The position numbers and the translations under genes were made by a program. The notes beneath the pieces are model-generated. The model had not been told where the DNA came from. It searched no databases and was given only the letters and a program-made list of their open reading frames with translations. This document shows positions 1 to 64,000 of a stretch of 64,000 bases of DNA, in pieces; within the stretch, counting starts at the first letter, position 1; each line of letters opens with the position of its first letter. This DNA comes from Planctomycetota bacterium (lineage in GTDB: Bacteria > Planctomycetota > UBA1135 > UBA2386). The DNA lies in NCBI GenBank assembly GCA_016794565.1, contig JAEUHQ010000091.1, positions 1 to 64,000 of the forward strand, read 5' to 3'.

Positions 1-2
1 CG

Positions 3-290
3 AACGTGGTCTGCGACGCCTATTTGTTGATAGGCGTGCAGGTTCCCGGCTATCCGGCTCCGATCGCCGACTTGGGCGACGGAGTGTTCCTGATGTCGTC
101 GACGCTGGCGATCGTCGGACCGCGCGCGCTGGCGTTGGCGGCGAGTTCGGAGCACCTCGGGTTCCTGCACACGCTGTCGATTCCGGCCGACCCGGTGTTC
201 GCGGGCCTTGTCCTGCTCTTCCAGCACGCGACGATCTTCCCCGCGAACATCCTGTTGTCGGACGTGTTCGGCACGACCATCGTGCCGTGA
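3..290 (+). CDS. C-terminal fragment of a probable secreted protein (5' truncated by window edge)
   Basis: The frame is open from the window edge to a TGA stop, so this is the last ~95 residues of a larger protein. The fragment is rich in Val, Leu, Ile, Gly and Pro and nearly free of Lys. It carries the pattern SIPADPVFAGLVLLFQ followed by a short beta-rich end, which resembles the C-terminal module repeated in many planctomycete secreted proteins (an xIPxDPxLxGLxxxxQ pattern, my recollection of the family). That suggests an extracytoplasmic protein; the catalytic or binding part lies outside the window. The real function cannot be told from this piece. Confidence 0.6.
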   Translation, partial: NVVCDAYLLIGVQVPGYPAPIADLGDGVFLMSSTLAIVGPRALALAASSEHLGFLHTLSIPADPVFAGLVLLFQHATIFPANILLSDVFGTTIVP

Positions 291-381
291 GGCGCGGCGC
301 AGCCTCCAACGCTCGTCGCCGCGAGGGCGGCAGCGCGTCTCGGACTGCCACCCACGACGCGGCCGGGTGAGAATCGCGGGG

Positions 382-404
382 GCCGTGAGGTCGATCCTCA
401 CGGC
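382..404. other. Perfect inverted repeat between a secreted-protein end and the sigma-factor gene
   Basis: GCCGTGAGG and CCTCACGGC form a 9-bp perfect stem around the 5-nt loop TCGAT, about 20 nt before the sigma-factor ATG. No T tract follows. It could be a terminator for the upstream gene, an operator for the sigma-factor gene, or a structure occluding its ribosome binding site; the sequence does not decide between these. Confidence 0.4.
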
Positions 405-425
405 GCGGCGTCTCTTCTCCTCGTC

Positions 426-2912
426 ATGGACTCTGCGTCGCTCCACGAAGACCTCGTCGCGAACTCGAACGCGCTGCGGCGTCTCGCGCGCGACCTTCTG
501 CGCGACCCGCATCGAGCGGACGACGTCGTGCAGGACGCGATGTGCGCGGCGATCGAGCAGCCGCCGCGCAGCCGCGCGACCCTCGGATCGTGGCTGAGGA
601 AGGTCGTCGCGCGGGCGGCGTTCGACCATCGCCGCGGTGAACGGCGTCGCCGCGCCCGGGAACAGGTCGCCGCGGCGGCGACGCGCGCGAACACGCAGCC
701 CACCGACGCGCAGGTCGAACTGCAGCAGCGCCTGCTCGCCGCAGTGCACGCGCTCGCCGAGCCGTACCGTTCCGCGATCTGGCAGCGCTACTACGAGGAC
801 CGTTCGCCGCGGGAGATCGCCGCCGCGTGCGGCGATCCGGTGAAGACCGTGAAGACGCGGCTCCATCGCGGGCTGCGGCAGCTGCGCGAACGGCTCGATG
901 TGCAGCACGGGTCGCGGGGTGTGTGGGCGACGGTGGCTGCACCTCTCCTCGTGCCGGGCAGTCCGCTCTCGGGAGTCCTCGTCATGTCGACGGCAACGAA
1001 GTCCGGGATCGCCGCGGCGGTCGCGTTCGTTCTCTCCGTCTCGTTGTGGTGGGTCGCGAACGACGCGACGCCCGCGATCGCGCCGTCGGCGGGGAACGCC
1101 GAAGCGCCGGCCGTGGTGGCGAGCGGGCCGACTGGAGCGGAGGCGTCGACGCGGGAGCCCGTGGCAGTCGATGCTGCCGGTGCACCGACCGAACCGGTGC
1201 AGCCGGCGGTCCAAGTCGGCGGCGGCGGGCCGTCGAAGTCGCCTTTGGCGGGCATCGTGCTGGACCTCGAAGGCCGTCCGGTGGCCGGCATCGATCTCAC
1301 GTGGGACGACGTGCCCTTCGTTCCGCCCGTGCGGACCGACGCCGACGGCGCGTTCCGCTGCCGTGCCGCGGCGTCCGGCCGCCTCGGGGTCGCTTCGAAG
1401 GACGTGATCGCGGTGCTCGTGCCGACCATGTGGGGCGACCTGTTCGGGACCGGGGCCGCGGAAGCGGCGCTGCGCCTCGACCTGACGATCGTCGTGGCGC
1501 CGTGGGCGCGCGTGCAGGGCGTCGTCGTCGACACCACCGGAGCGCCGGTCGCGGGCGCACAGCTCGCCGTGCACCACGGTGTCCCGTTGCGCTCGCGGAT
1601 CGCACGGGTGCTCGACCGTTGCGTCGACGCGAAGTTCGAGACCATGACGCCCGACGACGGCCGCTTCTGCCTTGCCGCGGTGCCGTTCGCCGAGTCCGCG
1701 CGGCTCACGATCACCGCGCGCGGCCACCGCACGCTGACGATGACCGTCGAGGACGCACGACATCGCGAGCAGTTCGTGCTCGAACGGATCGTGCGCGGCG
1801 ACGTGCTCGAAGGCGCCGTGGTCGACGAGAACGGCGAGGTCGTGCGGCAGGCGGTGATCGTGCTGCACGACCACGCGGTCGTCACCGAGCCCGACGGCAC
1901 GTTCCGCTTCGAGCTGTGGCGCGTGAACGACCTGCCGAAGGGCGAAGTCCCGACGCTCGAGGTCACGGCGCCGGAGCGGCTGCCGGCGAGGGTCGCGTGC
2001 CTCGGCGGCGACTGGCGCACGCGCGGTGCATGGCCGTCGCCGCTGCGTGTGAGTGTCGGGGGCCGCACCGAGTCGATCCGCGGCCGCGTGGTACGCGCCG
2101 ACGGGACGCCGCTCGCCGATCCGTGGGTGAGCTTCGTGCCGCCCGAGCCGGAGCAGATCCGGCGGACGATGTTCGAAGCCCCGTTCGCGTTCAGGGCGGT
2201 GGCGGGCAGCGCACCGGCGGCGAACAACGGCGAGTTCGAGACGCCGCGGGTCGCGCCCGGTCGCTACCGCCTGCGTGTGGTCCACCCGGCGACGCTCGAC
2301 GTGTTCTGCACCGGCGAGATCGCCACGGGGCCGGCGGCGGTCGAGATCCGCATGCCCGATCGCGGCTCGTGGCCGGCGCTGCGCGGCGTCGTCGTCGACC
2401 GCCGCGGTGCGCCGGTGCCGGGCGCGGACTGGCTGTTCGTGCGCGACGATCCGACGCCGGGAGCCAGGGAGCCGCTGGCCAGCGCGTGGCAGCACGCGAC
2501 CGGCGAAGGCGTGATCGAGCATCCGCCGGTGAGCCGCGACGTGAGCACCCTGTGCGTGAAGGCTGCGGGCATGGCGGAGTGGGTGACGACGAAGCTCGCC
2601 GAACTGCCCCGCTTCGACGACGTCCGGATCGTCGTGCCGGTCGGCTGCCAGACGCGCATCGAACTCGGGCCGAACTGGCGCGACGTCGACGTTGCGCACT
2701 TCGTCGACGGCACGGGTGCGCGTTCACCCGTCGTGTTCACGAACGGGGACATGGCGTACGGCACCCGCGACATCCCTCTCGAAGACGCCCGGTCGCGAGC
2801 GTTCCAGGCCCTCAACAACTGCGTCGCGCTGGTGTTGTGCCGCCGCGGCGAAGAAGTGGCGCGCTTTCCGATCACGCTTCGTCCCGGCGAGATGAACGTG
2901 CTGCGCTGGTGA
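426..2912 (+). CDS. ECF sigma factor fused to a transmembrane segment and carboxypeptidase-regulatory-like repeats
   Basis: The 828-residue product begins as an ECF-type sigma factor. Residues ~20-70 are region 2 (ARDLLRDPHRADDVVQDA, then the SWLRKVVARAAFDHRR helix). Residues ~106-157 are region 4 with a helix-turn-helix (SPREIAAACGDPVKTVKTRL). One hydrophobic segment follows at ~193-211 (SGIAAAVAFVLSVSLWWV), then a Pro/Ala/Thr-rich linker. After that come at least five beta-sandwich repeats of the carboxypeptidase-regulatory/Ig type, starting near residues 275, 362, 460, 551 and 652, each with a pattern like GVVVDxxGxPVxGA. The predicted topology puts the sigma domain in the cytoplasm and the repeats outside. 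No separate anti-sigma gene is adjacent, so the fused tail may do that job. Family and fold are well supported; the sensing role is inferred. Confidence 0.85.
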   Translation: MDSASLHEDLVANSNALRRLARDLLRDPHRADDVVQDAMCAAIEQPPRSRATLGSWLRKVVARAAFDHRRGERRRRAREQVAAAATRANTQPTDAQVELQQRLLAAVHALAEPYRSAIWQRYYEDRSPREIAAACGDPVKTVKTRLHRGLRQLRERLDVQHGSRGVWATVAAPLLVPGSPLSGVLVMSTATKSGIAAAVAFVLSVSLWWVANDATPAIAPSAGNAEAPAVVASGPTGAEASTREPVAVDAAGAPTEPVQPAVQVGGGGPSKSPLAGIVLDLEGRPVAGIDLTWDDVPFVPPVRTDADGAFRCRAAASGRLGVASKDVIAVLVPTMWGDLFGTGAAEAALRLDLTIVVAPWARVQGVVVDTTGAPVAGAQLAVHHGVPLRSRIARVLDRCVDAKFETMTPDDGRFCLAAVPFAESARLTITARGHRTLTMTVEDARHREQFVLERIVRGDVLEGAVVDENGEVVRQAVIVLHDHAVVTEPDGTFRFELWRVNDLPKGEVPTLEVTAPERLPARVACLGGDWRTRGAWPSPLRVSVGGRTESIRGRVVRADGTPLADPWVSFVPPEPEQIRRTMFEAPFAFRAVAGSAPAANNGEFETPRVAPGRYRLRVVHPATLDVFCTGEIATGPAAVEIRMPDRGSWPALRGVVVDRRGAPVPGADWLFVRDDPTPGAREPLASAWQHATGEGVIEHPPVSRDVSTLCVKAAGMAEWVTTKLAELPRFDDVRIVVPVGCQTRIELGPNWRDVDVAHFVDGTGARSPVVFTNGDMAYGTRDIPLEDARSRAFQALNNCVALVLCRRGEEVARFPITLRPGEMNVLRW

Positions 2913-2918
2913 CGCGGC

Positions 2919-3728
2919 TCAGTCCATCGGCCAGAACGCCGAGACCTCGCGCGCGAACGCGGCGGGGTTCTCCATCGGAGTGAGGTGGCCGCAGCCGGGC
3001 ACCACGACGCAGCGTGCCCCGGGGATCGCGCCCGCGACGCGCTTCGCCTCGTCGGGCGGCGTCAGCGCGTCTTCGCTGCCGACGACGACCAGCGTCGGCA
3101 CGGTGATCGACGCGAGCATCGGCGTGCGGTCGGGGCGTTCGCGCATGCCGCGCAGGTCCGCGACGATCGTCTCGACGGGTTGCCCTTCGACCATCGAGTG
3201 CAGTCTCGCGCGCAGCAGCATGCCGTGCGGGTCGGTCTCGGCGCGCGGGGCGAGCAGCTTGCCCGCCATCGCCGCCGCGATCGCGGGCCGGCCCTTCTCC
3301 AGCACGGTGCGCATCGCGGCGTCGCGGCCCGCCTTGCCGGCGTCGTCGTCGCCCTTCGCCTTCGTGTCGACGAGGCACAACGAACGCACGAGCTGCGGGT
3401 GCCGCGCCCAAACGGCCTGCGCGACGTAGCCGCCCATCGACAGGCCGACCACGTCGACCGGCTCGTCGCTGATCGTGTGCACGACCGCGGCGACGTCGTC
3501 GGCGAGCAGGTCCATCGTGTGCATCGCGTCGCCGCACCACGGCGACGCGCCGTGCCCGCGCAGGTCGATGGCCACCAGCGTGCGACGCTCGGCGAGCGGA
3601 CCGTGCATCGTGTCGAGCCACATGCGGTGGTCGAGCGGGTAGCCGTGCAGCAGGACGGCGAGCTGGCCCTTGCCCGTCGTGTGCACCGCGAGGCGCGTCT
3701 GGTCGAACGAGACGAAGCGTGTGTCCAT
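2919..3728 (-). CDS. Alpha/beta-fold hydrolase
   Basis: A 269-residue alpha/beta hydrolase. The oxyanion-hole HG is in LLHGYPLDHRMW, the nucleophile elbow is GLSMGG (Ser), the acid is in VVGSEDALTPP (Asp) and the catalytic His is in GCGHLTPMENP. This is the full triad in the usual order. The closest general family is the 3-oxoadipate enol-lactonase/haloperoxidase-like group, but the substrate cannot be read from sequence. The ATG was chosen because GAGG stands 8 nt before it; a GTG nine bases upstream is the alternative. The gene is convergent with the sigma-factor fusion, with only 6 bp between the stop codons. There is no signal peptide, so it is probably cytoplasmic. Confidence 0.85.
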   Translation of the reverse strand: MDTRFVSFDQTRLAVHTTGKGQLAVLLHGYPLDHRMWLDTMHGPLAERRTLVAIDLRGHGASPWCGDAMHTMDLLADDVAAVVHTISDEPVDVVGLSMGGYVAQAVWARHPQLVRSLCLVDTKAKGDDDAGKAGRDAAMRTVLEKGRPAIAAAMAGKLLAPRAETDPHGMLLRARLHSMVEGQPVETIVADLRGMRERPDRTPMLASITVPTLVVVGSEDALTPPDEAKRVAGAIPGARCVVVPGCGHLTPMENPAAFAREVSAFWPMD

Positions 3729-3774
3729 CGTGATCACCTCGGAGCGTGAGAAACGATCGGTTTCGAGCGCTCCG

Positions 3775-3796
3775 CGTGGCCGCGAAGGCGGCCACG
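3775..3796 (-). terminator. GC hairpin after the RNA methyltransferase gene
   Basis: CGTGGCCGC and GCGGCCACG make a perfect 9-bp stem with a 4-nt loop, in the gap downstream of the methyltransferase gene and upstream of the hydrolase gene, both on the minus strand. There is no U tract. It is probably a terminator or processing structure separating the two transcripts. Confidence 0.5.
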
Positions 3797-3831
3797 AAGG
3801 AGCAATCGAGAGCCTGTACCATGGATTCCGC

Positions 3832-5115
3832 TCAGGCTCTCGGTCCGCGCCACGAGAGGCGCGCGATCGCCTCGACGTGGAACGTCTGCGGGAACATGTC
3901 GTACGCCTCGACGCGTTCGAGTTCGTAGCCGCCGTCGACGAGCTGGCGCAGGTCGCGGGCGAGCGTCTGCGGGTCGCACGACACGTAGACGAGGCGCTTC
4001 GCCGCGAGGCGCAGCAGTGGCTTCAAGGCCGGCTTCGCGCCGAGGCGCGGCGGATCCATCAGCACGAAGTCCGGGCGTTCGCGGTTGTCGCGCAGGAACT
4101 GCTCCGTCGTCGCGCGCAGCCACGTGACGTTGTCGCAGCCGTTCGTCTTCACGTTGACGCGGCCGAGCGTGCATGCACGGCGCTCGTCCTCGACCGCGAG
4201 CACCCTGCCGAAGCGCCGGCTCAGCGGCAGCGAGAAGAGCCCGACACCCGCGTACAGGTCGAACGCGAGGTCGCCGCGTTCGTCGCCGATCGCGCCGCGC
4301 ACGAGCTCGCCGACCAGGTGGCGGTTGCCCTGGAAGAAGCTGTCCGGCTCGATCAGGTAGCGGAAGCCCTGCACGTCGTGCTGGACGAGGTCCTTGCGCA
4401 GGCCGGGCAGGTCGGGCGACCACGACGCCCCGCCGGTGCCGCACGAGCCGTCGATCTGGTACGGCCAGTCGCGCGGCTGCATGGCCGCGACCGCCGCACG
4501 CACGGTCGGGAGTCCCGACTCGAGTTCGGGCGCGAGCACGGGGCACATCGTCACGTCGAGCGTGTCGTGGGTGAACGCGCGGTGGAAGCCGAGCACGGGC
4601 GCCTTCGACTCCGCGGTCGCAATGGCGGCCTCCGCGGCGTGCAGTTCGCGGCGCTGCTTCTTGCCGAGCCGCCCGATGCGGCCGTCGTGTCTCGTTCCGG
4701 ACGTGGCGAGCAGTTTCAGCTGCGTGCGAGCGCGGTAGCCCCACGGCTCGGCGTGGTGCACGACGACGGGATCCGGCCAGTCGAAGGCGCCGGTGCGGAC
4801 GAGCGCGTCGCGCACGAACTCACCCTTCGCCGCGACCTGGGTCGCGTAGTCGACGTGCTGGAACTGGCAGCCGCCGCATTCGCCGAAGTGCACGCAGCGC
4901 GGCGCCACGCGGGACGGACCGGGTCCTTGGACTTCGACGATGCGAGCGCGCACGAACGACTTCTCGACTTCGTACACCTCGACGGACAGCCGGTCGCCCG
5001 GCGCGCCGAACGGAACGAACACCGCGAGTCCTTCGTGGCGCGCGATCGCGAAGCCGCCGAACGCGAGCCGTTCGACGGTGACTTCGAGGCGCTGGCCGAT
5101 CGCGGGGACGTTCAT
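3832..5115 (-). CDS. rlmD: Class I SAM-dependent RNA (uracil-C5) methyltransferase, TrmA/RlmD family
   Basis: The 427-residue protein has an N-terminal TRAM-like beta barrel (~1-62). Iron-sulfur ligand cysteines follow at 74, 80 and 83 (CVHFGECGGC), with a likely fourth near residue 192 (MCPVLAPE). The C-terminal half is a SAM-binding methyltransferase domain with DLYAGVGLFSLPL and VLMDPPR, and the catalytic cysteine sits in VYVSCDPQTLARDL. This matches enzymes that make 5-methyluridine in 23S rRNA or tRNA with a [4Fe-4S] cluster. RlmD, RlmC and TrmA-like members are hard to separate by eye; the TRAM domain plus cluster favours RlmD. It starts 16 nt after the EamA transporter stop, so the two may be co-transcribed. 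Confidence 0.85.
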   Translation of the reverse strand: MNVPAIGQRLEVTVERLAFGGFAIARHEGLAVFVPFGAPGDRLSVEVYEVEKSFVRARIVEVQGPGPSRVAPRCVHFGECGGCQFQHVDYATQVAAKGEFVRDALVRTGAFDWPDPVVVHHAEPWGYRARTQLKLLATSGTRHDGRIGRLGKKQRRELHAAEAAIATAESKAPVLGFHRAFTHDTLDVTMCPVLAPELESGLPTVRAAVAAMQPRDWPYQIDGSCGTGGASWSPDLPGLRKDLVQHDVQGFRYLIEPDSFFQGNRHLVGELVRGAIGDERGDLAFDLYAGVGLFSLPLSRRFGRVLAVEDERRACTLGRVNVKTNGCDNVTWLRATTEQFLRDNRERPDFVLMDPPRLGAKPALKPLLRLAAKRLVYVSCDPQTLARDLRQLVDGGYELERVEAYDMFPQTFHVEAIARLSWRGPRA

Positions 5116-5131
5116 GGGGGCGAGCAGGCTA

Positions 5132-6055
5132 TCACGGTCTGCCGCGCGTCTGCAGCCACAGTCCCGCGGCGACGAGTGCCAGTGCCCCGAAGAAGCGGAT
5201 GCCCGGCGCCGGTGCGCCGAGCGCCGTGTTGAGCGCCGCGGCCACGAGCGGCTGCACGTTGATGTAGAGCGCGACCTGCGAACTGTGGGTGTGGCGCAGC
5301 GCCCAGGTGTTCAGCATGTAGGTGAGCACCGTCGCCAGGAGCACGACGTACGCCGCGAACCAGACCGTCGGCGGCGTGAGCACCGCAGAGACGTCGGCGG
5401 CGGTCACGCCGGGCCCGCTCCAGCCGCCGATCAGGAGCGCGCCGAACGCGAACATCACGGCGGTCGCGGTCCACGGATCGACCTCGCGCCCGATCTTCCG
5501 GATCAGCACCAGGTGGATCGCGAACACGAGACCGTTCGCCATCGTGAGCAGGTCGCCGAGCAGCGTCGCCCCGTGTCCGCCGGCGACTTCGTCGCTCCCG
5601 CCGAAGATCATGCGGTCGACGCCGAGCAGGCAGAAGACACCGAGCAGCGCCGTGCCGATCGCCGCGACCCGCGCGAGGCCGAGCCGCTCCTGTCCCGCGA
5701 GGACCGCCACGAGCAGCGTCCAGGTCGGGATGCAGGCGTTCACGACGGCGCTGTGTTCGGGGGTGGTGCGCGCCATTCCCTCGGTGAACAGGACCTGGTT
5801 CGCCGCCACGCCGAAGAACGACGCGACGAGGAGCCCGATCCAGGTGCGGCGGGCCGGCCATTCGCGGCGGCGCCGGAGGGCCAGGGCCAGCGGCACCAGG
5901 ACCGCGGTGGCAGCGACGATCCGGAACAGGACCCAGGTCGTCGGCGGCACCGTCGCGAGGATGCGCTTCGTGAACACGTAGTTGCCGCCGAACACGAGAG
6001 AAACCGTGATCAGGGCGACGTGGACGCGCAGGGCGGAAACGGGCAAGCCGGGCAT
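5132..6055 (-). CDS. EamA/DMT-family transporter
   Basis: About ten hydrophobic helices arranged as two EamA repeats of roughly five helices each. The first helix is ALITVSLVFGGNYVFTKRIL, and the second repeat begins near LLGDLLTMANGLVFAIHLVL. Members of the drug/metabolite transporter superfamily export amino acids, nucleosides or small metabolites across the inner membrane; the substrate is unknown here. I place the start at the ATG giving ten residues before the first helix. An in-frame ATG 54 bases upstream would add a non-hydrophobic leader and remains possible. The gene is divergent from the HEAT-repeat gene and probably leads an operon with the RNA methyltransferase. Confidence 0.85.
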   Translation of the reverse strand: MPGLPVSALRVHVALITVSLVFGGNYVFTKRILATVPPTTWVLFRIVAATAVLVPLALALRRRREWPARRTWIGLLVASFFGVAANQVLFTEGMARTTPEHSAVVNACIPTWTLLVAVLAGQERLGLARVAAIGTALLGVFCLLGVDRMIFGGSDEVAGGHGATLLGDLLTMANGLVFAIHLVLIRKIGREVDPWTATAVMFAFGALLIGGWSGPGVTAADVSAVLTPPTVWFAAYVVLLATVLTYMLNTWALRHTHSSQVALYINVQPLVAAALNTALGAPAPGIRFFGALALVAAGLWLQTRGRP

Positions 6056-6189
6056 CGTGGCGAGGGCACCGCGGGAAGCAATGGCGCCGTTCGCGGGAAG
6101 GCGGGGCATCCGCCGGTGGCGTTGGCTATCATCCCGGCCCCGCGTCCCCGAGCCGCCCGACCCCGGCGGCGTCGCGCCTCCCCAGAATC

Positions 6190-9063
6190 ATGACGTTCGC
6201 CGCCACATTGTTCTCCCTGTGCGTCGCCGTTCCGTGTCCGCAGGGGGACCTGCGCCTGCCACCGCCACGCAGCGTAGCTCCCGAAACACCCGAGCAGCGT
6301 CCGCTCGAGGAGATCGACCGGTTCCGCCGCGACCTGGTCGACCTGTCCGGGCCCGCGCCGCGCGTCGACAGCAAGCTGCAGGACATGGGCATCGCGTACA
6401 AGAAGATCGAGCCGCTGATCCTCGAGGTCGCGCGGCAGGCGCGGCCGCCCGAGATGGCGAACCTGATGGTGGCGGCGCGCCGCTTCGGCAACACGACCGG
6501 CACGTCGCGCGTCGCCGACGAGCTGCTGTTCCAGCTGTTGTCGCGCCCGCTCGGCGAGGCGACGCGGGTCACCGTCGAGACGATGGCGTTCCTGAAGGGC
6601 GCCGAGGCGAAGAAGGCGCTGCAGGAGTGCGTGCTCGGCCGCATCTCGGGCGTGCGCCGCCACGCGACCGACGTGCTGGTGTCCATGGTGACGGCCGATG
6701 ACCTCGAGTTCGCGCTGCACCTCTCGAGCGAGCAGACCCTCGATCTGCGCCTGCGCGGTGTCGATCTGCTCGCCGCCGTTCCCGGCGAACGGGCGAAGAC
6801 GCGTCTCGTCGAACTCCTGTCGAAGGACCCGCCTCTCGCCGCCGCGTCGACCGTGGCGCTGGTTCGCCTCGGCATGGCTGCGGTGCCGGCGCTGCAGCGC
6901 CTGTGCGCCGAACCGGTGGTGGACCGCGGTTTCGCGTACGCCGCGTTCACCCTGGCGCAGATCGAGGACAGCACCGGTCGCCCGAGCCTGCCCGGGGAGA
7001 TCGTGAAGCCGCTGCTCGCGCAGCTGGACAGCGCCGAGTCGCTGACGCGCAGCCTCGCCGCGGTGCCCCTGGCGGACCTCGCGCGGCGCGGTGTCGAAGC
7101 CGGCGGCGCGATGCCCGATGCGCGCATCGTCGAAGCCCTGATCGAGGTCGTCACGCCGCTGCAGTTCGTGCCGAACCTCGACATGCTGCGCCGCCCAGCC
7201 GAAGAGCGCCTGCTCCGCTTCACGGGACGCATCATCGCGTCCGCGGAGGCCCTGCCGTGGCGCGAGTGGTGGAAGGTGCAGAAGGACGCGTTCGTCGGCG
7301 TTCGTTCCCGCGTCTCGGTGGACGCCGCCGCGGCGAAGTTCGCCGTCGTGTCGATGCGCCACGGGCAGCGGCACGTCCGGCTGCTCGCCGAAGGTCTCGC
7401 GGACAATCCGCCCGTCGAAGGCGCACTCGAGGTGCTGCTGTCGGACACGCAGATGATCGACCTCGTCGCGGCCCTGCAGGCGAAGGGTTTCGGGGATCCG
7501 GACACACTGCGCGTCAACACCGCTCTGCCGCCGGTGCGGTCGCTGCAGGTCCAGGTCCGCAACGGCCGCGCGCAGGTCGCCGTGCCCGCCGGCGACTACC
7601 CGGCCTTCGACACGATGGCGCAGGTCGTGACCGAGCGCATCGAGAGCGAGCTGTGGCAGGCGTACCGCAATCCGTCGACCGAACCCGACCGCGGCGCCTT
7701 CTGGCGCGCCGAGCGGCGGTGGCTCGACGCCAACCCGGATCCCGTCGAACGCGGTCGTCGCTTCGCGCGGCGCATCGTGCAGCAGTGGCCGGCCCTCGCG
7801 GCGGTGCCGCGAGCGCGCGCCCTCGAGTACGTCATGGCCCACCCGCAGCGGAAGCAGCTGCTCGGTGAGGACGACGGCATCGCCGCGGTCGCGATGCTGC
7901 AGAAGATGCCCGAGCTCGGCGACCTGGACCTGCGGCTGCTCGAGCTGTGCGCGGGCGTTCCGGGCGACAAGGTCTGGCGCGAATGCGTCGGCGTCGCGGC
8001 GGTGGCGAAGGGTGGCGGTCCGCAGGCGGTGCGCGCGGTGTTCGCGGTGCTCGGGACGGACGCGATCCTCGCCGCGCTCGGCGACGAACGGACCGTCGTG
8101 CGCCGCGCGGCGCTGTCGGAGGTCGCGGTCGTGCGCGACCAGCGCGCCGGCGCCCGCGTGGTCGAACTGCTCGGGGATCCGGACGTCGGCGTGCGCACGG
8201 CGGCCGCGTATGCGTGCGGCCAGCTGCAGTGCGCGGCGGCCGAGAACCCGCTCGTCGCATTGATCGCCGCCGACGACACGAATCCTCTGCTGCGGCGGGA
8301 GTGCCTTCGCGCGCTCGGTCGCGTCGGCGGCGACCAGGCGTTCGCCGTCCTGCAGCGTGCGCTGGCTGCGCCGGTGCGGGAGGACAAGGAGGCGGCGCTC
8401 CGAGGCCTCGGCGAACTTCGCGACGCGCGTGCGGCGCGGCTGCTCGCGGAACTCGCCGCGATCGGCCACGGCAAGGAGATCGGCGACCTCGCCCGTCTCT
8501 ACCTGCTGCGGCAGGGCGGCGTGCTCGCCGTGCCCGCCTTGCGCGCCCAGATCGCCACGGTGCGCGATCCGGCGATCCGCGACCAGTTCGTGATGCTGCT
8601 CGGCGCCTACCAGGACGCCGCGACCGTGCCGGACCTGATGGACCTGTTGCGCAATCCGAAGTCGTCGCTCGAAGCGGCGACGCTCTTGTCGGGCACCACG
8701 GGCGTCGACGTCGTGAACGCCGAGGACCGCGTCGGCACTGCGGAGAAGTGGTGGCGCCAGAACAAGCAGCTCCCGCAGTGGCAGTGGTTCCTCGACGCGC
8801 TGCGAGCGAACGACGTCGCGACCACGCTGCGACCGGAGCAGTTCCAGGTCGAGGCCGGTCTCGCGTCGGTGAGCGAACTGTCGCGCCTCCTCGTCGAAGC
8901 GAAGGCGCCGCGCCTGCGGGTCCTGTGTGCCGCGGTGCTGCGCACGGTGACGAACGAGGACTTCGGCGTCGTCGACGTGAACACTTCCGATGACGTGCGC
9001 GCCGGCATCGCCGCGCGCTACCGCCTGCTCGTCGAGACCGCGAAGGCGGCGCAAGGCCGCTGA
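6190..9063 (+). CDS. Large HEAT-repeat protein with a signal peptide
   Basis: The 957-residue product begins with a short hydrophobic leader (MTFAATLFSLCVAVPC), consistent with export; a lipobox is not clear. The body is almost entirely helical repeats of HEAT type, for example VRRAALSEVAVVRDQ, DVGVRTAAAYACGQL and LLRRECLRALGRVGG between residues ~630 and 720. There is a non-repetitive stretch around 350-500 with several Trp residues. Such superhelical scaffolds bind proteins rather than catalyse reactions. The gene lies directly upstream of a single-pass protein and the MoxR/Bat operon, so a periplasmic scaffold for that system is possible but unproven. A TATCAT at 6127-6132 could be its -10 element, without a good -35. 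Confidence 0.75.
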   Translation: MTFAATLFSLCVAVPCPQGDLRLPPPRSVAPETPEQRPLEEIDRFRRDLVDLSGPAPRVDSKLQDMGIAYKKIEPLILEVARQARPPEMANLMVAARRFGNTTGTSRVADELLFQLLSRPLGEATRVTVETMAFLKGAEAKKALQECVLGRISGVRRHATDVLVSMVTADDLEFALHLSSEQTLDLRLRGVDLLAAVPGERAKTRLVELLSKDPPLAAASTVALVRLGMAAVPALQRLCAEPVVDRGFAYAAFTLAQIEDSTGRPSLPGEIVKPLLAQLDSAESLTRSLAAVPLADLARRGVEAGGAMPDARIVEALIEVVTPLQFVPNLDMLRRPAEERLLRFTGRIIASAEALPWREWWKVQKDAFVGVRSRVSVDAAAAKFAVVSMRHGQRHVRLLAEGLADNPPVEGALEVLLSDTQMIDLVAALQAKGFGDPDTLRVNTALPPVRSLQVQVRNGRAQVAVPAGDYPAFDTMAQVVTERIESELWQAYRNPSTEPDRGAFWRAERRWLDANPDPVERGRRFARRIVQQWPALAAVPRARALEYVMAHPQRKQLLGEDDGIAAVAMLQKMPELGDLDLRLLELCAGVPGDKVWRECVGVAAVAKGGGPQAVRAVFAVLGTDAILAALGDERTVVRRAALSEVAVVRDQRAGARVVELLGDPDVGVRTAAAYACGQLQCAAAENPLVALIAADDTNPLLRRECLRALGRVGGDQAFAVLQRALAAPVREDKEAALRGLGELRDARAARLLAELAAIGHGKEIGDLARLYLLRQGGVLAVPALRAQIATVRDPAIRDQFVMLLGAYQDAATVPDLMDLLRNPKSSLEAATLLSGTTGVDVVNAEDRVGTAEKWWRQNKQLPQWQWFLDALRANDVATTLRPEQFQVEAGLASVSELSRLLVEAKAPRLRVLCAAVLRTVTNEDFGVVDVNTSDDVRAGIAARYRLLVETAKAAQGR

Positions 9064-9095
9064 GCGGCGCCGGCGAGTCGACGCACCGACCCGGC

Positions 9096-9539
9096 GTGCG
9101 TCGGGTCGGGTCCTGGCCGGTGTTGCTGGTCCTGCTGGCCGGCTTCCTCGCCGCCTTCGCGTGGTTGCGGAGTCGATCGACGTTCCTCGCGATCGAGAGG
9201 GATCGCGCCGCGGCCGCTGCCGTCGCGGCCGAGTCGGGTGTGCCGGTCGCGGACGCGATGGCCCTGCGCGATCTCGTCGGCGCGGACGCGCCGGCGGCAC
9301 GCTGGCGCGCCGCAGCGGCCCGGTTCGCCGCGGAGCGGGCGCACCTCGGCGATCCGCTCGCCGCGGTCGTCGCGACGGCCGACGCCGAGACCGCGTCGGC
9401 GGCGATGGCGGCCAGAGCGGCGGCCCCGGACGCGCACGCGGCGTGGGCACGTTTCGCAGTGGGGATCCGGGCGGAGGCCGGGCTCCGGTTCCTCTCGGTG
9501 CGCGAACGCTTCGCCGATCGCGAGCATCCGCGAGATTGA
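9096..9539 (+). CDS. Small single-pass membrane protein, unknown function
   Basis: A 147-residue protein with one N-terminal membrane helix (WPVLLVLLAGFLAAFAWL, residues ~7-24) and an Ala/Arg/Glu-rich, probably helical remainder. The GTG start lies 33 bases after the HEAT-protein stop and the frame ends just before the moxR promoter, so it is probably read with the HEAT gene. I do not recognise a family. Codon third positions are strongly G/C like those of its neighbours, which supports a real gene. An upstream non-ATG start cannot be excluded. Confidence 0.55.
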   Translation: MRRVGSWPVLLVLLAGFLAAFAWLRSRSTFLAIERDRAAAAAVAAESGVPVADAMALRDLVGADAPAARWRAAAARFAAERAHLGDPLAAVVATADAETASAAMAARAAAPDAHAAWARFAVGIRAEAGLRFLSVRERFADREHPRD

Positions 9540-9563
9540 GGAGTCTTTCGCGGACGGTATCGT
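9536..9563 (+). promoter_or_regulatory. Putative housekeeping promoter of moxR
   Basis: TTGAGG and TATCGT are separated by 16 bp, placing a start site about 25-30 nt before the moxR ATG. The -10 is identical to the one proposed for rplU. The -35 overlaps the end of the preceding gene. Confidence 0.5.
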
Positions 9564-9594
9564 CTGCGGCCACTTTTCCCGCGGAACCCCTCGC

Positions 9595-10584
9595 ATGACC
9601 GACGTCGTCGCCATCGCCCAACGCATCCAGTCCGAGAGCCGCGCCCTGCAGGCAGTGCGGAACGCCTTGCAGAGCGTCATCGTCGGCCAGGACGCACTGC
9701 TCGACGGCCTCCTGATCGCGCTGCTGGCCGATGGCCACGTGCTGCTCGAGGGTCTGCCCGGTCTCGCGAAGTCGCTCGCCGTGTCGTCGCTTGCGCGCGC
9801 CGTCGGCGGCCAGTTCCGGCGCATCCAGTTCACTCCCGACCTGCTGCCAGCGGACCTCGTCGGCACGCACGTCTACAACCCGAAGACCGGCGAGTGGCAG
9901 GTGAAGGAGGGGCCGGTGTTCGCGAACTTCGTGCTCGCGGACGAGATCAACCGCGCACCGGCGAAGGTGCAGAGTGCGTTGCTCGAGGCGATGCAGGAGC
10001 GGCAGGTGACGCTGGCGGGCGACACGCGGCGTCTGCCCGATCCGTTCCTCGTTCTCGCAACGCAGAACCCCGTCGAGCAGGAGGGCACCTACGCGCTGCC
10101 CGAGGCGCAGATCGACCGCTTCCTGGTGAAGCTCGTCGTCGGTTACCCGACCAAGCAGGAGGAGCTGAAGATCATCGACCGCATGGCCGGTCTGTCGGCG
10201 CACCACGAAGTGAAGCCCGCGACGACGCCGCAGGAACTCCTGAAGATGCGGCAGCTGCTCGACACGATCTACCTCGACGACAAGGTGAAGAGCTACATCG
10301 TCGACCTCGTCTTCGCGACGCGGCAGCCCGAGGAGGTCGGTCTCGCGAAGCTGAAGCCGCTGATCCTCTACGGCGCTTCGCCGCGCGCCTCGCTCGCTCT
10401 CGCCCGCACCGCCCGCGCGCGCGCGTTCCTCGAGGGCCGCGGCTTCGTGACGCCGCAGGACGTGAAGGCGACCGGCACGATGGTCCTGCGGCACCGCGTG
10501 CTCACGACGTACGAAGCCGAGGCCGAAGGCGTCACGAGCGAACAGGTGCTGAAGACCGTGTTCGACACCGTGCGCGTGCCCTGA
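9595..10584 (+). CDS. moxR: MoxR-family AAA+ ATPase
   Basis: The 329-residue AAA+ protein has Walker A GLPGLAKS, Walker B FVLADEINRAP, sensor-like LVLATQNPVEQEGTYALPEAQ and a C-terminal lid domain with SPRASLALARTARARA. All are hallmarks of MoxR ATPases, cytoplasmic chaperone-like machines that activate or insert metal/cofactor into partner proteins with VWA (MIDAS) domains. Its partners are encoded immediately downstream: a DUF58 protein and two VWA membrane proteins. The length is normal for the family. I chose the ATG after the promoter-like element, because the longer frame upstream overlaps the previous gene and has no matching domain. Confidence 0.93.
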   Translation: MTDVVAIAQRIQSESRALQAVRNALQSVIVGQDALLDGLLIALLADGHVLLEGLPGLAKSLAVSSLARAVGGQFRRIQFTPDLLPADLVGTHVYNPKTGEWQVKEGPVFANFVLADEINRAPAKVQSALLEAMQERQVTLAGDTRRLPDPFLVLATQNPVEQEGTYALPEAQIDRFLVKLVVGYPTKQEELKIIDRMAGLSAHHEVKPATTPQELLKMRQLLDTIYLDDKVKSYIVDLVFATRQPEEVGLAKLKPLILYGASPRASLALARTARARAFLEGRGFVTPQDVKATGTMVLRHRVLTTYEAEAEGVTSEQVLKTVFDTVRVP

Positions 10585-10600
10585 CCGGGTCGAGGCGACC

Positions 10601-11539
10601 GTGACGTCGGTGATCGATCCCGAACTGCTCGCCGAGGCGCGTCGCATCCAGGTGCGCGCGGACCGCATGGTCACCGACGTGATGGCCGGCGGCTACAGCT
10701 CCGTGTTCCGCGGCAGCGGGATCGAGTTCGACGAGGTGCGTGAGTTCGCCGAAGGCGACGAGCTGCGCTCCGTCGACTGGAACGTCACCGCGCGCACGGG
10801 GCGGCCGTTCGTGAAGAAGTTCGTCGAGGAGCGCGAGCTCACGGTGCTCTTCGTGCTCGACGCCTCCGCGTCGATGGCGTTCGGCACGAGCCCGCCCGCC
10901 GCGCCGCGCCGCGCGGTCGCAGCGACAGCGGCGCTCTTCGTCGGGTGCGTCGCGTTCGCCGCGGCACGCAACAACGACAAGGCGGGGCTGATCACGTTCA
11001 CCGACCGCGTCGAACGCTACGTGCCGGCCAAGAAGGGGCGGAACCACGTGCTTCGGCTGATCCGCGAGGCGATGCAGCCGCCGGTCGGGCGAGCCCGCAC
11101 GGACCTGCAGGCTGCGCTCGACTACGCGGGCCGCGTGCAGCGTCGCCGCGCGATCGTGTTCGTCGTCAGCGACTTCCTCGGCGTCGACCCGGGGAGCAAG
11201 CTGCGACTGCTCGCGCAGCGACACGACGTGATCGCCGTGCGGGTCCGCGACCCGTTCGCCGCGGGCCTCGACCGCGCCGGCGGCGACGTCGCGGCGCTCC
11301 CGAACGCCGGACTGCTCCATCTCGCCGATCCGGAGACGGGCCGCACCGGGCTCGTCGACACGAGCAGCAGGAGGGTGCGGGAGGAGCTGCAGCGGCGCTG
11401 GCGCGACGAACGCGCGCGGCTGCTCGATGCATGCCGCCGCGCTTCGGTCGACCTCTTCGACGTGCCGACCACGGGTTCGGTCGCGGACCCGGTCGTGCGT
11501 TTCTTCCGGATGCGCGAACTGCGCGGGGCGAAACGATGA
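10601..11539 (+). CDS. DUF58 (VWA-like) protein
   Basis: A 312-residue protein with the DUF58 signature EFAEGDELRSVDWNVTARTGRPFVKKF (shown here only as positions ~50-75), followed by a VWA-like core starting LFVLDASASMAFG. The DxSxS metal site is intact. DUF58 proteins almost always sit next to MoxR, as here, and are thought to bridge the ATPase to the membrane VWA proteins. The GTG start is 17 nt after the moxR stop. The stop overlaps the next ATG (ATGA), indicating translational coupling. There is no membrane helix, so it is probably cytoplasmic. Confidence 0.9.
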   Translation: MTSVIDPELLAEARRIQVRADRMVTDVMAGGYSSVFRGSGIEFDEVREFAEGDELRSVDWNVTARTGRPFVKKFVEERELTVLFVLDASASMAFGTSPPAAPRRAVAATAALFVGCVAFAAARNNDKAGLITFTDRVERYVPAKKGRNHVLRLIREAMQPPVGRARTDLQAALDYAGRVQRRRAIVFVVSDFLGVDPGSKLRLLAQRHDVIAVRVRDPFAAGLDRAGGDVAALPNAGLLHLADPETGRTGLVDTSSRRVREELQRRWRDERARLLDACRRASVDLFDVPTTGSVADPVVRFFRMRELRGAKR

Positions 11540-12486
11540 GGACCGCGGCGCGCACGCTGGTGCTGTTCACGCTCGCTGCGTGCACCGGCCCGGAGTCGCC
11601 GTGGAAGGCCCCGCCGACGCAGGCCGTCGACCTCGTCATGTCGGTGTCCGCCGCGCGCGTCGGCCTGCTCGAACCGTTCGTCGTTCAGCTCGATCTGTGG
11701 CGCCGCGACGGTGTCGAGGTCGACTTCGCGCCCGCGGTCGAGGCCAAGGATTTCCGTGCGGAGACGAAGCGTGCGCCCGACGTCGCGTTGCCGGGCGGCA
11801 CGTGGCGCCGCACGACGCTGGTGTTGCGGCCCGTGCGCGGTCCGGCCGAGATCGTGCTGCCGCCGTTCACTGCAAAGAGCAAGGACGGCGCCGCGGTCGC
11901 CACGACGCCCGAGACGAAGATCACGGTCGTCACCGCGCTCGAAGGCAAGGGCGCCGCGATCGAAGCTCCCGGCGAGCCGTTCCCGACGCCGAGCCATGCT
12001 TCCCGGTGGCTCGTCGCCGGTGTCGCCGCAGCGGTGCTCGCGGCCGCCGGCGTGTGGTGGTGGCGCCGGCGCCCGCGCCAGGCGCGCCACGCCGAGGAAG
12101 TCGCCGTGCCGCCGCACGTGAAGGCGCTGCGTGCCCTCGCGCGACTGCGCGACGTGCCGCGCGCGTCACCGGCGCAGGTCGAGGCGTTCTACGTCGAGGT
12201 GTCGAACGTGCTGCGTACCTACCTCGAGGAGCGCTTCGGCCTTCGCGCACCGGAGCGCACGACGGAGGAGTTCCTGCGCGAACTCGAGGGCGGCGAACAG
12301 CTCGCGCGCGAACACCGGGCCGAACTCGAGCGGTTCCTCTCGCAGTGCGACCTCGTCAAGTTCGCGGCGTTCGTGCCCGGCGAGGGCGAGCATCTCGCGG
12401 TGCACGCGCTCGCGCTCGCGTTCGTCGAGTCGACGCGCCCCGACCGGAGTTCGACGGCGGCTGCGCCGCAGGCGGTGCACGCATGA
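11536..12486 (+). CDS. BatD/DUF4381-like membrane lipoprotein
   Basis: The 316-residue product begins with a lipoprotein signal ending FTLAAC (lipidated Cys 16). A beta-rich BatD-like region (~25-145) follows, with a membrane helix near 154-172 (WLVAGVAAAVLAAAGVWWW). A cytoplasmic helical domain resembles DUF4381 and related Bat accessory proteins (VEAFYVEVSNVLRTYLEERF, then APERTTEEFLREL). It lies between DUF58 and the VWA genes, overlapping each by 4 nt. The likely role is in assembling or tethering the VWA proteins at the inner membrane. Having both a lipid anchor and a membrane helix is unusual; one of the two predictions may be wrong. Confidence 0.75.
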   Translation: MRTAARTLVLFTLAACTGPESPWKAPPTQAVDLVMSVSAARVGLLEPFVVQLDLWRRDGVEVDFAPAVEAKDFRAETKRAPDVALPGGTWRRTTLVLRPVRGPAEIVLPPFTAKSKDGAAVATTPETKITVVTALEGKGAAIEAPGEPFPTPSHASRWLVAGVAAAVLAAAGVWWWRRRPRQARHAEEVAVPPHVKALRALARLRDVPRASPAQVEAFYVEVSNVLRTYLEERFGLRAPERTTEEFLRELEGGEQLAREHRAELERFLSQCDLVKFAAFVPGEGEHLAVHALALAFVESTRPDRSSTAAAPQAVHA

Positions 12487-13463
12487 CCGCGGCATGGACC
12501 CTCGGGGAGATCACTCTGCTCGACCCGTGGTTCCTCGTGGCCGTGCCGGCGGTGCTGGTCGCCGTCTGGTGGCGCTGGCGGCGTCCGCGATCGGCATTGC
12601 CGACGGCGTCGGCCGTCCTGTTCGCCGACCTCGCACCGACGCTTCGGCAACGGTTCGTATGGGCGCCGCAGGCGGTGAAGTCCGCCGCCGCGCTGTGCCT
12701 CTGCGTTGCGATGGCGCGTCCCGTCGAACGCGACGTGCTGCCGATCCGCGAAGAGGGCGTTGACATCGTTCTCGTCGTCGACACGAGTTCGTCGATGACC
12801 ATCCCCGACATGACGAGCGACCGCTCGTTCCGACGCATGGATGCCGCGCGCACGAGGGCGGAGGAGTTCGCCCGTGCGCGGACGCACGACCGCGTCGGCC
12901 TGATCGCGTTCGCGCGCTACGCGGAGCTCCGCTGCCCGCCGACGCTCGACGAGAACGCCCTCGGGGCGTTCCTGCGCAGCGTCGACGTCGTCACGCCCAA
13001 CTCGCCGCTCGACGGCACCGCGATCGGCACCGCCGTCGCGAAGGTCGTGCAGGTGCTGCAGAAGAGCGAGGCGAAGTCGAAGGTCGCGGTGCTGCTGACG
13101 GACGGGGAGAACACCGTCGACGACATCGTGCCGGCCGATGCGGCGAAGCTCGCGAAGGACGCGGGGATCCGTGTGCACACGATCGGACTCGGCAACGGCG
13201 TGCCGTCCGTGTTCGGTCTTCAGCCACTCGACTTCGGCGACCTGAAGAACATCGCGGAGACGACGGGCGGCCGTTTCTTCCAGCCGAAGAGCGACGCCGA
13301 TCTCGCGGACGTCTACGCGCAGATCGACGAACTCGAGAAGACGGAGCTCGACGACCCGCGGTACCGCATGGTGGACCGCTTCGAGTGGCCGCTTGGCGCC
13401 GGACTGGCGCTCCTGTCGCTCGCGATCCTGCTCGAGACCCTGCTGTTCCGGAGGGCGCCGTGA
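12483..13463 (+). CDS. batA: VWA-domain membrane protein, BatA type
   Basis: A 326-residue protein with N-terminal hydrophobic segments (WFLVAVPAVLVAVWW and a second near AAALCLCVAMA). The VWA domain begins IVLVVDTSSSMTIPDM, with an intact DxSxS MIDAS motif and the later conserved TDGENTVDD. A final membrane helix is near residue 310. This layout is that of BatA/BatB aerotolerance proteins, whose VWA domain faces the periplasm or membrane surface and is a MoxR client. It overlaps the neighbouring genes by 4 nt at both ends, in a chain of coupled cistrons. Confidence 0.88.
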   Translation: MTAAWTLGEITLLDPWFLVAVPAVLVAVWWRWRRPRSALPTASAVLFADLAPTLRQRFVWAPQAVKSAAALCLCVAMARPVERDVLPIREEGVDIVLVVDTSSSMTIPDMTSDRSFRRMDAARTRAEEFARARTHDRVGLIAFARYAELRCPPTLDENALGAFLRSVDVVTPNSPLDGTAIGTAVAKVVQVLQKSEAKSKVAVLLTDGENTVDDIVPADAAKLAKDAGIRVHTIGLGNGVPSVFGLQPLDFGDLKNIAETTGGRFFQPKSDADLADVYAQIDELEKTELDDPRYRMVDRFEWPLGAGLALLSLAILLETLLFRRAP

Positions 13464-14449
13464 ACGACCTCGTGTTCGCACGCGGATTCCTCTGGCCGTG
13501 GTTGTTCGCCGTGCCCGTTGCGGCGGCGCTCGTGTGGGCGCTCTTCGACCGTTCGCGGCGCGCGGCGTTGCGCTACGGCGCGCGGCCGACCGGGCCGGCG
13601 GCGAGCCCGTTCCTGCGTTCGCTCCGGGTGTCGACGCTGCTGGGCCTCGGCCTCGTCTGCTGGATGGATCCGCGCCTCGGTGACGAGCCGATGGCGGTCG
13701 AACGGCGCGGCCTCGACCTCGTCTTCTGCCTCGACACGTCGCGTTCGATGCTGGCGCGCGACATGGAACCGACGCGCCTCGGTCGCGCGCTGCAGGACAT
13801 CCGCGCCGTGCTGCCGTCGCTGCAAGGCGGCGACCGCGCGGCGCTCGTCGTCTTCGCCGGCGAAGCCCGCTTGTGGATCCCGCTGACGCACGACCTCGAC
13901 TCGTTCCGCGGTCTGCTGGACGAGGTGGACACCGACGCCGTGAAGAAGGGCGGCACGGACATCGCCGCTGCCCTGCGCAAGGCGCTCGAACTCTCCGACT
14001 CCGACAACCGCAAGACGACCGCGGTGATCCTCCTGACCGACGGCGAGGACTTGACCGGCGCCGGGCGCGACGCCGCGCAGGAACTCGGCGCCCAGGGACT
14101 CGTGGTGCACGCCGTCGGCTACGGCGACGCGTACGGCAGCAAGATCACGATCGCGGAGAAGGACGGCGAGCGGTTCCTGCAGGACGGCAAGGGCGGCGAA
14201 GTCGTGTCGAAGATGGACCCCGAGAGTCTGCGCGCCGTCGCGGCCGCGACGGGAGGCGAGTTCGTGCGCGCCGACTCCATGGTGCTGCCGATCGCCGAGC
14301 TGCATCGGAAGCGCCTCGTGCCGATGCAGAAGCGCAGCTACGACGCGGGCGAGGAAGCTGGCAAGCGGGCTCGCTACCAGTGGGTGCTGCTCCCGCTGCT
14401 CGTGCTGCTACTGTGGGAGATCGCGATGGCCGGAGGTCGACACCGATGA
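13460..14449 (+). CDS. batB: VWA-domain membrane protein, BatB type
   Basis: The 329-residue second VWA paralogue has an N-terminal membrane helix (WPWLFAVPVAAALVWALF) and a second hydrophobic stretch (STLLGLGLVCWM). The MIDAS is in FCLDTSRSML, followed by the conserved GGTDIAAALRKAL and LLTDGEDLTG, and a C-terminal helix (WVLLPLLVLLLWEIAMA). The GTG start overlaps the batA stop. In Bacteroidetes and spirochaetes BatA and BatB form a membrane complex implicated in stress or oxygen tolerance; the same arrangement here suggests an equivalent complex. Confidence 0.88.
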   Translation: MNDLVFARGFLWPWLFAVPVAAALVWALFDRSRRAALRYGARPTGPAASPFLRSLRVSTLLGLGLVCWMDPRLGDEPMAVERRGLDLVFCLDTSRSMLARDMEPTRLGRALQDIRAVLPSLQGGDRAALVVFAGEARLWIPLTHDLDSFRGLLDEVDTDAVKKGGTDIAAALRKALELSDSDNRKTTAVILLTDGEDLTGAGRDAAQELGAQGLVVHAVGYGDAYGSKITIAEKDGERFLQDGKGGEVVSKMDPESLRAVAAATGGEFVRADSMVLPIAELHRKRLVPMQKRSYDAGEEAGKRARYQWVLLPLLVLLLWEIAMAGGRHR

Positions 14450-15510
14450 AGGCGCTGTGGTTGGCGGCGATGCTGCTGGTCCCCGGAGGCGACCGCGAGC
14501 GCGGCCTGCAGCTCTATCGCGAAGGCAAGTTCGCGGCGGCCGCGGATGCCTTCCGCGCGGCGATCGCAAGCGACGGCGACTCCGCGGAATTGCAGTGGAA
14601 CCTGGCACTCGCCGGGTGGCGTGCCGGGCAGGTCGCGGATGCCGAGGCGCCGCGAAAGGAACTCTTCTCGGCGGCGGAGGCGGCGGTCGAGAAATACGCC
14701 GCGCTGTCGTCGAACGCGCAGCCCGCCCTGCATCGGGGGCTGCTCGGCGCGATCCGCTTCGACGAGGCCAAGGCGCTGGAGGCGAAGGCGGACGGGGTCG
14801 CGGCGCAGCCTGCACCTGCACAGCCGAGCGGCTCGGCCGCACCGGGCGCCCAGCCGGAGGATCCGCTGCCGTTGCTCGAACAAGCGCTCGGCAAGGCCGA
14901 GCAGGCGCGCGACCATTTCGTGGCTGCGGCGGAGGTCGGGCCGTCGGCCGAGATCGCCCGGAACATGGAGCGCGCGCTGCGCCTGATCGACGAGCTGCAG
15001 AAGAAGATCGAAGACCTGAAGAAGCAGCGCGAGGAGCAGAAGAAGGACGACCAGAAGGACGAGAACAAGAAGAACGACGAGAAGGATCCGCAGAAGAAGC
15101 CCGAAGAGAAGAAACCCGACGAGAAGGACGGCGAGAAGAAGGACGACAAGTCCGAGCCGAAAGAGCCCGAGCCGAAGAAGGGCGACGACGCCAAGGACCC
15201 GCCGAAGGACGGCCAGCAGGGGGAGCCACAGCAGCCGCCCGAGCCGAAGCCGGGTGAGAAGCCGGAAGAACCGAAGGCGGGGGACCAGAACGCCCAGGAC
15301 AAGCCGGCGCCCGAGCAGAACTCCGCGGAAGAGAAGAGCGAGCCGCAGAAGGCGCAGCCCCGTGCCGACGCGCCGGGCGAGAGCTCCGAAACGAAGGAGC
15401 TCTCGCCGGAGCAGACCCAGCGCCTGCTCGAGATGCTGAAGGAACTGGAGCAGAAGCGGAAGGTGATGCGCGGCAAGTCGAGCCGACCGAAGGTGGAGCG
15501 GGACTGGTGA
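14446..15510 (+). CDS. batC: BatC-like TPR protein with a highly charged low-complexity region
   Basis: The 354-residue product begins with a hydrophobic leader (MKALWLAAMLLVPGG) and two TPR-like helices (RGLQLYREGKFAAAADAFRA and AELQWNLALAGWRAG). An Ala/Pro linker and a helix (~150-190) follow. Then comes about 140 residues made almost only of Lys, Glu, Asp, Pro and Gln, and finally a short conserved-looking helix (SPEQTQRLLEMLKELEQ). The TPR plus position between batB and batD fit BatC. The charged region is probably disordered and periplasmic. It overlaps batB by 4 nt and the next gene by one base (TGATG). Confidence 0.75.
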   Translation: MKALWLAAMLLVPGGDRERGLQLYREGKFAAAADAFRAAIASDGDSAELQWNLALAGWRAGQVADAEAPRKELFSAAEAAVEKYAALSSNAQPALHRGLLGAIRFDEAKALEAKADGVAAQPAPAQPSGSAAPGAQPEDPLPLLEQALGKAEQARDHFVAAAEVGPSAEIARNMERALRLIDELQKKIEDLKKQREEQKKDDQKDENKKNDEKDPQKKPEEKKPDEKDGEKKDDKSEPKEPEPKKGDDAKDPPKDGQQGEPQQPPEPKPGEKPEEPKAGDQNAQDKPAPEQNSAEEKSEPQKAQPRADAPGESSETKELSPEQTQRLLEMLKELEQKRKVMRGKSSRPKVERDW

Positions 15511-18005
15511 TGGCGATGCTCCGTTCCTTCGTGCTGGCGGTGCTCACCGTCGCGTCGACTGCGCTGGCGCAGGAGAAGCTCGAGATCGAGGGCCCCGTGC
15601 CCGCGACGCTGCGGCTCGGCGATTCGGCGCGCGTCACGATCCGCGTCGAGGGGCGCGGCGCCGACCCGCGAACACCGACGCTGCCGGTCGTGGCCGGCCT
15701 GCGCATGCAGATCTCGCCTCCGTCGCGCAGCAGCTACACGTTCTTCGACGGGCGCACGATGACCGAGCGCGTCGGAGTCGAGTACCAGCTCACGCTCCAG
15801 CCCACGCAGGAGGGCGAGTTCGTCGTTCCGCCGTTCACGATCTGGACCGGGACGCGCGACCAGTCGACGAAGGAGCTGCGGCTCGACGTCCGTCGCGACC
15901 TTCGCGGCGAGGACCTCGCGTGGCTCGACGTGAAGGTCGAACCGCAGCGCGTCTACGTGCACGAGCCGATCCGCGTGACCGTGGACTTCGGCGTCCAGCA
16001 GGGCCTGCGCCTCGTGCAGGACCGGCTTTCCAACGGTCAGATCTACACCGACGTGGAGGTGCAGGCGCCGTGGCTCGTCGACTTCCCCGGCGGCGAGCCG
16101 ATCGAACCGCCGCGGCCGCCCGGCGAGCTCGCGATCGTCGTCCTGCAGCGAACGCCCGTGCTCGCCACACGCGAAGGCAGCCACGAACGCAACGGCGAGC
16201 GCTGGCAGCGCTTCACGTTCGAACGGTCGTTCCTGCCCACGCGCCTCGGCAGGATCGAACTCTCCGCACCGATGCTCCGCTACCACCGGCTCGTGCGCGA
16301 AGGGCAGCCCGACATCTTCGGCGGCCGCCGCGGCCAGCAGTCCGACAATTTCTTCGTCTACGGCAAGCCGATCACGCTCGACGTCCTGCCGATCCCGGAG
16401 GCGGGACGACCGACGCCGTACTACGGCGCGGTCGGCCGCTTCACGATCGCGGCGACGCTGGACAAGGACACGGTGCGCGTCGGCAATTCGGTCAAGCTCA
16501 CGCTGACCGTGCGCGGCGACGGTAACTTCGAGTTCCTCCGACTGCCGCCGCTCGACCAGATCGAAGGCTTCCACAAGCTCGGTCAGGCCGAGGCCGTGCG
16601 CGACGCCGACAAGGTCGTCGTCACCTACGACCTCACGCCGCTGTCGGTCGACGTGAAGGCCGTGCCGCCGATCGCGTGGAACTGGTTCGACACGACGCCC
16701 GGCGTCGAGAAGTTCGTCGAGGTGAAGACGGCGTCGCTGCCCCTGCACGTCACTCCGCTCGCGAACGGCGAGACACTCGCGCCGTTGCCCGAAGCCGCGA
16801 CGAAGGCGGTCACGGCCGGCGTCGACGACGTCTTCGACCTCCCGCCGCTGGACGGGCCGCCGCGGGTTCGGGTCGAACCGGCGCCGTGGCAGCGATGGGC
16901 CGCGCTCCTCGGGCCGTGGGTCCTCGTGGCGAGCGCGATGTTCGCGCTGTCGGTGGCGCGGCGCCGTTCGGCGAACCCGGCGGCCGTGCGTGCACGCGCC
17001 GCGGGGCGCCACTGCGAGCGAGCGCTGCAGGACGGCGTCGATCCCGTGAGCGCGCTGGCCGACTACCTCGGTGCCCGCGTGGGTGTGCCCGGCGCGGCGA
17101 TGATCGCGCCGGACCTGCACGACCGGCTCGTGCGAGCCGGTGTCGATGCGGCGCTCGTCGACGAAGTCGTTCGGCTGGTCGAACGCGGCACCGCGGCGCG
17201 CTACGGCGGCGGTGCCGGTGTCGCCGTCGACGAAGTTCGCGTCGTGGTCGGCAGGCTCGAACGCCTCCGCTTCGGCGTCGCCACGCTGCTGCCGCTGCTG
17301 GTGTTCGCGTTCGCCGCCCTCGGCGCGGCGGCCGGTCCGGCGCTGGCGCAGGAGCCGGCGCCGCAGAGTGCCGAGGCCGCGTATCGCGCGAAGGACTGGG
17401 CCGCGGCGGAGAGACTGTTCGCGGAACGCTACGAGGCCACGGGCGATCGGCGTCTCCTGCGCGCGCGGGGCAACTGCTTCTACCGGGCGGGGGATCTGCC
17501 GAGGGCGCTGTGGGCGTTCGAGTCCGCGCGCCTCGGCGACCCGCGGGATCCGGAGCTGCTCGCGAACCTGAGGCTGGTGCGGACGAAACTGGAGGTCGAC
17601 GACACGGAGGCCGGGTTCGTCGCCGAGCTGACCGCACTGCGCGACGGGATGACGACGACGGAGCGGTTGGTCGTCGGTGCCGCGTGCATGCTGGTCGCCG
17701 CGGTCTGTCTCCTGCTCGGCTACCGTCGCGTGGGGCTGCGCTGGGTCGGTGCGTTCGCGCTGGCGCCGGGGCTGTTCTTCGCGATCGACCTGCTGTGGCT
17801 CGGGCCCGCGCGGCCGCCGCGCGCGATCGCGTTGCAGAAGATCGCGGTCGTGTCCGAGCCGCGAGCCGACCTCGTGCCAGTCGCGACGCTGCGGGCGGGG
17901 GTCGCGGTCGAGGTGCTGGGCGGCGACTCGGGTTCGTTCGTTCGGGTGCGTGTCGGCGACAAGTCCGGCTACGCGCCGAGCGCCGACGTCGCCGTCGTCA
18001 GGTGA
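15510..18005 (+). CDS. batD: BatD-BatE fusion: BatD domain, membrane helices, TPR and SH3-like tail
   Basis: The 831-residue protein has a signal peptide (SFVLAVLTVASTALAQ) and a BatD oxygen-tolerance region of repeated beta domains (~25-440), with a membrane helix at ~468-487 (LLGPWVLVASAMFALSVA). A second hydrophobic segment follows (LLPLLVFAFAALGAAAG) leading straight into a TPR (AEAAYRAKDWAAAERLFAER), two more membrane helices, and a C-terminal SH3-like domain (VEVLGGDSGSFVRVRVGDKSGYA). TPR plus SH3 is the layout of BatE, so two usually separate proteins are joined. The ATG sharing its A with the batC stop was chosen; a GTG one codon earlier is also possible. It closes the MoxR/Bat operon. 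Confidence 0.82.
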   Translation: MAMLRSFVLAVLTVASTALAQEKLEIEGPVPATLRLGDSARVTIRVEGRGADPRTPTLPVVAGLRMQISPPSRSSYTFFDGRTMTERVGVEYQLTLQPTQEGEFVVPPFTIWTGTRDQSTKELRLDVRRDLRGEDLAWLDVKVEPQRVYVHEPIRVTVDFGVQQGLRLVQDRLSNGQIYTDVEVQAPWLVDFPGGEPIEPPRPPGELAIVVLQRTPVLATREGSHERNGERWQRFTFERSFLPTRLGRIELSAPMLRYHRLVREGQPDIFGGRRGQQSDNFFVYGKPITLDVLPIPEAGRPTPYYGAVGRFTIAATLDKDTVRVGNSVKLTLTVRGDGNFEFLRLPPLDQIEGFHKLGQAEAVRDADKVVVTYDLTPLSVDVKAVPPIAWNWFDTTPGVEKFVEVKTASLPLHVTPLANGETLAPLPEAATKAVTAGVDDVFDLPPLDGPPRVRVEPAPWQRWAALLGPWVLVASAMFALSVARRRSANPAAVRARAAGRHCERALQDGVDPVSALADYLGARVGVPGAAMIAPDLHDRLVRAGVDAALVDEVVRLVERGTAARYGGGAGVAVDEVRVVVGRLERLRFGVATLLPLLVFAFAALGAAAGPALAQEPAPQSAEAAYRAKDWAAAERLFAERYEATGDRRLLRARGNCFYRAGDLPRALWAFESARLGDPRDPELLANLRLVRTKLEVDDTEAGFVAELTALRDGMTTTERLVVGAACMLVAAVCLLLGYRRVGLRWVGAFALAPGLFFAIDLLWLGPARPPRAIALQKIAVVSEPRADLVPVATLRAGVAVEVLGGDSGSFVRVRVGDKSGYAPSADVAVVR

Positions 18006-18006
18006 G

Positions 18007-18021
18007 CCGCGCGGTCCGCGG
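18007..18021. terminator. Short GC hairpin between convergent genes
   Basis: CCGCG and CGCGG pair around a 5-nt loop right after the Bat operon stop and before the end of the minus-strand small membrane protein gene. A bidirectional terminator is plausible; there is no U tract. Confidence 0.4.
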
Positions 18022-18038
18022 AGTGCGGGGTCGGTCGC

Positions 18039-18254
18039 TCACCCGAGCAGCTTCTTCGCGCGGATGCCGGCGAGGAGGAGGAACAGGCCGATCACGAGGA
18101 ACACACCCGCGACCAGCCACTGCAGGAGCCATGGATTGAAGAGCAGCAGGAGACCGAAACCGGCGATCACCACACCGAGCCCGATGAGCAGCGTCGGCAG
18201 GTGGGGCGGGACTTGGGGCATGCCGGGCATGCCGCGGTTCAGTTTGATGTCCAT
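18039..18254 (-). CDS. Small two-helix membrane protein, unknown
   Basis: A 71-residue protein with a short Pro/Met-rich leader and two membrane helices (LPTLLIGLGVVIAGFGLLLL and WLVAGVFLVIGLFLLLAGI) ending in a positive tail (RAKKLLG). Its ATG is directly abutted by the stop of the GNAT-like gene on the same strand, so the two are co-transcribed. No family is recognised. The coding nature is supported by clean helix periodicity and the operon spacing. Confidence 0.7.
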   Translation of the reverse strand: MDIKLNRGMPGMPQVPPHLPTLLIGLGVVIAGFGLLLLFNPWLLQWLVAGVFLVIGLFLLLAGIRAKKLLG

Positions 18255-19388
18255 TCAGCGAAGGCTCTTCTCGTAGATGCGGTAGCGGCGCCAGGTGCGC
18301 AGGCCGATCGTCTCGAGCGGACCCAGCATGTCGCGGTTGTCTTCGAGGATCCAGCTCGCCTCGCAGGCCCGGAAACCGACGTCGAGGCCGCGACGGATCA
18401 CGCGGTGCATGAGCAGCATCTCGATGCCGACGCGGCGCCATTCGGGAACGACGCCGAGCGTGATCACGCGGATCAGCCGCACGGTGCGCATCGCGCGGAG
18501 GAACTTCCACCAGCCGAACGGCAGCAGCCGGCCATTGCACGCGCGCGCGCCGACGTTCACGTCGGGCAGCGCGACGACGAAGCCGACCGGTGCGCCGGCG
18601 ACCTCGGCGATGTGCATCAGCTCCGGGTGCGCGACCTTCTTCAGGTCCTTCGCCTGCGCGGTGAACTCCGGCCGCGTCATCGGCACGAAGCCCCAGTTGC
18701 GTTCCCAGATGCGGTGGTAGAGGTCCCACAGGATCTCGCACTCCGCGTCGAAGCGGCGCAGGTCGAGCGGGCGCATCACGGCATTGGTCTTCTTGCGAAG
18801 ATGGTCGGCGATGCGGTCGACGCGGCGCAGGTCGATCGTGTCGCCCGTGACGTGCAGCGCGAGGAGGTCCTTCGCCTTCGCCAGCCCGGCGTGTTCGATC
18901 CACGCGCCGTACGAAGGCGGGTTGTGCGGCATCATCATGACCGGCGGTCCGGCATCGCCTTCGACGAACAGTCCGCACTTGTAGTTCGTCGACAGGTCCA
19001 CCGGTCCGCGCAGCGCCGTGGCGCCGCGCTTCTGGCACCACTGCGAGGCGTGGTCGAGCAGCTGGCGTGCGACCTGTTCGTCGCGCGCTTCGAAATGACC
19101 GAAGAACCCGATGCGATCGCCGTGGAACTCGTCGTGGAGCGAGTCGCGGCACACGCTGATGCGCCCCACGCACCGGTCGTTCGTGAACGCCGCGAAGAAC
19201 TCGACGTCCGCGTGCTGGAAGAACGGGTTCTTGCGGCGGTCGATCGCCCATGCCTCCGCGCTGGTGATGGGTGGGACGTAGTCCGGGTCGTCGCGATAGA
19301 AGTCCCGCTGCAGGTCCAGGAATCGCGCCGGCTGCGGCACCGCGCGGATCACGGCCGCGGGGCGCGGCTCTTTTGCGGGAGCGTTCAT
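18255..19388 (-). CDS. GNAT-like acyltransferase-family protein (YghO-like)
   Basis: The 377-residue protein has the conserved N-terminal block FLDLQRDFYRDDPDYVPP, then RRKNPFFQHADVEFFAAF and RGPVDLSTNYKCGLFVEG. A C-terminal half has an acetyl-CoA-binding-like segment (ITLGVVPEWRRVGIEMLLMH). This combination is typical of a widespread uncharacterised family related to GNAT N-acetyltransferases (E. coli YghO type). The acceptor substrate is unknown. No signal or membrane segment is present, so it is cytoplasmic. It is divergent from the HEAT lipoprotein gene with only 18 bp between the starts, so their promoters must overlap or lie inside the genes. Confidence 0.8.
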   Translation of the reverse strand: MNAPAKEPRPAAVIRAVPQPARFLDLQRDFYRDDPDYVPPITSAEAWAIDRRKNPFFQHADVEFFAAFTNDRCVGRISVCRDSLHDEFHGDRIGFFGHFEARDEQVARQLLDHASQWCQKRGATALRGPVDLSTNYKCGLFVEGDAGPPVMMMPHNPPSYGAWIEHAGLAKAKDLLALHVTGDTIDLRRVDRIADHLRKKTNAVMRPLDLRRFDAECEILWDLYHRIWERNWGFVPMTRPEFTAQAKDLKKVAHPELMHIAEVAGAPVGFVVALPDVNVGARACNGRLLPFGWWKFLRAMRTVRLIRVITLGVVPEWRRVGIEMLLMHRVIRRGLDVGFRACEASWILEDNRDMLGPLETIGLRTWRRYRIYEKSLR

Positions 19389-19406
19389 CCGGGTAGACGT
19401 TAGGCG

Positions 19407-20342
19407 ATGTCGCGGTCCGCTGTCACGAACGTGGGTTGCCTCGCGCGGGTCGTGTGCCTTCTCGCGGCGGCGAGTTGTTCGGGCGGTGCGACGTCCCCGC
19501 AAGGCGGCCCGTTGTCCGCCGCGCAGCAGGACGTGTGCAGGCGCGTCGAGCGCGCGTACCGCGAGAACGCTCCCGACTACCCGGCTCAGCGCGCCGCGGC
19601 GGTCCAGGATGCGGCAGTGACGGCGTGGCTGATCCGTGTGTTCGTGCTCGACGTGTTCCGCGCCCGCGAACAGCGGCCGCTCGGCAAGGACGAGGACGTG
19701 CTGCGCGCCGCGGCCCGCATCGGGGTTCCGCTGGAGTCGCGGGCGATCGCGGAGATCGTCGCGCTCGGCGAGAAGGCGGTGCCGGTTCTCGTCGGCGACC
19801 TGCTCCTCCACGATCAGCCGCAGCCGCGCGAGCTCGGCGTCGAGCTGTTGGTGCGGATCGGCGCGCCGGCGGCGCCGGCCCTGCGCGACGTGGCGCTGCA
19901 CGGCGAGAAGCGCGAGCAACGTGCCGCGGCGCGAGCGCTCGCGGCGATCGGCGTGGATGCGGAGGCCTTGGCTGTCCTGCGGCAACTCGCGGTCGACAGC
20001 GACTTCACGGTGCGCTCCGACGCAGTTCGCGGCATCCACGATGGCGGCGTGCCGGCGCGCGACCTCCTGGTTGCCCGCGTCGCGAAGGACGACGACGCCT
20101 TCGTGCGCCGCGTCGCCGCGCAGTCGCTGGCGCACTTCCCGGACGCTGTCGCGGCGCGGGCCCTGGTCGACTATCTGGCGCGTTGCGATGCGGAGAACGA
20201 TCGCCAGGGTGGAGTCGTCGCCCAGGCGAGCCTGCAGGTGATCGCCGGAACCCGCGGCCTGCGCTCCGTCGCGGAGTGGCGGGCGTTCGCGGCGGCTCTC
20301 GAAGAAGCCCCTGGCGCGGGCGGGGCCCGCACACGACGCTGA
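19407..20342 (+). CDS. HEAT-repeat lipoprotein
   Basis: A 311-residue protein with a lipoprotein signal ending VCLLAAASC (lipidated Cys near residue 24). Several HEAT repeats span ~110-270, for example RELGVELLVRIGAPAAPALR, REQRAAARALAAIGV, FTVRSDAVRGIHDG and AFVRRVAAQSLAHFPD. It is probably a periplasmic, membrane-anchored binding scaffold. It resembles the larger HEAT protein near the Bat locus in style but is not a copy. A Gly/Ala/Arg tail ends 9 nt before the next start codon, so the two genes are likely one transcript. Confidence 0.75.
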   Translation: MSRSAVTNVGCLARVVCLLAAASCSGGATSPQGGPLSAAQQDVCRRVERAYRENAPDYPAQRAAAVQDAAVTAWLIRVFVLDVFRAREQRPLGKDEDVLRAAARIGVPLESRAIAEIVALGEKAVPVLVGDLLLHDQPQPRELGVELLVRIGAPAAPALRDVALHGEKREQRAAARALAAIGVDAEALAVLRQLAVDSDFTVRSDAVRGIHDGGVPARDLLVARVAKDDDAFVRRVAAQSLAHFPDAVAARALVDYLARCDAENDRQGGVVAQASLQVIAGTRGLRSVAEWRAFAAALEEAPGAGGARTRR

Positions 20343-20351
20343 CGCGACACC

Positions 20352-20882
20352 ATGAGCGACGACTGGAAGATCCATCGCGACCGCGCCGTGTGCGACAAGC
20401 CGGGGTGCCCGCTGCCGACGAGCCGTTCCTACTTCGCGGTTCTCGAGTGGCCGTCGTGCGTGCGCCGCGACCAGTGCGATGCGTGCTTCGCGGACTACGA
20501 ACGGCGCTGCCAGGGTGCCGAGCCGCCGATCTTCTGGCGCGCGCTGCGCAAGGTGTCGGGGAGCAAGGAGCCGGTGCTCGACCTCGCGTCGCTGCGCATG
20601 CTGTTCGACCGGCTCGGCACCGTCGACGACGACCGGGCCCGCAGTCTCCGCTACTTCTGCGCGCTGCTCCTGCTGAGGAAGCGCGTGCTCAAGATGGTGC
20701 GACCGCGGAATGCGGCCGAGGAGCGCGCCGATCTGGTGGTGGCCGATCCGAAGCAGAAGGAGATGGAGCCCATCTCCTTGTTCGCGCCCGCGCTCGACCT
20801 CAGCAATCTCGGCGCGATCAAGGACGAGCTGCTCGCCGCGATGGGTGACGACGCCGGCGCCCGCGCGGATGCTGCGCAGTGA
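20352..20882 (+). CDS. Conserved-looking cytoplasmic protein with an N-terminal cysteine cluster
   Basis: The 176-residue product has cysteines at 14, 19, 36, 42, 45 and 53 (CDKPGC, then C-x5-C-x2-C), a spacing that suits a zinc-binding fold. A helical middle (LASLRMLFDRLGTV, YFCALLLLRKRVLKMV) and an acidic-to-neutral tail follow. No family is recognised. The protein lacks a signal peptide although its upstream partner is a lipoprotein. A metal-binding adaptor or regulator is a guess only. Confidence 0.65.
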   Translation: MSDDWKIHRDRAVCDKPGCPLPTSRSYFAVLEWPSCVRRDQCDACFADYERRCQGAEPPIFWRALRKVSGSKEPVLDLASLRMLFDRLGTVDDDRARSLRYFCALLLLRKRVLKMVRPRNAAEERADLVVADPKQKEMEPISLFAPALDLSNLGAIKDELLAAMGDDAGARADAAQ

Positions 20883-20891
20883 CGCGGTCGT

Positions 20892-21479
20892 TCACCAGCT
20901 GAACGACCACTCGAACTCGTCGCCGGCTTCGAGTGCGCTGCGCACCGGAATCAGCAGGTAGGCGCGTTTCCCCTCGTGCGCTGCTTCGACGCCGCGGCCC
21001 GCAGGCCGCACGCCGGAGGCAAAGACCTCGCCCGGGACGCTGACCTCGACGCGCAACGTGTCGCCGATCTCGTTGGTGCGACCGCTCGGATCGTAGATCT
21101 TCGCCATCTTGCGTCGTTCGGCGACGTCGGGCACCAGAGCCTTCACCCAGGCGGTGTCCGGGCCGCGCTTCAGGAACACGCGCAGGCTCGGTCGTGCGTC
21201 GCCGAGTTCCGCGTCGAACCGGATTCCGCCGTCGCCGAGCTTCAGGGCCTTCACGTCGGCGAACGTACCCTGCGCGCACGTGACGCCGGCGCGGCCAGAC
21301 CACTGCACGCCCTGCGCCTCGGCCTCGGCCGCGCTGGCCGGGGGCGACGTGAGGCCGCGCATGGTGACCGTTCCGGACCCGTCCTTCTGCAGGGCGACGT
21401 GCACGCCGACGAGTTCGCCGCCGGAGCACGAGCAGAAGAACAGGGAAGCGAGGACGAGGACGGCGAGCAGTCGCTGCAT
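20892..21479 (-). CDS. Small lipoprotein, unknown function
   Basis: A 195-residue protein with an N-terminal signal MQRLLAVLVLASLFFCSCSGG; either Cys 16 or Cys 18 could be the lipidated residue. The mature part is beta-rich, beginning VGVHVALQKDGSGTVTMRGL and ending in AGDEFEWSFSW. This resembles the layout of DUF-type periplasmic lipoproteins that read as repeated beta hairpins. No family is recognised. It is convergent with the Cys-cluster gene (9 bp between stops), and its upstream region is shared with the dcw operator. Confidence 0.65.
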   Translation of the reverse strand: MQRLLAVLVLASLFFCSCSGGELVGVHVALQKDGSGTVTMRGLTSPPASAAEAEAQGVQWSGRAGVTCAQGTFADVKALKLGDGGIRFDAELGDARPSLRVFLKRGPDTAWVKALVPDVAERRKMAKIYDPSGRTNEIGDTLRVEVSVPGEVFASGVRPAGRGVEAAHEGKRAYLLIPVRSALEAGDEFEWSFSW

Positions 21480-21562
21480 GGTCGGGAATGGGTTGGCGGG
21501 GGCCGTGCGGCGCGCGATCGCACCGCGCGTCGAAGAAAATCGCGAAAGCACCGCGTGGAAAA

Positions 21563-21583
21563 CGCCCCCAGCCGGTGGGGGCG
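21563..21583. other. Strong hairpin in the dcw upstream region
   Basis: CGCCCCCA and TGGGGGCG form a perfect 8-bp stem with loop GCCGG. Read on the minus strand it is followed by TTTT, so it has terminator form in the leftward direction. It would block transcription running from the dcw promoter region toward the lipoprotein gene, or sit in that gene's leader. The rest of the 264-bp gap upstream of it (21480-21562) shows nothing recognisable. Confidence 0.4.
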
Positions 21584-21616
21584 AGCCGGTGGCGCCGACC
21601 CTACTGGAGCGGTCCC

Positions 21617-21625
21617 TGTGGATAA
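21617..21625 (-). promoter_or_regulatory. Perfect DnaA box (TTATCCACA on the minus strand)
   Basis: TGTGGATAA is the exact complement of the strongest consensus DnaA box. It forms the upstream edge of the GTGG array in front of mraZ. A 9-mer this AT-rich is uncommon in this GC-rich sequence. It could tie dcw expression to DnaA-ATP levels, but a single box may be coincidental. Confidence 0.55.
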
Positions 21626-21705
21626 AGTCGTGGTGCAGGGTGGGGCTGCAGTGGTGTTGTGTGGTGGAACGTGGTTGACCGGTGGTGTTCTGTGGTGTAG
21701 CGTGG
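21618..21705 (+). promoter_or_regulatory. Nine-unit GTGG array, probable MraZ operator
   Basis: GTGG occurs at 21618, 21630, 21640, 21651, 21661, 21671, 21682, 21692 and 21702. The intervals are 12, 10, 11, 10, 10, 11, 10 and 10 bp (mean 10.5), so all units lie on one face of the helix. Most read GTGGTG. Known MraZ operators are runs of about three to four TGGG- or GTGG-type units at about 10 bp spacing just before mraZ; this one is far longer. The proposed promoter lies inside the array, which fits autorepression by MraZ. Confidence 0.85.
21675..21703 (+). promoter_or_regulatory. Putative dcw promoter inside the operator array
   Basis: TTGACC and TAGCGT are separated by 17 bp, giving a start near 21710, about 33 nt before the mraZ ATG. 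The -35 is identical to that proposed for the ribosomal superoperon. Both boxes are interleaved with GTGG units, so bound MraZ would cover them. Confidence 0.6.
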
Positions 21706-21743
21706 ATCTCGACAAGAGCACAGAGGTCCCGGTTACGGGCGCG

Positions 21744-22220
21744 ATGGTTACCTACTTTGGCAGCTCGGAGCACGGCCTGGACGACAAGGGCAGGTTGATC
21801 CTGCCCGGTCGGATCCTGGACGAGATCCCGAAGAGCCACTGGAAGTTCCACCTGACCGCCGGGCTGGACCGCTGCCTGCTCCTGCACGATTCCGAAGGGT
21901 TCCGAGAACTCGTCGCCCGCATCGGTGGAGCCGTAGCTGGCAGCCGCGCCCACCGCACTCTGTGCCGGCGGTTTCTCGGTCACTCGGAGGAAGTCGTGCC
22001 TGACGGCAATCGGCGGATCCGCATCCCCGACCCGTTGCTCAAGTACGCGGGGATCGAAGTCGGTCAGGCAGTTGTGTTGGTCGGAACCGGTCGGGTCACC
22101 GAGATCTGGGCGGCGAACAAGATCGACACGGCGCTGGCCGAAGCGAGCCCCGAGGAAGAGTCGCTCTTTGCCAGTTTGATCAGTCCCACCAAGCCATCGA
22201 CGTCCTCGGGAGAAGCCTGA
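21744..22220 (+). CDS. mraZ: Transcriptional regulator MraZ
   Basis: The 158-residue protein has two MraZ half-domains of the AbrB-like fold, each with the DxxxR signature: DDKGRLILPGRI near residues 14-25 and DGNRRIRIPDPLL near 92-104. MraZ assembles into rings and binds direct repeats before its own gene to control the dcw operon. The length is slightly over the usual ~145 because of a Ser/Thr/Glu-rich tail. It is the first gene after the array and promoter, and the ATG gives the expected start (VTYFGSSEHGLDDKGR). Confidence 0.95.
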   Translation: MVTYFGSSEHGLDDKGRLILPGRILDEIPKSHWKFHLTAGLDRCLLLHDSEGFRELVARIGGAVAGSRAHRTLCRRFLGHSEEVVPDGNRRIRIPDPLLKYAGIEVGQAVVLVGTGRVTEIWAANKIDTALAEASPEEESLFASLISPTKPSTSSGEA

Positions 22221-22304
22221 GACGAGCGTTCGAGGCGTGCCGGCACACCGCAGGTCACGGTGTGCGTTCTGCGGCTGTTGCAGGGTGGTCAAGGGATCCA
22301 GCGC

Positions 22305-23255
22305 ATGGACGATTCCGGCACGAAGAGTAGCAGCGACGGCGGTCACGAGGAAAGGCAACCCGTGCACCGCCCGGTGCTGCTCAGGGAGACGGTGGCGATT
22401 CTCGAGCTCCGCGAAGGACTCGTGGTCGTCGATGGAACGGTTGGCGCAGGCGGTCACGCGAGGGCAATCGTGGACGCCATCGCGCCGACGGGCGTGCTTG
22501 TGGGGCTCGATCGGGACAGCGAGATCCTGGCTGCTGCGCGAGCGGCGTTGGTCGGTACCGACGGCGATCGCGCAGAGGCCAGGGTCTCGCTGCACCATCT
22601 TCCCTTCTCGTGCATGCGGGAGGCGTTGGCGGCGGCCGGTCAGCCCCGCTGCGACCGCGTGCTGCTCGACCTCGGTGTCAGTTCCATGCAGCTGGATCGT
22701 GCAGAGCGCGGCTTCTCGTTCCGGGCCGACGGGCCTCTCGACATGCGGATGGACTCCGCAGCGCCGACTTCCGCGGCCGATTGGCTCGCGCGGACGGGGG
22801 AGCAGGACCTCGCGGACACGATCTACCGGCTCGGCGAAGAGCGTCATTCGCGCCGCATCGCGCGGGCGATCGTGGAAGCGCGTCGGCGCAAGCCGATCCG
22901 CCGCACGGCGCAACTGGCGCAGATCGTCCTCGATGCGATGCCGGCCGCCGCGCGGCACGGCCGCATCCACCCTGCGACGCGGACGTTCCAGGCGATCCGC
23001 ATGGTCGTGAACGACGAGCTCGGCGAGCTCGAGCGCGGCCTCTCGGCGGCGCTGGAGTGCCTCCGTCCCGGCGGTCGTCTTGCGGTGATCTCCTTCCACT
23101 CGCTCGAGGATCGTGTCGTGAAGCACTTCCTGCGCGCGCACTGCGACGTGGTGACGAAGAAGCCCGTCGAGGCCTCCGCCGCCGAGGTGCACGACAATCC
23201 GCGCGCCCGCAGCGCGAAGCTGCGTTGCGGCATCCGTCGGGAGGACGCGGCATGA
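22305..23255 (+). CDS. rsmH: 16S rRNA (cytosine(1402)-N4)-methyltransferase RsmH
   Basis: A 316-residue protein with the family blocks VHRPVLLRETVAIL, VVDGTVGAGGHARAIV (SAM-binding), VLLDLGVSSMQLDRAERGFS, LDMRMD, ATRTFQAIRMVVNDELGELE and ISFHSLEDRVVKHFL. RsmH methylates N4 of C1402 in the 16S decoding centre and is conserved as the second dcw gene. A GTG 45 bases upstream would add a Cys/Leu-rich piece, but the ATG was preferred because homologues begin near the HRPVLL block. It overlaps the next gene by 4 nt. Confidence 0.95.
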   Translation: MDDSGTKSSSDGGHEERQPVHRPVLLRETVAILELREGLVVVDGTVGAGGHARAIVDAIAPTGVLVGLDRDSEILAAARAALVGTDGDRAEARVSLHHLPFSCMREALAAAGQPRCDRVLLDLGVSSMQLDRAERGFSFRADGPLDMRMDSAAPTSAADWLARTGEQDLADTIYRLGEERHSRRIARAIVEARRRKPIRRTAQLAQIVLDAMPAAARHGRIHPATRTFQAIRMVVNDELGELERGLSAALECLRPGGRLAVISFHSLEDRVVKHFLRAHCDVVTKKPVEASAAEVHDNPRARSAKLRCGIRREDAA

Positions 23256-23506
23256 AGTGGTTGCTCGCGGGTCTCTTGTTCGCGCTCGCCGTGGCGCTCG
23301 CGATCGGTACCGCTGCGATCCGGGCCGAGAACGCGCACTGCCGACGCCGCGTCGACCAGGCGCTGCGCGACATCGACGATCGCCGCGTCGAGCTGACCCG
23401 TCTGTCGGTCGAGCGCCTCGAAGCGGCGACGCCCGAGAAGCTCGCCAAGGTGCACTGGCAACACCTGCGCGCCGAAGCACACAGGCGGCAGGAGTCGATC
23501 CAGTGA
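23252..23506 (+). CDS. ftsL: FtsL-like small division protein
   Basis: The 84-residue protein has a short cytoplasmic start, one membrane helix (LLAGLLFALAVALAIGTAAI) and a charged helical periplasmic part with likely coiled-coil character (RRVDQALRDIDDRRVELTRL). Size, topology and the location between rsmH and ftsI are those of FtsL, which recruits and activates the FtsW-FtsI pair. Sequence identity in this family is always low, so the call rests on topology and position. It overlaps both neighbours by 4 nt. Confidence 0.7.
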   Translation: MKWLLAGLLFALAVALAIGTAAIRAENAHCRRRVDQALRDIDDRRVELTRLSVERLEAATPEKLAKVHWQHLRAEAHRRQESIQ

Positions 23507-25542
23507 AGAAGGGCGAGCGGATCCGCCTGCGCTTCGTTTTCGGTGCACTGGGCTGTGTTCCTGTCTTCCTCGCGGGGTGGCTCGGCTGGCTCCAGGTGGG
23601 GCAGCGAGGCCAGATCCTGCGGGACGGCAAGGCGCCGCTGCGTCTCGTCGCGGCCACTGCGGATCGGCAGGCCGAGGCGGTCGAGGTGATGCCGCAGCCG
23701 CGCGGATCGATCGTCGATCGTCACGGTTCGGTGCTGGCGGTCGACTGCGAGGTCTACGACGTGCGGGCACGCATCTCCGTGCCGGCAAAGGAAGGCAAGA
23801 GCTGCGCTGCGCTGCGATCCTGGCTCGCGGAGGTCGCCGACGACTTCGCCCGCGCCATGGTCGCCGACACGTCCCTGTCGGACCGCGGTGAGTCGCAGCG
23901 CCTCTACCGCGAACGGTTCCGAGGGTCGCTCGCGAAGGCGTTCCGGACCGACCGCCTGCCCGCCGACGGGCCTGTTCCCGCCGATCAGCCCCGCGTCGCC
24001 GACGTTCGCATCGCGGGGGCCGTCGACGTGCTGGCCGTCGTCGACGCACTGCGTGAGGTCGGCGAGCGACGCGGGTCGGTGTCGATGCACTTCCTGCGAT
24101 CGTGGCAGCGTTCCTACCCCGAACGTGAATCCACGTACGGCATCGTCGGTCACGTCGACTCGCGCTGGACGGTGGACGAAGCCGGCGCCGTGCCGAAGCT
24201 GACGACGTTCGGCGCGTGCGGTCTCGAGGCGCTCGCAGCCCTGCTGCCCGACGAGGCCGTGACGCGGACTTCGTTGCGCGACGGCAAAGGGCTCACGTAC
24301 TTCCGCGCTCCCGTCGATGCGGTCGCGCGGCCCAACGTCGTGCATTCCACGCTCGACATCGACCTGCAGCGCATCGCGGTGCGCGAGCTGGCGGCGCAGG
24401 CGGAGGCGGGGGCGCGCGAGGGCAAAGTCACGATCCCCCAGTGGGGCGCCCTGATCCTCGTGGAGATGGCGACCGGCGACGTGCTGGCCGCGGCTTCGTG
24501 GCACCGCGACGGCAAGCACCCGGAGGCAGCGGCGTTCACGCCGTACCAGATGCTGTACGAGCCTGGTTCGATCGTGAAGCCGCTCGTGTTCGCCTACGCG
24601 CTCGAGGCCGGCGCGCTCGACTGGTCGCACTCCTTCGACTGCGCCCCCGGCAGCAGCGACTATCGCGAGCGCATCGGATCGGTCGGGAACCGCGTCGTCC
24701 GCGACGACCACGCGTGCGGTGTCCTGACGCCGCACGGCATCCTGGTCAACAGCTCGAACATCGGCGCTTCGTACGTCGGCCTGCAGCTCGAGCGCGAGCA
24801 GTGGCACGACTACATGCGCTTCTACGGGTTCGGCGCGCCGCTGAACCTGCACGTGCCGTTCGAGAGTCGCGGCGGTGCGGAGAAGTCGTTCGACCCGTCG
24901 ATCCCGGTGCGCTCCTTCCGTCGCAACAGCGCGATCTCGTTCAGCTTCGGCTACGAGATGCATGTCACCGCGATGCACATCGCGCGGGCCTACCTGCGCC
25001 TCTTCCGCGGCGCGTCCGCCGACCTGCGCTTGTGCCGCGGCGTCGACGTCGACGGCACCTGGCTGCCGGTGCCGACCGATCCCGGCGGCGGCGCGAAGTT
25101 CCGGCCCGACGTGGTGGACGCCGTTCGCGAGGCGATGGTCGACGTCGTGAGCGACGACCCGCACGCGACGGGCGCGGTGATGCACGGCCGCATGCTGAAG
25201 GAACTCGGCGTCGACCTGCACGGAGTCATCGCGGGCAAGACGGGCACCGCGGCGAGCCGCGTCGGTCTTCGCGGCGGCGGCAAGATGGAAGTCCGCAACG
25301 CGAGTTTCGTGGGATTCCTGCCGGCACACGACCCGCGTTGGCTCGCGGTGTGTGTGCTGCAGAAGGACGATCGTGCGCGGTTCTACGGCGGCAGCTATGC
25401 TGCGCCGCCGGCAGTCCGGCTGCTGCTCCAGACCCAGAGCCTGGAGGAGCGGCGGATGCTGCAGCGAGAACCGCAGGTCGGTGCGGGTGGTCAGACCCGG
25501 ACCGCGAGTGGTTCCCCTGGTGATTCAGGCTGGAGCCGGTAG
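23503..25542 (+). CDS. ftsI: Class B penicillin-binding protein (FtsI/PBP3 type) transpeptidase
   Basis: The 679-residue protein has an N-terminal membrane helix (~11-30) and a dimerisation/pedestal region beginning PQPRGSIVDRHGSVLAV. The transpeptidase domain has SxxK at 356-359 (EPGSIVKP), SxN at 417-419 (NSSNIG) and KTG at 579-581 (AGKTGT). It cross-links septal peptidoglycan, normally in complex with FtsW. An insert around 95-165 (charged, after the pedestal start) makes it longer than E. coli FtsI (588). GTG start, overlapping ftsL. Its intact active site shows that this organism makes conventional cross-linked peptidoglycan. Confidence 0.93.
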   Translation: MKKGERIRLRFVFGALGCVPVFLAGWLGWLQVGQRGQILRDGKAPLRLVAATADRQAEAVEVMPQPRGSIVDRHGSVLAVDCEVYDVRARISVPAKEGKSCAALRSWLAEVADDFARAMVADTSLSDRGESQRLYRERFRGSLAKAFRTDRLPADGPVPADQPRVADVRIAGAVDVLAVVDALREVGERRGSVSMHFLRSWQRSYPERESTYGIVGHVDSRWTVDEAGAVPKLTTFGACGLEALAALLPDEAVTRTSLRDGKGLTYFRAPVDAVARPNVVHSTLDIDLQRIAVRELAAQAEAGAREGKVTIPQWGALILVEMATGDVLAAASWHRDGKHPEAAAFTPYQMLYEPGSIVKPLVFAYALEAGALDWSHSFDCAPGSSDYRERIGSVGNRVVRDDHACGVLTPHGILVNSSNIGASYVGLQLEREQWHDYMRFYGFGAPLNLHVPFESRGGAEKSFDPSIPVRSFRRNSAISFSFGYEMHVTAMHIARAYLRLFRGASADLRLCRGVDVDGTWLPVPTDPGGGAKFRPDVVDAVREAMVDVVSDDPHATGAVMHGRMLKELGVDLHGVIAGKTGTAASRVGLRGGGKMEVRNASFVGFLPAHDPRWLAVCVLQKDDRARFYGGSYAAPPAVRLLLQTQSLEERRMLQREPQVGAGGQTRTASGSPGDSGWSR

Positions 25543-25571
25543 CTCCAGAGACAACGTCGGTAGGGCGGTAG

Positions 25572-27107
25572 ATGAGTGAGTTGGCATACCCATCCGGGCT
25601 TCCGTCCGGTCAGGGATACGTTCGCTTGCGTGAGCTGCGGGACTGTCTGCAGCCGCGTGAAGTCCTGCGCTGGCGCGACCTCGCGGTCGACGGCCTCGCG
25701 TTCCATTCCGCGGAAGTGCGCGCGGGCAACCTGTTCTTCGCCATCCGCGGCAGCAAGAACGACGGCATCGGCTATGCGCAGCAGGCCGTGGCGCGCGGCG
25801 CCGTCGCGATCGTCGCGGAAGAACCGATCCCGGGCACGGTGCCGGTGCTCGTCGTCGAGAACGCCCGCATCGCCCTCGCCGATGCGGCTCGTTACTACTA
25901 TCGCGATCCGTCGCGCGCACTGTCCGTCGTGGGCATCACCGGCACGAACGGGAAGACGACGACGGCGCACCTGATCCGGGCCTGCCTCCAGGCGGATCGG
26001 CGTCAGGTCGGTCTGCTCGGCACGATCGCCTACGAGTTCGGCGGTCGCCGCATCCCCGCGGCGAACACGACGCCGGACCCCGTCCGCATCCACGGCTACC
26101 TGCGCGAGATGGCGGATCGGTTCGCGAGCGCCTGTGTGATGGAGGTGTCGAGCCACAGCCTCGACCAGGATCGCGTCCGCGGCGTGAGCTTCGCGACCGC
26201 GGTGTTCACGAACCTCACCCAGGACCACCTCGACTACCACCACACGATGGCTGCGTACCGGCAGGCGAAGGCGCGGCTCTTCGCGGGCCTGCGGCCGGGT
26301 TCGACCGCGGTCCTGAACCGCGACGACGCGGCCTCGGTCGCGATGGCCGACGAACTCGCGACGGGCGTGCGCACGCTCTGGTACGGGCAGTCGCCCGACG
26401 CGGACATCCGCGCGGAGAACGTTCGGCCGGGCCCCGACGGCACTCGCTTCACGATGGTCATGCCGAACGGCCGCGTGGAGATGTTCCTCCGCCTCGTCGG
26501 CCGCCACAACGTCGAGAACGCGCTCGCGGCGGCCGCGGCGGCGCTCTCGCTCGGTGCGAGCGAGCTCACCGTCGCGAGCGCGCTCGAGGATGCTCGCGCG
26601 GTTCCGGGCCGGCTCGAACTCGTCGAGGCACCGATCGGTCGCGGCGGCCGCGTGCGCGCCTTCGTCGACTACGCGCACACTCCCGATGCCCTGGACAAGG
26701 TCTGCCGCACCCTCGCCGAACTCGGCGAGGGTCGGCTCCATGTCGTCTTCGGTTGCGGCGGCGATCGCGATCGCGGCAAGCGCGCGCCGATGGCGGCGGC
26801 GGTCGCGAAGTACGCGCAGTTCGCCTACGTGACGAGCGACAATCCGCGCAGCGAGGATCCGGAAGCCATCCTCGACGACATGGAGCCCGGATTCGCCGGG
26901 ACCGGTTGCGAACGGGTTCGCATCGTCGACCGCGCGGAAGCGATCCGGCGCGCCGTGACCGCCGCGCAGCCCGGCGACACGCTGCTCGTCGCAGGCAAGG
27001 GCCACGAGACCTACCAGGTGTTCAAGGACAGCGTCGTTCCATTCGACGATCGGCTCGAAGCCGCTCGTGCGCTCGCCGCGAAGGAGGCAGGATGGTTGCA
27101 CCGATGA
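25572..27107 (+). CDS. murE: UDP-N-acetylmuramoyl-L-alanyl-D-glutamate--2,6-diaminopimelate ligase
   Basis: A 511-residue Mur ligase: N-terminal UDP-binding domain, ATP loop GITGTNGKTTTA (from residue 121), central MEVSSHSLDQDRVRG and TNLTQDHLDYH, and C-terminal domain with FGCGGDRDRGKR and DNPR at 423-426. DNPR is the signature for meso-diaminopimelate rather than lysine, so the peptidoglycan is of the DAP type. The enzyme adds the third residue of the stem peptide in the cytoplasm. The ATG was chosen as the first in frame after the ftsI stop. Its 3' end overlaps murF by 16 nt. Confidence 0.95.
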   Translation: MSELAYPSGLPSGQGYVRLRELRDCLQPREVLRWRDLAVDGLAFHSAEVRAGNLFFAIRGSKNDGIGYAQQAVARGAVAIVAEEPIPGTVPVLVVENARIALADAARYYYRDPSRALSVVGITGTNGKTTTAHLIRACLQADRRQVGLLGTIAYEFGGRRIPAANTTPDPVRIHGYLREMADRFASACVMEVSSHSLDQDRVRGVSFATAVFTNLTQDHLDYHHTMAAYRQAKARLFAGLRPGSTAVLNRDDAASVAMADELATGVRTLWYGQSPDADIRAENVRPGPDGTRFTMVMPNGRVEMFLRLVGRHNVENALAAAAAALSLGASELTVASALEDARAVPGRLELVEAPIGRGGRVRAFVDYAHTPDALDKVCRTLAELGEGRLHVVFGCGGDRDRGKRAPMAAAVAKYAQFAYVTSDNPRSEDPEAILDDMEPGFAGTGCERVRIVDRAEAIRRAVTAAQPGDTLLVAGKGHETYQVFKDSVVPFDDRLEAARALAAKEAGWLHR

Positions 27108-28609
27108 ACCGCCGTGCAGAAGCCGGCTCCGACGAATCTCCGCGTCGCCGCGAACGCGCCGCGCGCGGCTCGTGGCTCACTCCCGCGGCCGTTGCGCGCG
27201 TGACCGGCGGCGAGGTGCAGCACCGGGGCGGCGCCGCCGCGACGATCACGACCGACTCGCGGGGTGACTGCTCGGGCAAGCTGTTCATCGCGCTGCGCGG
27301 TCCCAATCACGACGGCCACGCATTCGTCGCCGACGCGGTGCGCCGCGGTGCGGTCGGCCTGCTCGTCGATCGTGCGTGCGGTGAACTGCCGCCGCTCGAT
27401 CGGCTCGACGCGTTGCGCTCGAGCGCTCCGTTCGTGGTCCGCGTCGCCGATACCGGCCGCGCACTGCTCGACCTCGCCGGCGAACATCGGCGCCGCCACC
27501 GCGCGAAGGTCGTCGGCATCACGGGCTCGTGCGGCAAGACCTCGACGAAGGAGTGGCTCGGGGCGGTTCTCGCCGCGGCGATGCCGACCGTGCGTTCGCC
27601 GGGCTCGTTCAACAACCAGGTCGGCGTGCCGCTGACGCTGTTCGCGATCGATCCGCGGACGCGTGCGGCCGTCGTCGAGATCGGGACGAATGCTCCCGGC
27701 GAGATCGCGCAGCTGAGTTCGGTCGCCCGCCCGGACATCGGCATCGTGACCTGCGTCGCACCGGCTCACCTCGAAGGTCTCGGTTCGGTCGATGGCGTGG
27801 CGCGCGAGAAGGCGTCGCTGCCCGCGTCGTTGCCCGCGGACGGCCTGTGCATCCTGAACGGCGACGACGCGTCGTGCCGCGCGATGGCCGAAGTGACGAA
27901 AGCGGCGGTGCAGTTCACGAGCGTCTCGCGCGCGACGGATTGGTTCGCGACTGACGTTCGCTTCCACGCGCTCGGAACGACCTTCCTTCTGCAGGGCGAG
28001 CGCCCGGTGACCCTGCCGCGCCTCGGCACCCACAACGTGTACAACGCACTGGCGGTGATCGCCGCCGCGAGCCATCTCGGCGTCGCCGAGGAGGACGTGC
28101 TGGCCTCGCTCGCTGCCGTTCCGTCGGCGGCGCGGCGCCTCGAGCCGAAGTGCGCCGCTGGTGTCACGATCTTCGACGACACGTACAACATGAACCCTCA
28201 GTCGGCGCGCGCGGCCCTGCAGGCAGTCGCGGGGCTGTCGGGGCCGGGCCGACGGATCACCGTGTTCGGGGAGATGCTCGAACTCGGCGCTGCGAGCCAG
28301 GAGCTCCACCGTGCACTGGGGGCCGAAGTGCCGCGTACGAAGCAGGACCTGCTGGTGTGCGTCGGCGCCGGTGCGGCGCCCATCGCCGACGGCGCCGTCG
28401 CCGCGGGGATGCCGGCGCGTCTCGTGCATCGTGTCCCCGACATCGCCGCAGCGCTCGCGCTGCTGAAGCACGTGCTGCGCCCGACCGATCGACTGCTGTG
28501 CAAGGCGTCGCGCCGCGTCGCACTCGACAGCCTGGTCGACCAGCTGCTCGTCGAGCTCGAAGCCGCGCCGCCGAAGGACGCGAGCGCCGTCGCGATGGAG
28601 CACGGCTGA
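27092..28609 (+). CDS. murF: UDP-N-acetylmuramoyl-tripeptide--D-alanyl-D-alanine ligase
   Basis: The 505-residue Mur ligase has an ATP loop GITGSCGKTSTKEWL. It carries the MurF-typical SPGSFNNQVGVPLTL, VEIGTNAPGEIAQLS, LPRLGTHNVYNALAVIAAA, IFDDTYNMNPQSARAAL and FGEMLELG. It joins D-Ala-D-Ala to the tripeptide, the last cytoplasmic stem step. A Shine-Dalgarno AAGGAGG just before the first of two close ATGs favours the upstream start, overlapping the murE end. An N-terminal Arg-rich leader of about 25 residues is longer than usual. It ends 4 nt before mraY. Confidence 0.93.
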   Translation: MVAPMNRRAEAGSDESPRRRERAARGSWLTPAAVARVTGGEVQHRGGAAATITTDSRGDCSGKLFIALRGPNHDGHAFVADAVRRGAVGLLVDRACGELPPLDRLDALRSSAPFVVRVADTGRALLDLAGEHRRRHRAKVVGITGSCGKTSTKEWLGAVLAAAMPTVRSPGSFNNQVGVPLTLFAIDPRTRAAVVEIGTNAPGEIAQLSSVARPDIGIVTCVAPAHLEGLGSVDGVAREKASLPASLPADGLCILNGDDASCRAMAEVTKAAVQFTSVSRATDWFATDVRFHALGTTFLLQGERPVTLPRLGTHNVYNALAVIAAASHLGVAEEDVLASLAAVPSAARRLEPKCAAGVTIFDDTYNMNPQSARAALQAVAGLSGPGRRITVFGEMLELGAASQELHRALGAEVPRTKQDLLVCVGAGAAPIADGAVAAGMPARLVHRVPDIAAALALLKHVLRPTDRLLCKASRRVALDSLVDQLLVELEAAPPKDASAVAMEHG

Positions 28610-28613
28610 TCGC

Positions 28614-29732
28614 ATGTTCCACTGGCTCGCACCCTGGCTGTTCTCGGAGGACATGGGCCGCTTGCTCGGCTACATCTCCGTGCGCGCAGCCGGGGCGGCG
28701 GTCACCGCGTTCCTCCTGGCGATCGTCTTCGGGCCGCGTGTGATCGCGTGGCTCGGTCGGCAGGGGATCGGCGAACGGGTGGACGGCACGGGGTCGAAGA
28801 CGCTCGACGAACTGCACGGCCACAAGAAGGGCACGCCGACGATGGGCGGCCTCTTCATCGTCGCCGCGATCCTGATCGCGTGCGTGTGCTGGCTGCGCTT
28901 CGACGGCCCGAATCGCTACTCGTGGCCCGGCGTCGTGCTCGTCGCCGGCTTCGCCGCCGTCGGTTTCTGGGACGACTGGGTGAAGCTGCACAACCCGAAG
29001 AAGCGCGGCATCAGCAAGCGCGAGAAGCAGGTCGCTCTCACGCTCGTCGCGCTGGCCGTAGCCGTGTGGCTGTTGGTGCCCGCCGGTCTGCAGTCGGCGC
29101 TCGGCGGTCCGCACCTGTACGTGCCGTTCGCGAAGGACTTCTCGATCGACCTCGGCATCGCGTTCGGCATTCCGTTCCTGGTCGTGGCCGTGCTCGTGCT
29201 CACGGGCGCGGCGAACGCGGTCAACCTGACCGACGGCATGGACGGTCTCGCGACGGGCTGCATCGCCAGCGCGGCGATCGCCTACGCGGTGATCACGTAC
29301 GCCGTCGGACGCGTCGACTGGTCGTCGTACCTGCTCGTGCCGCACGTGGCGGGCGCGGGTGAAATGACCGTGCTGATGGGGGCGCTGCTCGGGGGCGCCC
29401 TCGGCTTCCTGTGGTTCAACGCGGCGCCGGCGCTCGTGTTCATGGGCGACGTCGGCAGCCTGGGCCTCGGTGGCGCGCTCGGCTACGCGGCGATCGTGAG
29501 TCGCACCGAACTCGTCCTGCTGGTCGTCGGTGGCGTGTTCGTCGCCGAGGCTCTCTCCGTCATCCTGCAGGTGGCGTCGTTCAAGCTGCGTGGCAAGCGG
29601 ATCTTCCGCTGTGCGCCGCTGCACCATCACTTCGAGTTCGGCGGCATGCCCGAGACGCGCGTCGTCGTGCGGACATGGGTCGTGTCGGCCCTCCTCGCCC
29701 TGTGCAGCCTCGCGCTGTTCAAGGTGCGCTGA
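28614..29732 (+). CDS. mraY: Phospho-N-acetylmuramoyl-pentapeptide transferase
   Basis: A 372-residue polytopic membrane enzyme with about ten helices. Signature motifs are HGHKKGTPTMGG near residue 64, the catalytic aspartates in GFWDDWVK and NLTDGMDGLATG, and the HHH loop APLHHHFEFGG near the end. It transfers phospho-MurNAc-pentapeptide to undecaprenyl phosphate, giving lipid I. Its stop shares a base with the ftsW ATG. In most bacteria murD comes next; here it is replaced directly by ftsW. Confidence 0.96.
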   Translation: MFHWLAPWLFSEDMGRLLGYISVRAAGAAVTAFLLAIVFGPRVIAWLGRQGIGERVDGTGSKTLDELHGHKKGTPTMGGLFIVAAILIACVCWLRFDGPNRYSWPGVVLVAGFAAVGFWDDWVKLHNPKKRGISKREKQVALTLVALAVAVWLLVPAGLQSALGGPHLYVPFAKDFSIDLGIAFGIPFLVVAVLVLTGAANAVNLTDGMDGLATGCIASAAIAYAVITYAVGRVDWSSYLLVPHVAGAGEMTVLMGALLGGALGFLWFNAAPALVFMGDVGSLGLGGALGYAAIVSRTELVLLVVGGVFVAEALSVILQVASFKLRGKRIFRCAPLHHHFEFGGMPETRVVVRTWVVSALLALCSLALFKVR

Positions 29733-30874
29733 TGACCGCGGTGCCACACACTCGTGACGCGGTCCCGACCGCGCGCTCGAACCACCTGCGCGAACTGGAC
29801 TGGCTCATGCTGGTCACGGTCGCGCTCTGCTGCCTCGGGCTCGTGATGGCGGTGTCCGTTCGCGGCTCGCAGATCGACGTCGGGCCGATGGTCGTGATGA
29901 AGCAGCAGGGCACGAAGCTGCTCGTGGGTGTCGTCGCGTTCCTGGTCGCGGCGCTCGTGCCGATGCAGTGGGTGCGCCGCGCGGCGATCCCGCTGTTCCT
30001 CGCCGCCACGGCGTGCTGCCTGCTCGTGCCGCTCCTCGGTACCGAGGTGAAGGGCGCTGCGCGGTGGATCCGCGTCGCTGGTTACCAGTTCCAGCCCGTC
30101 GAGCCAGCACGCTTCTTCATGGTGATCGCCGTGTCGTGGATGCTGGCGCGCGCCGGGAGCGGCCTGCGCAGCTTCCGGCGCGGGTTCCTGCCGTCGATCG
30201 GTTGCGCCGCGTTGCTGGCCGGCGCGCTGCTCCTTCAGCCCGACCACGGGAACGCGCTGATCGTGCTGGCGCTGGCGAGCTGCCTCTCGCTGGTCGCCGG
30301 CGTGCGCTTCCTGCACTTCATGCCCTTTGCCGCGGCCGGCCTCGCAGGGTTCGCGATGCTCGCGGCGCGGCACGACTACGTGCGCGGCCGCCTCACCGAG
30401 TTCCTGCAGACGCGTCCTGACAGCCAGGTCGGCCTCGGCCTGATCGCGGTCGGCTCCGGCGGACTCACGGGACGCGGCCTCGGTCAGGGGTGGATGAAGA
30501 TGGACTTCGTGCCGGAGGCCCACAACGACTTCGTGTTCGCGATCATCGCGGAGGAGTTCGGCTTCCTCGGCTCGCTCTTCGTGCTCGCTGCATTCACGGT
30601 GTTCGGCGTGGTCGCGTACCGGCTCGTCTGCAAAGTGAAGGATCCGTTCCTTCGGTACCTGGTGTGCGGCTACGCTCTGATGATCTGCATGCAAGCGGCT
30701 GCGAACCTGCTCGTGGTCAGCGGGTGGGCTCCGGCCAAGGGCATCGACCTGCCGTTCGTCAGTACGGGCGGCACCAGTCTGATGTTCTGTCTCGCAGCGG
30801 TCGGTCTGATCGGCAACGCCGCGCGGACCGACAGCGGCGGGGCGTTCCTCGAACAAGAATCCGCGGTCAACTGA
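29732..30874 (+). CDS. ftsW: SEDS-family peptidoglycan glycosyltransferase FtsW
   Basis: The 380-residue protein has around ten membrane helices and SEDS signatures: RWIRVAGYQFQPVEPARF, LLLQPDHGNALIVLA, FVPEAHNDFVFAIIAEEFG and PFVSTGGTSLM. SEDS proteins polymerise glycan strands from lipid II together with a class B PBP, which is encoded four genes upstream. Family assignment to FtsW rather than RodA rests on dcw location. Start overlaps the mraY stop (TGATG), so it is translationally coupled to lipid I synthesis. Confidence 0.93.
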   Translation: MTAVPHTRDAVPTARSNHLRELDWLMLVTVALCCLGLVMAVSVRGSQIDVGPMVVMKQQGTKLLVGVVAFLVAALVPMQWVRRAAIPLFLAATACCLLVPLLGTEVKGAARWIRVAGYQFQPVEPARFFMVIAVSWMLARAGSGLRSFRRGFLPSIGCAALLAGALLLQPDHGNALIVLALASCLSLVAGVRFLHFMPFAAAGLAGFAMLAARHDYVRGRLTEFLQTRPDSQVGLGLIAVGSGGLTGRGLGQGWMKMDFVPEAHNDFVFAIIAEEFGFLGSLFVLAAFTVFGVVAYRLVCKVKDPFLRYLVCGYALMICMQAAANLLVVSGWAPAKGIDLPFVSTGGTSLMFCLAAVGLIGNAARTDSGGAFLEQESAVN

Positions 30875-30892
30875 AAGCTCTGGGAGGGTGTG

Positions 30893-31687
30893 ATGGGCCA
30901 GCTCGAGAAGTACGGCCTCTACGTTCTGTGTCTCGTGATCTTCCTGATCCTCGGCGTCACCATCTGGGGCGGCGGGGACCTTCAACAACCGCCGCGCCGC
31001 GGCAACGCGCCGGCTGCGAGTTCGGAGCTGAACGCGAATCCGCGCACGGCCCACGCTGGTGCGCCGAGCGGTCCGCTCGGAAACACCGTGTCGCCGGTCG
31101 GTGAGCGTACGCCGCCCCCGGTCGCGAGCCTCGACAGCCTGCTCGAACGGGTTCCGCCGCCCTCGACGAAGCCGCCGGTGAAGGTCGACAAGGAGAAGGT
31201 CGATCCGAAGACCGTCGAGCCGAAGGCGATCGATCCAGGCGCCGCCGCGAAGCCGCCGACCGGCTCGCCGAAGCCCGCGGCGGAGACGGTGCGTCCGGTC
31301 CACAAGGTCGCGGCGGGGGACACCTTCGACAGCATCGCGAGGGAGAAGCTCGGCTCGGCGTCCCTGCGCACCGAGATCGCACGGCTCAACCCGAAGGTCG
31401 AACCGAGCCGCATGAAGCCGGGCGTCGAACTGCAGCTTCCGACGGCGACGGAGCTGGCCGCGCTGAGGAAGGGCAAGGACGACGTGAAGGTGGCCGATGC
31501 GTCGTCGGCGAAGAAGCCCTCGGTCGGCGACGGCACCTACACGATCGAGAAGGGTGACACGTTTGCCTCCATCGCGCGCAAGAAGCTCGGTTCGGCGAAG
31601 CGCGTGAACGAGCTGCTCGACGCGAATCCGAACCTCGATCCGCTGCGCCTGCGCGAAGGCACCACCATCCGGCTGCCCAAGAACTGA
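30893..31687 (+). CDS. Membrane-anchored protein with two LysM domains, within the dcw cluster
   Basis: A 264-residue protein: N-terminal membrane helix (YGLYVLCLVIFLILGVTIWG), a long Pro/Lys/Ala-rich linker, then two LysM modules. The first starts HKVAAGDTFDSIAREKLGS (~137-185) and the second YTIEKGDTFASIARKKLGS (~215-263); each ends in an xLxLP-type strand. LysM binds N-acetylglucosamine-containing glycans, so the protein probably tethers the inner membrane to nascent septal peptidoglycan. GGGAGG 5 nt before the ATG marks the start. It occupies the slot between ftsW and murG, where no gene usually lies. Confidence 0.88.
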   Translation: MGQLEKYGLYVLCLVIFLILGVTIWGGGDLQQPPRRGNAPAASSELNANPRTAHAGAPSGPLGNTVSPVGERTPPPVASLDSLLERVPPPSTKPPVKVDKEKVDPKTVEPKAIDPGAAAKPPTGSPKPAAETVRPVHKVAAGDTFDSIAREKLGSASLRTEIARLNPKVEPSRMKPGVELQLPTATELAALRKGKDDVKVADASSAKKPSVGDGTYTIEKGDTFASIARKKLGSAKRVNELLDANPNLDPLRLREGTTIRLPKN

Positions 31688-31691
31688 CGCG

Positions 31692-32765
31692 ATGGTGCGT
31701 CGCGTCTGCCTCGTCAGTGGTGGCACCGGCGGCCACCTCATGCCCGCCCTCGTGCTCGCTCGCGCGTTGCGCGAACGCGGCCACGAGGCGTTGCTCGTCA
31801 CCGAGGGTCGCGAGGTCGAGCGCGAACTGCTGCGCCGTGAGCTGCCCGACATCGTCGAGGAGAACCTGCCGTCCGTCAGTGGCCGTTTCTCGCTGCCGTG
31901 GTGGCTCGCGAAGGCGACCGTCAGTGCACGCCGCATGCTGCGGCGCGAGCGGGTCGACTGCGTCGTCAGTACAGGGGGGCGACCGTCTCTGCCCGTGGGC
32001 CTCGCGGCGAAGAGCCTCGGTGTGCCGTTGTTCCTCCTGGAGCAGAATGCGGTGACCGGGCGCGTGAACCGTTGGCTCTCGCCGCTCGCGGCCCGGATCT
32101 ACCATGGCTTGCCGGCCATCGAACCGCTCGGGCGACGTGCACTGGTCACGGGGACGCCGCTTCGCCCCCAGTTCGCGCGCGTCGAACGCGCGGCGTGCCG
32201 TGACGCGCTCGGGCTGCCGGGTGACGGGCTCGTCGTGCTCGTCACGGGAGGCAGTCAGGGTGCGCGTGTCCTGAACGAGACGGTGCCGGCGGCGCTGGCG
32301 GGCCTGACGACGCCCCTCCACGTGCTGCATCTCGCCGGCATCGGTCGCGACGAGGAAGTGAGGCGGCGCTACGCGGTGTCAGATCGAATCGTTGCGCAGG
32401 TGCGTCCGGTCGCACTCGACATGGACCGCATGTTCGGCGCCGCCGATCTCGTGGTCTGCCGCGGCGGCGGCACCACGGTGGCCGAGCTGACTGCCGCCGG
32501 TCGACCCGCCGTGATCGTTCCCTACCCGCACCACAAGGATCGGCAGCAGCTGCGCAACGCCGAGGTCCTCGTGCGCGCGGGCGCGGCCATCGTCGTGGAG
32601 GAGAAGGACCTCGACCTCGCGCGGTTCGCGACCCTCCTCGGCGACCTGTTGCGCGATCGCGGTCGGCTCGAGGCGATGGGCGCCGCCGCGGCCGGGCTTC
32701 GCCGCAGTGATCCGACCGGCACGATCCTGCGCGACATGGGGCTCTCGGCGGAGGCGGCGCGATGA
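31692..32765 (+). CDS. murG: UDP-GlcNAc:lipid I N-acetylglucosaminyltransferase
   Basis: A 357-residue GT28-family enzyme with GGTGGHLMPALVLARAL at the N terminus, LLEQNAVTGRVNRWLSPLA, VTGGSQGARVLNE and the UDP-GlcNAc-binding block CRGGGTTVAELTAAGRPAVI followed by PYPHHKDRQQLRNAEVL. It converts lipid I to lipid II at the cytoplasmic face of the membrane. It starts 4 nt after the LysM gene stop and overlaps murC by 4 nt. Length and motif order are normal. Confidence 0.95.
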   Translation: MVRRVCLVSGGTGGHLMPALVLARALRERGHEALLVTEGREVERELLRRELPDIVEENLPSVSGRFSLPWWLAKATVSARRMLRRERVDCVVSTGGRPSLPVGLAAKSLGVPLFLLEQNAVTGRVNRWLSPLAARIYHGLPAIEPLGRRALVTGTPLRPQFARVERAACRDALGLPGDGLVVLVTGGSQGARVLNETVPAALAGLTTPLHVLHLAGIGRDEEVRRRYAVSDRIVAQVRPVALDMDRMFGAADLVVCRGGGTTVAELTAAGRPAVIVPYPHHKDRQQLRNAEVLVRAGAAIVVEEKDLDLARFATLLGDLLRDRGRLEAMGAAAAGLRRSDPTGTILRDMGLSAEAAR

Positions 32766-34186
32766 TCGATTCGGCGGAGCCGCAAGCAGCGGCGTCGGGC
32801 GGCATCCCGGGCACGAGTTTCTCGAGCCGCCGATTCCACTTCGTCGGCGTCGGGGGCGCGGGAATGAGCGGTCTCTTCCGCCTGCTCGAAGGCGTCGGCG
32901 GCGTCGTCTCCGGCAGCGACGCGACGAACGGCGCGGTGCTCGAGGACCTGACCACGCGCCGCTGCGACGTCTGGGTCGGTTGTCAACCGGATCGCGTCTC
33001 CGGCGCGGACGGCTACGTGATCCGCAGCGCCGCCGTGCCCGCGACCGATCCCGAAGTCCAGGAGTGCGTTCGCCGCGGGTTCACGTCGTTGCTGTATGCG
33101 GAGGCCGTCGGGCGCCTCAGCGAAGGGCGCCGCACGCTCGCGATCGCGGGCACGCACGGGAAGACGACGACGACCGGCCTGACGGTGGCGGCGCTTCGCG
33201 GCGCGGGGCTGGATCCCTCGCACCTGATCGGCGGTGACGTGCCACAGCTCGGCGGCAACGGCCATGGCGGCGCCGGCAGCGAATTCGTGGTCGAGGCCTG
33301 CGAGTTCAATCGCAGCTTCCACAACCTGCGACCGTTCGGCGCGGCGATCCTCAACGTCGACCACGACCACTTCGACTGCTACCCATCGACCGAAGAACTC
33401 GTCGCGGCGTTTGCCGGCTACCTCGCGCGGGTGCGCCCGGGCGGCTCCGCCCTCGTCGAGGAGTCGGTGCCGAAGGGCGTGCTGGCGAGCCTGCGCAGCG
33501 ACGTGCAGATCCTGAGCGTCGGCTCGGGTCTCTGGGCCGACATTCGCGCCGTCGAAGTCCGCGATTGCACGGGCCAGTTCTCGTTCGTCCCGGTCCTGCT
33601 GGGCAAACGCCTCGAGCGCGTGCAGCTGTCGCTGTCTGGGCGCCACAACATGCAGAACGCGCTGTTCGCGCTGGGTCTCGCGCACCTCGTCGGCGCGGAC
33701 GTGAACGGGGCGTGTCGCGGCATCGCGGAGTTCACCGGCGTGCGGCGGCGGTTCGAGATGCACACCGGTCCGCGCGGCGGCGTGCTCGTGAACGACTACG
33801 CGCACCATCCCGCCGAGATCCGCGCGGTGCTGCAGACCGCGCGGCGGCGCTTCCCCGGCCAGCGACTTCTCGTCGCGTTCCAGCCGCACCAGTTCCAGCG
33901 GACCTTGTGCCTCCTGCCGGAGTTCGCCGAGGCACTCGCGCTCGCCGACGTGGTGCGCATCGCGGACATCTACGGCGCCCGCGAGAGTGCCGAGATGCGG
34001 GCGTCGGTGTCGGCGGCGGATCTTGCCACCGCCGTGCGTTCGCACAACGTCGACTGCGTCGCTTCGGGGCCGGTCGCGGCCCTGCCCGCCGCGATCGCCG
34101 AGGCACGGCGGAGCGGCGAAGTGGTCTTCGTGCTCGGCGCCGGCGACATCGACCAGGCCGTGGAGGGGATCCTCGTTGGCCTCTGA
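32762..34186 (+). CDS. murC: UDP-N-acetylmuramate--L-alanine ligase
   Basis: The 474-residue Mur ligase has the MurC N-terminal loop FHFVGVGGAGMSGLFRLLEG, ATP loop AIAGTHGKTTTTG (~128-140) and VVEACEFNRSF, which resembles the EACE version of Firmicutes rather than the EADESD of Proteobacteria. A C-terminal domain has NDYAHHPAEI and FQPHQFQRT. It adds L-Ala to UDP-MurNAc, the first stem residue. A disordered ~20-residue leader precedes the fold. The ATG overlaps the murG stop; murB begins inside its last codons. Confidence 0.95.
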   Translation: MIDSAEPQAAASGGIPGTSFSSRRFHFVGVGGAGMSGLFRLLEGVGGVVSGSDATNGAVLEDLTTRRCDVWVGCQPDRVSGADGYVIRSAAVPATDPEVQECVRRGFTSLLYAEAVGRLSEGRRTLAIAGTHGKTTTTGLTVAALRGAGLDPSHLIGGDVPQLGGNGHGGAGSEFVVEACEFNRSFHNLRPFGAAILNVDHDHFDCYPSTEELVAAFAGYLARVRPGGSALVEESVPKGVLASLRSDVQILSVGSGLWADIRAVEVRDCTGQFSFVPVLLGKRLERVQLSLSGRHNMQNALFALGLAHLVGADVNGACRGIAEFTGVRRRFEMHTGPRGGVLVNDYAHHPAEIRAVLQTARRRFPGQRLLVAFQPHQFQRTLCLLPEFAEALALADVVRIADIYGARESAEMRASVSAADLATAVRSHNVDCVASGPVAALPAAIAEARRSGEVVFVLGAGDIDQAVEGILVGL

Positions 34187-35069
34187 TCTGCGAACGGCCC
34201 TCCGAGGCATGCGCGGCGCCGTCCGCGAGAACGTCCCGCTCGGTCCTCTGATGCACCTGCGCATCGGCGGTCCGGCGGAGTGGTTCCTCGAGCCGTTCGC
34301 CGAAGAGGACGTCGCGACCGCCATGCGGGTCTGCCGTGAACTCGACGTCCCGCTGCGCGTGCTCGGAGGCGGCAGCAACGTCGTCGTCGCCGACACCGGC
34401 GTGCGCGGCGCAGTGATGCACCTCGGCAACCTGTCGCGCATCGTGCGCGACGGCGAGCGCATCACCGCGGGTGCGGGTGTCACGCTGCCGAGCCTGCTGC
34501 GCGCGACGAAGGACGTGGGCCTCGCCGGTCTCGAGACGCTGACCGGGATCCCGGCGGTCGTCGGTGGTGCGGTCGCGATGAACGCGGGCACCCGCGACGG
34601 CGAGACGTTCGACCATCTCGTGTCGATCACCGTCGTCGAGCCCGACGGAACGATCGCGGTGCGGGGCAAGGACCGCATGCACCCGGTGTACCGCGACGGC
34701 CGCCTCGACGATTCGATCGTGGTGCAGGCGACGTTCGCACTGAAGACCGACGACCCGAAGGCGATCTTCGACCGGTTCAGCGCCTCCTTGAAGAAGCGGA
34801 ACGCGACGCAGCCGGTTTCGCAGCGCAGCGTCGGGTGCGTGTTCCGCAATCCACCGGGACGCGCGGCGGGGCAGCTGATCGAAGAGGCCGGCTGCAAGAC
34901 GCTGCGCAAGGGCGAGGTCGAGGTGAGTGGACTCCACGCCAACTACTTCCTGAACCTCGGGGGCGGCACGGCCGCCGATTTCCTCGCCCTCATGGACGAA
35001 GTGCGGACGCGCGTGAAACAGAAGCACGGGATCGACCTGATGCCCGAGGCCAAGTTCTGGGGTTTCTGA
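34176..35069 (+). CDS. murB: UDP-N-acetylenolpyruvoylglucosamine reductase
   Basis: A 297-residue FAD enzyme with MHLRIGGPAEWFLEP, RVLGGGSNVVVADTGVRG, GLAGLETLTGIPAVVGGAV and MNAGTRDGE. The catalytic loop is SVGCVFRNPPG, which has Cys at the position where E. coli uses Ser 229; Cys occurs there in other MurB proteins. It reduces UDP-GlcNAc-enolpyruvate to UDP-MurNAc. The start is a TTG: GGAGGGG stands 8 nt before it and it yields LASDLRTALRGM, overlapping murC by 11 nt. The first ATG (34209) lacks a ribosome binding site and would trim the fold edge. Confidence 0.9.
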   Translation: MASDLRTALRGMRGAVRENVPLGPLMHLRIGGPAEWFLEPFAEEDVATAMRVCRELDVPLRVLGGGSNVVVADTGVRGAVMHLGNLSRIVRDGERITAGAGVTLPSLLRATKDVGLAGLETLTGIPAVVGGAVAMNAGTRDGETFDHLVSITVVEPDGTIAVRGKDRMHPVYRDGRLDDSIVVQATFALKTDDPKAIFDRFSASLKKRNATQPVSQRSVGCVFRNPPGRAAGQLIEEAGCKTLRKGEVEVSGLHANYFLNLGGGTAADFLALMDEVRTRVKQKHGIDLMPEAKFWGF

Positions 35070-35142
35070 ACGAGCCAACGTGCTTGCGTGCCGTGCAGAA
35101 CACCGGTCTCCTAGCCGATCAAGCCGACACCAGGAGCAATCG

Positions 35143-35565
35143 ATGACCGAGGAAGCGGAAGTGACGATCGAGTTCAAGGGGCGACACGACCACATCTCCG
35201 AGCGCATGCAGGCGCACGCGCAGAAGAAGCTCGCCCGGCTCGCGCGCTACGGCGATCGCCTGTTGCGCATCGAGATCGTCGCCGACCACGTCCACAAGAA
35301 CCCCGAGGTCGAGATCATCGCCCACCAGCGCCGCGGCGGACCACTGGTCGCCAAGGACCGCAGCACGTCGTTCTCGGCGACGATCGACATCCTCGTCGAC
35401 AAGATGGAGAAGCAACTCCGGAAGCAGAAGGAGCTGCGGAAGGCGCACAAGGTCGCGGGGGCCAAGGAACTGCGCAGCGGCCGTGGCACGGGGCGTTCGC
35501 GTTCCGCGTCGCGGGGCGACGAGGAGACCTACGAGCAGGTCGTGCGCAAGAGTCTGCGCGGGTAG
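35143..35565 (+). CDS. hpf: Ribosome hibernation-promoting factor / ribosome-associated inhibitor
   Basis: The 140-residue protein has the HPF/YfiA fold: VTIEFKGRHDHISERMQAHA, the basic helix KKLARLARYGDRLLRIEIV, and the second helix SFSATIDILVDKMEKQLRKQK. A basic, Ser/Gly/Arg-rich tail follows; the C-terminal dimerisation domain of long HPF is absent. It binds the 30S subunit at the mRNA/tRNA channel in stationary phase. CAGGAG precedes the ATG by about 6 nt. It heads a probable hpf-ptsN-ptsH unit, a gene association common in many phyla. Confidence 0.88.
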   Translation: MTEEAEVTIEFKGRHDHISERMQAHAQKKLARLARYGDRLLRIEIVADHVHKNPEVEIIAHQRRGGPLVAKDRSTSFSATIDILVDKMEKQLRKQKELRKAHKVAGAKELRSGRGTGRSRSASRGDEETYEQVVRKSLRG

Positions 35566-35645
35566 ATCCGGTTTCGCCGTGCCGCGCAGGCCGCCGGGCG
35601 TCGTGGCCGTTGCGTGGCGCGCGGCGTTTCCCGACACTGCGCGGC

Positions 35646-36110
35646 ATGATCGGACAGCTCGTCGACACCGCGGCCCTCGTCGCCGACCTCGCTGCCACCA
35701 ACAAGGACGCTGCCTTGAAGGAGCTGCTGAGCGTCGCGCAAGCGGCCGGTGCGTTCGGCACGAAGGCCACCAAGGGACTGCACAAGCGGCTCGTCGAGCG
35801 TGAAGCCGTCGGCAGCACCGGACTCGGCAACGGCGTCGCGGTGCCGCACGTGAAGGGCGACGAGATCGAGAAGGTGGTGCTGGTGCTGGCGCGGGCGAAG
35901 AAGGGGCTCGAGTGGCACGCGATCGACGGTCGCGCGGTCAACATCCTGTTCCTGCTTGCGTCGCCGAAGGACGATCCGGACATGCATCTGCAGTGCCTGC
36001 GCTGGATCGCGACGCTCGCTCGCAGCGCGGACTTCCGCCGGTTCTTCCTCGACGCTCGCGACGACCGTGCGATGCGCGACCTCTTGCGCGAGATGGCGCC
36101 GAAGGTCTGA
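35646..36110 (+). CDS. ptsN: PTS EIIA (nitrogen-type, PtsN-like) domain protein
   Basis: A 154-residue single EIIA domain of the fructose/Ntr class. The phosphorylated histidine is His 68 in STGLGNGVAVPHVK, flanked by the usual VNILFLLASPKDDPDMHL and LRWIATLARSADFRRFFL. It accepts phosphate from HPr-type carriers and usually acts as a regulator rather than a sugar importer when no EIIB/EIIC is near, as here. The ATG chosen gives the normal N terminus; a 12-residue upstream extension in the same frame has no similarity. It sits 2 nt before ptsH. Confidence 0.88.
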   Translation: MIGQLVDTAALVADLAATNKDAALKELLSVAQAAGAFGTKATKGLHKRLVEREAVGSTGLGNGVAVPHVKGDEIEKVVLVLARAKKGLEWHAIDGRAVNILFLLASPKDDPDMHLQCLRWIATLARSADFRRFFLDARDDRAMRDLLREMAPKV

Positions 36111-36112
36111 TC

Positions 36113-36415
36113 GTGACCGAACCGGAGACCAGGACGGGAGGGGCGAAGGTGGCCCGCGCGACCCTCATGAACAAGCACGGGTTGCACGCACGGCCCGCGC
36201 ACCTCTTCGTGCAGACGGCGAACTCGTTCGCGTCGACGCTGCGGGTCGGTCGGACCGACAACTCCGAACGCGTCGATGGCAAGTCGATCATGGGGATGAT
36301 GATGCTCGCCGCGGAACGCGGGACGGAGCTCGAGTTCACTGCGGAAGGTCCCGATGCCGACGGGCTCTTGCGGGCCTTGTGCGAGCTCGTCGCGGCGCGA
36401 TTCGGCGAAGACTGA
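36113..36415 (+). CDS. ptsH: Phosphocarrier protein HPr
   Basis: The 100-residue protein has active-site His 25 in NKHGLHARPAHLFVQTA and Ser 58 in VDGKSIMGMMMLAAERG, the site phosphorylated by HPr kinase in organisms that have it. A ~12-residue N-terminal extension precedes the canonical fold. GTG start two bases after the ptsN stop, so the two are co-translated. EI and HPr kinase genes are not in the window. The pair is likely a regulatory phosphorelay rather than a sugar uptake system. Confidence 0.92.
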   Translation: MTEPETRTGGAKVARATLMNKHGLHARPAHLFVQTANSFASTLRVGRTDNSERVDGKSIMGMMMLAAERGTELEFTAEGPDADGLLRALCELVAARFGED

Positions 36416-36423
36416 TCCGCTCT

Positions 36424-36446
36424 GCCCCTGGCGGCAGCGCAGGGGC
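36424..36446 (+). terminator. Hairpin after the hpf-ptsN-ptsH unit
   Basis: GCCCCTG and CAGGGGC form a 7-bp stem with a 9-nt loop starting 9 nt after the ptsH stop. A second smaller GC hairpin (GGCCC/GGGCC, 36475-36487) follows. Neither has a U tract, but together they separate this unit from the pilus operon. Confidence 0.5.
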
Positions 36447-36577
36447 CACGTCGGGAACGGCGGTCGAATCGGGTGGCCCGGCGGGCCGTCTCGTCGAAAG
36501 GCGTCGTTCGGGCCGGATGCGGCCGTGGGGTGGGCGGAGCGGGATCGCGCCTCGTGATCGGGCTCAACATGCGACGA

Positions 36578-36595
36578 GGTCCCGACCGATAGGGG
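36578..36595 (+). promoter_or_regulatory. Pilus-operon leader motif, copy 1 (before pilM)
   Basis: GGTCCCGA directly followed by CCGATAGGGG, 36 nt before the pilM ATG. Nearly the same element stands before pilT. The CCGATA core resembles a sigma-28-type -10, but no matching -35 was found, so it may instead be a regulator or RNA-binding site. Confidence 0.4.
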
Positions 36596-36631
36596 CGGAA
36601 GCGGGCACCCCCCGAAGGAGCGCCACACGTC

Positions 36632-37654
36632 ATGCTGAAGCAGCGGAAGAGCATCGTCGGTCTCGACATCGGCACCAACTGCATCAAGGCCGTCGAGCTC
36701 ACTCGTGAGAAGTACGACCACGTCGTCACTGCGTACGCGCAGATCGACGTACCGAACGAAGCGGCGCGCCAGGACGCGATCGCCGAGCTGATGCGCGCGG
36801 CGAAGTTCCGCAGCAAGCGCGTCGCGACCGCGGTCAGCGGGAAGAACGTGATCTTCCGCTACATCAGCATGCCCGAGATGGGAGAGGACAAGCTCGTACA
36901 GGCTGTCCGTCTCGAGGCCGAGAAGTACATCCCGTTCGACGTCAACGAGGTCGAGATCGACGCCCAGAAGCTCGCGAGCGTGACCGACGCGAACGGCAAG
37001 AACGAGATGAAGGTCCTCCTCGTCGCGGCGAAGAAGACGATCGTCTCGGACCACAGCCGCATGCTGACCGACCTCGGTCTTCAGCCGGTCGCAGTCGGTG
37101 TGGACGGCTTCGCCCTCGGCAACGCTTGGGAGCTCAGCGAGCAGGTCAATCCTGGCATCCAGGACCCTGGCCGCACGGTGGCGCTGATCGACATCGGCGC
37201 GACCAAGACCAGCATCAACATCCTGCGCGACAACGTCAGCTACTTCGCCCGCGAGGTGCCGATGGGCGGTCAGGACCTGACGAACGCGATCGCGCGGCGC
37301 CTCGGCGTCGAGCCGGGCCAGGCCGAGACCCTGAAGCGCGAACCGGGCGACCAGCTCAGTGTCGTGCAGGAGGCCACGAGCCAGGTGCTCGAGGACCTCG
37401 GCAACGAGATCAACCTGTCGTTCGACTTCTTCGAGAACCAGTTCGACGGCGAGGTGCAGGAGGTGTGGCTGACGGGCGGTACCGCCCTGCTGCCGTTCCT
37501 CGAGGAGAGCTTCGAGAAGGTGTTCGAGAAGCGGACCAAGACCTGGAACCCGATCGAGGGGCTCAAGGTCAAGGCCGACAACGTCGACGTCGAGGCCCTG
37601 AACCAGTTCGCCCCGCAGCTCGCGGTGGCGCTCGGACTCGCAGCAGCTTCCTAG
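36632..37654 (+). CDS. pilM: Type IV pilus assembly ATPase-fold protein PilM
   Basis: A 340-residue actin/FtsA-fold protein. The first phosphate loop is VGLDIGTNCIKAVEL, the second is ALIDIGATKTSINILRD and the adenosine motif is VWLTGGTALLPFLEE; PilM-typical PFDVNEVEIDAQKL lies between. PilM sits on the cytoplasmic side of the inner membrane and binds the N-terminal tail of PilN, linking the motor to the PilN/O/P/Q alignment complex. AAGGAG precedes the ATG by about 9 nt. First gene of pilMNOQ. Confidence 0.94.
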   Translation: MLKQRKSIVGLDIGTNCIKAVELTREKYDHVVTAYAQIDVPNEAARQDAIAELMRAAKFRSKRVATAVSGKNVIFRYISMPEMGEDKLVQAVRLEAEKYIPFDVNEVEIDAQKLASVTDANGKNEMKVLLVAAKKTIVSDHSRMLTDLGLQPVAVGVDGFALGNAWELSEQVNPGIQDPGRTVALIDIGATKTSINILRDNVSYFAREVPMGGQDLTNAIARRLGVEPGQAETLKREPGDQLSVVQEATSQVLEDLGNEINLSFDFFENQFDGEVQEVWLTGGTALLPFLEESFEKVFEKRTKTWNPIEGLKVKADNVDVEALNQFAPQLAVALGLAAAS

Positions 37655-37665
37655 GAGGACCCCAC

Positions 37666-38322
37666 GTGATCCGCATCAATCTTCTTCCTGCCGACCTGCG
37701 TCGCGGAAACCGCATTCCGCCCAAGGTGCTCGCGGCCGCGTTCGCCGGGGCGCTCTGCACCAGCGGTGCGATCGGGTGGTTCGGCATCGTCTACTTCGGT
37801 GACCTCGGCACGAGCGAGAACTCGCTCCGCGAGGTCGAAGCGAAGCTCGCGGAGCGCGAGAAGCGCGTGGTCTATCACGACGACCTGCAGGCGAACCGCA
37901 AGGACTACGCGGCGCGTGTGCAGACCATCCAGGACATCGCGAAGTCGCGCCGTGTCTGGTCGAAGTTCTGCGACGAGCTGATCGACGTCGTCAACAACAA
38001 CGGCGACACCGAGCGGCACCTCGCGTGGTTCGACAGCGTCGCCATGAAGAACGACCCGGTGAAGGGTGCGACGGTCAACCTGCCCGGCAACGTCCAGGAG
38101 GCCGACAAGTCGCGCGTCGCGAACTTCCACGAGGACATCGAGGCGGCGCCGTTCGCCAAGGACCTCGCCACGAAGAGCGATCCGACCTTCAAGCTCGAGC
38201 TGTCGCGCGATCGTGTGCCCGCGCAATCGCTGCACTTCCCGCTCCTGTTGACCTTCCAGCCGACCGTGGTGGACCCGAAGGCGAAGCCCAAGGCTCCGGC
38301 CCCTGCGCCGGCCAAGAAGTGA
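37666..38322 (+). CDS. pilN: Type IV pilus alignment protein PilN
   Basis: The 218-residue protein opens with the PilM-binding motif IRINLLPADLRRGNRIPP, followed by one membrane helix (VLAAAFAGALCTSGAIGWFGI) and a coiled-coil region (SLREVEAKLAEREKRV). A ferredoxin-like periplasmic part and a Pro/Ala/Lys tail follow. The INLLP box is the hallmark of PilN. GTG start with AGGAGG 7 nt upstream. An insert around residues 120-165 rich in Asp, Lys and Asn makes the periplasmic part longer than in Pseudomonas. Confidence 0.88.
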   Translation: MIRINLLPADLRRGNRIPPKVLAAAFAGALCTSGAIGWFGIVYFGDLGTSENSLREVEAKLAEREKRVVYHDDLQANRKDYAARVQTIQDIAKSRRVWSKFCDELIDVVNNNGDTERHLAWFDSVAMKNDPVKGATVNLPGNVQEADKSRVANFHEDIEAAPFAKDLATKSDPTFKLELSRDRVPAQSLHFPLLLTFQPTVVDPKAKPKAPAPAPAKK

Positions 38323-38333
38323 GGTGACCGAAC

Positions 38334-39758
38334 ATGGTTCAATGGACCCAGAAGAAGCAGCTCGTCGCCATCGGCACCAGTTCGGCCGCGGTGTGCGCAC
38401 TCGCCACGTTCGGCGTGTTCCATGCGCAGGGTCGGATCGACGAGGTCAACGCACAGATCGACCAGAAGCAGCAGGCCATCACGACCGCTGAAGGCAAGAT
38501 CGCGCAGATCCCAGCTCTCGAGAAGGAGGTCATCATCCTCCGTGAGAACCTCGACGAGTACGTCAAGATCCTGCCCGACACGAGGGAGCTCATCGCCTTC
38601 GTGCGCATGCTGAACCAGTTCGAGCGTCAGTCGGGCATCCAGGGCACGCTCCTGAATCAGCGCCCTTCGCGTGCGAATCCGAAGAGCGTCGATCGCTTCA
38701 CGCCCATCGAGTACACGTACGAGATGACGGCGACGCTGTGGCAGTTCCTCAAGTTCATGAACTTGATCGAGAACTACGAGCGCTTCGTCAGCATCACCGA
38801 CTTCAGCATCACGGCGGGCGGCAACGGCCGTTCCGACGAGACGCGCGAAGGCGACGTCGTTCACACCGTGAAGCTCACGATGCAGACCTACACCTACAAC
38901 GGGAAGGTCGTCGGCAAGGAAGTGAGCATCCCGGAGTATGCGTCGCAGAAGGAGGCGCTGCGCGAGGAGATCTGGAAGCGCATGCAGGCGATCCGGATCG
39001 ACAAGTACGAACACCGGGGTCACCAGGGCCGCCGCGACATCTTCGTGGATCCGCGTGAGCGCGGCGACGCACACACGGACGGGCCGTCGCCCGCCGAGCA
39101 GCGCGGTCTCGTGGAGCGCTACATCTCCGAAGTCGGCAAGCTGAAGGACATGGCGCAGCGAATGCGCAAGCCGGACACGACCCTGTTCGAGCAGTACGCA
39201 CTCGAGAAGGGGTTGCGCGATGGCCTCGAGAAGCTCGCCAACGAAGTCAATGCGGACTCGGGCCGCGTCTCGTACGCTCCGTACCGTCTGCGCTGGGCGA
39301 AGGAAGTCGTCGCCCCGATCGAGGAGCTTCGCAACCAGGTTGCGCAGGCGACGAAGGTCGAAGTGAAGCGCGCCGATCCGTTCCTGCCGCAGAAGGAGAT
39401 GGAGATCCTCGTCGCCGACATGGCCCGCGACTGCAACAACGGCCAGCTCGAAGACGCGAAGATGCGGTACGAGTCGGTCGCTTCGCGGCTCGGCGTGCCG
39501 CCCGGCGATCCGCGCCACTCGCTCGCCGTCGCGGCCAAAGCGTGGCACGTCAAGGCGAGCACCGCAATCGACTTCAAGAGCATGGATCTGCGCATCCAGG
39601 GTCTCGTGGTCAACCACGGCGGCCGCTCCGGCGTGCTGCTGAACGGCCAGACCTACGAAGAAGGCGACTACGTGTCGGACGAGCTGCTCGTGAAGCTCGT
39701 CGAGGAAGAGCAGGTCTGGTTCGTGTTCCGCGGGCTCACGCTCGTGCGCACGATGTGA
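38334..39758 (+). CDS. pilO: PilO with a long C-terminal extension ending in a PilP-like domain
   Basis: A 474-residue protein, over twice the length of PilO (~200). The first part is PilO: membrane helix (LVAIGTSSAAVCALATFGVF), coiled coil (EVNAQIDQKQQAITTAEGKI) and a ferredoxin-like domain (~85-200, IEYTYEMTATLWQFLKFMNL). A helical, charged section (~205-410) follows. The last ~55 residues (LRIQGLVVNHGGRSGVLLNG, then YEEGDYVSDELLVKL and VWFVFRGLTLVR) resemble the beta domain of PilP/GspC that contacts the secretin. No separate pilP lies between this gene and pilQ, so a PilO-PilP fusion is likely. The PilP similarity was judged by eye. Confidence 0.8.
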   Translation: MVQWTQKKQLVAIGTSSAAVCALATFGVFHAQGRIDEVNAQIDQKQQAITTAEGKIAQIPALEKEVIILRENLDEYVKILPDTRELIAFVRMLNQFERQSGIQGTLLNQRPSRANPKSVDRFTPIEYTYEMTATLWQFLKFMNLIENYERFVSITDFSITAGGNGRSDETREGDVVHTVKLTMQTYTYNGKVVGKEVSIPEYASQKEALREEIWKRMQAIRIDKYEHRGHQGRRDIFVDPRERGDAHTDGPSPAEQRGLVERYISEVGKLKDMAQRMRKPDTTLFEQYALEKGLRDGLEKLANEVNADSGRVSYAPYRLRWAKEVVAPIEELRNQVAQATKVEVKRADPFLPQKEMEILVADMARDCNNGQLEDAKMRYESVASRLGVPPGDPRHSLAVAAKAWHVKASTAIDFKSMDLRIQGLVVNHGGRSGVLLNGQTYEEGDYVSDELLVKLVEEEQVWFVFRGLTLVRTM

Positions 39759-39834
39759 CGTCGATGCGGACGGCGGCAATCCGGAGGGGTTTCCTCAAGC
39801 CGTTCGCGTCGGCCGTTCGATGAAGGAAGGACAC

Positions 39835-39862
39835 CGATCGGTCCCGGCAAGGGGGTCGATCG
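39835..39862 (+). other. Long hairpin in the pilQ leader
   Basis: CGATCGGTCCC and GGGGTCGATCG pair over 11 positions (two G-U) around a 6-nt loop, between the pilO stop and the pilQ start. The ascending arm contains GGTCCCG, the same string as in the pilM leader motif. It could slow or tune pilQ expression relative to pilMNO. Confidence 0.4.
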
Positions 39863-39906
39863 ACGGCGAATCACCCGACAATCCCCCCGAGGGAGAAGGA
39901 TCGACG

Positions 39907-41763
39907 ATGCAGGCAGTCAGGATCGGAATCTTCTGCGCACTCGCCTGGTGCGGCGCGATCGCGTCCGCACCGGCGCAGCAGGCGCCCTCAGCGCCCCAGG
40001 CTCCAGAGGCCCAGGGCAAGGAAGACGTTCGTGCGGAGGCCGACGGCGATCGAGCCAGCCGCCTCACCCTGAAGCTCAAGGACCGCGACCTTCGCGATGT
40101 CGTCCAGAGCATCAAGAAGAAGGCGAACGTCAACATCATCATGGACGCCGGCATCGAGGCCGCCGTCACGATCGACCTGCAGGACGTTCACTGGCGCCAG
40201 GCGCTGAATCTCGTCGCCGAACAGGCCGGGTGCATCGTCAGCGAGGCCTCGGGTGGCGTGCTCAAGGTCGAGAAGCCGCCGCGCGTCTACTTCGCGTTCG
40301 AGAACACGGACATCCAGAAGGTGATCGACACGATCGCCAAGATCTCCGGTGCGAACATCGTCGTCGCCCCCGAGGTGAAGGGCACGATCACGGTTCGCCT
40401 GAAGAACATCCCGTGGCGCGACGCCCTCGAGGCGTCGGTCAAGACGCTCGGGTTCGTCGTCGTCCAGGAGGATCGTGACATCCTCCGCGTGGTCCCTGCT
40501 TCGAACATCGAACAGGACCTGATGACGAAGACGATCCAGCTCCGCTTCGTGCGGCCGCAGTCCGTCTACGTGCCGTTCATCAACTCGGAGTACATCGAGA
40601 ACAAGCGCGCCAAGACGCAGCTCCAGAAGGGTGAGCTGAACTTCACGCTGCTCGACACGCTGAAGAAGATGGTCACGCCGGACGTCGGCAGCCTCGAGTA
40701 CGTCGCGGAGACGAACGTGCTCATGGTGAAGGACACGAAGCCGGTCGTCGAGTCGATCGAGCGCGCGGTCGCGATGATCGACATCGAGCCCGCGCAGATC
40801 CAGCTCAACGTCCAGTTCGTGACGACGAGCAACGAAGACGTGCTCGACATCGGCATCTCGCCGGGCGGCACGGGCTGGCAGGCGAGCCTCGGTCTCGGCC
40901 AGATCCCGACGCGCCTGCCGTTCGATCTCGGCGCCGGCGGCTGGGACGACAAGCTGATCGCCAACGACACCGGCACCGGTCCGTTCGCGAACGACATCGA
41001 CAATGGCCCCGCCAACCTCACCATCCCGAACGTCGTGTTCGGCGCGCTGAACCTCCAGCAGGTGACGGCGACGCTGCGCCTCCTGAAGAAGGACGCCCGC
41101 AGCGAGATCGTCCAGGCGCCCCAGATCACGGCGATGGACCATCAGACCGCGACGATCTTCGTCGGCGAAGCCGTTCGCTACGCGCAGGCGCGCGTCGAGC
41201 AAGGCCAGGCCGGCGGCCTGCTGCTCGCGCTCGAGGAAGGCGACGAGTCGCCGGTGAACGTGGGCTTCCAGCTGCTCGCGACGCCGCACCTCGTGCCCGG
41301 CTCGGACAAGGTCATCATGGAAGTGATCCCGCAGCGCACCGCGCTCACGGGCACCGGCTCGTCGGCGATCGCGCCGGCCGGCTTCGACATCTTCACGGTG
41401 GGCGGCGGCACGGACGCCGGCGCCGGTCAGATCGCGCTGCCGCGCGTCTCGTCGAGCACGCTCGCGACGACGGTGCTGCTGCGCAGCGGCCAGACCGCCG
41501 TGCTCGGCGGTCTCAAGACCAAGTCGGAGAGCGAGACGGTGACCAAGCTGCCGCTGCTCGGGGACATCCCGGTGCTGGGCTACCTGTTCAAGGGCAAGGT
41601 CAAGCAGGACACGACGACCACGTTGCTCGTGTTCATCACGCCGAACGTGATCCGGACCGCCGAGGACATGGAGCAGACTATGCAGCGCGCCCTCGAGGAG
41701 CGCGTCCGCGATCACCGGTCGAACCTCGCGCAGCAGCGCGAGGCCATCTTCGGCAAGAGCTGA
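39907..41763 (+). CDS. pilQ: Type IV pilus secretin PilQ
   Basis: The 618-residue protein has a signal peptide (MQAVRIGIFCALAWCGAIAS), two N0/STN- and N1-type domains (LKLKDRDLRDVVQSIKKKAN, VYFAFENTDIQKVIDTIAKI) and a C-terminal secretin domain. That domain has VTATLRLLKKDARSEIVQAP, the gate-region VRYAQARVEQGQAG and the family end QTAVLGGLKTKSE, LPLLGDIPVLGYLFKGK, TTTLLVFITPNVI. It forms the outer-membrane pore for the pilus. The start giving the signal peptide was chosen; the frame is open 29 codons further upstream without a plausible leader. An outer membrane is implied. Confidence 0.93.
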   Translation: MQAVRIGIFCALAWCGAIASAPAQQAPSAPQAPEAQGKEDVRAEADGDRASRLTLKLKDRDLRDVVQSIKKKANVNIIMDAGIEAAVTIDLQDVHWRQALNLVAEQAGCIVSEASGGVLKVEKPPRVYFAFENTDIQKVIDTIAKISGANIVVAPEVKGTITVRLKNIPWRDALEASVKTLGFVVVQEDRDILRVVPASNIEQDLMTKTIQLRFVRPQSVYVPFINSEYIENKRAKTQLQKGELNFTLLDTLKKMVTPDVGSLEYVAETNVLMVKDTKPVVESIERAVAMIDIEPAQIQLNVQFVTTSNEDVLDIGISPGGTGWQASLGLGQIPTRLPFDLGAGGWDDKLIANDTGTGPFANDIDNGPANLTIPNVVFGALNLQQVTATLRLLKKDARSEIVQAPQITAMDHQTATIFVGEAVRYAQARVEQGQAGGLLLALEEGDESPVNVGFQLLATPHLVPGSDKVIMEVIPQRTALTGTGSSAIAPAGFDIFTVGGGTDAGAGQIALPRVSSSTLATTVLLRSGQTAVLGGLKTKSESETVTKLPLLGDIPVLGYLFKGKVKQDTTTTLLVFITPNVIRTAEDMEQTMQRALEERVRDHRSNLAQQREAIFGKS

Positions 41764-41769
41764 GAACCC

Positions 41770-41792
41770 GCGCCCGGGGCTGCTCCGGGCGC
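41770..41792 (+). terminator. GC hairpin after pilQ
   Basis: GCGCCCGG and CCGGGCGC pair perfectly around a 7-nt loop, 7 nt after the pilQ stop. There is no U tract. It probably ends the pilMNOQ transcript. Confidence 0.55.
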
Positions 41793-41830
41793 CTCGCCGG
41801 CCACGCCCTCCGCTGTCGGGTGATGCAGCG

Positions 41831-41859
41831 TTGAGTGGCGGTTGGCCGGCCGCTAGCAT
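41831..41859 (+). promoter_or_regulatory. Putative promoter of the RNase E/G gene
   Basis: TTGAGT and TAGCAT separated by exactly 17 bp. Transcription would begin near 41866, about 340 nt before the GTG start codon. Confidence 0.6.
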
Positions 41860-42203
41860 CCCGCCGCTTCCTCTTGTTCGGGAAGCTCGGCGGGGTGCGC
41901 CTGCGAGCTGCGGGCCTCGCGCCGACGATTCGAAGCTCGCTCCGAAATTGCCAATGCCCGTCGTGCGCCACCTCGCCGCAAACGTTTCGCCGGTTCCACC
42001 GGCAACGTGCGGCCGAGGCCCCACCTGGAGTGGGACGGCGCCGGCTCGGCTTGGATCCCCCCAGTTCTTCGCCCGGTCGACCTCAGGCGACTCCGGCGCG
42101 ATCGTTGGAACGGCATCGTCCGCCGTTCGCCGTCGCGCGCGTCGTCTCGGATCCGGGTGGTTCGCCGCGTCTCGCAGCGATCGTTTCCAGAAGGAAGTTC
42201 CCC
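41860..42203 (+). other. Long leader (5' UTR) of the RNase E/G gene
   Basis: No gene was found in this stretch; open frames here are short or lack a ribosome binding site and any recognisable domain. It contains several potential GC hairpins. E. coli rne likewise has a 361-nt leader through which RNase E degrades its own mRNA, so an autoregulatory leader is a reasonable inference. The last bases hold AAGGAAG, the ribosome binding site. Confidence 0.5.
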
Positions 42204-44315
42204 GTGAAGCGGATGCTCATCAACGCCATCGATCCGGAGGAGAGCCGGATCGCGGTGGTGGAGGACGGCGTGCTGCAGGAGCTGCACGTCGAGTTGGCCA
42301 ACCGAGAGGCCTACCTCGGTAACATCTACAAGGGCAAGGTCGTCAACATCGAGCCGAGCATCGGCGCGGCGTTCGTCGCGTTCGGTGGCCGGGTGAACGG
42401 CTTCCTGCACGTGTCCGACGTGCTGCCCGCCTACGGCCGGCCGGACTTCGTCCTCGATGACGTCATCGAAGGCCGCGCCCGCGTGGACGTCGACGACAGT
42501 CCGGAATCGACCCAGCAGGCGCTCGCCGACGACGAGGACGACGATTCGCCGGGCGGAGCAGCGACGCCCGCCGACGACTCGAGCGAACCGTCGAACGTCT
42601 CGATCGCGGAGGAGGGCGAGATCGCGGCGGAGGATGTCGAGCCGTCCGACGACGACGAGCCGATCGGCGAGGACGACGAAGCGGCCGAACCGGCGGACGA
42701 CGGCGATGAAGAGGACTCTCCCGAGGACGCTGCCGACGAGCCCGAGCCGGGTGGCGACGCCGCACCGGGTGAAGGGGACTTCGGCTTCGGCGCCGGGATC
42801 GACGAGCGACCGCTCAACATGGCGGCACCCGGCGGCCCCGAAGAGGGCGGCGACGACGTTCCCGGTGGCGATGCGCCGCCGGTCGCGCCTGCGCGCGACA
42901 AGCCGGAAAGCGACGAAGGTGCTGGCGGCGGCGGGATCGGCGCGGGAGCCGCCGGCCGCGGGGGCGAAGGGCGCGAACGCCGGCGGGGTCGCCGGGACCG
43001 GAACGCTCGTCGCGACGTCGGAAAGGAGCGGCGACCGAACAGGGCGCGCCCGACGATCGACCAACTGCTGAAGAAGGGGCAGGAGGTCGTGGTCCAGATC
43101 ACCAAGGAAGGGATCGGCAGCAAGGGACCGACCCTGTCGACCTACGTGTCGTTGCCGGGCCGCTGCCTCGTCCTCATGCCGAGCCTGCCGAAGTGCGGAG
43201 TGTCGCGGAAGATCGAGGACGGTCGCGAGCGGAAGCGTCTGAAGAAGATCGTGCGTGGCCTCGACGAGACCGGCAGCGGCGGTATCGGCTTCATCGTGAG
43301 GACGGCTGGCATCAACAAGAGCCAGCAGGACCTCGAGCGCGACCGCGACTACCTGAAGAAGATCTGGGAGATGGTTGCACAGCGCGTTCGCGTCACGCGT
43401 GCGCCGGCGCTGCTCTATCAGGAATCGGACCTCGTGCTGAAGGCGATGCGCGACCAGTTCACGCCCGACATCGCCGACGTGGTGGTCGACAGCGAGGACG
43501 TCTACCTGCGCATCCGCGACTTCGCGGACAAGCTGATGCCGCAAATGGCGGAGCGCATCAAGCAGCACACGATGACGACGCCGCTGTTCCACCACTTCGG
43601 CATCGAGAAGGAGGTCGAGGCGCTCTACCAGCCCAAGGTCGACCTGCCGAACGGCGCGTCGATCGTCATCGACCAGGCCGAGGCGCTCGTCGCGATCGAC
43701 GTCAACTCGGGCAAGTACAAGGCCGGTGGCGACTCCGACGAAACCGCGTACCGGACCAACCTGGACGCCATCCCCGAGATCGTGCGGCAGCTGCGGCTTC
43801 GCGACCTCGGTGGTCTCATCATCATCGACTTCATCGACATGTCGCACGAGAAGCATCGTCGCGGCGTCGAGAAGCGGCTGATCGACGCGCTGCGCGGCGA
43901 CCGTGCGCGCATCAAGGTGGGGCGCATCTCGCCGTTCGGAATGCTCGAGATCACGCGCCAGCGCGTCGGGCCGGGTCTGAAGCGCACGGTGTTCATGCAG
44001 TGCCCGCACTGCAAGGGCGCGGGCTGGTCGCGGACGGTCCAGAGCAAGGCGCTCTCCGTGTTGCGCGAGATCCGCGCGCTGGTCCACCTCAAGGGCTACT
44101 CGGTGATCCAGGTGTTCGCCGCGCCCGCGGTCAGCGACTACCTCGTCAACTACAAGCGTCGCGCGACGCTGGAACTCGAAGACGCGGTGGGCAAGTCGAT
44201 CCTGTTCCGCCCGGAGCCGAGCTACCCGATCGACGTCGTGCACTACCGCTTCTTGACCGGCGACGGGCAGGAAGCTCGGGTCGCGATCCCCGCCGGGCTC
44301 GGCGTGAAGGCCTGA
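42204..44315 (+). CDS. rne: Ribonuclease E/G family endoribonuclease with a large S1-domain insertion
   Basis: A 703-residue protein starting MKRMLINAIDPEESRIAVVE, matching the conserved start of RNase E (MKRMLINA). The GTG with AAGGA 7 nt upstream was therefore chosen. The S1 domain is split: residues ~82-283 are an inserted segment, first very acidic (Asp/Glu, ~93-240), then Gly-rich, then basic (RERRRGRRDRNARR). After it come KKGQEVVVQITKEGIGSKGP, the 5' sensor region, the catalytic aspartates in VAIDVNSG (499) and IIIDFIDM (542) and the zinc-link CPHC (600-603). It matures rRNA and tRNA and starts mRNA decay. The C-terminal scaffold of E. coli RNase E is absent, so overall it is RNase G-like. 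Confidence 0.93.
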   Translation: MKRMLINAIDPEESRIAVVEDGVLQELHVELANREAYLGNIYKGKVVNIEPSIGAAFVAFGGRVNGFLHVSDVLPAYGRPDFVLDDVIEGRARVDVDDSPESTQQALADDEDDDSPGGAATPADDSSEPSNVSIAEEGEIAAEDVEPSDDDEPIGEDDEAAEPADDGDEEDSPEDAADEPEPGGDAAPGEGDFGFGAGIDERPLNMAAPGGPEEGGDDVPGGDAPPVAPARDKPESDEGAGGGGIGAGAAGRGGEGRERRRGRRDRNARRDVGKERRPNRARPTIDQLLKKGQEVVVQITKEGIGSKGPTLSTYVSLPGRCLVLMPSLPKCGVSRKIEDGRERKRLKKIVRGLDETGSGGIGFIVRTAGINKSQQDLERDRDYLKKIWEMVAQRVRVTRAPALLYQESDLVLKAMRDQFTPDIADVVVDSEDVYLRIRDFADKLMPQMAERIKQHTMTTPLFHHFGIEKEVEALYQPKVDLPNGASIVIDQAEALVAIDVNSGKYKAGGDSDETAYRTNLDAIPEIVRQLRLRDLGGLIIIDFIDMSHEKHRRGVEKRLIDALRGDRARIKVGRISPFGMLEITRQRVGPGLKRTVFMQCPHCKGAGWSRTVQSKALSVLREIRALVHLKGYSVIQVFAAPAVSDYLVNYKRRATLELEDAVGKSILFRPEPSYPIDVVHYRFLTGDGQEARVAIPAGLGVKA

Positions 44316-44322
44316 ACGAGCG

Positions 44323-44345
44323 AGGGGGTGTGGGCTTCGCCCCCT
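44323..44345 (+). terminator. Hairpin after the RNase E/G gene
   Basis: AGGGGG and CCCCCT pair across an 11-nt loop, 7 nt after the stop codon, followed by TTGATT, which is also the proposed rplU -35. Confidence 0.5.
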
Positions 44346-44372
44346 TGATTCGACTCCGGCGGTCGGTATCGT
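44345..44372 (+). promoter_or_regulatory. Putative promoter of rplU-rpmA-obgE
   Basis: TTGATT and TATCGT with 16 bp between them, about 34 nt before the rplU ATG. The -10 equals that of the moxR promoter. Confidence 0.55.
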
Positions 44373-44406
44373 CCCCCGCCCTCACTTCCCGACCCCAGCA
44401 CCGCCC

Positions 44407-44709
44407 ATGTACGCCGTCGTCGACGATCGCAACCAGCAGTACCGGGTCCAGCCCGGCGACCGCATCCAGATCCACCATCGCGATGGCGCCGCCGAGGGCG
44501 ACACGCTGACGTTCGACAAGGTCTGCCTCGTCGGCGATCGCGTCGGAACGCCGCACGTGCCCGGTGTGTCGGTCACCGCCAAGGTCCTCCGCCAGATGAA
44601 GGGCCCGAAGGTCGTCATCTGCAAGTTCCGCAAGCGGAAGAACAGCCGCCGTCGCACGGGCTTCCGCGCCCGTTACACGATGGTGCAGATCGAAGCGATC
44701 AACGGCTGA
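44407..44709 (+). CDS. rplU: 50S ribosomal protein L21
   Basis: The 100-residue protein is collinear with L21: MYAVVDDRNQQYRVQPGDRI at the start, LVGDRVGTPHVPGVSVTAKV in the middle and the rRNA-binding KRKNSRRRTGFRARYTMVQI near the end, where most L21 proteins have KR(R)K..R..GHRQ. L21 binds 23S rRNA domain I beside L20. It is followed by rpmA and obgE, the standard trio of large-subunit proteins and assembly GTPase. Normal length. Confidence 0.95.
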   Translation: MYAVVDDRNQQYRVQPGDRIQIHHRDGAAEGDTLTFDKVCLVGDRVGTPHVPGVSVTAKVLRQMKGPKVVICKFRKRKNSRRRTGFRARYTMVQIEAING

Positions 44710-44763
44710 GCGGCAGAGCGCCACGGATCACAGAAGCAACAACGACCCCACGCGAGACACACC

Positions 44764-45015
44764 ATGGCTCACAAGAAAGGGCAGGGCTCGACGCAGAACG
44801 GCCGCGACAGCAACCCGCAGTACCGCGGCGTGAAGGCCTACGGCGGCCAGCGCGTCACCGCGGGAACGATCATCGTCCGGCAGGTCGGTACCAAGTTCCA
44901 CGCGGGTCGCAACGTCCGCCGCGGCGGCGACGACACGTTGTTCGCGGTTGCGGCCGGCGTCGTCCGCTTCCAGGGCAACGGCAAGGTCCACGTCGACGCC
45001 GAAGTCGCGAGCTGA
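44764..45015 (+). CDS. rpmA: 50S ribosomal protein L27
   Basis: An 83-residue L27 beginning [20 protein letters not shown]. The N terminus starts at AHKKG without the cleavable leader seen in Firmicutes, so the tail that reaches the peptidyl-transferase centre is directly exposed. Conserved [20 protein letters not shown] and [14 protein letters not shown] follow. It is separated from rplU by a 54-nt spacer without obvious signals. Confidence 0.95.
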
Positions 45016-45054
45016 TCGCGGCGGTCGGCGCGGGCGCCGGCGCAGGAGTCGCCC

Positions 45055-46062
45055 ATGTTCGTCGACGAACTCGAGATCTCTGTGCGCGCGGGCAAGGGCG
45101 GCGACGGCTGCGTGTCGTTCCTCCGCGACAAGCGCACGCTGCGCGGTGGTCCCAACGGCGGTGACGGTGGTGACGGTGGCGATGTGGTCCTCCTTCCCAC
45201 GACGCACTGCAACACGCTCTACCACCTCACTGGACGCGGCACCTTCGCGGCGGCCCAGGGTGGCCAGGGACTCGCGCAGAACTGCGGCGGCAAGGACGCC
45301 GAGGACCTCGTGATCGAAGTGCCGGTCGGGACGGTCGTGCTCGACGCCGAGCGCGGCAACGTGTTGCAGGACCTCGACACGCCGGATCGGCCGTGGGTCG
45401 TCGCCCGCGGCGGGCACGGCGGCCGCGGCAACACGCACTTCAAGTCGGCGACGCATCGTACGCCCCGCGAGGCGGAGCGGGGCAAGCCCGGTGAGGAGCG
45501 TCGCGTGCTGCTCAGTCTCAAGCTGATCGCGGACGTCGGCCTCGTCGGATTGCCGAATGCCGGCAAGTCCACGCTGCTCGCGACGCTGACGAAGGCGCGC
45601 CCGAAGATCGCCGGCTATCCCTTCACGACGCTCGAGCCGATGCTCGGCATCGCCGAGGGGCCGGACGAAGCGACGTTCGTGATCGCGGACATTCCCGGTC
45701 TGATCGAGGGCGCGAGCGAAGGGCGCGGCCTCGGCGACAAGTTCCTGAAGCACATCGAGCGGACGCGGGTCCTGCTGCACCTGGTCGATTGCGGCGACCT
45801 GCCGATGAACGAACCGGTGACCGCCTACTCCATCATCCGCAACGAAATCGCGCACCACTCGGCCCGCCTCGCGGCCCGCCCGCACCTCGTCGTCGCGACG
45901 AAGGTCGAGGACGACGTGGCAAGGGAGCGCGCCCAGGCCCTGGCGACGGCGATCGGAGTGCAGGTCCTGCCCATCTCGAGCGCTACCGGAACGGGGCTCC
46001 GCGAGCTTCGCCTGGCCGTCTGGTCGATCCTGCAGCGCCTTCCCCGCCCGAACCTCGTCTGA
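45055..46062 (+). CDS. obgE: Obg-family GTPase (ribosome assembly)
   Basis: The 335-residue protein has the glycine-rich Obg fold (~1-155: SVRAGKGGDGCVSFLRDK, GGPNGGDGGDGGDVVLL, GGHGGRGNTHFKSATHRTP). The G domain has G1 GLPNAGKST, switch I GYPFTTLEPMLG and G3 DIPGLIEGASEGRGLGDKFL. The G4 motif reads TKVE in place of the canonical NKxD; G5 is SSATGTG. The C-terminal OCT domain of some Obg proteins is absent. Obg acts in 50S assembly and links GTP/ppGpp levels to growth. It is the last gene of the rplU operon. Confidence 0.92.
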   Translation: MFVDELEISVRAGKGGDGCVSFLRDKRTLRGGPNGGDGGDGGDVVLLPTTHCNTLYHLTGRGTFAAAQGGQGLAQNCGGKDAEDLVIEVPVGTVVLDAERGNVLQDLDTPDRPWVVARGGHGGRGNTHFKSATHRTPREAERGKPGEERRVLLSLKLIADVGLVGLPNAGKSTLLATLTKARPKIAGYPFTTLEPMLGIAEGPDEATFVIADIPGLIEGASEGRGLGDKFLKHIERTRVLLHLVDCGDLPMNEPVTAYSIIRNEIAHHSARLAARPHLVVATKVEDDVARERAQALATAIGVQVLPISSATGTGLRELRLAVWSILQRLPRPNLV

Positions 46063-46102
46063 CCGCTGGCAAGGTCCCTACGGGAAGCCCTTCGGCCGCA
46101 CG

Positions 46103-46121
46103 GGACCCGTGCCGATAGGGG
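46103..46121 (+). promoter_or_regulatory. Pilus-operon leader motif, copy 2 (before pilT)
   Basis: GGACCCGT, one G, then CCGATAGGGG. This is 16 of 18 identical to the element before pilM apart from one extra base. It ends 16 nt before the pilT start codon and merges into the purine-rich ribosome binding region. Confidence 0.4.
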
Positions 46122-46137
46122 GGATGGAGGAACTCGT

Positions 46138-47289
46138 GTGACCAGCCAGAACGTGGGCCCAGCCGCGCCGAGCGCAACGACCGCGAGCCGAATGCCGAAG
46201 CTCCGGGACTTCCTGCGCATCATGGTCAAGGAGAACGCCTCCGACCTCGTCCTGAAGACCCACGGTTGTCCGGCCGTCCGGGTCGCGGGCGTGATCCGCT
46301 TCCTCGGCGACCAGCCGTTGCCGCAGGAGCTGATGCGCTCGTACGTCGACGAGATCCTGACCGAACACGGCAAGCACGAGTTCGAGGAGTCGGGCGCGAC
46401 GGACCTCGCGGTCACCGTCCCGGGCGTCGGCCGCTTCCGATGCAACGCGTTCCACCAGTGCGGCGAGGTCGGGTTCGTCTTCCGCGCGATCAAGTCGGAG
46501 ATCCCGTCCTTCAAGGACCTGAACCTCCCGGTCGAGCCGCTGAAGCGCCTCTCGTCCTTGAAGCGCGGCCTCGTGCTCGCGACCGGCGTTGCCGGCTCCG
46601 GCAAGTCGACGACTCTCGCGTCGATGATCGAGTACGTGAACCGGACGATGAACAAGCACATCATCACGATCGAGGACCCGATCGAGTTCCGGTTCGAGGA
46701 CAAACGATCGATCGTGAACCAGCGCGAAGTCGGCGGCGATGTCAGCAGCTTCGCGCAAGCGCTGCGCCAGGCGATGCGCCAGTCGCCGGACGTGATCCTG
46801 ATCGGCGAGATGCGCGACGCGGAAACCGTGTCCGCGGCGATCTCGGCGGCCGAGACGGGCCACCTCGTGTTCTCGACGCTGCACACGGTCAACGCGGTGC
46901 AGACCGTCGAGCGCATCATCACGTTCTTCCCGCCACACCAGCACGAACTCGTGCGATTGCAGCTCGCCCTCAACCTCGCGGGTGTCTGCTCGCTGCGACT
47001 CGTGAAGAACAAGGACGGCAATGCGATGGTTCCGGCCGTCGAGATGCTGATCAACACTCCCACCGTCCGCGAACTGCTCGAGACCGGGCAGACCCGCATG
47101 CTGCCGAAGGCGCTCAACGAAGGCAGCTACTACGGGACGATGACGTTCAACCAGTCGCTGATCCGCCTGTTCCAGGCGGGCAACATCAGTCTCGAGGACG
47201 CCCTCGCGTCGTCGGACAACCCCGACGAGCTGAAGATGCAGATGCGCGGCATCACGCAGGGTGCGGCTCCGCTGCGTCCGTCGAACTGA
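46138..47289 (+). CDS. pilT: Type IV pilus retraction ATPase PilT
   Basis: The 383-residue secretion ATPase has an N-terminal PAS-like domain (RDFLRIMVKENASDLVLKTH), Walker A GVAGSGKSTTLASM, Asp box (ITIEDPIEFRFEDKRSIVNQ), Walker B-like VILIGEMRDAETV and His box AAETGHLVFSTLHT. A C-terminal tail with VPAVEMLINTPTVRELL follows. It forms hexamers that pull pili back; PilU is a close alternative. GTG start with GGAGG 7 nt upstream. It lies apart from pilMNOQ, separated by the rne and rplU units, but shares a leader motif with pilM. Confidence 0.93.
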   Translation: MTSQNVGPAAPSATTASRMPKLRDFLRIMVKENASDLVLKTHGCPAVRVAGVIRFLGDQPLPQELMRSYVDEILTEHGKHEFEESGATDLAVTVPGVGRFRCNAFHQCGEVGFVFRAIKSEIPSFKDLNLPVEPLKRLSSLKRGLVLATGVAGSGKSTTLASMIEYVNRTMNKHIITIEDPIEFRFEDKRSIVNQREVGGDVSSFAQALRQAMRQSPDVILIGEMRDAETVSAAISAAETGHLVFSTLHTVNAVQTVERIITFFPPHQHELVRLQLALNLAGVCSLRLVKNKDGNAMVPAVEMLINTPTVRELLETGQTRMLPKALNEGSYYGTMTFNQSLIRLFQAGNISLEDALASSDNPDELKMQMRGITQGAAPLRPSN

Positions 47290-47314
47290 TTCCGGTCCGC
47301 TTCGCGGCGCTGGT

Positions 47315-47332
47315 GCGGCCGGTCACGGCCGC
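47315..47332 (+). terminator. GC hairpin after pilT
   Basis: GCGGCCG and CGGCCGC pair around loop GTCA in the 63-bp gap between pilT and the EF-G-like gene. There is no U tract. Confidence 0.5.
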
Positions 47333-47352
47333 CGGTAGAGTCCGCGCCGGTC

Positions 47353-49329
47353 ATGGATCGGCTGCGCACATTCGGGATCGTGGCCCACATCGACGCCGGC
47401 AAGACCACGCTGACCGAGCGCATCCTGCACGACACCGGGGCCCAGGCATGGGTGGGCAGCGTCGACGAAGGCACGGCCTCGATGGACTGGATGCCCGCCG
47501 AGCGGACGCGTGGCATCTCGATCGCGGCTGCAGCCACGCGCGTCGACTGGGGCGATCATGTGCTTCAGATCGTCGACACGCCCGGGCACGTGGACTTCGT
47601 CGCGGAGGTCGAACGCTGCATGCACGTGCTCGACGGTGTCGTCGTGCTGATCGACGCCGTTCGCGGAGTCGAGTCGCGAACCGAGGCGGTGTGGCAGCAG
47701 GCGGCGTCCCGCGGCCTGCCCCGCCTCGTGTTCGTGAACAAGCTCGACCGTGCCGGTGCCGACTTCGATGCCGTCGTCGACGAGGTGCGAGAGCGGATGG
47801 AGTGCGCGGCTCTGCCGCTCGTGATTCCGCTCCGCGACGACGAGGGCCGGTTCGCCGGTCTCGGCGATGCGGTGACGGGCGCCGTCCAGTGGTTCGACGG
47901 CCGGCCGACCGAGGCCGAAGTGCCGCGACTGCGGGGCGAGATCCTGGCGGCGAACGAACGCGTCGTCGAGGCCGCCGCGGACGGTGACGATGCGATCCTC
48001 GCCGACGTGCTCGCCGGCCAGGCAATCGAGCCTCGGCGCGTGCGCGCTGCGCTCCGATCCCGCTTCCTCGGCGGCTCGTTGGTGCCCGTGCTCGGTGGCG
48101 CCGCTCTCTGGAATCGCGGAGTCGACTGGCTCCTCGATGCCGTCGTGGCGTTCATGCCCGATCTGCGCGAGCTGCCGCGCACCGGCCTCTGGGCGGTCGA
48201 CCGAGCCGGCGACGACCGCGCGCCGTTCTGCGGCTTCGTGTTCAAGGTCCAGCACCATGGGGAAGTCCGGAACTTCGTCCGCGTGGTCCGTGGCGTGCTC
48301 GCCGCCGGTGTCACGTGGTGTCTTGGCCGCTCGCCCGCCTCGACGGCGCGAAGTGGCGAGCTGTGGCTCGTGCAGGCCGATCGCCACTCCGCGACGCAGC
48401 GGGCCGTGCCGGGGGAGATCGTCGTCCTGCCGGGCGAGCTCGGGCTTCGTACCGGCGACACGCTGTGCGATCCCCGATCGCCGCTGGAGTTGCCGACGCC
48501 TCGGTTCCCCGCGCCGGTGCTCGCTGTGACGTTCGAGCCGCTGCAGGCAGGCGATGCCCACGCGCTCGCCGACGCGCTGCGCGAACTCGCGGTCGACGAT
48601 CCGACCCTGCGAGTCGACGTCGAGGAGGACAGCATCGTCGTTCGCGGCATGGGCGAACTGCACCTCGACATCGTCGCGGACCTGGTGAGGCAACGGACCT
48701 CCGCCAACTTCCGCCGTTCGCGGTTGCGCGTCGATCGGCGCGAAGGCGTCGTCCGCGAAGGCGTCGGAGAAGCGGAAGTGCGGGCGCTGGTCGCGGGCAC
48801 GGAGCGGTCTGCGCGGTGTGCACTGACCGTGACGCCGGTGTCCGACGAGCAGCCGGCGTCGATCGTGGCGCCCCCGGACGACCTCGCCGTCGCGGCGGCG
48901 GCCGACGAGATCCGATCGCGGTTGCGCGCCGGCCTGCGCGTCGGGCCGGTGTACGGCGCGCGGGTCGTCGTTCGCGAGGTGGTGGCGCAGCCCGGCACGA
49001 GCGACGCCCTCGTGCAGCAGGCGGCGGCCAAGGCGCTGGCGCAGGGTCTCGAGGCAGCGGGCCTGGTCGAGCTCGAGCCCTGGGTGAGGTTCGAGTTGTG
49101 GGCGCCCGAAGAGGCTTCGGCCGCGGTGCTGGCCGATCTCGGCGCGCGCGGGGCGTCGGTGTCGAGCGTGTCGTCCGGCCGCCTGGGAGCGAGACTGCAC
49201 GGCCGTGCGCCCCTCGGCCGCATGCTGGGCTACGTGACCAAGCTGCGGTCCATGACGAAGGGCCGCGGCGAGGTGGCGTTGGCGCCCGCGGGCTTTGCTC
49301 CGACCGGGTCCCTCCCGTCCCCCCGCTAG
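47353..49329 (+). CDS. Divergent EF-G-family GTPase (EF-G paralogue)
   Basis: A 658-residue translational GTPase: G1 AHIDAGKTT (11-19), switch I EGTASMDWMPAERTRGIS, G3 DTPGH (75-79), G4 NKLD (129-132), a domain III GMGELHLDIVADLV, and a domain V ending LGRMLGYVTKLRSMTKGRGE. It is shorter than EF-G (~690-700). Domain IV lacks the usual QSGGRGQYGHV segment and the DGSYHDVDSSEMAF tip loop, which reach the decoding centre during translocation. It stands where fusA often stands, before rpsJ, but without rpsL, rpsG or tuf. It may be a specialised EF-G (recycling, stress or resistance type), with the main translocase elsewhere. Confidence 0.85.
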   Translation: MDRLRTFGIVAHIDAGKTTLTERILHDTGAQAWVGSVDEGTASMDWMPAERTRGISIAAAATRVDWGDHVLQIVDTPGHVDFVAEVERCMHVLDGVVVLIDAVRGVESRTEAVWQQAASRGLPRLVFVNKLDRAGADFDAVVDEVRERMECAALPLVIPLRDDEGRFAGLGDAVTGAVQWFDGRPTEAEVPRLRGEILAANERVVEAAADGDDAILADVLAGQAIEPRRVRAALRSRFLGGSLVPVLGGAALWNRGVDWLLDAVVAFMPDLRELPRTGLWAVDRAGDDRAPFCGFVFKVQHHGEVRNFVRVVRGVLAAGVTWCLGRSPASTARSGELWLVQADRHSATQRAVPGEIVVLPGELGLRTGDTLCDPRSPLELPTPRFPAPVLAVTFEPLQAGDAHALADALRELAVDDPTLRVDVEEDSIVVRGMGELHLDIVADLVRQRTSANFRRSRLRVDRREGVVREGVGEAEVRALVAGTERSARCALTVTPVSDEQPASIVAPPDDLAVAAAADEIRSRLRAGLRVGPVYGARVVVREVVAQPGTSDALVQQAAAKALAQGLEAAGLVELEPWVRFELWAPEEASAAVLADLGARGASVSSVSSGRLGARLHGRAPLGRMLGYVTKLRSMTKGRGEVALAPAGFAPTGSLPSPR

Positions 49330-49332
49330 CCC

Positions 49333-49355
49333 GGACCGCCCGGCGGCCTGTTTTT
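49333..49355 (+). terminator. Terminator of the EF-G-like gene
   Basis: A short GC stem with one bulged A (GGACCG/CGGCC) is followed by TGTTTTTG. This is the clearest U-tract terminator in the window. It separates the GTPase gene from the ribosomal superoperon. Confidence 0.55.
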
Positions 49356-49369
49356 GTGCGTCTCGAAGC

Positions 49370-49398
49370 TTGACCTGGCAGGGGGGTGTCGCTACCCT
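49370..49398 (+). promoter_or_regulatory. rpsJp: Promoter of the S10-spc-alpha superoperon
   Basis: TTGACC, a 17-bp spacer, then TACCCT; transcription would start near 49405. That leaves a leader of about 160 nt before rpsJ, containing a small hairpin ACATC-GCTT-GATGT (49426-49439). The leader could serve feedback by a ribosomal protein, as L4 does in E. coli, but no specific match was seen. Confidence 0.65.
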
Positions 49399-49565
49399 GC
49401 CACGCCCGCTAGCGCTCCAGGGAGCACATCGCTTGATGTAACCCCTTGCCGCGCTGATGGATGCGACAGATCTGCGCTGGTGCGCAGCCGTCGCGACAGA
49501 ACGAACCCGAATCGCCTGCGTGGTGCACTGCGCAGGTCTTCGGCCCGAGCCGAGGCGAACGAGCC

Positions 49566-49874
49566 ATGCAAGAGCGAATCCAGATCCGGATGGAGGCCTA
49601 CGACCACGAGGCCCTCGACCAGGCTGCCCTGGACATCGTCGAGACCAGCAAGCGCACCGGCGCGCGCATCTCCGGTCCGGTGCCGCTGCCGACGCGTATC
49701 GAGCGCTACACCGTGCTTCGCTCGCCACACATCGACAAGAAGAGCCGCGAGCAGTTCGAGATCCGGACGCACAAGCGCCTCATCTACATCTCGGAGCCGA
49801 CCACCAAGACGGTCGACGCGCTGAGCAAGTTGAACATGCCTGCTGGCGTCGACATTCGCATCAAGGCGTGCTGA
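49566..49874 (+). CDS. rpsJ: 30S ribosomal protein S10
   Basis: The 102-residue S10 has [60 protein letters not shown] and the C-terminal GVDIRIKA. It is part of the 30S head and, as NusE, of antitermination complexes. It is the first gene of the superoperon. The ATG is chosen because upstream in-frame sequence belongs to the leader and has no homology. The following 70-nt gap leads to rplD, where rplC would be expected. Confidence 0.96.
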
Positions 49875-49944
49875 GGCCGGAGCGCTGCTGACCCGCACGT
49901 AGCTTCGAGCGAGCAACTCCAAACCACGAGCCCACAGTCCGATC

Positions 49945-50574
49945 ATGGTCGAGGTCAAAGTATTCGAGGGCGGCGCGATCAAGTCGACGAGCGTCGACGC
50001 GCAGGCCTTCGGTTCGCGCGTTCTCGGGCGCACGCTCAAGGACGCCATCGTGATGTACGAGGCCAACGCGCGCGCCGGCACGGTCCAGGCCCGCACGCGC
50101 GCCATGGTGCACGGCGGCAACAAGAAGCTCTGGCCGCAGAAGCACACGGGCCGTGCGCGCATGGGCACGACCAAGTCGCCCCTCTGGCGCGGTGGCGGAC
50201 GCATCCATCCGCCCGCGCCGCGGGACCACGCGTACAGCATGCCGAAGCAGGCGCGCCGCGCCGCTCTGCGGAACGCGCTGTTCACGAAGTTCCGCGACGG
50301 CGAAGTCGCGATCGCGTCCGGCTGGCCGACCGGCAAGCCGAGCACGAAGTCGGCGGTCTCCATCCTGGGCAAGCTCGGGATGGGCGGCAGCGCGACTGTG
50401 GTCACGAGCCAGGTCGATCGCAACCTGTGTCTCTCGCTGCGCAACGTCCCGCTCGTCGACGTCCGCACCGTCGCCGATCTGAACGCGCGCCAGGTCCTGC
50501 TGCGCCGCTACATCGTGCTGACCCCGGACGCGTTCGCCGAGCTCCAGCAGCGTTTCGCGAAGAAGGAGTCCTGA
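49945..50574 (+). CDS. rplD: 50S ribosomal protein L4
   Basis: A 209-residue L4 with the exit-tunnel loop region RTRAMVHGGNKKLWPQKHTGRARMG followed by SPLWRGGGRIHPPAPRDHAY (residues ~48-95), then the globular MPKQARRAALRNALFTKF. L4 lines the exit tunnel and in E. coli represses the S10 operon. One base separates its stop from the rplW ATG. Normal length and motifs. Confidence 0.95.
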   Translation: MVEVKVFEGGAIKSTSVDAQAFGSRVLGRTLKDAIVMYEANARAGTVQARTRAMVHGGNKKLWPQKHTGRARMGTTKSPLWRGGGRIHPPAPRDHAYSMPKQARRAALRNALFTKFRDGEVAIASGWPTGKPSTKSAVSILGKLGMGGSATVVTSQVDRNLCLSLRNVPLVDVRTVADLNARQVLLRRYIVLTPDAFAELQQRFAKKES

Positions 50575-50575
50575 G

Positions 50576-50866
50576 ATGGCGAACCCTGCCCAGTACTACG
50601 ACGTCGTCCGCCGCCCGCTGATCACGGAGAAGTCCTCGAAGCTGCAAGGGCTGCGCAATCAGTTCCGCTTCGAAGTGGCTTCCTCGGCGAACAGGGTCGA
50701 GGTCAAGAAGGCGATCGAGACGCTGTTCTCGGTGAAGGTCCTCAAGGTCAACATGCTGAACGTGCCGAGCAAGGCGCGCCGCATGTTCGGACGTCCGGGC
50801 GAGACTCGCCCCTGGAAGAAGGCGATCGTCACCCTGCGCGCCGGGGACACGATCGACGTCTCCTGA
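50576..50866 (+). CDS. rplW: 50S ribosomal protein L23
   Basis: The 96-residue L23 has YYDVVRRPLITEKSSKLQG, RFEVASSANRVEVKKAIETLF and VLKVNMLNVPSKARRMFGRPGE ahead of the C-terminal strand WKKAIVTLRAGDTIDVS. It sits at the tunnel exit and docks SRP and trigger factor. It follows rplD by one base, indicating coupled translation. Confidence 0.95.
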   Translation: MANPAQYYDVVRRPLITEKSSKLQGLRNQFRFEVASSANRVEVKKAIETLFSVKVLKVNMLNVPSKARRMFGRPGETRPWKKAIVTLRAGDTIDVS

Positions 50867-50910
50867 TCGCCCTCCCGCGAACCCACCATATCCAGCCTTC
50901 GGGGTGACCC

Positions 50911-51771
50911 ATGCCAGTCAAGGTATACAAGCCAACGTCTGCCGGTCGACGCAACTCGTCGGTGCTCGACTTCGGCCACCTCACGCGTGGCAAGCGGCGT
51001 GAGAAGTCGCTGACCGAGCGGCTGTCGGACCGCGTCGGCAAGAACGCCGTCGGTCACATCACGAGCCGCTTCCGTGGCGGTGGTGCCCGCAAGATGTACC
51101 GCAAGGTCGACTTCCTGCGCGACAAAGACGGGGTTCCCGCGGTGGTTGCGTCGATCGAGTACGACCCGAATCGCACCGCGGACATCGCCCTCCTGCACTA
51201 TGCCGACGGTGAGAAGCGCTACATCCTCGCGCCGAAGCGTCTGTCGGTGGGCATGAAGGTCCTGTCGGGCGAGCGTTGCGAGCCTGATGTCGGCAACTGC
51301 ATGCCGCTCGAGTCGATCCCACTCGGTCTGCAGGTCCACAACATCGAGCTCCAGCCCGGGCGCGGCGGCCAGATCGGTCGTTCCGCCGGTTGCACGTGCC
51401 AGCTGATGGCGCGCGACGGCGACTATGCGGTCGTCGTGATGCCGTCGGGCGAGATGCGCAAGGTCCTCAGCAAGTGCCGGGCGACCATCGGCGAGATCGG
51501 GAACGAAGACTGGCAGAACGTCCGCTGGGGCAAGGCCGGTCGCGTTCGCCATCTCGGCCGTCGTCCGCACAACCGCGGCACTGCGCAGAACCCGGTCGCG
51601 CACCCGATGGGTGGCGGTGAAGGCCGCACCGGCGGCGGTCGTCACCCGTGCTCGCCTACGGGCAAGCTCAGCAAGGGTGGCAAGACGCGCCGCGGCAAGG
51701 CGCGCAGCAACAAGTTCATCCTGCGGCGGCGTCCGCCGGGCAAGCACGTGGCAGTGGGCAGCGGTAGCTGA
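50911..51771 (+). CDS. rplB: 50S ribosomal protein L2
   Basis: A 286-residue L2 with [47 protein letters not shown]-type segment ([20 protein letters not shown]) and the conserved C-terminal [21 protein letters not shown] whose histidine lies near the peptidyl-transferase centre. Slightly longer than E. coli L2 (273). It is needed for subunit association and peptide-bond formation. Confidence 0.96.
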
Positions 51772-51785
51772 TCAGGAGCACCTCG

Positions 51786-52067
51786 ATGAGTCGCAGCATC
51801 ACCAAAGGACCGTTCGTCCATCCGAGCCTGGCCAAGAAGGTCGCGGCGATGAACAAGAAGGGCGTCAAGGATCCGATCCAGACCTGGTCGCGGGCCAGTG
51901 TGATCCTGCCCGAGTTCGTCGGGCACACGTTCAACGTGCACAACGGCCGCACCTTCCTGAAGGTCTACGTGACCGAGGACATGGTCGGCCACCGGCTCGG
52001 CGAGTTCTCGCCGACGCGCACGTTCCGTGGCCACTCGACGAAGAAGGTCGAGGAGGCAGCGCCATGA
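51786..52067 (+). CDS. rpsS: 30S ribosomal protein S19
   Basis: The 93-residue S19 has [19 protein letters not shown], the RNA-binding [19 protein letters not shown], and [20 protein letters not shown] and [10 protein letters not shown] near the end. It pairs with S13 in the 30S head. It starts 14 nt after rplB and overlaps rplV by 4 nt (ATGA). Confidence 0.96.
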
Positions 52068-52447
52068 GCTTCGAAGTCCGAGCCGTGCACCGCGGTGCGC
52101 GCATGGGGGCCTACAAGGCCCGGCGCATCCTGGCGCTGATCCGCGGCCGCAACGCGAGCGCGGCCCTCGACGAACTGCGCAACGATCGCCACCGCGCGTC
52201 GCGCTTCATCTATCGGGTGCTGGCGTCCGCGATCGCGAACGCGCTGCAGAACCCGGACGTGCGTCCGAATCGCCTCGTCGTGTCCAAGGCGTGGGTGCAC
52301 GACGGCCCGCTGCTCCCCGGCGGCATGCGCATGCGGCCGGGTCCGCAGGGGCGCGCGATGCCGATCAAGCGGCGCACGTGCCACATCCACGTTCACGTCG
52401 CCGACCAGAAGGCCGGTGCCGGTGCAGACGCAGGGAGCGAGGAATAG
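52064..52447 (+). CDS. rplV: 50S ribosomal protein L22
   Basis: A 127-residue L22: [59 protein letters not shown] and the tunnel beta-hairpin/strand [21 protein letters not shown] short acidic tail (ADAGSEE) follows the fold. L22 lines the exit tunnel constriction with L4. AGGAGG lies within the end of rpsS, 8 nt before the ATG. Confidence 0.94.
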
Positions 52448-52449
52448 CC

Positions 52450-53139
52450 ATGGGTCAGAAAGTTCACCCCACCGGGTTCCGCGTCGCCGTCACCGAACAG
52501 TGGCGCTCGCGTTGGTACGCGAACAAGAAGGACTTCGCGAAGAACCTCATCGAGGACCAGAAGATCCGCCGCTTCATCCGCAAGGAGTGGGCGTTCGCGG
52601 CGGTGCCGAAGGTCGAGATCGAGCGCACCGGCGAACTCGTCACGGTGTTCGTGCACACGGCCCGTCCGGGCGTGCTGATCGGAAAGAAGGGCACGAAGGT
52701 CGACGAGTTCCGTCAGGAGCTCGAGAAGCTCACGGGCAAGCCGGTGCGCATGAAGATCATCGAGATCCACCGTCCGGAGATGGAGGCCAACCTCGTCGCC
52801 GAGGCGATCGCCGAACAGCTCGGCAAGCGCATCAACTACCGCCGCGCGCTGAAGAAGGTCGCCGACACGTCGATGGCCGCCGGTGCAAAGGGCATCAAGA
52901 TCCGCGTCGCCGGTCGCCTGCAGGGGGCCGAGATGTCGCGCATCGGCAACTACCGCAAGGGCCGCGTGCCCTGCGGCACCTTGCGCGCGCAGGTTGACTA
53001 CGGCTTCGCCATCTGCGCGACCAAGTACGGCACGCTCGGCTGCAAGGTCTGGATCTTCAAGGGCGAGTACGGCCCGGGCGAGACGACGAACGGTCTCCTG
53101 CCCGTGCGTCCGGCGAGCGTCCCTTCGCCGCGCGAGTGA
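52450..53139 (+). CDS. rpsC: 30S ribosomal protein S3
   Basis: The 229-residue S3 has MGQKVHPTGFRVAVTEQWRS, a KH domain with VFVHTARPGVLIGKKGTKVD (GxxG loop IGKKG), and the C-terminal RINYRRALKKVADTSMAAGA and GIKIRVAGRLQGAEMSR block. S3 lines the mRNA entry channel and has helicase-supporting Arg/Lys residues. It starts two bases after the rplV stop. Confidence 0.96.
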   Translation: MGQKVHPTGFRVAVTEQWRSRWYANKKDFAKNLIEDQKIRRFIRKEWAFAAVPKVEIERTGELVTVFVHTARPGVLIGKKGTKVDEFRQELEKLTGKPVRMKIIEIHRPEMEANLVAEAIAEQLGKRINYRRALKKVADTSMAAGAKGIKIRVAGRLQGAEMSRIGNYRKGRVPCGTLRAQVDYGFAICATKYGTLGCKVWIFKGEYGPGETTNGLLPVRPASVPSPRE

Positions 53140-53181
53140 TCGCGCCGACCCCGCTACCACACACCGCCTGGAGTCACTGCG

Positions 53182-53592
53182 ATGTTGATGCCCAAGAGAA
53201 CCAAGTGGCGCAAGCAGATGCGCGGCAAGATCCGCGGCGAAGCCACGCGCGGCAACGAAGTCGCGTTCGGTGAGTACGGCTTGCAAGCGCTCGAGCCGGG
53301 TTGGCTCTCCGCGCGCGTGATCGAGGCTGGCCGCGTGGCCGCGTCGCGCAACGCGCCCGAGGCGAAGCTGTGGATTCGCGTGTTTCCGCACAAGTCGGTT
53401 TCGAAGAAGCCGGCGGAGACCCGAATGGGCACGGGCAAGGGCGACGTTGAGTTCTGGGCCGCGGTGGTGAAGCCCGGCACGGTCCTGTTCGAGCTCGATG
53501 GCGTGACCGAAGAAGCGGCGAAGCGCGCGTTCAACCGCGTCGCGCACAAGCTGCCCATGAAGGTCCGCCTCGTGAAGCGTCGTCACACCTGA
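53182..53592 (+). CDS. rplP: 50S ribosomal protein L16
   Basis: A 136-residue L16 beginning [20 protein letters not shown], with [20 protein letters not shown], the [20 protein letters not shown] loop near the A-site tRNA, and [14 protein letters not shown] at the end. MLMPKRTK is the standard start, so the first ATG was kept. It sits between rpsC and rpmC as in most bacteria. Confidence 0.95.
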
Positions 53593-53646
53593 TCCAGTCG
53601 ACACACCTGATCCGAAGGCGCACCCCGGAAGCCAGCGAGCATCCCG

Positions 53647-53877
53647 ATGAAGAAGCTGATCACCGAAATCCGCGGCCAGGACACGGCTGAGCTGAAGGCC
53701 AAGCTCAGCGACCTGCGCAAGGAGCAGTTCCAGCTCCGTTTCCGTGGTTCCGCCGAGGAAGTCGCGAAGACGACCCGACACCGCGAGGTCCGCCGGACGA
53801 TCGCGCGCATCCTGATGGTCCTGGCCGATCGCGCCAAGACCGCTGCCGCCGCGCCCAAGGGCGGCAAGACGAAGTGA
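53647..53877 (+). CDS. rpmC: 50S ribosomal protein L29
   Basis: The 76-residue helical hairpin protein L29 has the hallmark LKAKLSDLRKEQFQLRFRGS and HREVRRTIARILMVLADRA. The C-terminal [13 protein letters not shown] tail extends slightly past the usual length (~63). It lies at the tunnel exit next to L23. Its last bases overlap the rpsQ GTG start (GTGA). Confidence 0.93.
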   Translation: MKKLITEIRGQDTAELKAKLSDLRKEQFQLRFRGSAEEVAKTTRHREVRRTIARILMVLADRAKTAAAAPKGGKTK

Positions 53878-54206
53878 GCAATCCCGTGACCCCCATGAGC
53901 ACGAACAGTCAGCCGAGTGGTTCGCCCGAGAACGCGCGTGCGGAGCGCAAGTCCGCCCGCGGCATGGTGATCTCGGCCAAGATGAACAAGACGATCGTGG
54001 TGCAGGTCGACCGCAAGGTCCGCCACCCGCTCTACGAGAAGTTCGTTTCGCGGCGGACGAAGCTCTACGCCCACGACGAGAAGTGCGAAGCGAAGACGGG
54101 GGACGTGGTCGAGGTCGTGCAGACCAGGCCGCTGAGCAAGCTGAAGCGTTGGCGCCTCGTGCGCGTGGTCCAGAAGGCACAGGCACAGGCACAGGCACAG
54201 GCGTAA
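53874..54206 (+). CDS. rpsQ: 30S ribosomal protein S17 with N-terminal extension and Ala-Gln repeat tail
   Basis: A 110-residue protein whose core is S17: [40 protein letters not shown] and [20 protein letters not shown] followed by RWRLVRVV. S17 binds 16S rRNA near helix 11. The ~28-residue Ser/Pro/Arg N terminus and a C-terminal AQAQAQAQA tail are additions to the usual ~85 residues. The tail is encoded by a hexanucleotide tandem repeat. The GTG overlapping rpmC was used; an ATG seven codons later is the other possible start. Confidence 0.92.
54176..54202 (+). repeat. Hexanucleotide tandem repeat (GGCACA)4 at the end of rpsQ
   Basis: Four perfect copies of GGCACA plus GGC encode the alternating Ala-Gln tail of S17. 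Being in units of six bases, copy changes would keep the reading frame and only alter tail length. Confidence 0.85.
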
Positions 54207-54261
54207 GCCCACCGTTCATGAGTCCCGCGCGTCGAGGCCGGGGTTCGCAGAGGAGATTCCG

Positions 54262-54630
54262 ATGATCCAAGAAATGTCGATGCTGGACGTGGCCGACAAC
54301 ACTGGCGCCAAGCGCGCCATGTGCGTGAAGGTCCTCGGTGGCAGCGGACGCCGCTACGCTTCGGTGGGCGATGTCGTCATCGCGGTCGTCAAGAAGGCGT
54401 TGCCGACCGGCGAAGTGAAGGAGCACGAAGTCGTGAAGGGCGTTGTCGTCCGCACGGCCAAGGCCGTGCGCCGCTCCGACGGCTCCTACATCCGTTTCGA
54501 TCGCAACGCGCTCGTCGTGATCGACAAGGAAGGCAATCCCCGCGGCACGCGCATCTTCGGTGCCGTGGCACGTGAGCTGCGCGATCGCAACTTCATGAAG
54601 ATCGTCTCGCTGGCGGAGGAAGTGGTCTGA
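54262..54630 (+). CDS. rplN: 50S ribosomal protein L14
   Basis: The 122-residue L14 has [60 protein letters not shown] and [21 protein letters not shown]14 forms an intersubunit bridge with L19 and the 16S rRNA. It shares one base with the rplX start (TGATG). A 55-nt gap from rpsQ contains the ribosome binding site GAGGAG. Confidence 0.97.
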
Positions 54631-54974
54631 TGCTCTTCAACAAGCCCAAGGTCCGTCGTGCGATGCACGTCAAGAAGGGCGACAAGGTCGTCGTCACTTC
54701 GGGTCAGTACAAGTCGAACGAGCCGCACGAAGTCCTGCGCGTCGATGCCGAGACCGGTCGCGTGATCGTGCAAGGTGTCAATCTCCGCTGGAAGCACCAG
54801 AAGCGCTCCCAGCAGAACCCGAAGGGTGGTCGCGTCCAGCTCGAGCAGCCGATCGACGCGAGCAAGGTCCTCCTGTTCAGCCAGAAGCTGGGCAAGGGTA
54901 CCCGCACCAGGATCCAGGTCGTCGACGGCAAGAAGAAGCGCGTCGGCGTCTCCTGCGGTACCCAGTTCGACTGA
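54630..54974 (+). CDS. rplX: 50S ribosomal protein L24
   Basis: A 114-residue L24 with a KOW motif: MHVKKGDKVVVTSGQYKSNE, then VNLRWKHQKRSQQNPKGGRV, where most L24 proteins carry G..KG..G in the first loop. The loop here reads SGQYKSNEPHEV rather than the usual SGKDKGKxGxV, a divergent KOW loop. L24 initiates 50S assembly. Translation is coupled to rplN by a one-base overlap. Confidence 0.92.
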   Translation: MLFNKPKVRRAMHVKKGDKVVVTSGQYKSNEPHEVLRVDAETGRVIVQGVNLRWKHQKRSQQNPKGGRVQLEQPIDASKVLLFSQKLGKGTRTRIQVVDGKKKRVGVSCGTQFD

Positions 54975-55037
54975 CCCGCATTCCCGCGACGAAAGCCACC
55001 GCAACGCCGCCAACACCGCATTTCCCGCACTGACGTC

Positions 55038-55607
55038 ATGAGCACCACGACCGAAAAGAAGCCGACTGCCCTTCCGCGTCGGCAGCAGATCTATCGCGAG
55101 AAGGTCGTTCCCGCGATGCGCAAGGAGTTCGGCTACCCGAACCCGATGATGGTCCCGCGCCTGCAGAAGATCGTCGTGAACATGGGTGTCGGCAAGGCGG
55201 TCGAGAACAAGAACCGCATGGAGGCCGCGACGAAGGACCTGACCGCGATCACCGGGCAGCGCCCGTTGATCCGCAAGGCACGCGGCGCGGTGTCCGGCTT
55301 CCGCCTCCGCGAGGGATATCCCATCGGCGTCGCCGTCACGCTGCGTGGCGCGCGCATGTGGGAGTTCCTCGACCGCCTGATCACGTTGGCCATCCCTCGC
55401 ATCCGCGACTTCCGTGGATTGCCGACGAAGCTGGACGGCCGCGGCAACTACACGATGGGTCTGTCGGAACAGAGCGTGTTCCCCGAGATCCAGCTCGACA
55501 AAGTCGAGTTCGTCCAGGGCATGGACATCACGTTCGTCACCTCGGCGCCCACCGACAAGGAAGGGCTCTCGCTGATGTCGAACCTCGGCATGCCGTTCCG
55601 CAAGTAA
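55038..55607 (+). CDS. rplE: 50S ribosomal protein L5
   Basis: The 189-residue L5 has YREKVVPAMRKEFGYPNPMM, VPRLQKIVVNMGVGKAVENK, ITGQRPLIRKARGAVSGFRL and the C-terminal DITFVTSAPTDKEGLSLMSN. It binds 5S rRNA and contacts P-site tRNA. A ~15-residue Thr/Lys leader precedes the fold. It precedes rpsN as in the canonical spc order. Confidence 0.96.
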   Translation: MSTTTEKKPTALPRRQQIYREKVVPAMRKEFGYPNPMMVPRLQKIVVNMGVGKAVENKNRMEAATKDLTAITGQRPLIRKARGAVSGFRLREGYPIGVAVTLRGARMWEFLDRLITLAIPRIRDFRGLPTKLDGRGNYTMGLSEQSVFPEIQLDKVEFVQGMDITFVTSAPTDKEGLSLMSNLGMPFRK

Positions 55608-55661
55608 TCGCACACCGGTACCAATCAACCGATCGCCGACAACACTCGATCGCCGACAAAC

Positions 55662-55847
55662 ATGGCCAAGAAGTGCTTGAGAGTAAAACAGCAGCAGAAG
55701 CCGAAGTTCTCGACTCGGCGCTACAACCGCTGCCAGCTCTGTGGGCGAGCCCGGGCCTACTACCGCAAGTTCGGTATCTGCCGGTGCTGTTTCCGTTCTC
55801 TCGCACTGCAGGGGGAGATCCCCGGCGTGCGCAAGGCTTCGTGGTAG
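55662..55847 (+). CDS. rpsN: 30S ribosomal protein S14, zinc-binding type
   Basis: A 61-residue S14 of the short, zinc-ribbon (C+) type: cysteines at 24, 27, 40 and 43 (CQLC, then CRCC) form the metal site. The conserved tail is [11 protein letters not shown]. The longer zinc-free form is not present. This and the zinc forms of S4 and L36 show a zinc-dependent ribosome. It is located between rplE and rpsH. Confidence 0.95.
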
Positions 55848-55859
55848 GAGCAGACAGCC

Positions 55860-56255
55860 ATGATGACCGATCCGATCGCTGACATGCTGACGCGCTTGCG
55901 CAACGCCCTCATGAGCGGAGCGCAGCACTGCGTGGTCCCCGGGAGCCGACTCAAGGTCGCGATCCTCGACGCGATGAAGCGCGAGGGTTTCATCCACTCG
56001 TACGAAGTCGCGTCCGACGGGCCGCGTTCCGCCGTGCGAGTCGAGTTCCGTTTCGGCCCCGAGGGCGAACGCGTCATTTCGTCGCTCTCCCGGTTCAGCA
56101 AGCCGGGTTGTCGCCGCTACCGCGGCTGCAACGATCTCCCGAAGGTGCGCGGTGGTCTCGGGATCGCCGTCGTGTCGACGAACCAAGGCGTGCTCTCCGA
56201 TCGCGAGTGCCGCCAGCGCCGCGTCGGCGGCGAAGTGCTCTGCACGGTGGACTGA
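55860..56255 (+). CDS. rpsH: 30S ribosomal protein S8
   Basis: The 131-residue S8 has MTDPIADMLTRLRNALMSGA, LKVAILDAMKREGFIHSYEV, SLSRFSKPGCRRYRGCNDLP and the terminal block GIAVVSTNQGVLSDRECRQR with GGEVLCTV. It binds the central domain of 16S rRNA and in E. coli represses the spc operon. It starts 12 nt after rpsN. Confidence 0.96.
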   Translation: MMTDPIADMLTRLRNALMSGAQHCVVPGSRLKVAILDAMKREGFIHSYEVASDGPRSAVRVEFRFGPEGERVISSLSRFSKPGCRRYRGCNDLPKVRGGLGIAVVSTNQGVLSDRECRQRRVGGEVLCTVD

Positions 56256-56257
56256 CC

Positions 56258-56809
56258 ATGTCAAGAATCGGCAAGAAGCCCGTCGTGATTCCGAAGGGTG
56301 TGACCGTCCAGGTCGCGCCCGGTTCGATCGCGGTGAAGGGCACGAAGGGTGAGCGCAAGCTCGCGGTCCGCCCGGAAGTGAATGTCGCCGTCGAAGGCAC
56401 CAACGTGGTCGTGTCGGCCTCCGACGAGGAGCGCAAGACGCGCGCCCTGCAGGGCACGACGCGCGCGCTCATCGCCAACATGATCGAGGGCGTCTCGAAG
56501 GGCTACGAGAAGAAGCTCGAGATCGCCGGCGTCGGCTACGAAGCGGCTCTCGAGGGCAAGGTGCTCGTGCTGAAGCTCGGGTTCAACCGCCCCGTGCGGT
56601 TCAACGTTCCCGGGACGGTGACGGTCGAAGTGCCGAATCCGACGACGCTGCTCGTGAAGGGCATCGACAACCAACAGGTCGGCACCGTTGCGGCAGCGAT
56701 CCGCAAACTGCGCAAGCCCGAGCCGTACAAGGGCAAGGGCATCAAATACAGCGACGAGGTCATCAAGCGGAAGGCCGGCAAGGCGTTCGCTTCGGGTGGC
56801 GCGGCGTAG
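56258..56809 (+). CDS. rplF: 50S ribosomal protein L6
   Basis: A 183-residue L6 with [20 protein letters not shown], two similar domains (second beginning [20 protein letters not shown]), and the signature [20 protein letters not shown]. It sits at the base of the L7/L12 stalk close to the sarcin-ricin loop. Only two bases separate it from rpsH. Confidence 0.97.
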
Positions 56810-56835
56810 GCCGGAGCGAGATCGAGGAAACACCA

Positions 56836-57204
56836 ATGACTTCCACGTTCCAGAAGCATCAACGGCGTCGCGGCAAGGCGACCTCGGTGCGCAACAAGGC
56901 GCGCCAGGTCGGCGGTCGCCCGCGCTTGTCGGTCTTCCGCAGCCTCGGCAACATCTCCGCCCAGGTCATCGACGATCTGCGCGGCCACACGGTCGCGGCG
57001 GCCTCGTCGCTCGAGAAGGACCTCCGCTCGACGACGAAGGGCATGCGCAAGACCGATGTCGCGAAGAAGGTCGGTGCCCTCGTGGCCGAGCGTGCGAAAC
57101 GCGCCGGCGTCGCCAAAGTCGCGTTCGACCGCGGCGCATACAAGTTCCACGGCCGCGTGAAGGCGCTGGCCGATGCGGCGCGCGAAGCGGGATTGGAGTT
57201 CTGA
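56836..57204 (+). CDS. rplR: 50S ribosomal protein L18
   Basis: The 122-residue L18 has the 5S rRNA-binding basic N terminus ([20 protein letters not shown]), [20 protein letters not shown], and the C-terminal [20 protein letters not shown] plus AAREAGLEF. It lies between rplF and rpsE in the standard order, with short spacers of about 20-30 nt. Confidence 0.96.
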
Positions 57205-57224
57205 TTCGACGGGAGTTCGGACAC

Positions 57225-57737
57225 ATGGCCAAGAGCAAGTACAACCTGATCCCGATCGACGAAGCCCTCTCCGCCGACGTCGAAGACGACGTCGTCGCCA
57301 TCAACCGCTCCGCGGCGGTGGTGAAGGGTGGTCGGCGTTTCTCCTTCAGCGCGCTGAGCGTCGTGGGCAACCGCAACGGCTTGGTCGGCATCGGCTACGG
57401 CAAGGGCCGCGAGGTGCCGGGCGCGATCGAGAAGTCGGTCAAGGACGCACGCAAGCAGATCATGCGTGTCGTTCGGTCGGGCACGACCATCCCGCACATG
57501 ACCGAAGGCAACTACTGCGCGACGAAGGTGCGGTTGCTGCCGGCCGCCCCGGGCACCGGCATCATCGCCGGCAAGGCCGTGCGCAAAGTGCTCGAGCACG
57601 CGGGCGTCACCGACGTGCTGACCAAAAACTACGGCTCGACGAACGCCCTGAACGTCGTCAAGGCCACCATGATCGCCCTCAGCAAGTTGCGCAGCCGCGA
57701 AGACACCGCGAAGCTGCGCGGAGTGAACGTCGAATGA
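57225..57737 (+). CDS. rpsE: 30S ribosomal protein S5
   Basis: A 170-residue S5: double-stranded RNA-binding-type N-terminal domain with INRSAAVVKGGRRFSFSALS, VVGNRNGLVGIGYGKGREVP and TIPHMTEGNYCATKVRLLPA, and the GTGIIAGKAVRKVLEHAGVT, NYGSTNALNVVKATMIAL C-terminal domain. It is a fidelity protein near the mRNA entry. It overlaps rplO by 4 nt; rpmD (L30), which usually lies between them, is missing. Confidence 0.96.
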   Translation: MAKSKYNLIPIDEALSADVEDDVVAINRSAAVVKGGRRFSFSALSVVGNRNGLVGIGYGKGREVPGAIEKSVKDARKQIMRVVRSGTTIPHMTEGNYCATKVRLLPAAPGTGIIAGKAVRKVLEHAGVTDVLTKNYGSTNALNVVKATMIALSKLRSREDTAKLRGVNVE

Positions 57738-58288
57738 ACCTCGCCGAAGCCAAGGCCCTGGGCCTCAAGTTCCCCGAACGCAAGCGCATCGGCCGAGGTG
57801 TCGGCTCCGGTCTCGGCAAGACGTCGGGTCGCGGTCACAAGGGCGCGAAGGCGCGCTCCGGCTGGTCCCGCCGCATCGGCTGGGAGGGTGGCCAGATGCC
57901 GCTGTATCGCCGCTTGCCCAAGCGCGGCTTCAACAACAAGAACTTCGAGAAGGTCTTCACGGTCGTCAACGTCAGCGACCTCGACGCGTTCGACGCCGGC
58001 GCGGTCGTCGATCTCCAGGCCGTGCTGGCCAAGGGCCTCACGTCGAAGGAGAAGCACTCCGACCTGTTCAAGATCCTCGGCGATGGCGAGGTCAAGAAGG
58101 CCGTGACCGTCAAGGTCGACGCGATCACTCCGAGCGCGCGCGAGAAGATCGAGAAGGCCGGCGGCAAGGTCATGGTCAACGAGAAGGTTGCGCACCGGCC
58201 GAAGTTCGTCGCGAAGGACGGCACGAAGCGCGCGCCGGGCACGCCGCGCCGTCGTCGCGGCAAGGCTTCCTTCGCCAAGAAGTCATGA
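57734..58288 (+). CDS. rplO: 50S ribosomal protein L15
   Basis: The 184-residue L15 has RIGRGVGSGLGKTSGRGHKG, GWEGGQMPLYRRLPKRGFNN and the C-terminal domain ending ITPSAREKIEKAGGKVMV. A basic tail (~35 residues, KRAPGTPRRRRGKASFAKKS) extends past the usual ~145. L15 is a 23S assembly protein. It overlaps both rpsE and secY by 4 nt. Confidence 0.96.
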   Translation: MNLAEAKALGLKFPERKRIGRGVGSGLGKTSGRGHKGAKARSGWSRRIGWEGGQMPLYRRLPKRGFNNKNFEKVFTVVNVSDLDAFDAGAVVDLQAVLAKGLTSKEKHSDLFKILGDGEVKKAVTVKVDAITPSAREKIEKAGGKVMVNEKVAHRPKFVAKDGTKRAPGTPRRRRGKASFAKKS

Positions 58289-59664
58289 CGCTCACGCTCG
58301 CCAATCTGTTCAAGGTGAAGGAGATCAGGAACAAGATCCTGGTCACCCTGGGGCTCCTGTTCGTGTTCCGGATCGGGCACTTCATCCCGCTCCCCGGCGT
58401 GAACATCGCGGAGTCGCTGAAGCAGATCGGCAACCTGAGCGGCGTCGGCCAGATCTTCAGCATGATCAACGTGCTGACGGGCGGCTCGCTGCAGAGCGCG
58501 ACGCTCTTCTCGCTCGGCGTGATGCCCTACATTTCGGCGAGCATCATCTTCAGCCTTCTCACGAAGGCGGTGCCGGCGCTCGAGAAGATCGCGAAGGAGG
58601 GGCAGAGCGGGCAGCGCAAGATCAACCAATACACGCGTATCGCGACGGTCGGCATCTGCCTGATCCAGTCGTGGTTCGTGATCTTCGGTTCACTCGGAGC
58701 CGACGGCAGCCGCCTGATGCACGCGGGCGTGCAGCAGTTGTTCGGCATCTACGCGATCGTCGTGATGGTCGCGCTGACGGCGGGGACGATGTTCGTCATG
58801 TGGCTCGGCGAGCAGATCACCGAGCACGGGATCGGCAACGGAACGTCGCTGATCATCATGGCCGGCATCGTGTCCAACCTGTACCCGTCGCTCACGATCT
58901 ACTTCGAGTATGGGATGGATCGGCACGCCTGGCAGAGCCTTCTGCTCTTCCTCGGCGCGTGGGGTCTCGCGGTGGTGGCGGTCGTCTACATGACGAAGGC
59001 CCAGCGACGCATCCCGATCCAGCAGGCGAAGCACACCCGCGGTCGTCGGGTCTACGGCGGCCAGCGTCATTTCCTGCCGTTCAAGGTCAACCAGACCGGT
59101 GTGATGCCCATCATCTTCGGGTCGGCGCTGCTCGTGATCCCGGCGATGATCGGCAAGGCGCTCGGCATCACGTGGCTCGAGACGGCGTTCGGCGGTCAGC
59201 GCGGCTTCTGGTTCGTGCTGCTCTACACGGCGCTCATCTTCTTCTTCTCGTTCTTCTGGACGTCCATGATGTTCCAGCCGAACGAGATCGCCAACAACCT
59301 CAAGGAAGGCGGTTCGTTCATCCCCGGAATCCGACCGGGCCGGCCAACTGCGCAGTTCCTCGAGGAGACGATGGTCCGGATCACTCTGGCTGGTGCGGCG
59401 TTCCTCGCCGTCGTCGCCGTGGTGCCGTCCCTGCTCGGTGCGCACCGGTCGGGTGGCTTCAACGAAGTGATGATCTACTTCATGTCCGGCACGTCGATCC
59501 TGATCGTCGTCGGTGTCGCGCTGGACATGGTCGAGAAGGTCAACGCGATGCTCGTGATGCGGAACTACGAGGGCTTCCTCGAAGAGGGCGGCAAGCCCGA
59601 TCCGCAGGGCGCCGGTTCGGCCGGGGGCGGTGGTGGTGGCGGATGGGGCCGCCGGTCCAGCTGA
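58285..59664 (+). CDS. secY: Protein translocase subunit SecY
   Basis: A 459-residue channel protein with ten membrane helices. Recognisable blocks are RIGHFIPLPGVNI after helix 1, the plug region around SMINVLTGGSLQSATLFSLG, VMPYISASIIFSLL, TEHGIGNGTSLIIMAGIV, QRRIPIQQAKHTRGRRVYGG (cytosolic loop), LPFKVNQTGVMPIIFGSALL and EIANNLKEGGSFIPGIRPG. It ends in a Gly-rich cytosolic tail. SecY is the protein-conducting pore with SecE and SecG. It shares a base with adk (TGATG). Confidence 0.97.
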   Translation: MTLTLANLFKVKEIRNKILVTLGLLFVFRIGHFIPLPGVNIAESLKQIGNLSGVGQIFSMINVLTGGSLQSATLFSLGVMPYISASIIFSLLTKAVPALEKIAKEGQSGQRKINQYTRIATVGICLIQSWFVIFGSLGADGSRLMHAGVQQLFGIYAIVVMVALTAGTMFVMWLGEQITEHGIGNGTSLIIMAGIVSNLYPSLTIYFEYGMDRHAWQSLLLFLGAWGLAVVAVVYMTKAQRRIPIQQAKHTRGRRVYGGQRHFLPFKVNQTGVMPIIFGSALLVIPAMIGKALGITWLETAFGGQRGFWFVLLYTALIFFFSFFWTSMMFQPNEIANNLKEGGSFIPGIRPGRPTAQFLEETMVRITLAGAAFLAVVAVVPSLLGAHRSGGFNEVMIYFMSGTSILIVVGVALDMVEKVNAMLVMRNYEGFLEEGGKPDPQGAGSAGGGGGGGWGRRSS

Positions 59665-60326
59665 TGGCCATGGCGCTTTCTCTCCGCGCACGCTGCGTCT
59701 TCCTTGGCGGCCCTGGGGCCGGGAAGGGCACGCAGGCCAGGCGGGTTGCCGGGGCGGCGTCGTTGGTGCACATCTCCACCGGCGACATGCTGCGGCAGGA
59801 GATCGCCACCGGCACGGCGCTCGGTGCCAAGGCGAAGCCGTTCATGGACCTTGGCAAGCTCGTGCCCGACGAGATCCTGATCGGCATGGTCAACGAGCGC
59901 ATCCAGAAGCCGGACGCGAAGTCCGCGTGGATCCTGGATGGCTTCCCCCGTACGCTGCCGCAAGCGGAGGCGCTCGACCGTAGCCTGTCGGTTGCCAACG
60001 CTCTGTCCCACGTGATCTACTTCGCCGTTCCCGAGCAAGTGCTGTTCGGTCGGCTCACGGGGCGACGGACGTGCTCCAAGTGCGGAGCGATCTGGCACGT
60101 GGAGACCAACCCGACCCGGAAGCCGAACGTCTGCGATGTGTGTGGTGGAGCGACCGTTCAACGGGCCGACGATCACCCGGACAAGATCGCGAAGCGGCTC
60201 GAGGAATACCGTACGTTGACAGCCCCGCTGCTCACGTACTACCGCGAGCGAAAGGTCCTGCGGGAGATCGATGCCAATCGCTCCCCGGATGTCATCTACC
60301 AGGAGTTGCTGAAGCTGATGCAATGA
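59664..60326 (+). CDS. adk: Adenylate kinase with zinc-type lid
   Basis: The 220-residue kinase has P-loop [10 protein letters not shown] (~15-24), [23 protein letters not shown] and the lid with [11 protein letters not shown] and [14 protein letters not shown]. The four Cys form a structural zinc site, as in Gram-positive adenylate kinases rather than E. coli. It converts ATP+AMP to 2 ADP. The map gene (methionine aminopeptidase), often next, is absent. An ATG two codons later would also fit. It overlaps infA by 4 nt. Confidence 0.96.
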
Positions 60327-60631
60327 CGACGCGAACGGATCACGGCAAGGATGGGCTCGAGCCTGCTCCGCCTCGAAAGGCGACGGTGCTCGAGAGCCTG
60401 ACCAACGGCCTGTTCCGCTTGCAGCTGACCGACGGTCTCGAAATGACGGCGCACGCCGCCAAGGATCTCCGCAAGGTGTTCACGCGCCTCCTGCCGGGAG
60501 ACCAGGTGATGGTGGAAGTGTCGCCGTTCGATCCGAGCCGCGGACGAATCTGCAATCTCGTGCTGTCGCGCCAACAGCAGAAGCCACACCAGTCTCACCG
60601 AAGCCAACCCCAACAGCGAGAACAGTCGTGA
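60323..60631 (+). CDS. infA: Translation initiation factor IF-1 with extended ends
   Basis: A 102-residue protein whose core (~18-85) is the IF-1 S1/OB fold: [40 protein letters not shown] and [10 protein letters not shown]. Normal IF-1 is about 72 residues; here there are ~17 extra residues in front and a ~17-residue Gln/Ser/His/Arg tail ([19 protein letters not shown]). IF-1 binds the 30S A site during initiation. ATG and GTG overlaps of 4 nt link it to adk and rpmJ. Confidence 0.9.
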
Positions 60632-60744
60632 AGGTCAGAGCCAGCGTCCGCCGCATCTGCGAGCACTGCAAGGTCGTTCGACGTCGCGGTGTTGTTCGCG
60701 TCATCTGCAGCAATCCCCGCCACAAGCAGCGTCAAGGCAAGTAA
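60628..60744 (+). CDS. rpmJ: 50S ribosomal protein L36, zinc-binding
   Basis: A 38-residue protein: [20 protein letters not shown], then [16 protein letters not shown]. Cys 11, Cys 14, Cys 27 and His 32 are the zinc ligands, so this is the C+ form. GTG start in a GTGA overlap with infA. It is too short to stand out among open frames but matches L36 along its whole length and lies in the standard place before rpsM. Confidence 0.96.
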
Positions 60745-60763
60745 GCCAGTCAGGTAGCCAACC

Positions 60764-61141
60764 ATGCCCCGTCTCCTCGGCGTCGACATCCCCAACGAGA
60801 AGCGCATCGAGATCGCGCTGCAGTACATCTACGGCGTGGGTCCCGCCGTGGCGAAGAAGGTCCTCAAGGAGCTCGCGATCAACCCCGGCGTGCACGCGAA
60901 GGATCTGAAGGACGACGAGATCGCGAACATCGCCACCTATCTCGAGAAGAACTTCCCGGTCGAAGGTGCTCTGCGTCGCCTGACGATGCAGAACGTCAAC
61001 CGGCTGAAGGAGATCTACTGCTACCGGGGCCTCCGCCACCGCCGCGGACTGCCTGTGCGCGGCCAGCGCACGCGGAGCAACTCGCGCACTCGCAAGGGTC
61101 CGCGCAAGACGGTCGCGAACAAGAAGATCCTGCGCAAGTAA
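60764..61141 (+). CDS. rpsM: 30S ribosomal protein S13
   Basis: The 125-residue S13 has PRLLGVDIPNEKRIEIALQY, IYGVGPAVAKKVLKELAIN, the helix-two-turn-helix region and the conserved tail YRGLRHRRGLPVRGQRTRSN, SRTRKGPRKTVANKK. It contacts the P-site tRNA and 23S rRNA from the 30S head. First gene of the former alpha operon. Confidence 0.97.
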   Translation: MPRLLGVDIPNEKRIEIALQYIYGVGPAVAKKVLKELAINPGVHAKDLKDDEIANIATYLEKNFPVEGALRRLTMQNVNRLKEIYCYRGLRHRRGLPVRGQRTRSNSRTRKGPRKTVANKKILRK

Positions 61142-61179
61142 CCCGGCAGTGATCCAGCACTGACATCCAGGAAGCACGA

Positions 61180-61593
61180 ATGAGCACTCAGAACCCAGCC
61201 GTCTCGACCACTGCGCCGGAGAAGAAGAAGGCCAAGCTGCGCAAGAACGTCGGCAAGGCCGTCGCGCACGTGAAGGCGTCCTTCAACAACACGATCATCA
61301 CGATCGTCGATGGCGCCGGCCAGGTGCTGGCGTGGGACTCCGCCGGCACGATCGGCTACAAGGGCTCTCGCAAGAGCACGCCGTTCGCCGCGCAGCGCGC
61401 GGCGGAGAAGGTGGCGGACAAGATCAAGAAGATGGGTGTGCACGAGATCGAAGTCCTCGTGCGCGGCCCTGGGTCGGGTCGCGAGTCGGCGATCCGCGCC
61501 CTTTCGAACGCGGGCATCGAAGTGAAGTCGATCGAGGACATCACTCCCCTGCCTCACAATGGTTGCCGTCCGCGCAAGCGCCGTCGTGTCTGA
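61180..61593 (+). CDS. rpsK: 30S ribosomal protein S11
   Basis: A 137-residue S11 with [40 protein letters not shown] and the terminal [17 protein letters not shown]. The N-terminal ~25 residues are a Thr/Lys/Pro extension. S11 lies in the 30S platform next to S18 and S21. Spacers of 38 and 49 nt separate it from rpsM and rpsD. Confidence 0.97.
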
Positions 61594-61642
61594 GCGACGC
61601 TAACCGACCCCCGACGAAACTCGCCCGAATCCTCCGATCGCA

Positions 61643-62266
61643 ATGGCTCGCAACAGCACCAACGTCTGCAAGCTCTGCCGCCGCGAAGGCGTCAAGTTGT
61701 TCCTGAAGGGACAGCGCTGCTTCTCCGAGAAGTGCGGCGTCAACCGCCGCAACTATCCGCCCGGCCAGCACGTCCGCCCCAAGAAGGGAACCGACTACGG
61801 CACCCAGTTGCGCGAGAAGCAGAAGTGCAAGCGCATCTATGGCGTGCTCGAGCGTCAGTTCCAGCACTACTTCGGCGTCGCCCAACGGCAGAAGGGCAAC
61901 ACCGGCGAGAACCTGCTGGTCCTGATGGAGCGACGCCTCGACAACGTCGTGCTGAGCCTCGGCCTCGCGTTTTCGCGGTTCGATGCTCGCCAGATGGTGG
62001 CGCACGGCCACGTCTACGTGAACAAGAAGCGCGTCGACATCGCCGGCTATCTCGTGCGGCCGGGTGACGAGATCGAAGTGCGCGGCGACGACAAGCTGAA
62101 GAAGAAGGCAGTCGACGCGATCGAGATGAACAAGGGTCGGCCGCTGCCGGCGTGGCTCGAAGCCGTTCCGACGGAGCTGAAAGGCCGCGTGATCCAACTG
62201 CCCAAGCGTGAAGACGTCAGCGTCGAGATCAACGAGCAGCTCATCATCGAGCTCTGCTCGAAGTAA
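61643..62266 (+). CDS. rpsD: 30S ribosomal protein S4, zinc-binding type
   Basis: The 207-residue S4 has Cys 9, 12, 26 and 31 in its N-terminal part (VCKLCRREG, then RCFSEKCGV), the zinc-binding form. RNYPPGQHVRPKKGTDYGTQ and the S4 RNA-binding domain (MERRLDNVVLSLGLAFSRFD, ARQMVAHGHVYVNKKRVDIA) follow. S4 starts 30S assembly and represses the alpha operon in E. coli. It lies 11 nt before rpoA. Confidence 0.97.
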   Translation: MARNSTNVCKLCRREGVKLFLKGQRCFSEKCGVNRRNYPPGQHVRPKKGTDYGTQLREKQKCKRIYGVLERQFQHYFGVAQRQKGNTGENLLVLMERRLDNVVLSLGLAFSRFDARQMVAHGHVYVNKKRVDIAGYLVRPGDEIEVRGDDKLKKKAVDAIEMNKGRPLPAWLEAVPTELKGRVIQLPKREDVSVEINEQLIIELCSK

Positions 62267-62277
62267 GGAGAACCCAC

Positions 62278-63276
62278 ATGCGCATTCGTTGGCGTAACTT
62301 CGAACTGCCGTCGCAGGTCCGCATGGACCGCGACTCGGCGACTCCACTGTACGGCCGTTTCATCGTCGAACCCTTCGAGAAGGGCTTCGGCGCGACGATC
62401 GGCAACGGCCTGCGCCGCGTACTCCTCTCGTCGATCGAAGGGACCGCGGTGACGTGGGTCCGGATCGACGGCGTCGTGCACGAGTTCTCGACGATCCAGG
62501 GCGTGCTCGAGGACGTCACGCAGATCGTCCTCAACATCAAGAAGCTGCGCGTCAAGCTGCACACCGACGCGCCGACCACGCTGCGCCTCGACGTCAACAA
62601 GAAGGGCGAAGTCAAGGCGGAGCAGATCGAAGGCGACCACAACGTCGAGATCGCGAACCCGGACCTCAAGATCTGCACCCTGACCGAGGATGTCCGCTTC
62701 TTCTGCGAGATGCAGGTGAAGAAGGGCCGCGGCTACGTGACCGCCGAAGAGAACGTCGCCGACGAGCAGGAGATCGGAACGATCCCGGTCGACTCGATCT
62801 TCAGCCCGGTGCACCGCGTGCGCTACGCGATCGAGAACACACGCGTCGGCAAGTCCACGGACTACGACCGCCTGGTCCTCGACATCTGGACCGACGGCAC
62901 CGTGACTCCGGAGATGGCGCTCGTCGAAGCGAGCAAGATCTACCGCAAGCACCTGAACCCGTTCGTCCAGTATTTCGACCTGAAGGAAGATCTCGCGGTC
63001 GAAGGTGGCGTGCTCGCACCGGAAGGTGACGAAGGCGCCCGCCGTCGTGAAATGGTGGACCTCCTCAGCAAGAGCATCGACATGCTCGAGCTGTCGGTCC
63101 GCGCGAAGAACTGCCTCGACAGCGAGAGCGTCACGACGATGCGCGACCTGGTCCAGCTCACGGAGCCGGAACTCCTCAAGGTGCGCAACTTCGGCAAGAC
63201 CTCGCTCAAGGAAGTGAAGAGCAAGCTGGCTGCCCTCGGCCTCTCGCTCGGGATGAGCATCGAGGAATACAAGTGA
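62278..63276 (+). CDS. rpoA: DNA-directed RNA polymerase subunit alpha
   Basis: A 332-residue subunit: N-terminal assembly domain with FIVEPFEKGFGATIGNGLRR, LLSSIEGTAVTWVRIDGVVH and HEFSTIQGVLEDVTQIVLNI. The linker, then the C-terminal domain (~262-320) has LSVRAKNCLDSESVTTMRDL, LTEPELLKVRNFGKTSLKEV. The Arg in LSVRAKNCL corresponds to E. coli R265, the key UP-element contact. AGGAG precedes the ATG. A 143-nt gap without recognisable signals follows before rplQ. Confidence 0.97.
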   Translation: MRIRWRNFELPSQVRMDRDSATPLYGRFIVEPFEKGFGATIGNGLRRVLLSSIEGTAVTWVRIDGVVHEFSTIQGVLEDVTQIVLNIKKLRVKLHTDAPTTLRLDVNKKGEVKAEQIEGDHNVEIANPDLKICTLTEDVRFFCEMQVKKGRGYVTAEENVADEQEIGTIPVDSIFSPVHRVRYAIENTRVGKSTDYDRLVLDIWTDGTVTPEMALVEASKIYRKHLNPFVQYFDLKEDLAVEGGVLAPEGDEGARRREMVDLLSKSIDMLELSVRAKNCLDSESVTTMRDLVQLTEPELLKVRNFGKTSLKEVKSKLAALGLSLGMSIEEYK

Positions 63277-63419
63277 TCCATCGGCGTCGCCGCGCGCTCG
63301 CGGAGACGCCGCTCGAATCGAAGCCTCTTTGGCGGGTCCCAACTGGATCGAAACAACACATCAAGTCCTGCTGCGGCGCCGTCTGAAGCGCTGACCGAGC
63401 AGCTGTCGGAGTCCGAGTC

Positions 63420-63869
63420 ATGAAGCACAATGTCGCTGGCAAGAAACTGGGGCGGAACACCGCGCATCGCGCCGCCCTGCGCAAGAACTTCACCGTGTCG
63501 CTGATCAAGCACGAGCGCGTCGTCACGACCCTCGAGAAGGCGAAGGCGCTGCGGCCGTTCGTCGAGAAGATGATCACCCTCGCGCGGAGCAACGACGCCA
63601 AGACGAAGCTGCACCGGGTGCGTCGCGCCGTCTCCATGCTGCAGGACAAGTCCGCGGTGAAGAAGCTGTTCGACGTGATCGGGCCGCGCTTCGCGAACCG
63701 CCAGGGCGGATACACGCGCATCCTGCGCCTCGCCGACTACCGCATCGGCGACGGCGGCTCGAAGGTCATCTTCGAGCTCGTCGACAACAACGTGCTCGAG
63801 CAGAAGATGAAGGCGGCCGAGGTCGACGCGAACGCCGAGCCCACGGAAGCGAGCAGCGCCGGCGTCTGA
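63420..63869 (+). CDS. rplQ: 50S ribosomal protein L17
   Basis: The 149-residue L17 has MKHNVAGKKLGRNTAHRAAL, TVSLIKHERVVTTLEKAKAL, RPFVEKMITLARS and the final domain GPRFANRQGGYTRILRLADY with GDGGSKVIFELVD. An acidic Ala/Glu tail extends the usual end. It is the last gene of the ribosomal superoperon, followed by a strong hairpin. Confidence 0.97.
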   Translation: MKHNVAGKKLGRNTAHRAALRKNFTVSLIKHERVVTTLEKAKALRPFVEKMITLARSNDAKTKLHRVRRAVSMLQDKSAVKKLFDVIGPRFANRQGGYTRILRLADYRIGDGGSKVIFELVDNNVLEQKMKAAEVDANAEPTEASSAGV

Positions 63870-63920
63870 CGCCTGCAGCAGGTGCCCCGCCCGCCGTTTC
63901 TGCGGCAGGGGCGCGACATC

Positions 63921-63943
63921 GCGGCCGCGCAATGCGCGGCCGC
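63921..63943 (+). terminator. Terminator of the ribosomal superoperon
   Basis: GCGGCCGCGC and GCGCGGCCGC form a perfect 10-bp stem with a 3-nt loop AAT, 52 nt after the rplQ stop, followed by AGTCGTTTC with only a short T run. It is the strongest hairpin in the window. No coding frame was recognised in the remaining 57 bases. Confidence 0.7.
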
Positions 63944-64000
63944 AGTCGTTTCGGCCTGCGGCACCCGGGCCGTCAGGACCGCGTGAAGGACATGTTGTCC

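Follow-up and report, generated by a model that had tools for sequence, protein, structure and literature searches.

How MraZ, among the most widespread of bacterial regulators, recognizes the row of short boxes in front of its own gene is a question of geometry: a ring-shaped protein has to read a linear array, and this is only now visible in four-box structures. In the planctomycete DNA studied here, mraZ is preceded by nine GTGG words. We asked what kind of site this array is, how much of it relatives share and how MraZ might use it. The window, by which we mean the whole 64,000-nucleotide stretch that was analyzed, carries mraZ as the first gene of a dcw cluster, and the answer bears on how planctomycetes that lack ftsZ control a cluster used elsewhere for FtsZ-based division. 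This host was described in an earlier note as being without ftsZ; in keeping with that, no FtsZ/tubulin domain was found in the 5.07-Mb genome assembly, which is 92.8% complete.

The GTGG array and the gene behind it

The earlier note, made from the letters of the window, reported nine GTGG units with successive steps of 12, 10, 11, 10, 10, 11, 10 and 10 bp, and direct reading of the sequence confirmed both the units and the steps (span 21618-21705, mean step 10.5 bp; Table 1). Units 2 to 9 are strictly 10-11 bp apart, while unit 1 stands 12 bp from its neighbor, about 1.5 bp from a whole turn. One more GTGG, the tenth, stands at 21664; it overlaps unit 5 and lies off the lattice. The array occupies part of the 263 bp of intergenic DNA (21481-21743) that separate mraZ from a divergent ORF, which puts it directly 5' of the first dcw gene. 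Measured from the -35 hexamer, it extends from -57 to +27. When the array is compared with itself at a shift of 31 bp, the segment holding units 4-6 matches the one holding units 7-9 at 21 of 24 positions, and units 8 and 9 may derive from a 31-bp duplication inside the array.

Table 1. Features of the mraZ region. Slots are given in bp relative to the -35 hexamer; fractions count clade-A genomes with the unit at that slot (tolerance 1 bp).
Feature	Positions	Strand	Description
Divergent ORF	20892..21480	-	no Pfam match; lipoprotein-like start MQRLLAVLVLASLFFCSCSG
GTGG unit 1	21618..21621	+	slot -57; 12 bp from unit 2; lineage-specific
GTGG unit 2	21630..21633	+	slot -45, conserved core; GTGG 18/25, GTGG or GGGG 22/25
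GTGG unit 3	21640..21643	+	slot -35, conserved core; exact 20/25
GTGG unit 4	21651..21654	+	slot -24/-25, conserved core; exact 14/25, with GGGG 19/25
Possible duplication, copy 1	21651..21674	+	21/24 identity to 21682-21705
GTGG unit 5	21661..21664	+	slot -14, conserved core; exact 24/25
GTGG unit 6	21671..21674	+	slot -4, adjoins -35 hexamer; exact 17/25; GG invariant
-35 hexamer TTGACC	21675..21680	+	TTGA[CT] at the same place in 25/25 clade-A genomes
GTGG unit 7	21682..21685	+	slot +6/+7, conserved core; exact 18/25
Possible duplication, copy 2	21682..21705	+	21/24 identity to 21651-21674
GTGG unit 8	21692..21695	+	slot +16/+17, in the -35/-10 spacer; exact 4/25
-10 hexamer TAGCGT	21698..21703	+	TANNNT at +22 or +23 in 25/25 clade-A genomes
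GTGG unit 9	21702..21705	+	slot +26/+27, overlaps end of -10; exact 3/25
mraZ	21744..22220	+	158 aa; two MraZ (PF02381) halves, both DxxxR motifs, C-terminal tail EExxLFASL
rsmH/mraW	22305..23255	+	second dcw gene; PF01795, 332 bits
Remaining examined dcw cluster	23257..32765	+	transpeptidase PBP, two Mur ligases, mraY, FtsW/RodA-type gene, LysM protein, murG

Could such a row arise by chance, or through the low complexity of GC-rich DNA? Genomes of this kind contain GTGG often, and a pattern search found three-unit phased GTGG at three other sites in this one (the reversed control pattern, in the same type of search, occurs at six). However, the longest chain elsewhere in the window, on both strands, has two units. 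Forty order-3 Markov simulations of 64 kb gave a longest chain of three, and dinucleotide shuffling, repeated 20,000 times for the intergenic region and likewise for the array alone, gave five. Nine units are thus far beyond what these models reach, and the slots are conserved in relatives, as described below; we regard chance as refuted.

The downstream gene encodes MraZ, by family and by fold. Its two DxxxR motifs (D13/R17 and D87/R91) are invariant in 58 sequences, and an AlphaFold model of the single chain has a pLDDT of 89. At E <= 0.001 the PDB matches of this model are MraZ chains only, including 9r4j and 9sz7; the PDB title of the latter names MraZ of M. genitalium with the four boxes of its promoter. 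Upstream of mraZ its frame meets no stop for about 288 codons (20880-21743) and so runs through the operator, probably an effect of high G+C content. A longer mraZ beginning in this in-frame extension was rejected because relatives share the start M[VA]TYFGSSEH. Farther along the dcw cluster, a gene for a LysM-domain protein (30890-31687) sits between the ftsW-type gene and murG.

Conservation of the lattice in two clades

Among 61 genomes of the family and order, mraZ was found in 58. Twenty-five family genomes, the window genome and 24 relatives, group together in the MraZ tree (support 100/99) as what we call clade A, and we anchored their upstream regions on the -35 hexamer. GTGG recurs in these regions at six slots (-45, -35, -25, -14, -4 and +6), at the frequencies listed in Table 1. 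Within the lattice, conservation is strong at the GG pairs, several of which are invariant, and most spacer positions are nearly random; the strongest period is 10.25-10.5 bp. The slots of units 1, 8 and 9, in turn, are kept in only 3-7 of the 25 genomes. The window genome has the highest count of exact units, nine, and the runner-up in the clade has eight. Not every relative reaches six: several have only four or five good units, and a count of six or more is thus no strict requirement. Aligning the relatives' upstream regions, as the earlier note had proposed, therefore gave a divided answer: helical phase is kept, and the number nine is not. Judged by this alignment, the family core is six units, and nine is specific to the lineage of the window genome.

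The alignment also places the array on a promoter. Because the two hexamers of Table 1 recur as TTGA[CT] and TANNNT in every clade-A genome, the operator straddles a promoter. The -10 hexamer of the window itself is weak, and a simple consensus scan did not call the window promoter.

We also considered whether the nine units form three triads with 11-bp joints. The steps in relatives run 10, 10, 11, 10, 10, and the 11-bp steps of the window are placed elsewhere. We make no such claim, because a mean step near 10.4 bp forces a mixture of 10- and 11-bp steps anyway.

A second arrangement occurs in seven other family genomes (clade B; MraZ-tree support 92/95) and in G007, a lone long branch (loci L028-L032 and L041-L043). 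Here the operator upstream of mraZ is split into two blocks. The upstream block has slots at approximately -69, -58, -47 and -37, some of them empty in some genomes, and the downstream block has slots at +5, +15 and +26, with no units between the two. From -37 to +5 the distance is 42 bp, or four turns, in 7/7 clade-B genomes, and 43 bp in G007; the -37 slot reads GGGG in two genomes and the +5 slot GTCG in one. Mean identity across the 42-bp gap is 39%, compared with 26% in shuffled sequences, and the distance to the ATG varies from 82 to 150. The length of the gap is thus kept where its sequence is not. Since the clade-B genomes are related, this counts as one or two preserved evolutionary events and not as seven.

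Counted from the -35 hexamer, clades A and B place their slots on almost one and the same lattice. Alternatively, clade B may have a separate promoter further upstream, served by an operator of its own. The conserved phase, including that across the 42-bp gap, supports a model in which a large, phase-locked MraZ assembly would cover the promoter. The earlier note suggested that nine units could wrap or bridge one or more MraZ rings and so form a dose-sensing switch; the kept phase is consistent with bridging without proving it, and dose sensing is conjecture. The six-slot core, the nine filled slots and the sister form with its four-turn gap amount to a natural spacing experiment, and the operator variants of the two clades make one-ring, two-ring and wrapping models directly testable.

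Comparison with other MraZ operators

How unusual is the array? We scored loci by the longest exact GTGG chain with steps of 9-12 bp. In 70 other planctomycete loci sampled across the phylum the chain has at most four units, and at most three where the order was sampled beyond the family (29 loci); among 67 loci from other phyla, three is the mode and five the maximum, reached at one locus. These counts bear out the earlier note's view of an unusually long operator. A five-unit phased pattern is present in 8 of 34 family genomes, at mraZ every time and nowhere else. When 392 genomes sampled evenly across the phylum were searched for it, the pattern turned up in the window genome and in three others, whose matches look, by their sequence, like short tandem repeats. 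One match to the phased pattern in another planctomycete genome, G089:C38:67143-67231 (L225 and following), is a long tandem repeat of the five bases GTGGT.

Placement differs as well. Of 24 other planctomycete loci with a recognizable promoter, 22 have all of their units downstream of the -10 hexamer, whereas clade-A units lie upstream of or across the -35. The operator of E. coli MG1655 likewise consists of same-strand GTGG direct repeats in 10-bp steps directly upstream of mraZ, but it has three exact units (the fourth slot is GGGG) in place of nine. By its sequence it lies downstream of the -10, at the transcription start, which PMC7761207 cites as 38 bp before mraZ; the window array lies mostly upstream of or across the -35. 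In Burkholderia cenocepacia, tandem repeats also recur at 10 bp, and EMSA shows MraZ binding to the operator fragment; in contrast to the window, there are four repeats, which follow the -10 and cover the start of transcription (PMC7761207). The Mycoplasma operator, with the consensus (AAAGTGKN3)3 (PMC5282649), shares the GTG core, a spacing of about one helical turn per unit, the position upstream of mraZ and a homologous protein fold, but its three to four boxes have a longer, AT-rich unit; PDB entries 9sz7 and 9r4j describe cryo-EM structures of Mycoplasma MraZ with a 4-box promoter. Other mraZ operators of Planctomycetota and Actinobacteria have GTGG at 10 bp upstream of the gene as well, and differ in a modal count of two to three units.

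The window array has what these operators share, namely direct repeats with a GTGG or GTG core about one turn apart, conserved upstream of mraZ in relatives, and it is almost certainly an MraZ operator. In its position, core word, spacing and conservation, the sequence agrees with the operator type that the earlier note had assigned. By every defining feature we tested the array belongs to this type, and it departs from the described cases in two features that are typical but not defining. The usual count is three to four units, against nine in the window and six in the family core, and the usual placement, as in E. coli and Burkholderia, is downstream of the -10 over the start. The type of operator is thus known already; what is new is the number and placement of its units. 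As far as these comparisons of sequence go, the control site in front of mraZ has evolved in this planctomycete family into an unusually long one, phased with the helix.

A predicted repressing assembly and its alternatives

We propose that the array is an autoregulatory MraZ operator in which a long lattice would engage more than one ring, or a single ring on distorted or wrapped DNA, block the -35 and repress the dcw cluster; we give this reading a probability of roughly two in three. One MraZ subunit would dock at each GTGG word, and with one docking word every 10-11 bp the sites would come to lie on one face of the DNA. The family lattice would comprise about ten slots over about 95-100 bp, upstream of and across the -35, of which the window genome fills nine. 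Two or more rings, or a single ring on deformed or wrapped DNA, would then cover about 60-95 bp including the -35, and such an assembly, held in register, would keep RNA polymerase off that hexamer, so that MraZ would repress itself and the cluster behind it. More than one ring probably sits on the promoter, and MraZ probably acts here as a repressor; in M. genitalium, deletion of mraZ raises expression of the cluster (PMC8475190). The title of PDB 9sz7 and the operator descriptions in PMC7761207 and PMC5282649 give three to four boxes, so occupancy of nine units by MraZ is an extrapolation.

The most serious competitor, which we consider unlikely, is an MraZ operator read by a single ring that uses only three to six of the units, the outer three being by-products of duplication or drift that add little. 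The sparse retention of units 1, 8 and 9 in clade A, the internal match at a 31-bp shift and the three to four units of known operators (the E. coli sequence; PMC7761207; PMC5282649) all fit this account. Drift sits less well with the outer units themselves: all three are exact GTGG, units 8 and 9 hold the 10-11 bp phase, and clade B fills the equivalent downstream slots at +15 and +26. Somewhat less probable again is that the operator activates, with rings upstream of the -35 touching RNA polymerase. This idea retains some weight because most units lie upstream: five of the six conserved slots precede the -35 hexamer, whereas in the E. coli type the units follow the -10, and PMC7761207 cites MraZ as an activator in mycoplasmas. 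However, the sixth conserved unit directly follows the -35 and units 8 and 9 extend to the -10; protein bound there should stand in the way of the polymerase. The M. genitalium deletion also points away from activation.

Control of mraZ by a G-quadruplex has been claimed for Staphylococcus aureus (PMC11796246), and the plus strand here is rich in GG pairs, with two 2-tier motifs. Yet the region 21481-21743 has no motif of four GGG tracts, and the best 25-mer G4Hunter value is 1.36 in the array, compared with 2.0 elsewhere in the window. Moreover, a quadruplex has no need of the 10.5-bp spacing that dozens of genomes retain, even over a gap of 42 bp. A G-rich strand folding in this way is thus very improbable as the explanation.

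We tentatively entertain a more specific arrangement, at less than even odds. The family would share a single, fixed helical lattice with some ten slots, and two MraZ rings, or one larger, wrapped ring, would bind it in register as a phase-locked clamp on the promoter. On the same joint reading, clade A would fill a contiguous six slots, clade B four plus three and the window genome nine, and the middle slots of clade B would be empty yet kept at exactly four turns.

A C-terminal tail might take part. The motif EExxLFASL..P..PS (residues 133-158) is found, with small variations, in all 25 clade-A MraZ proteins and is absent from clade B, and it is modeled as a helix at residues 136-146. A role in ring-ring contact would be a guess, and the tail possibly helps the promoter clamp. 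The window MraZ had no relative that we could find in the viral collection. Within the same order, four genomes (G044, G047, G053 and G056) carry two mraZ-like genes each.
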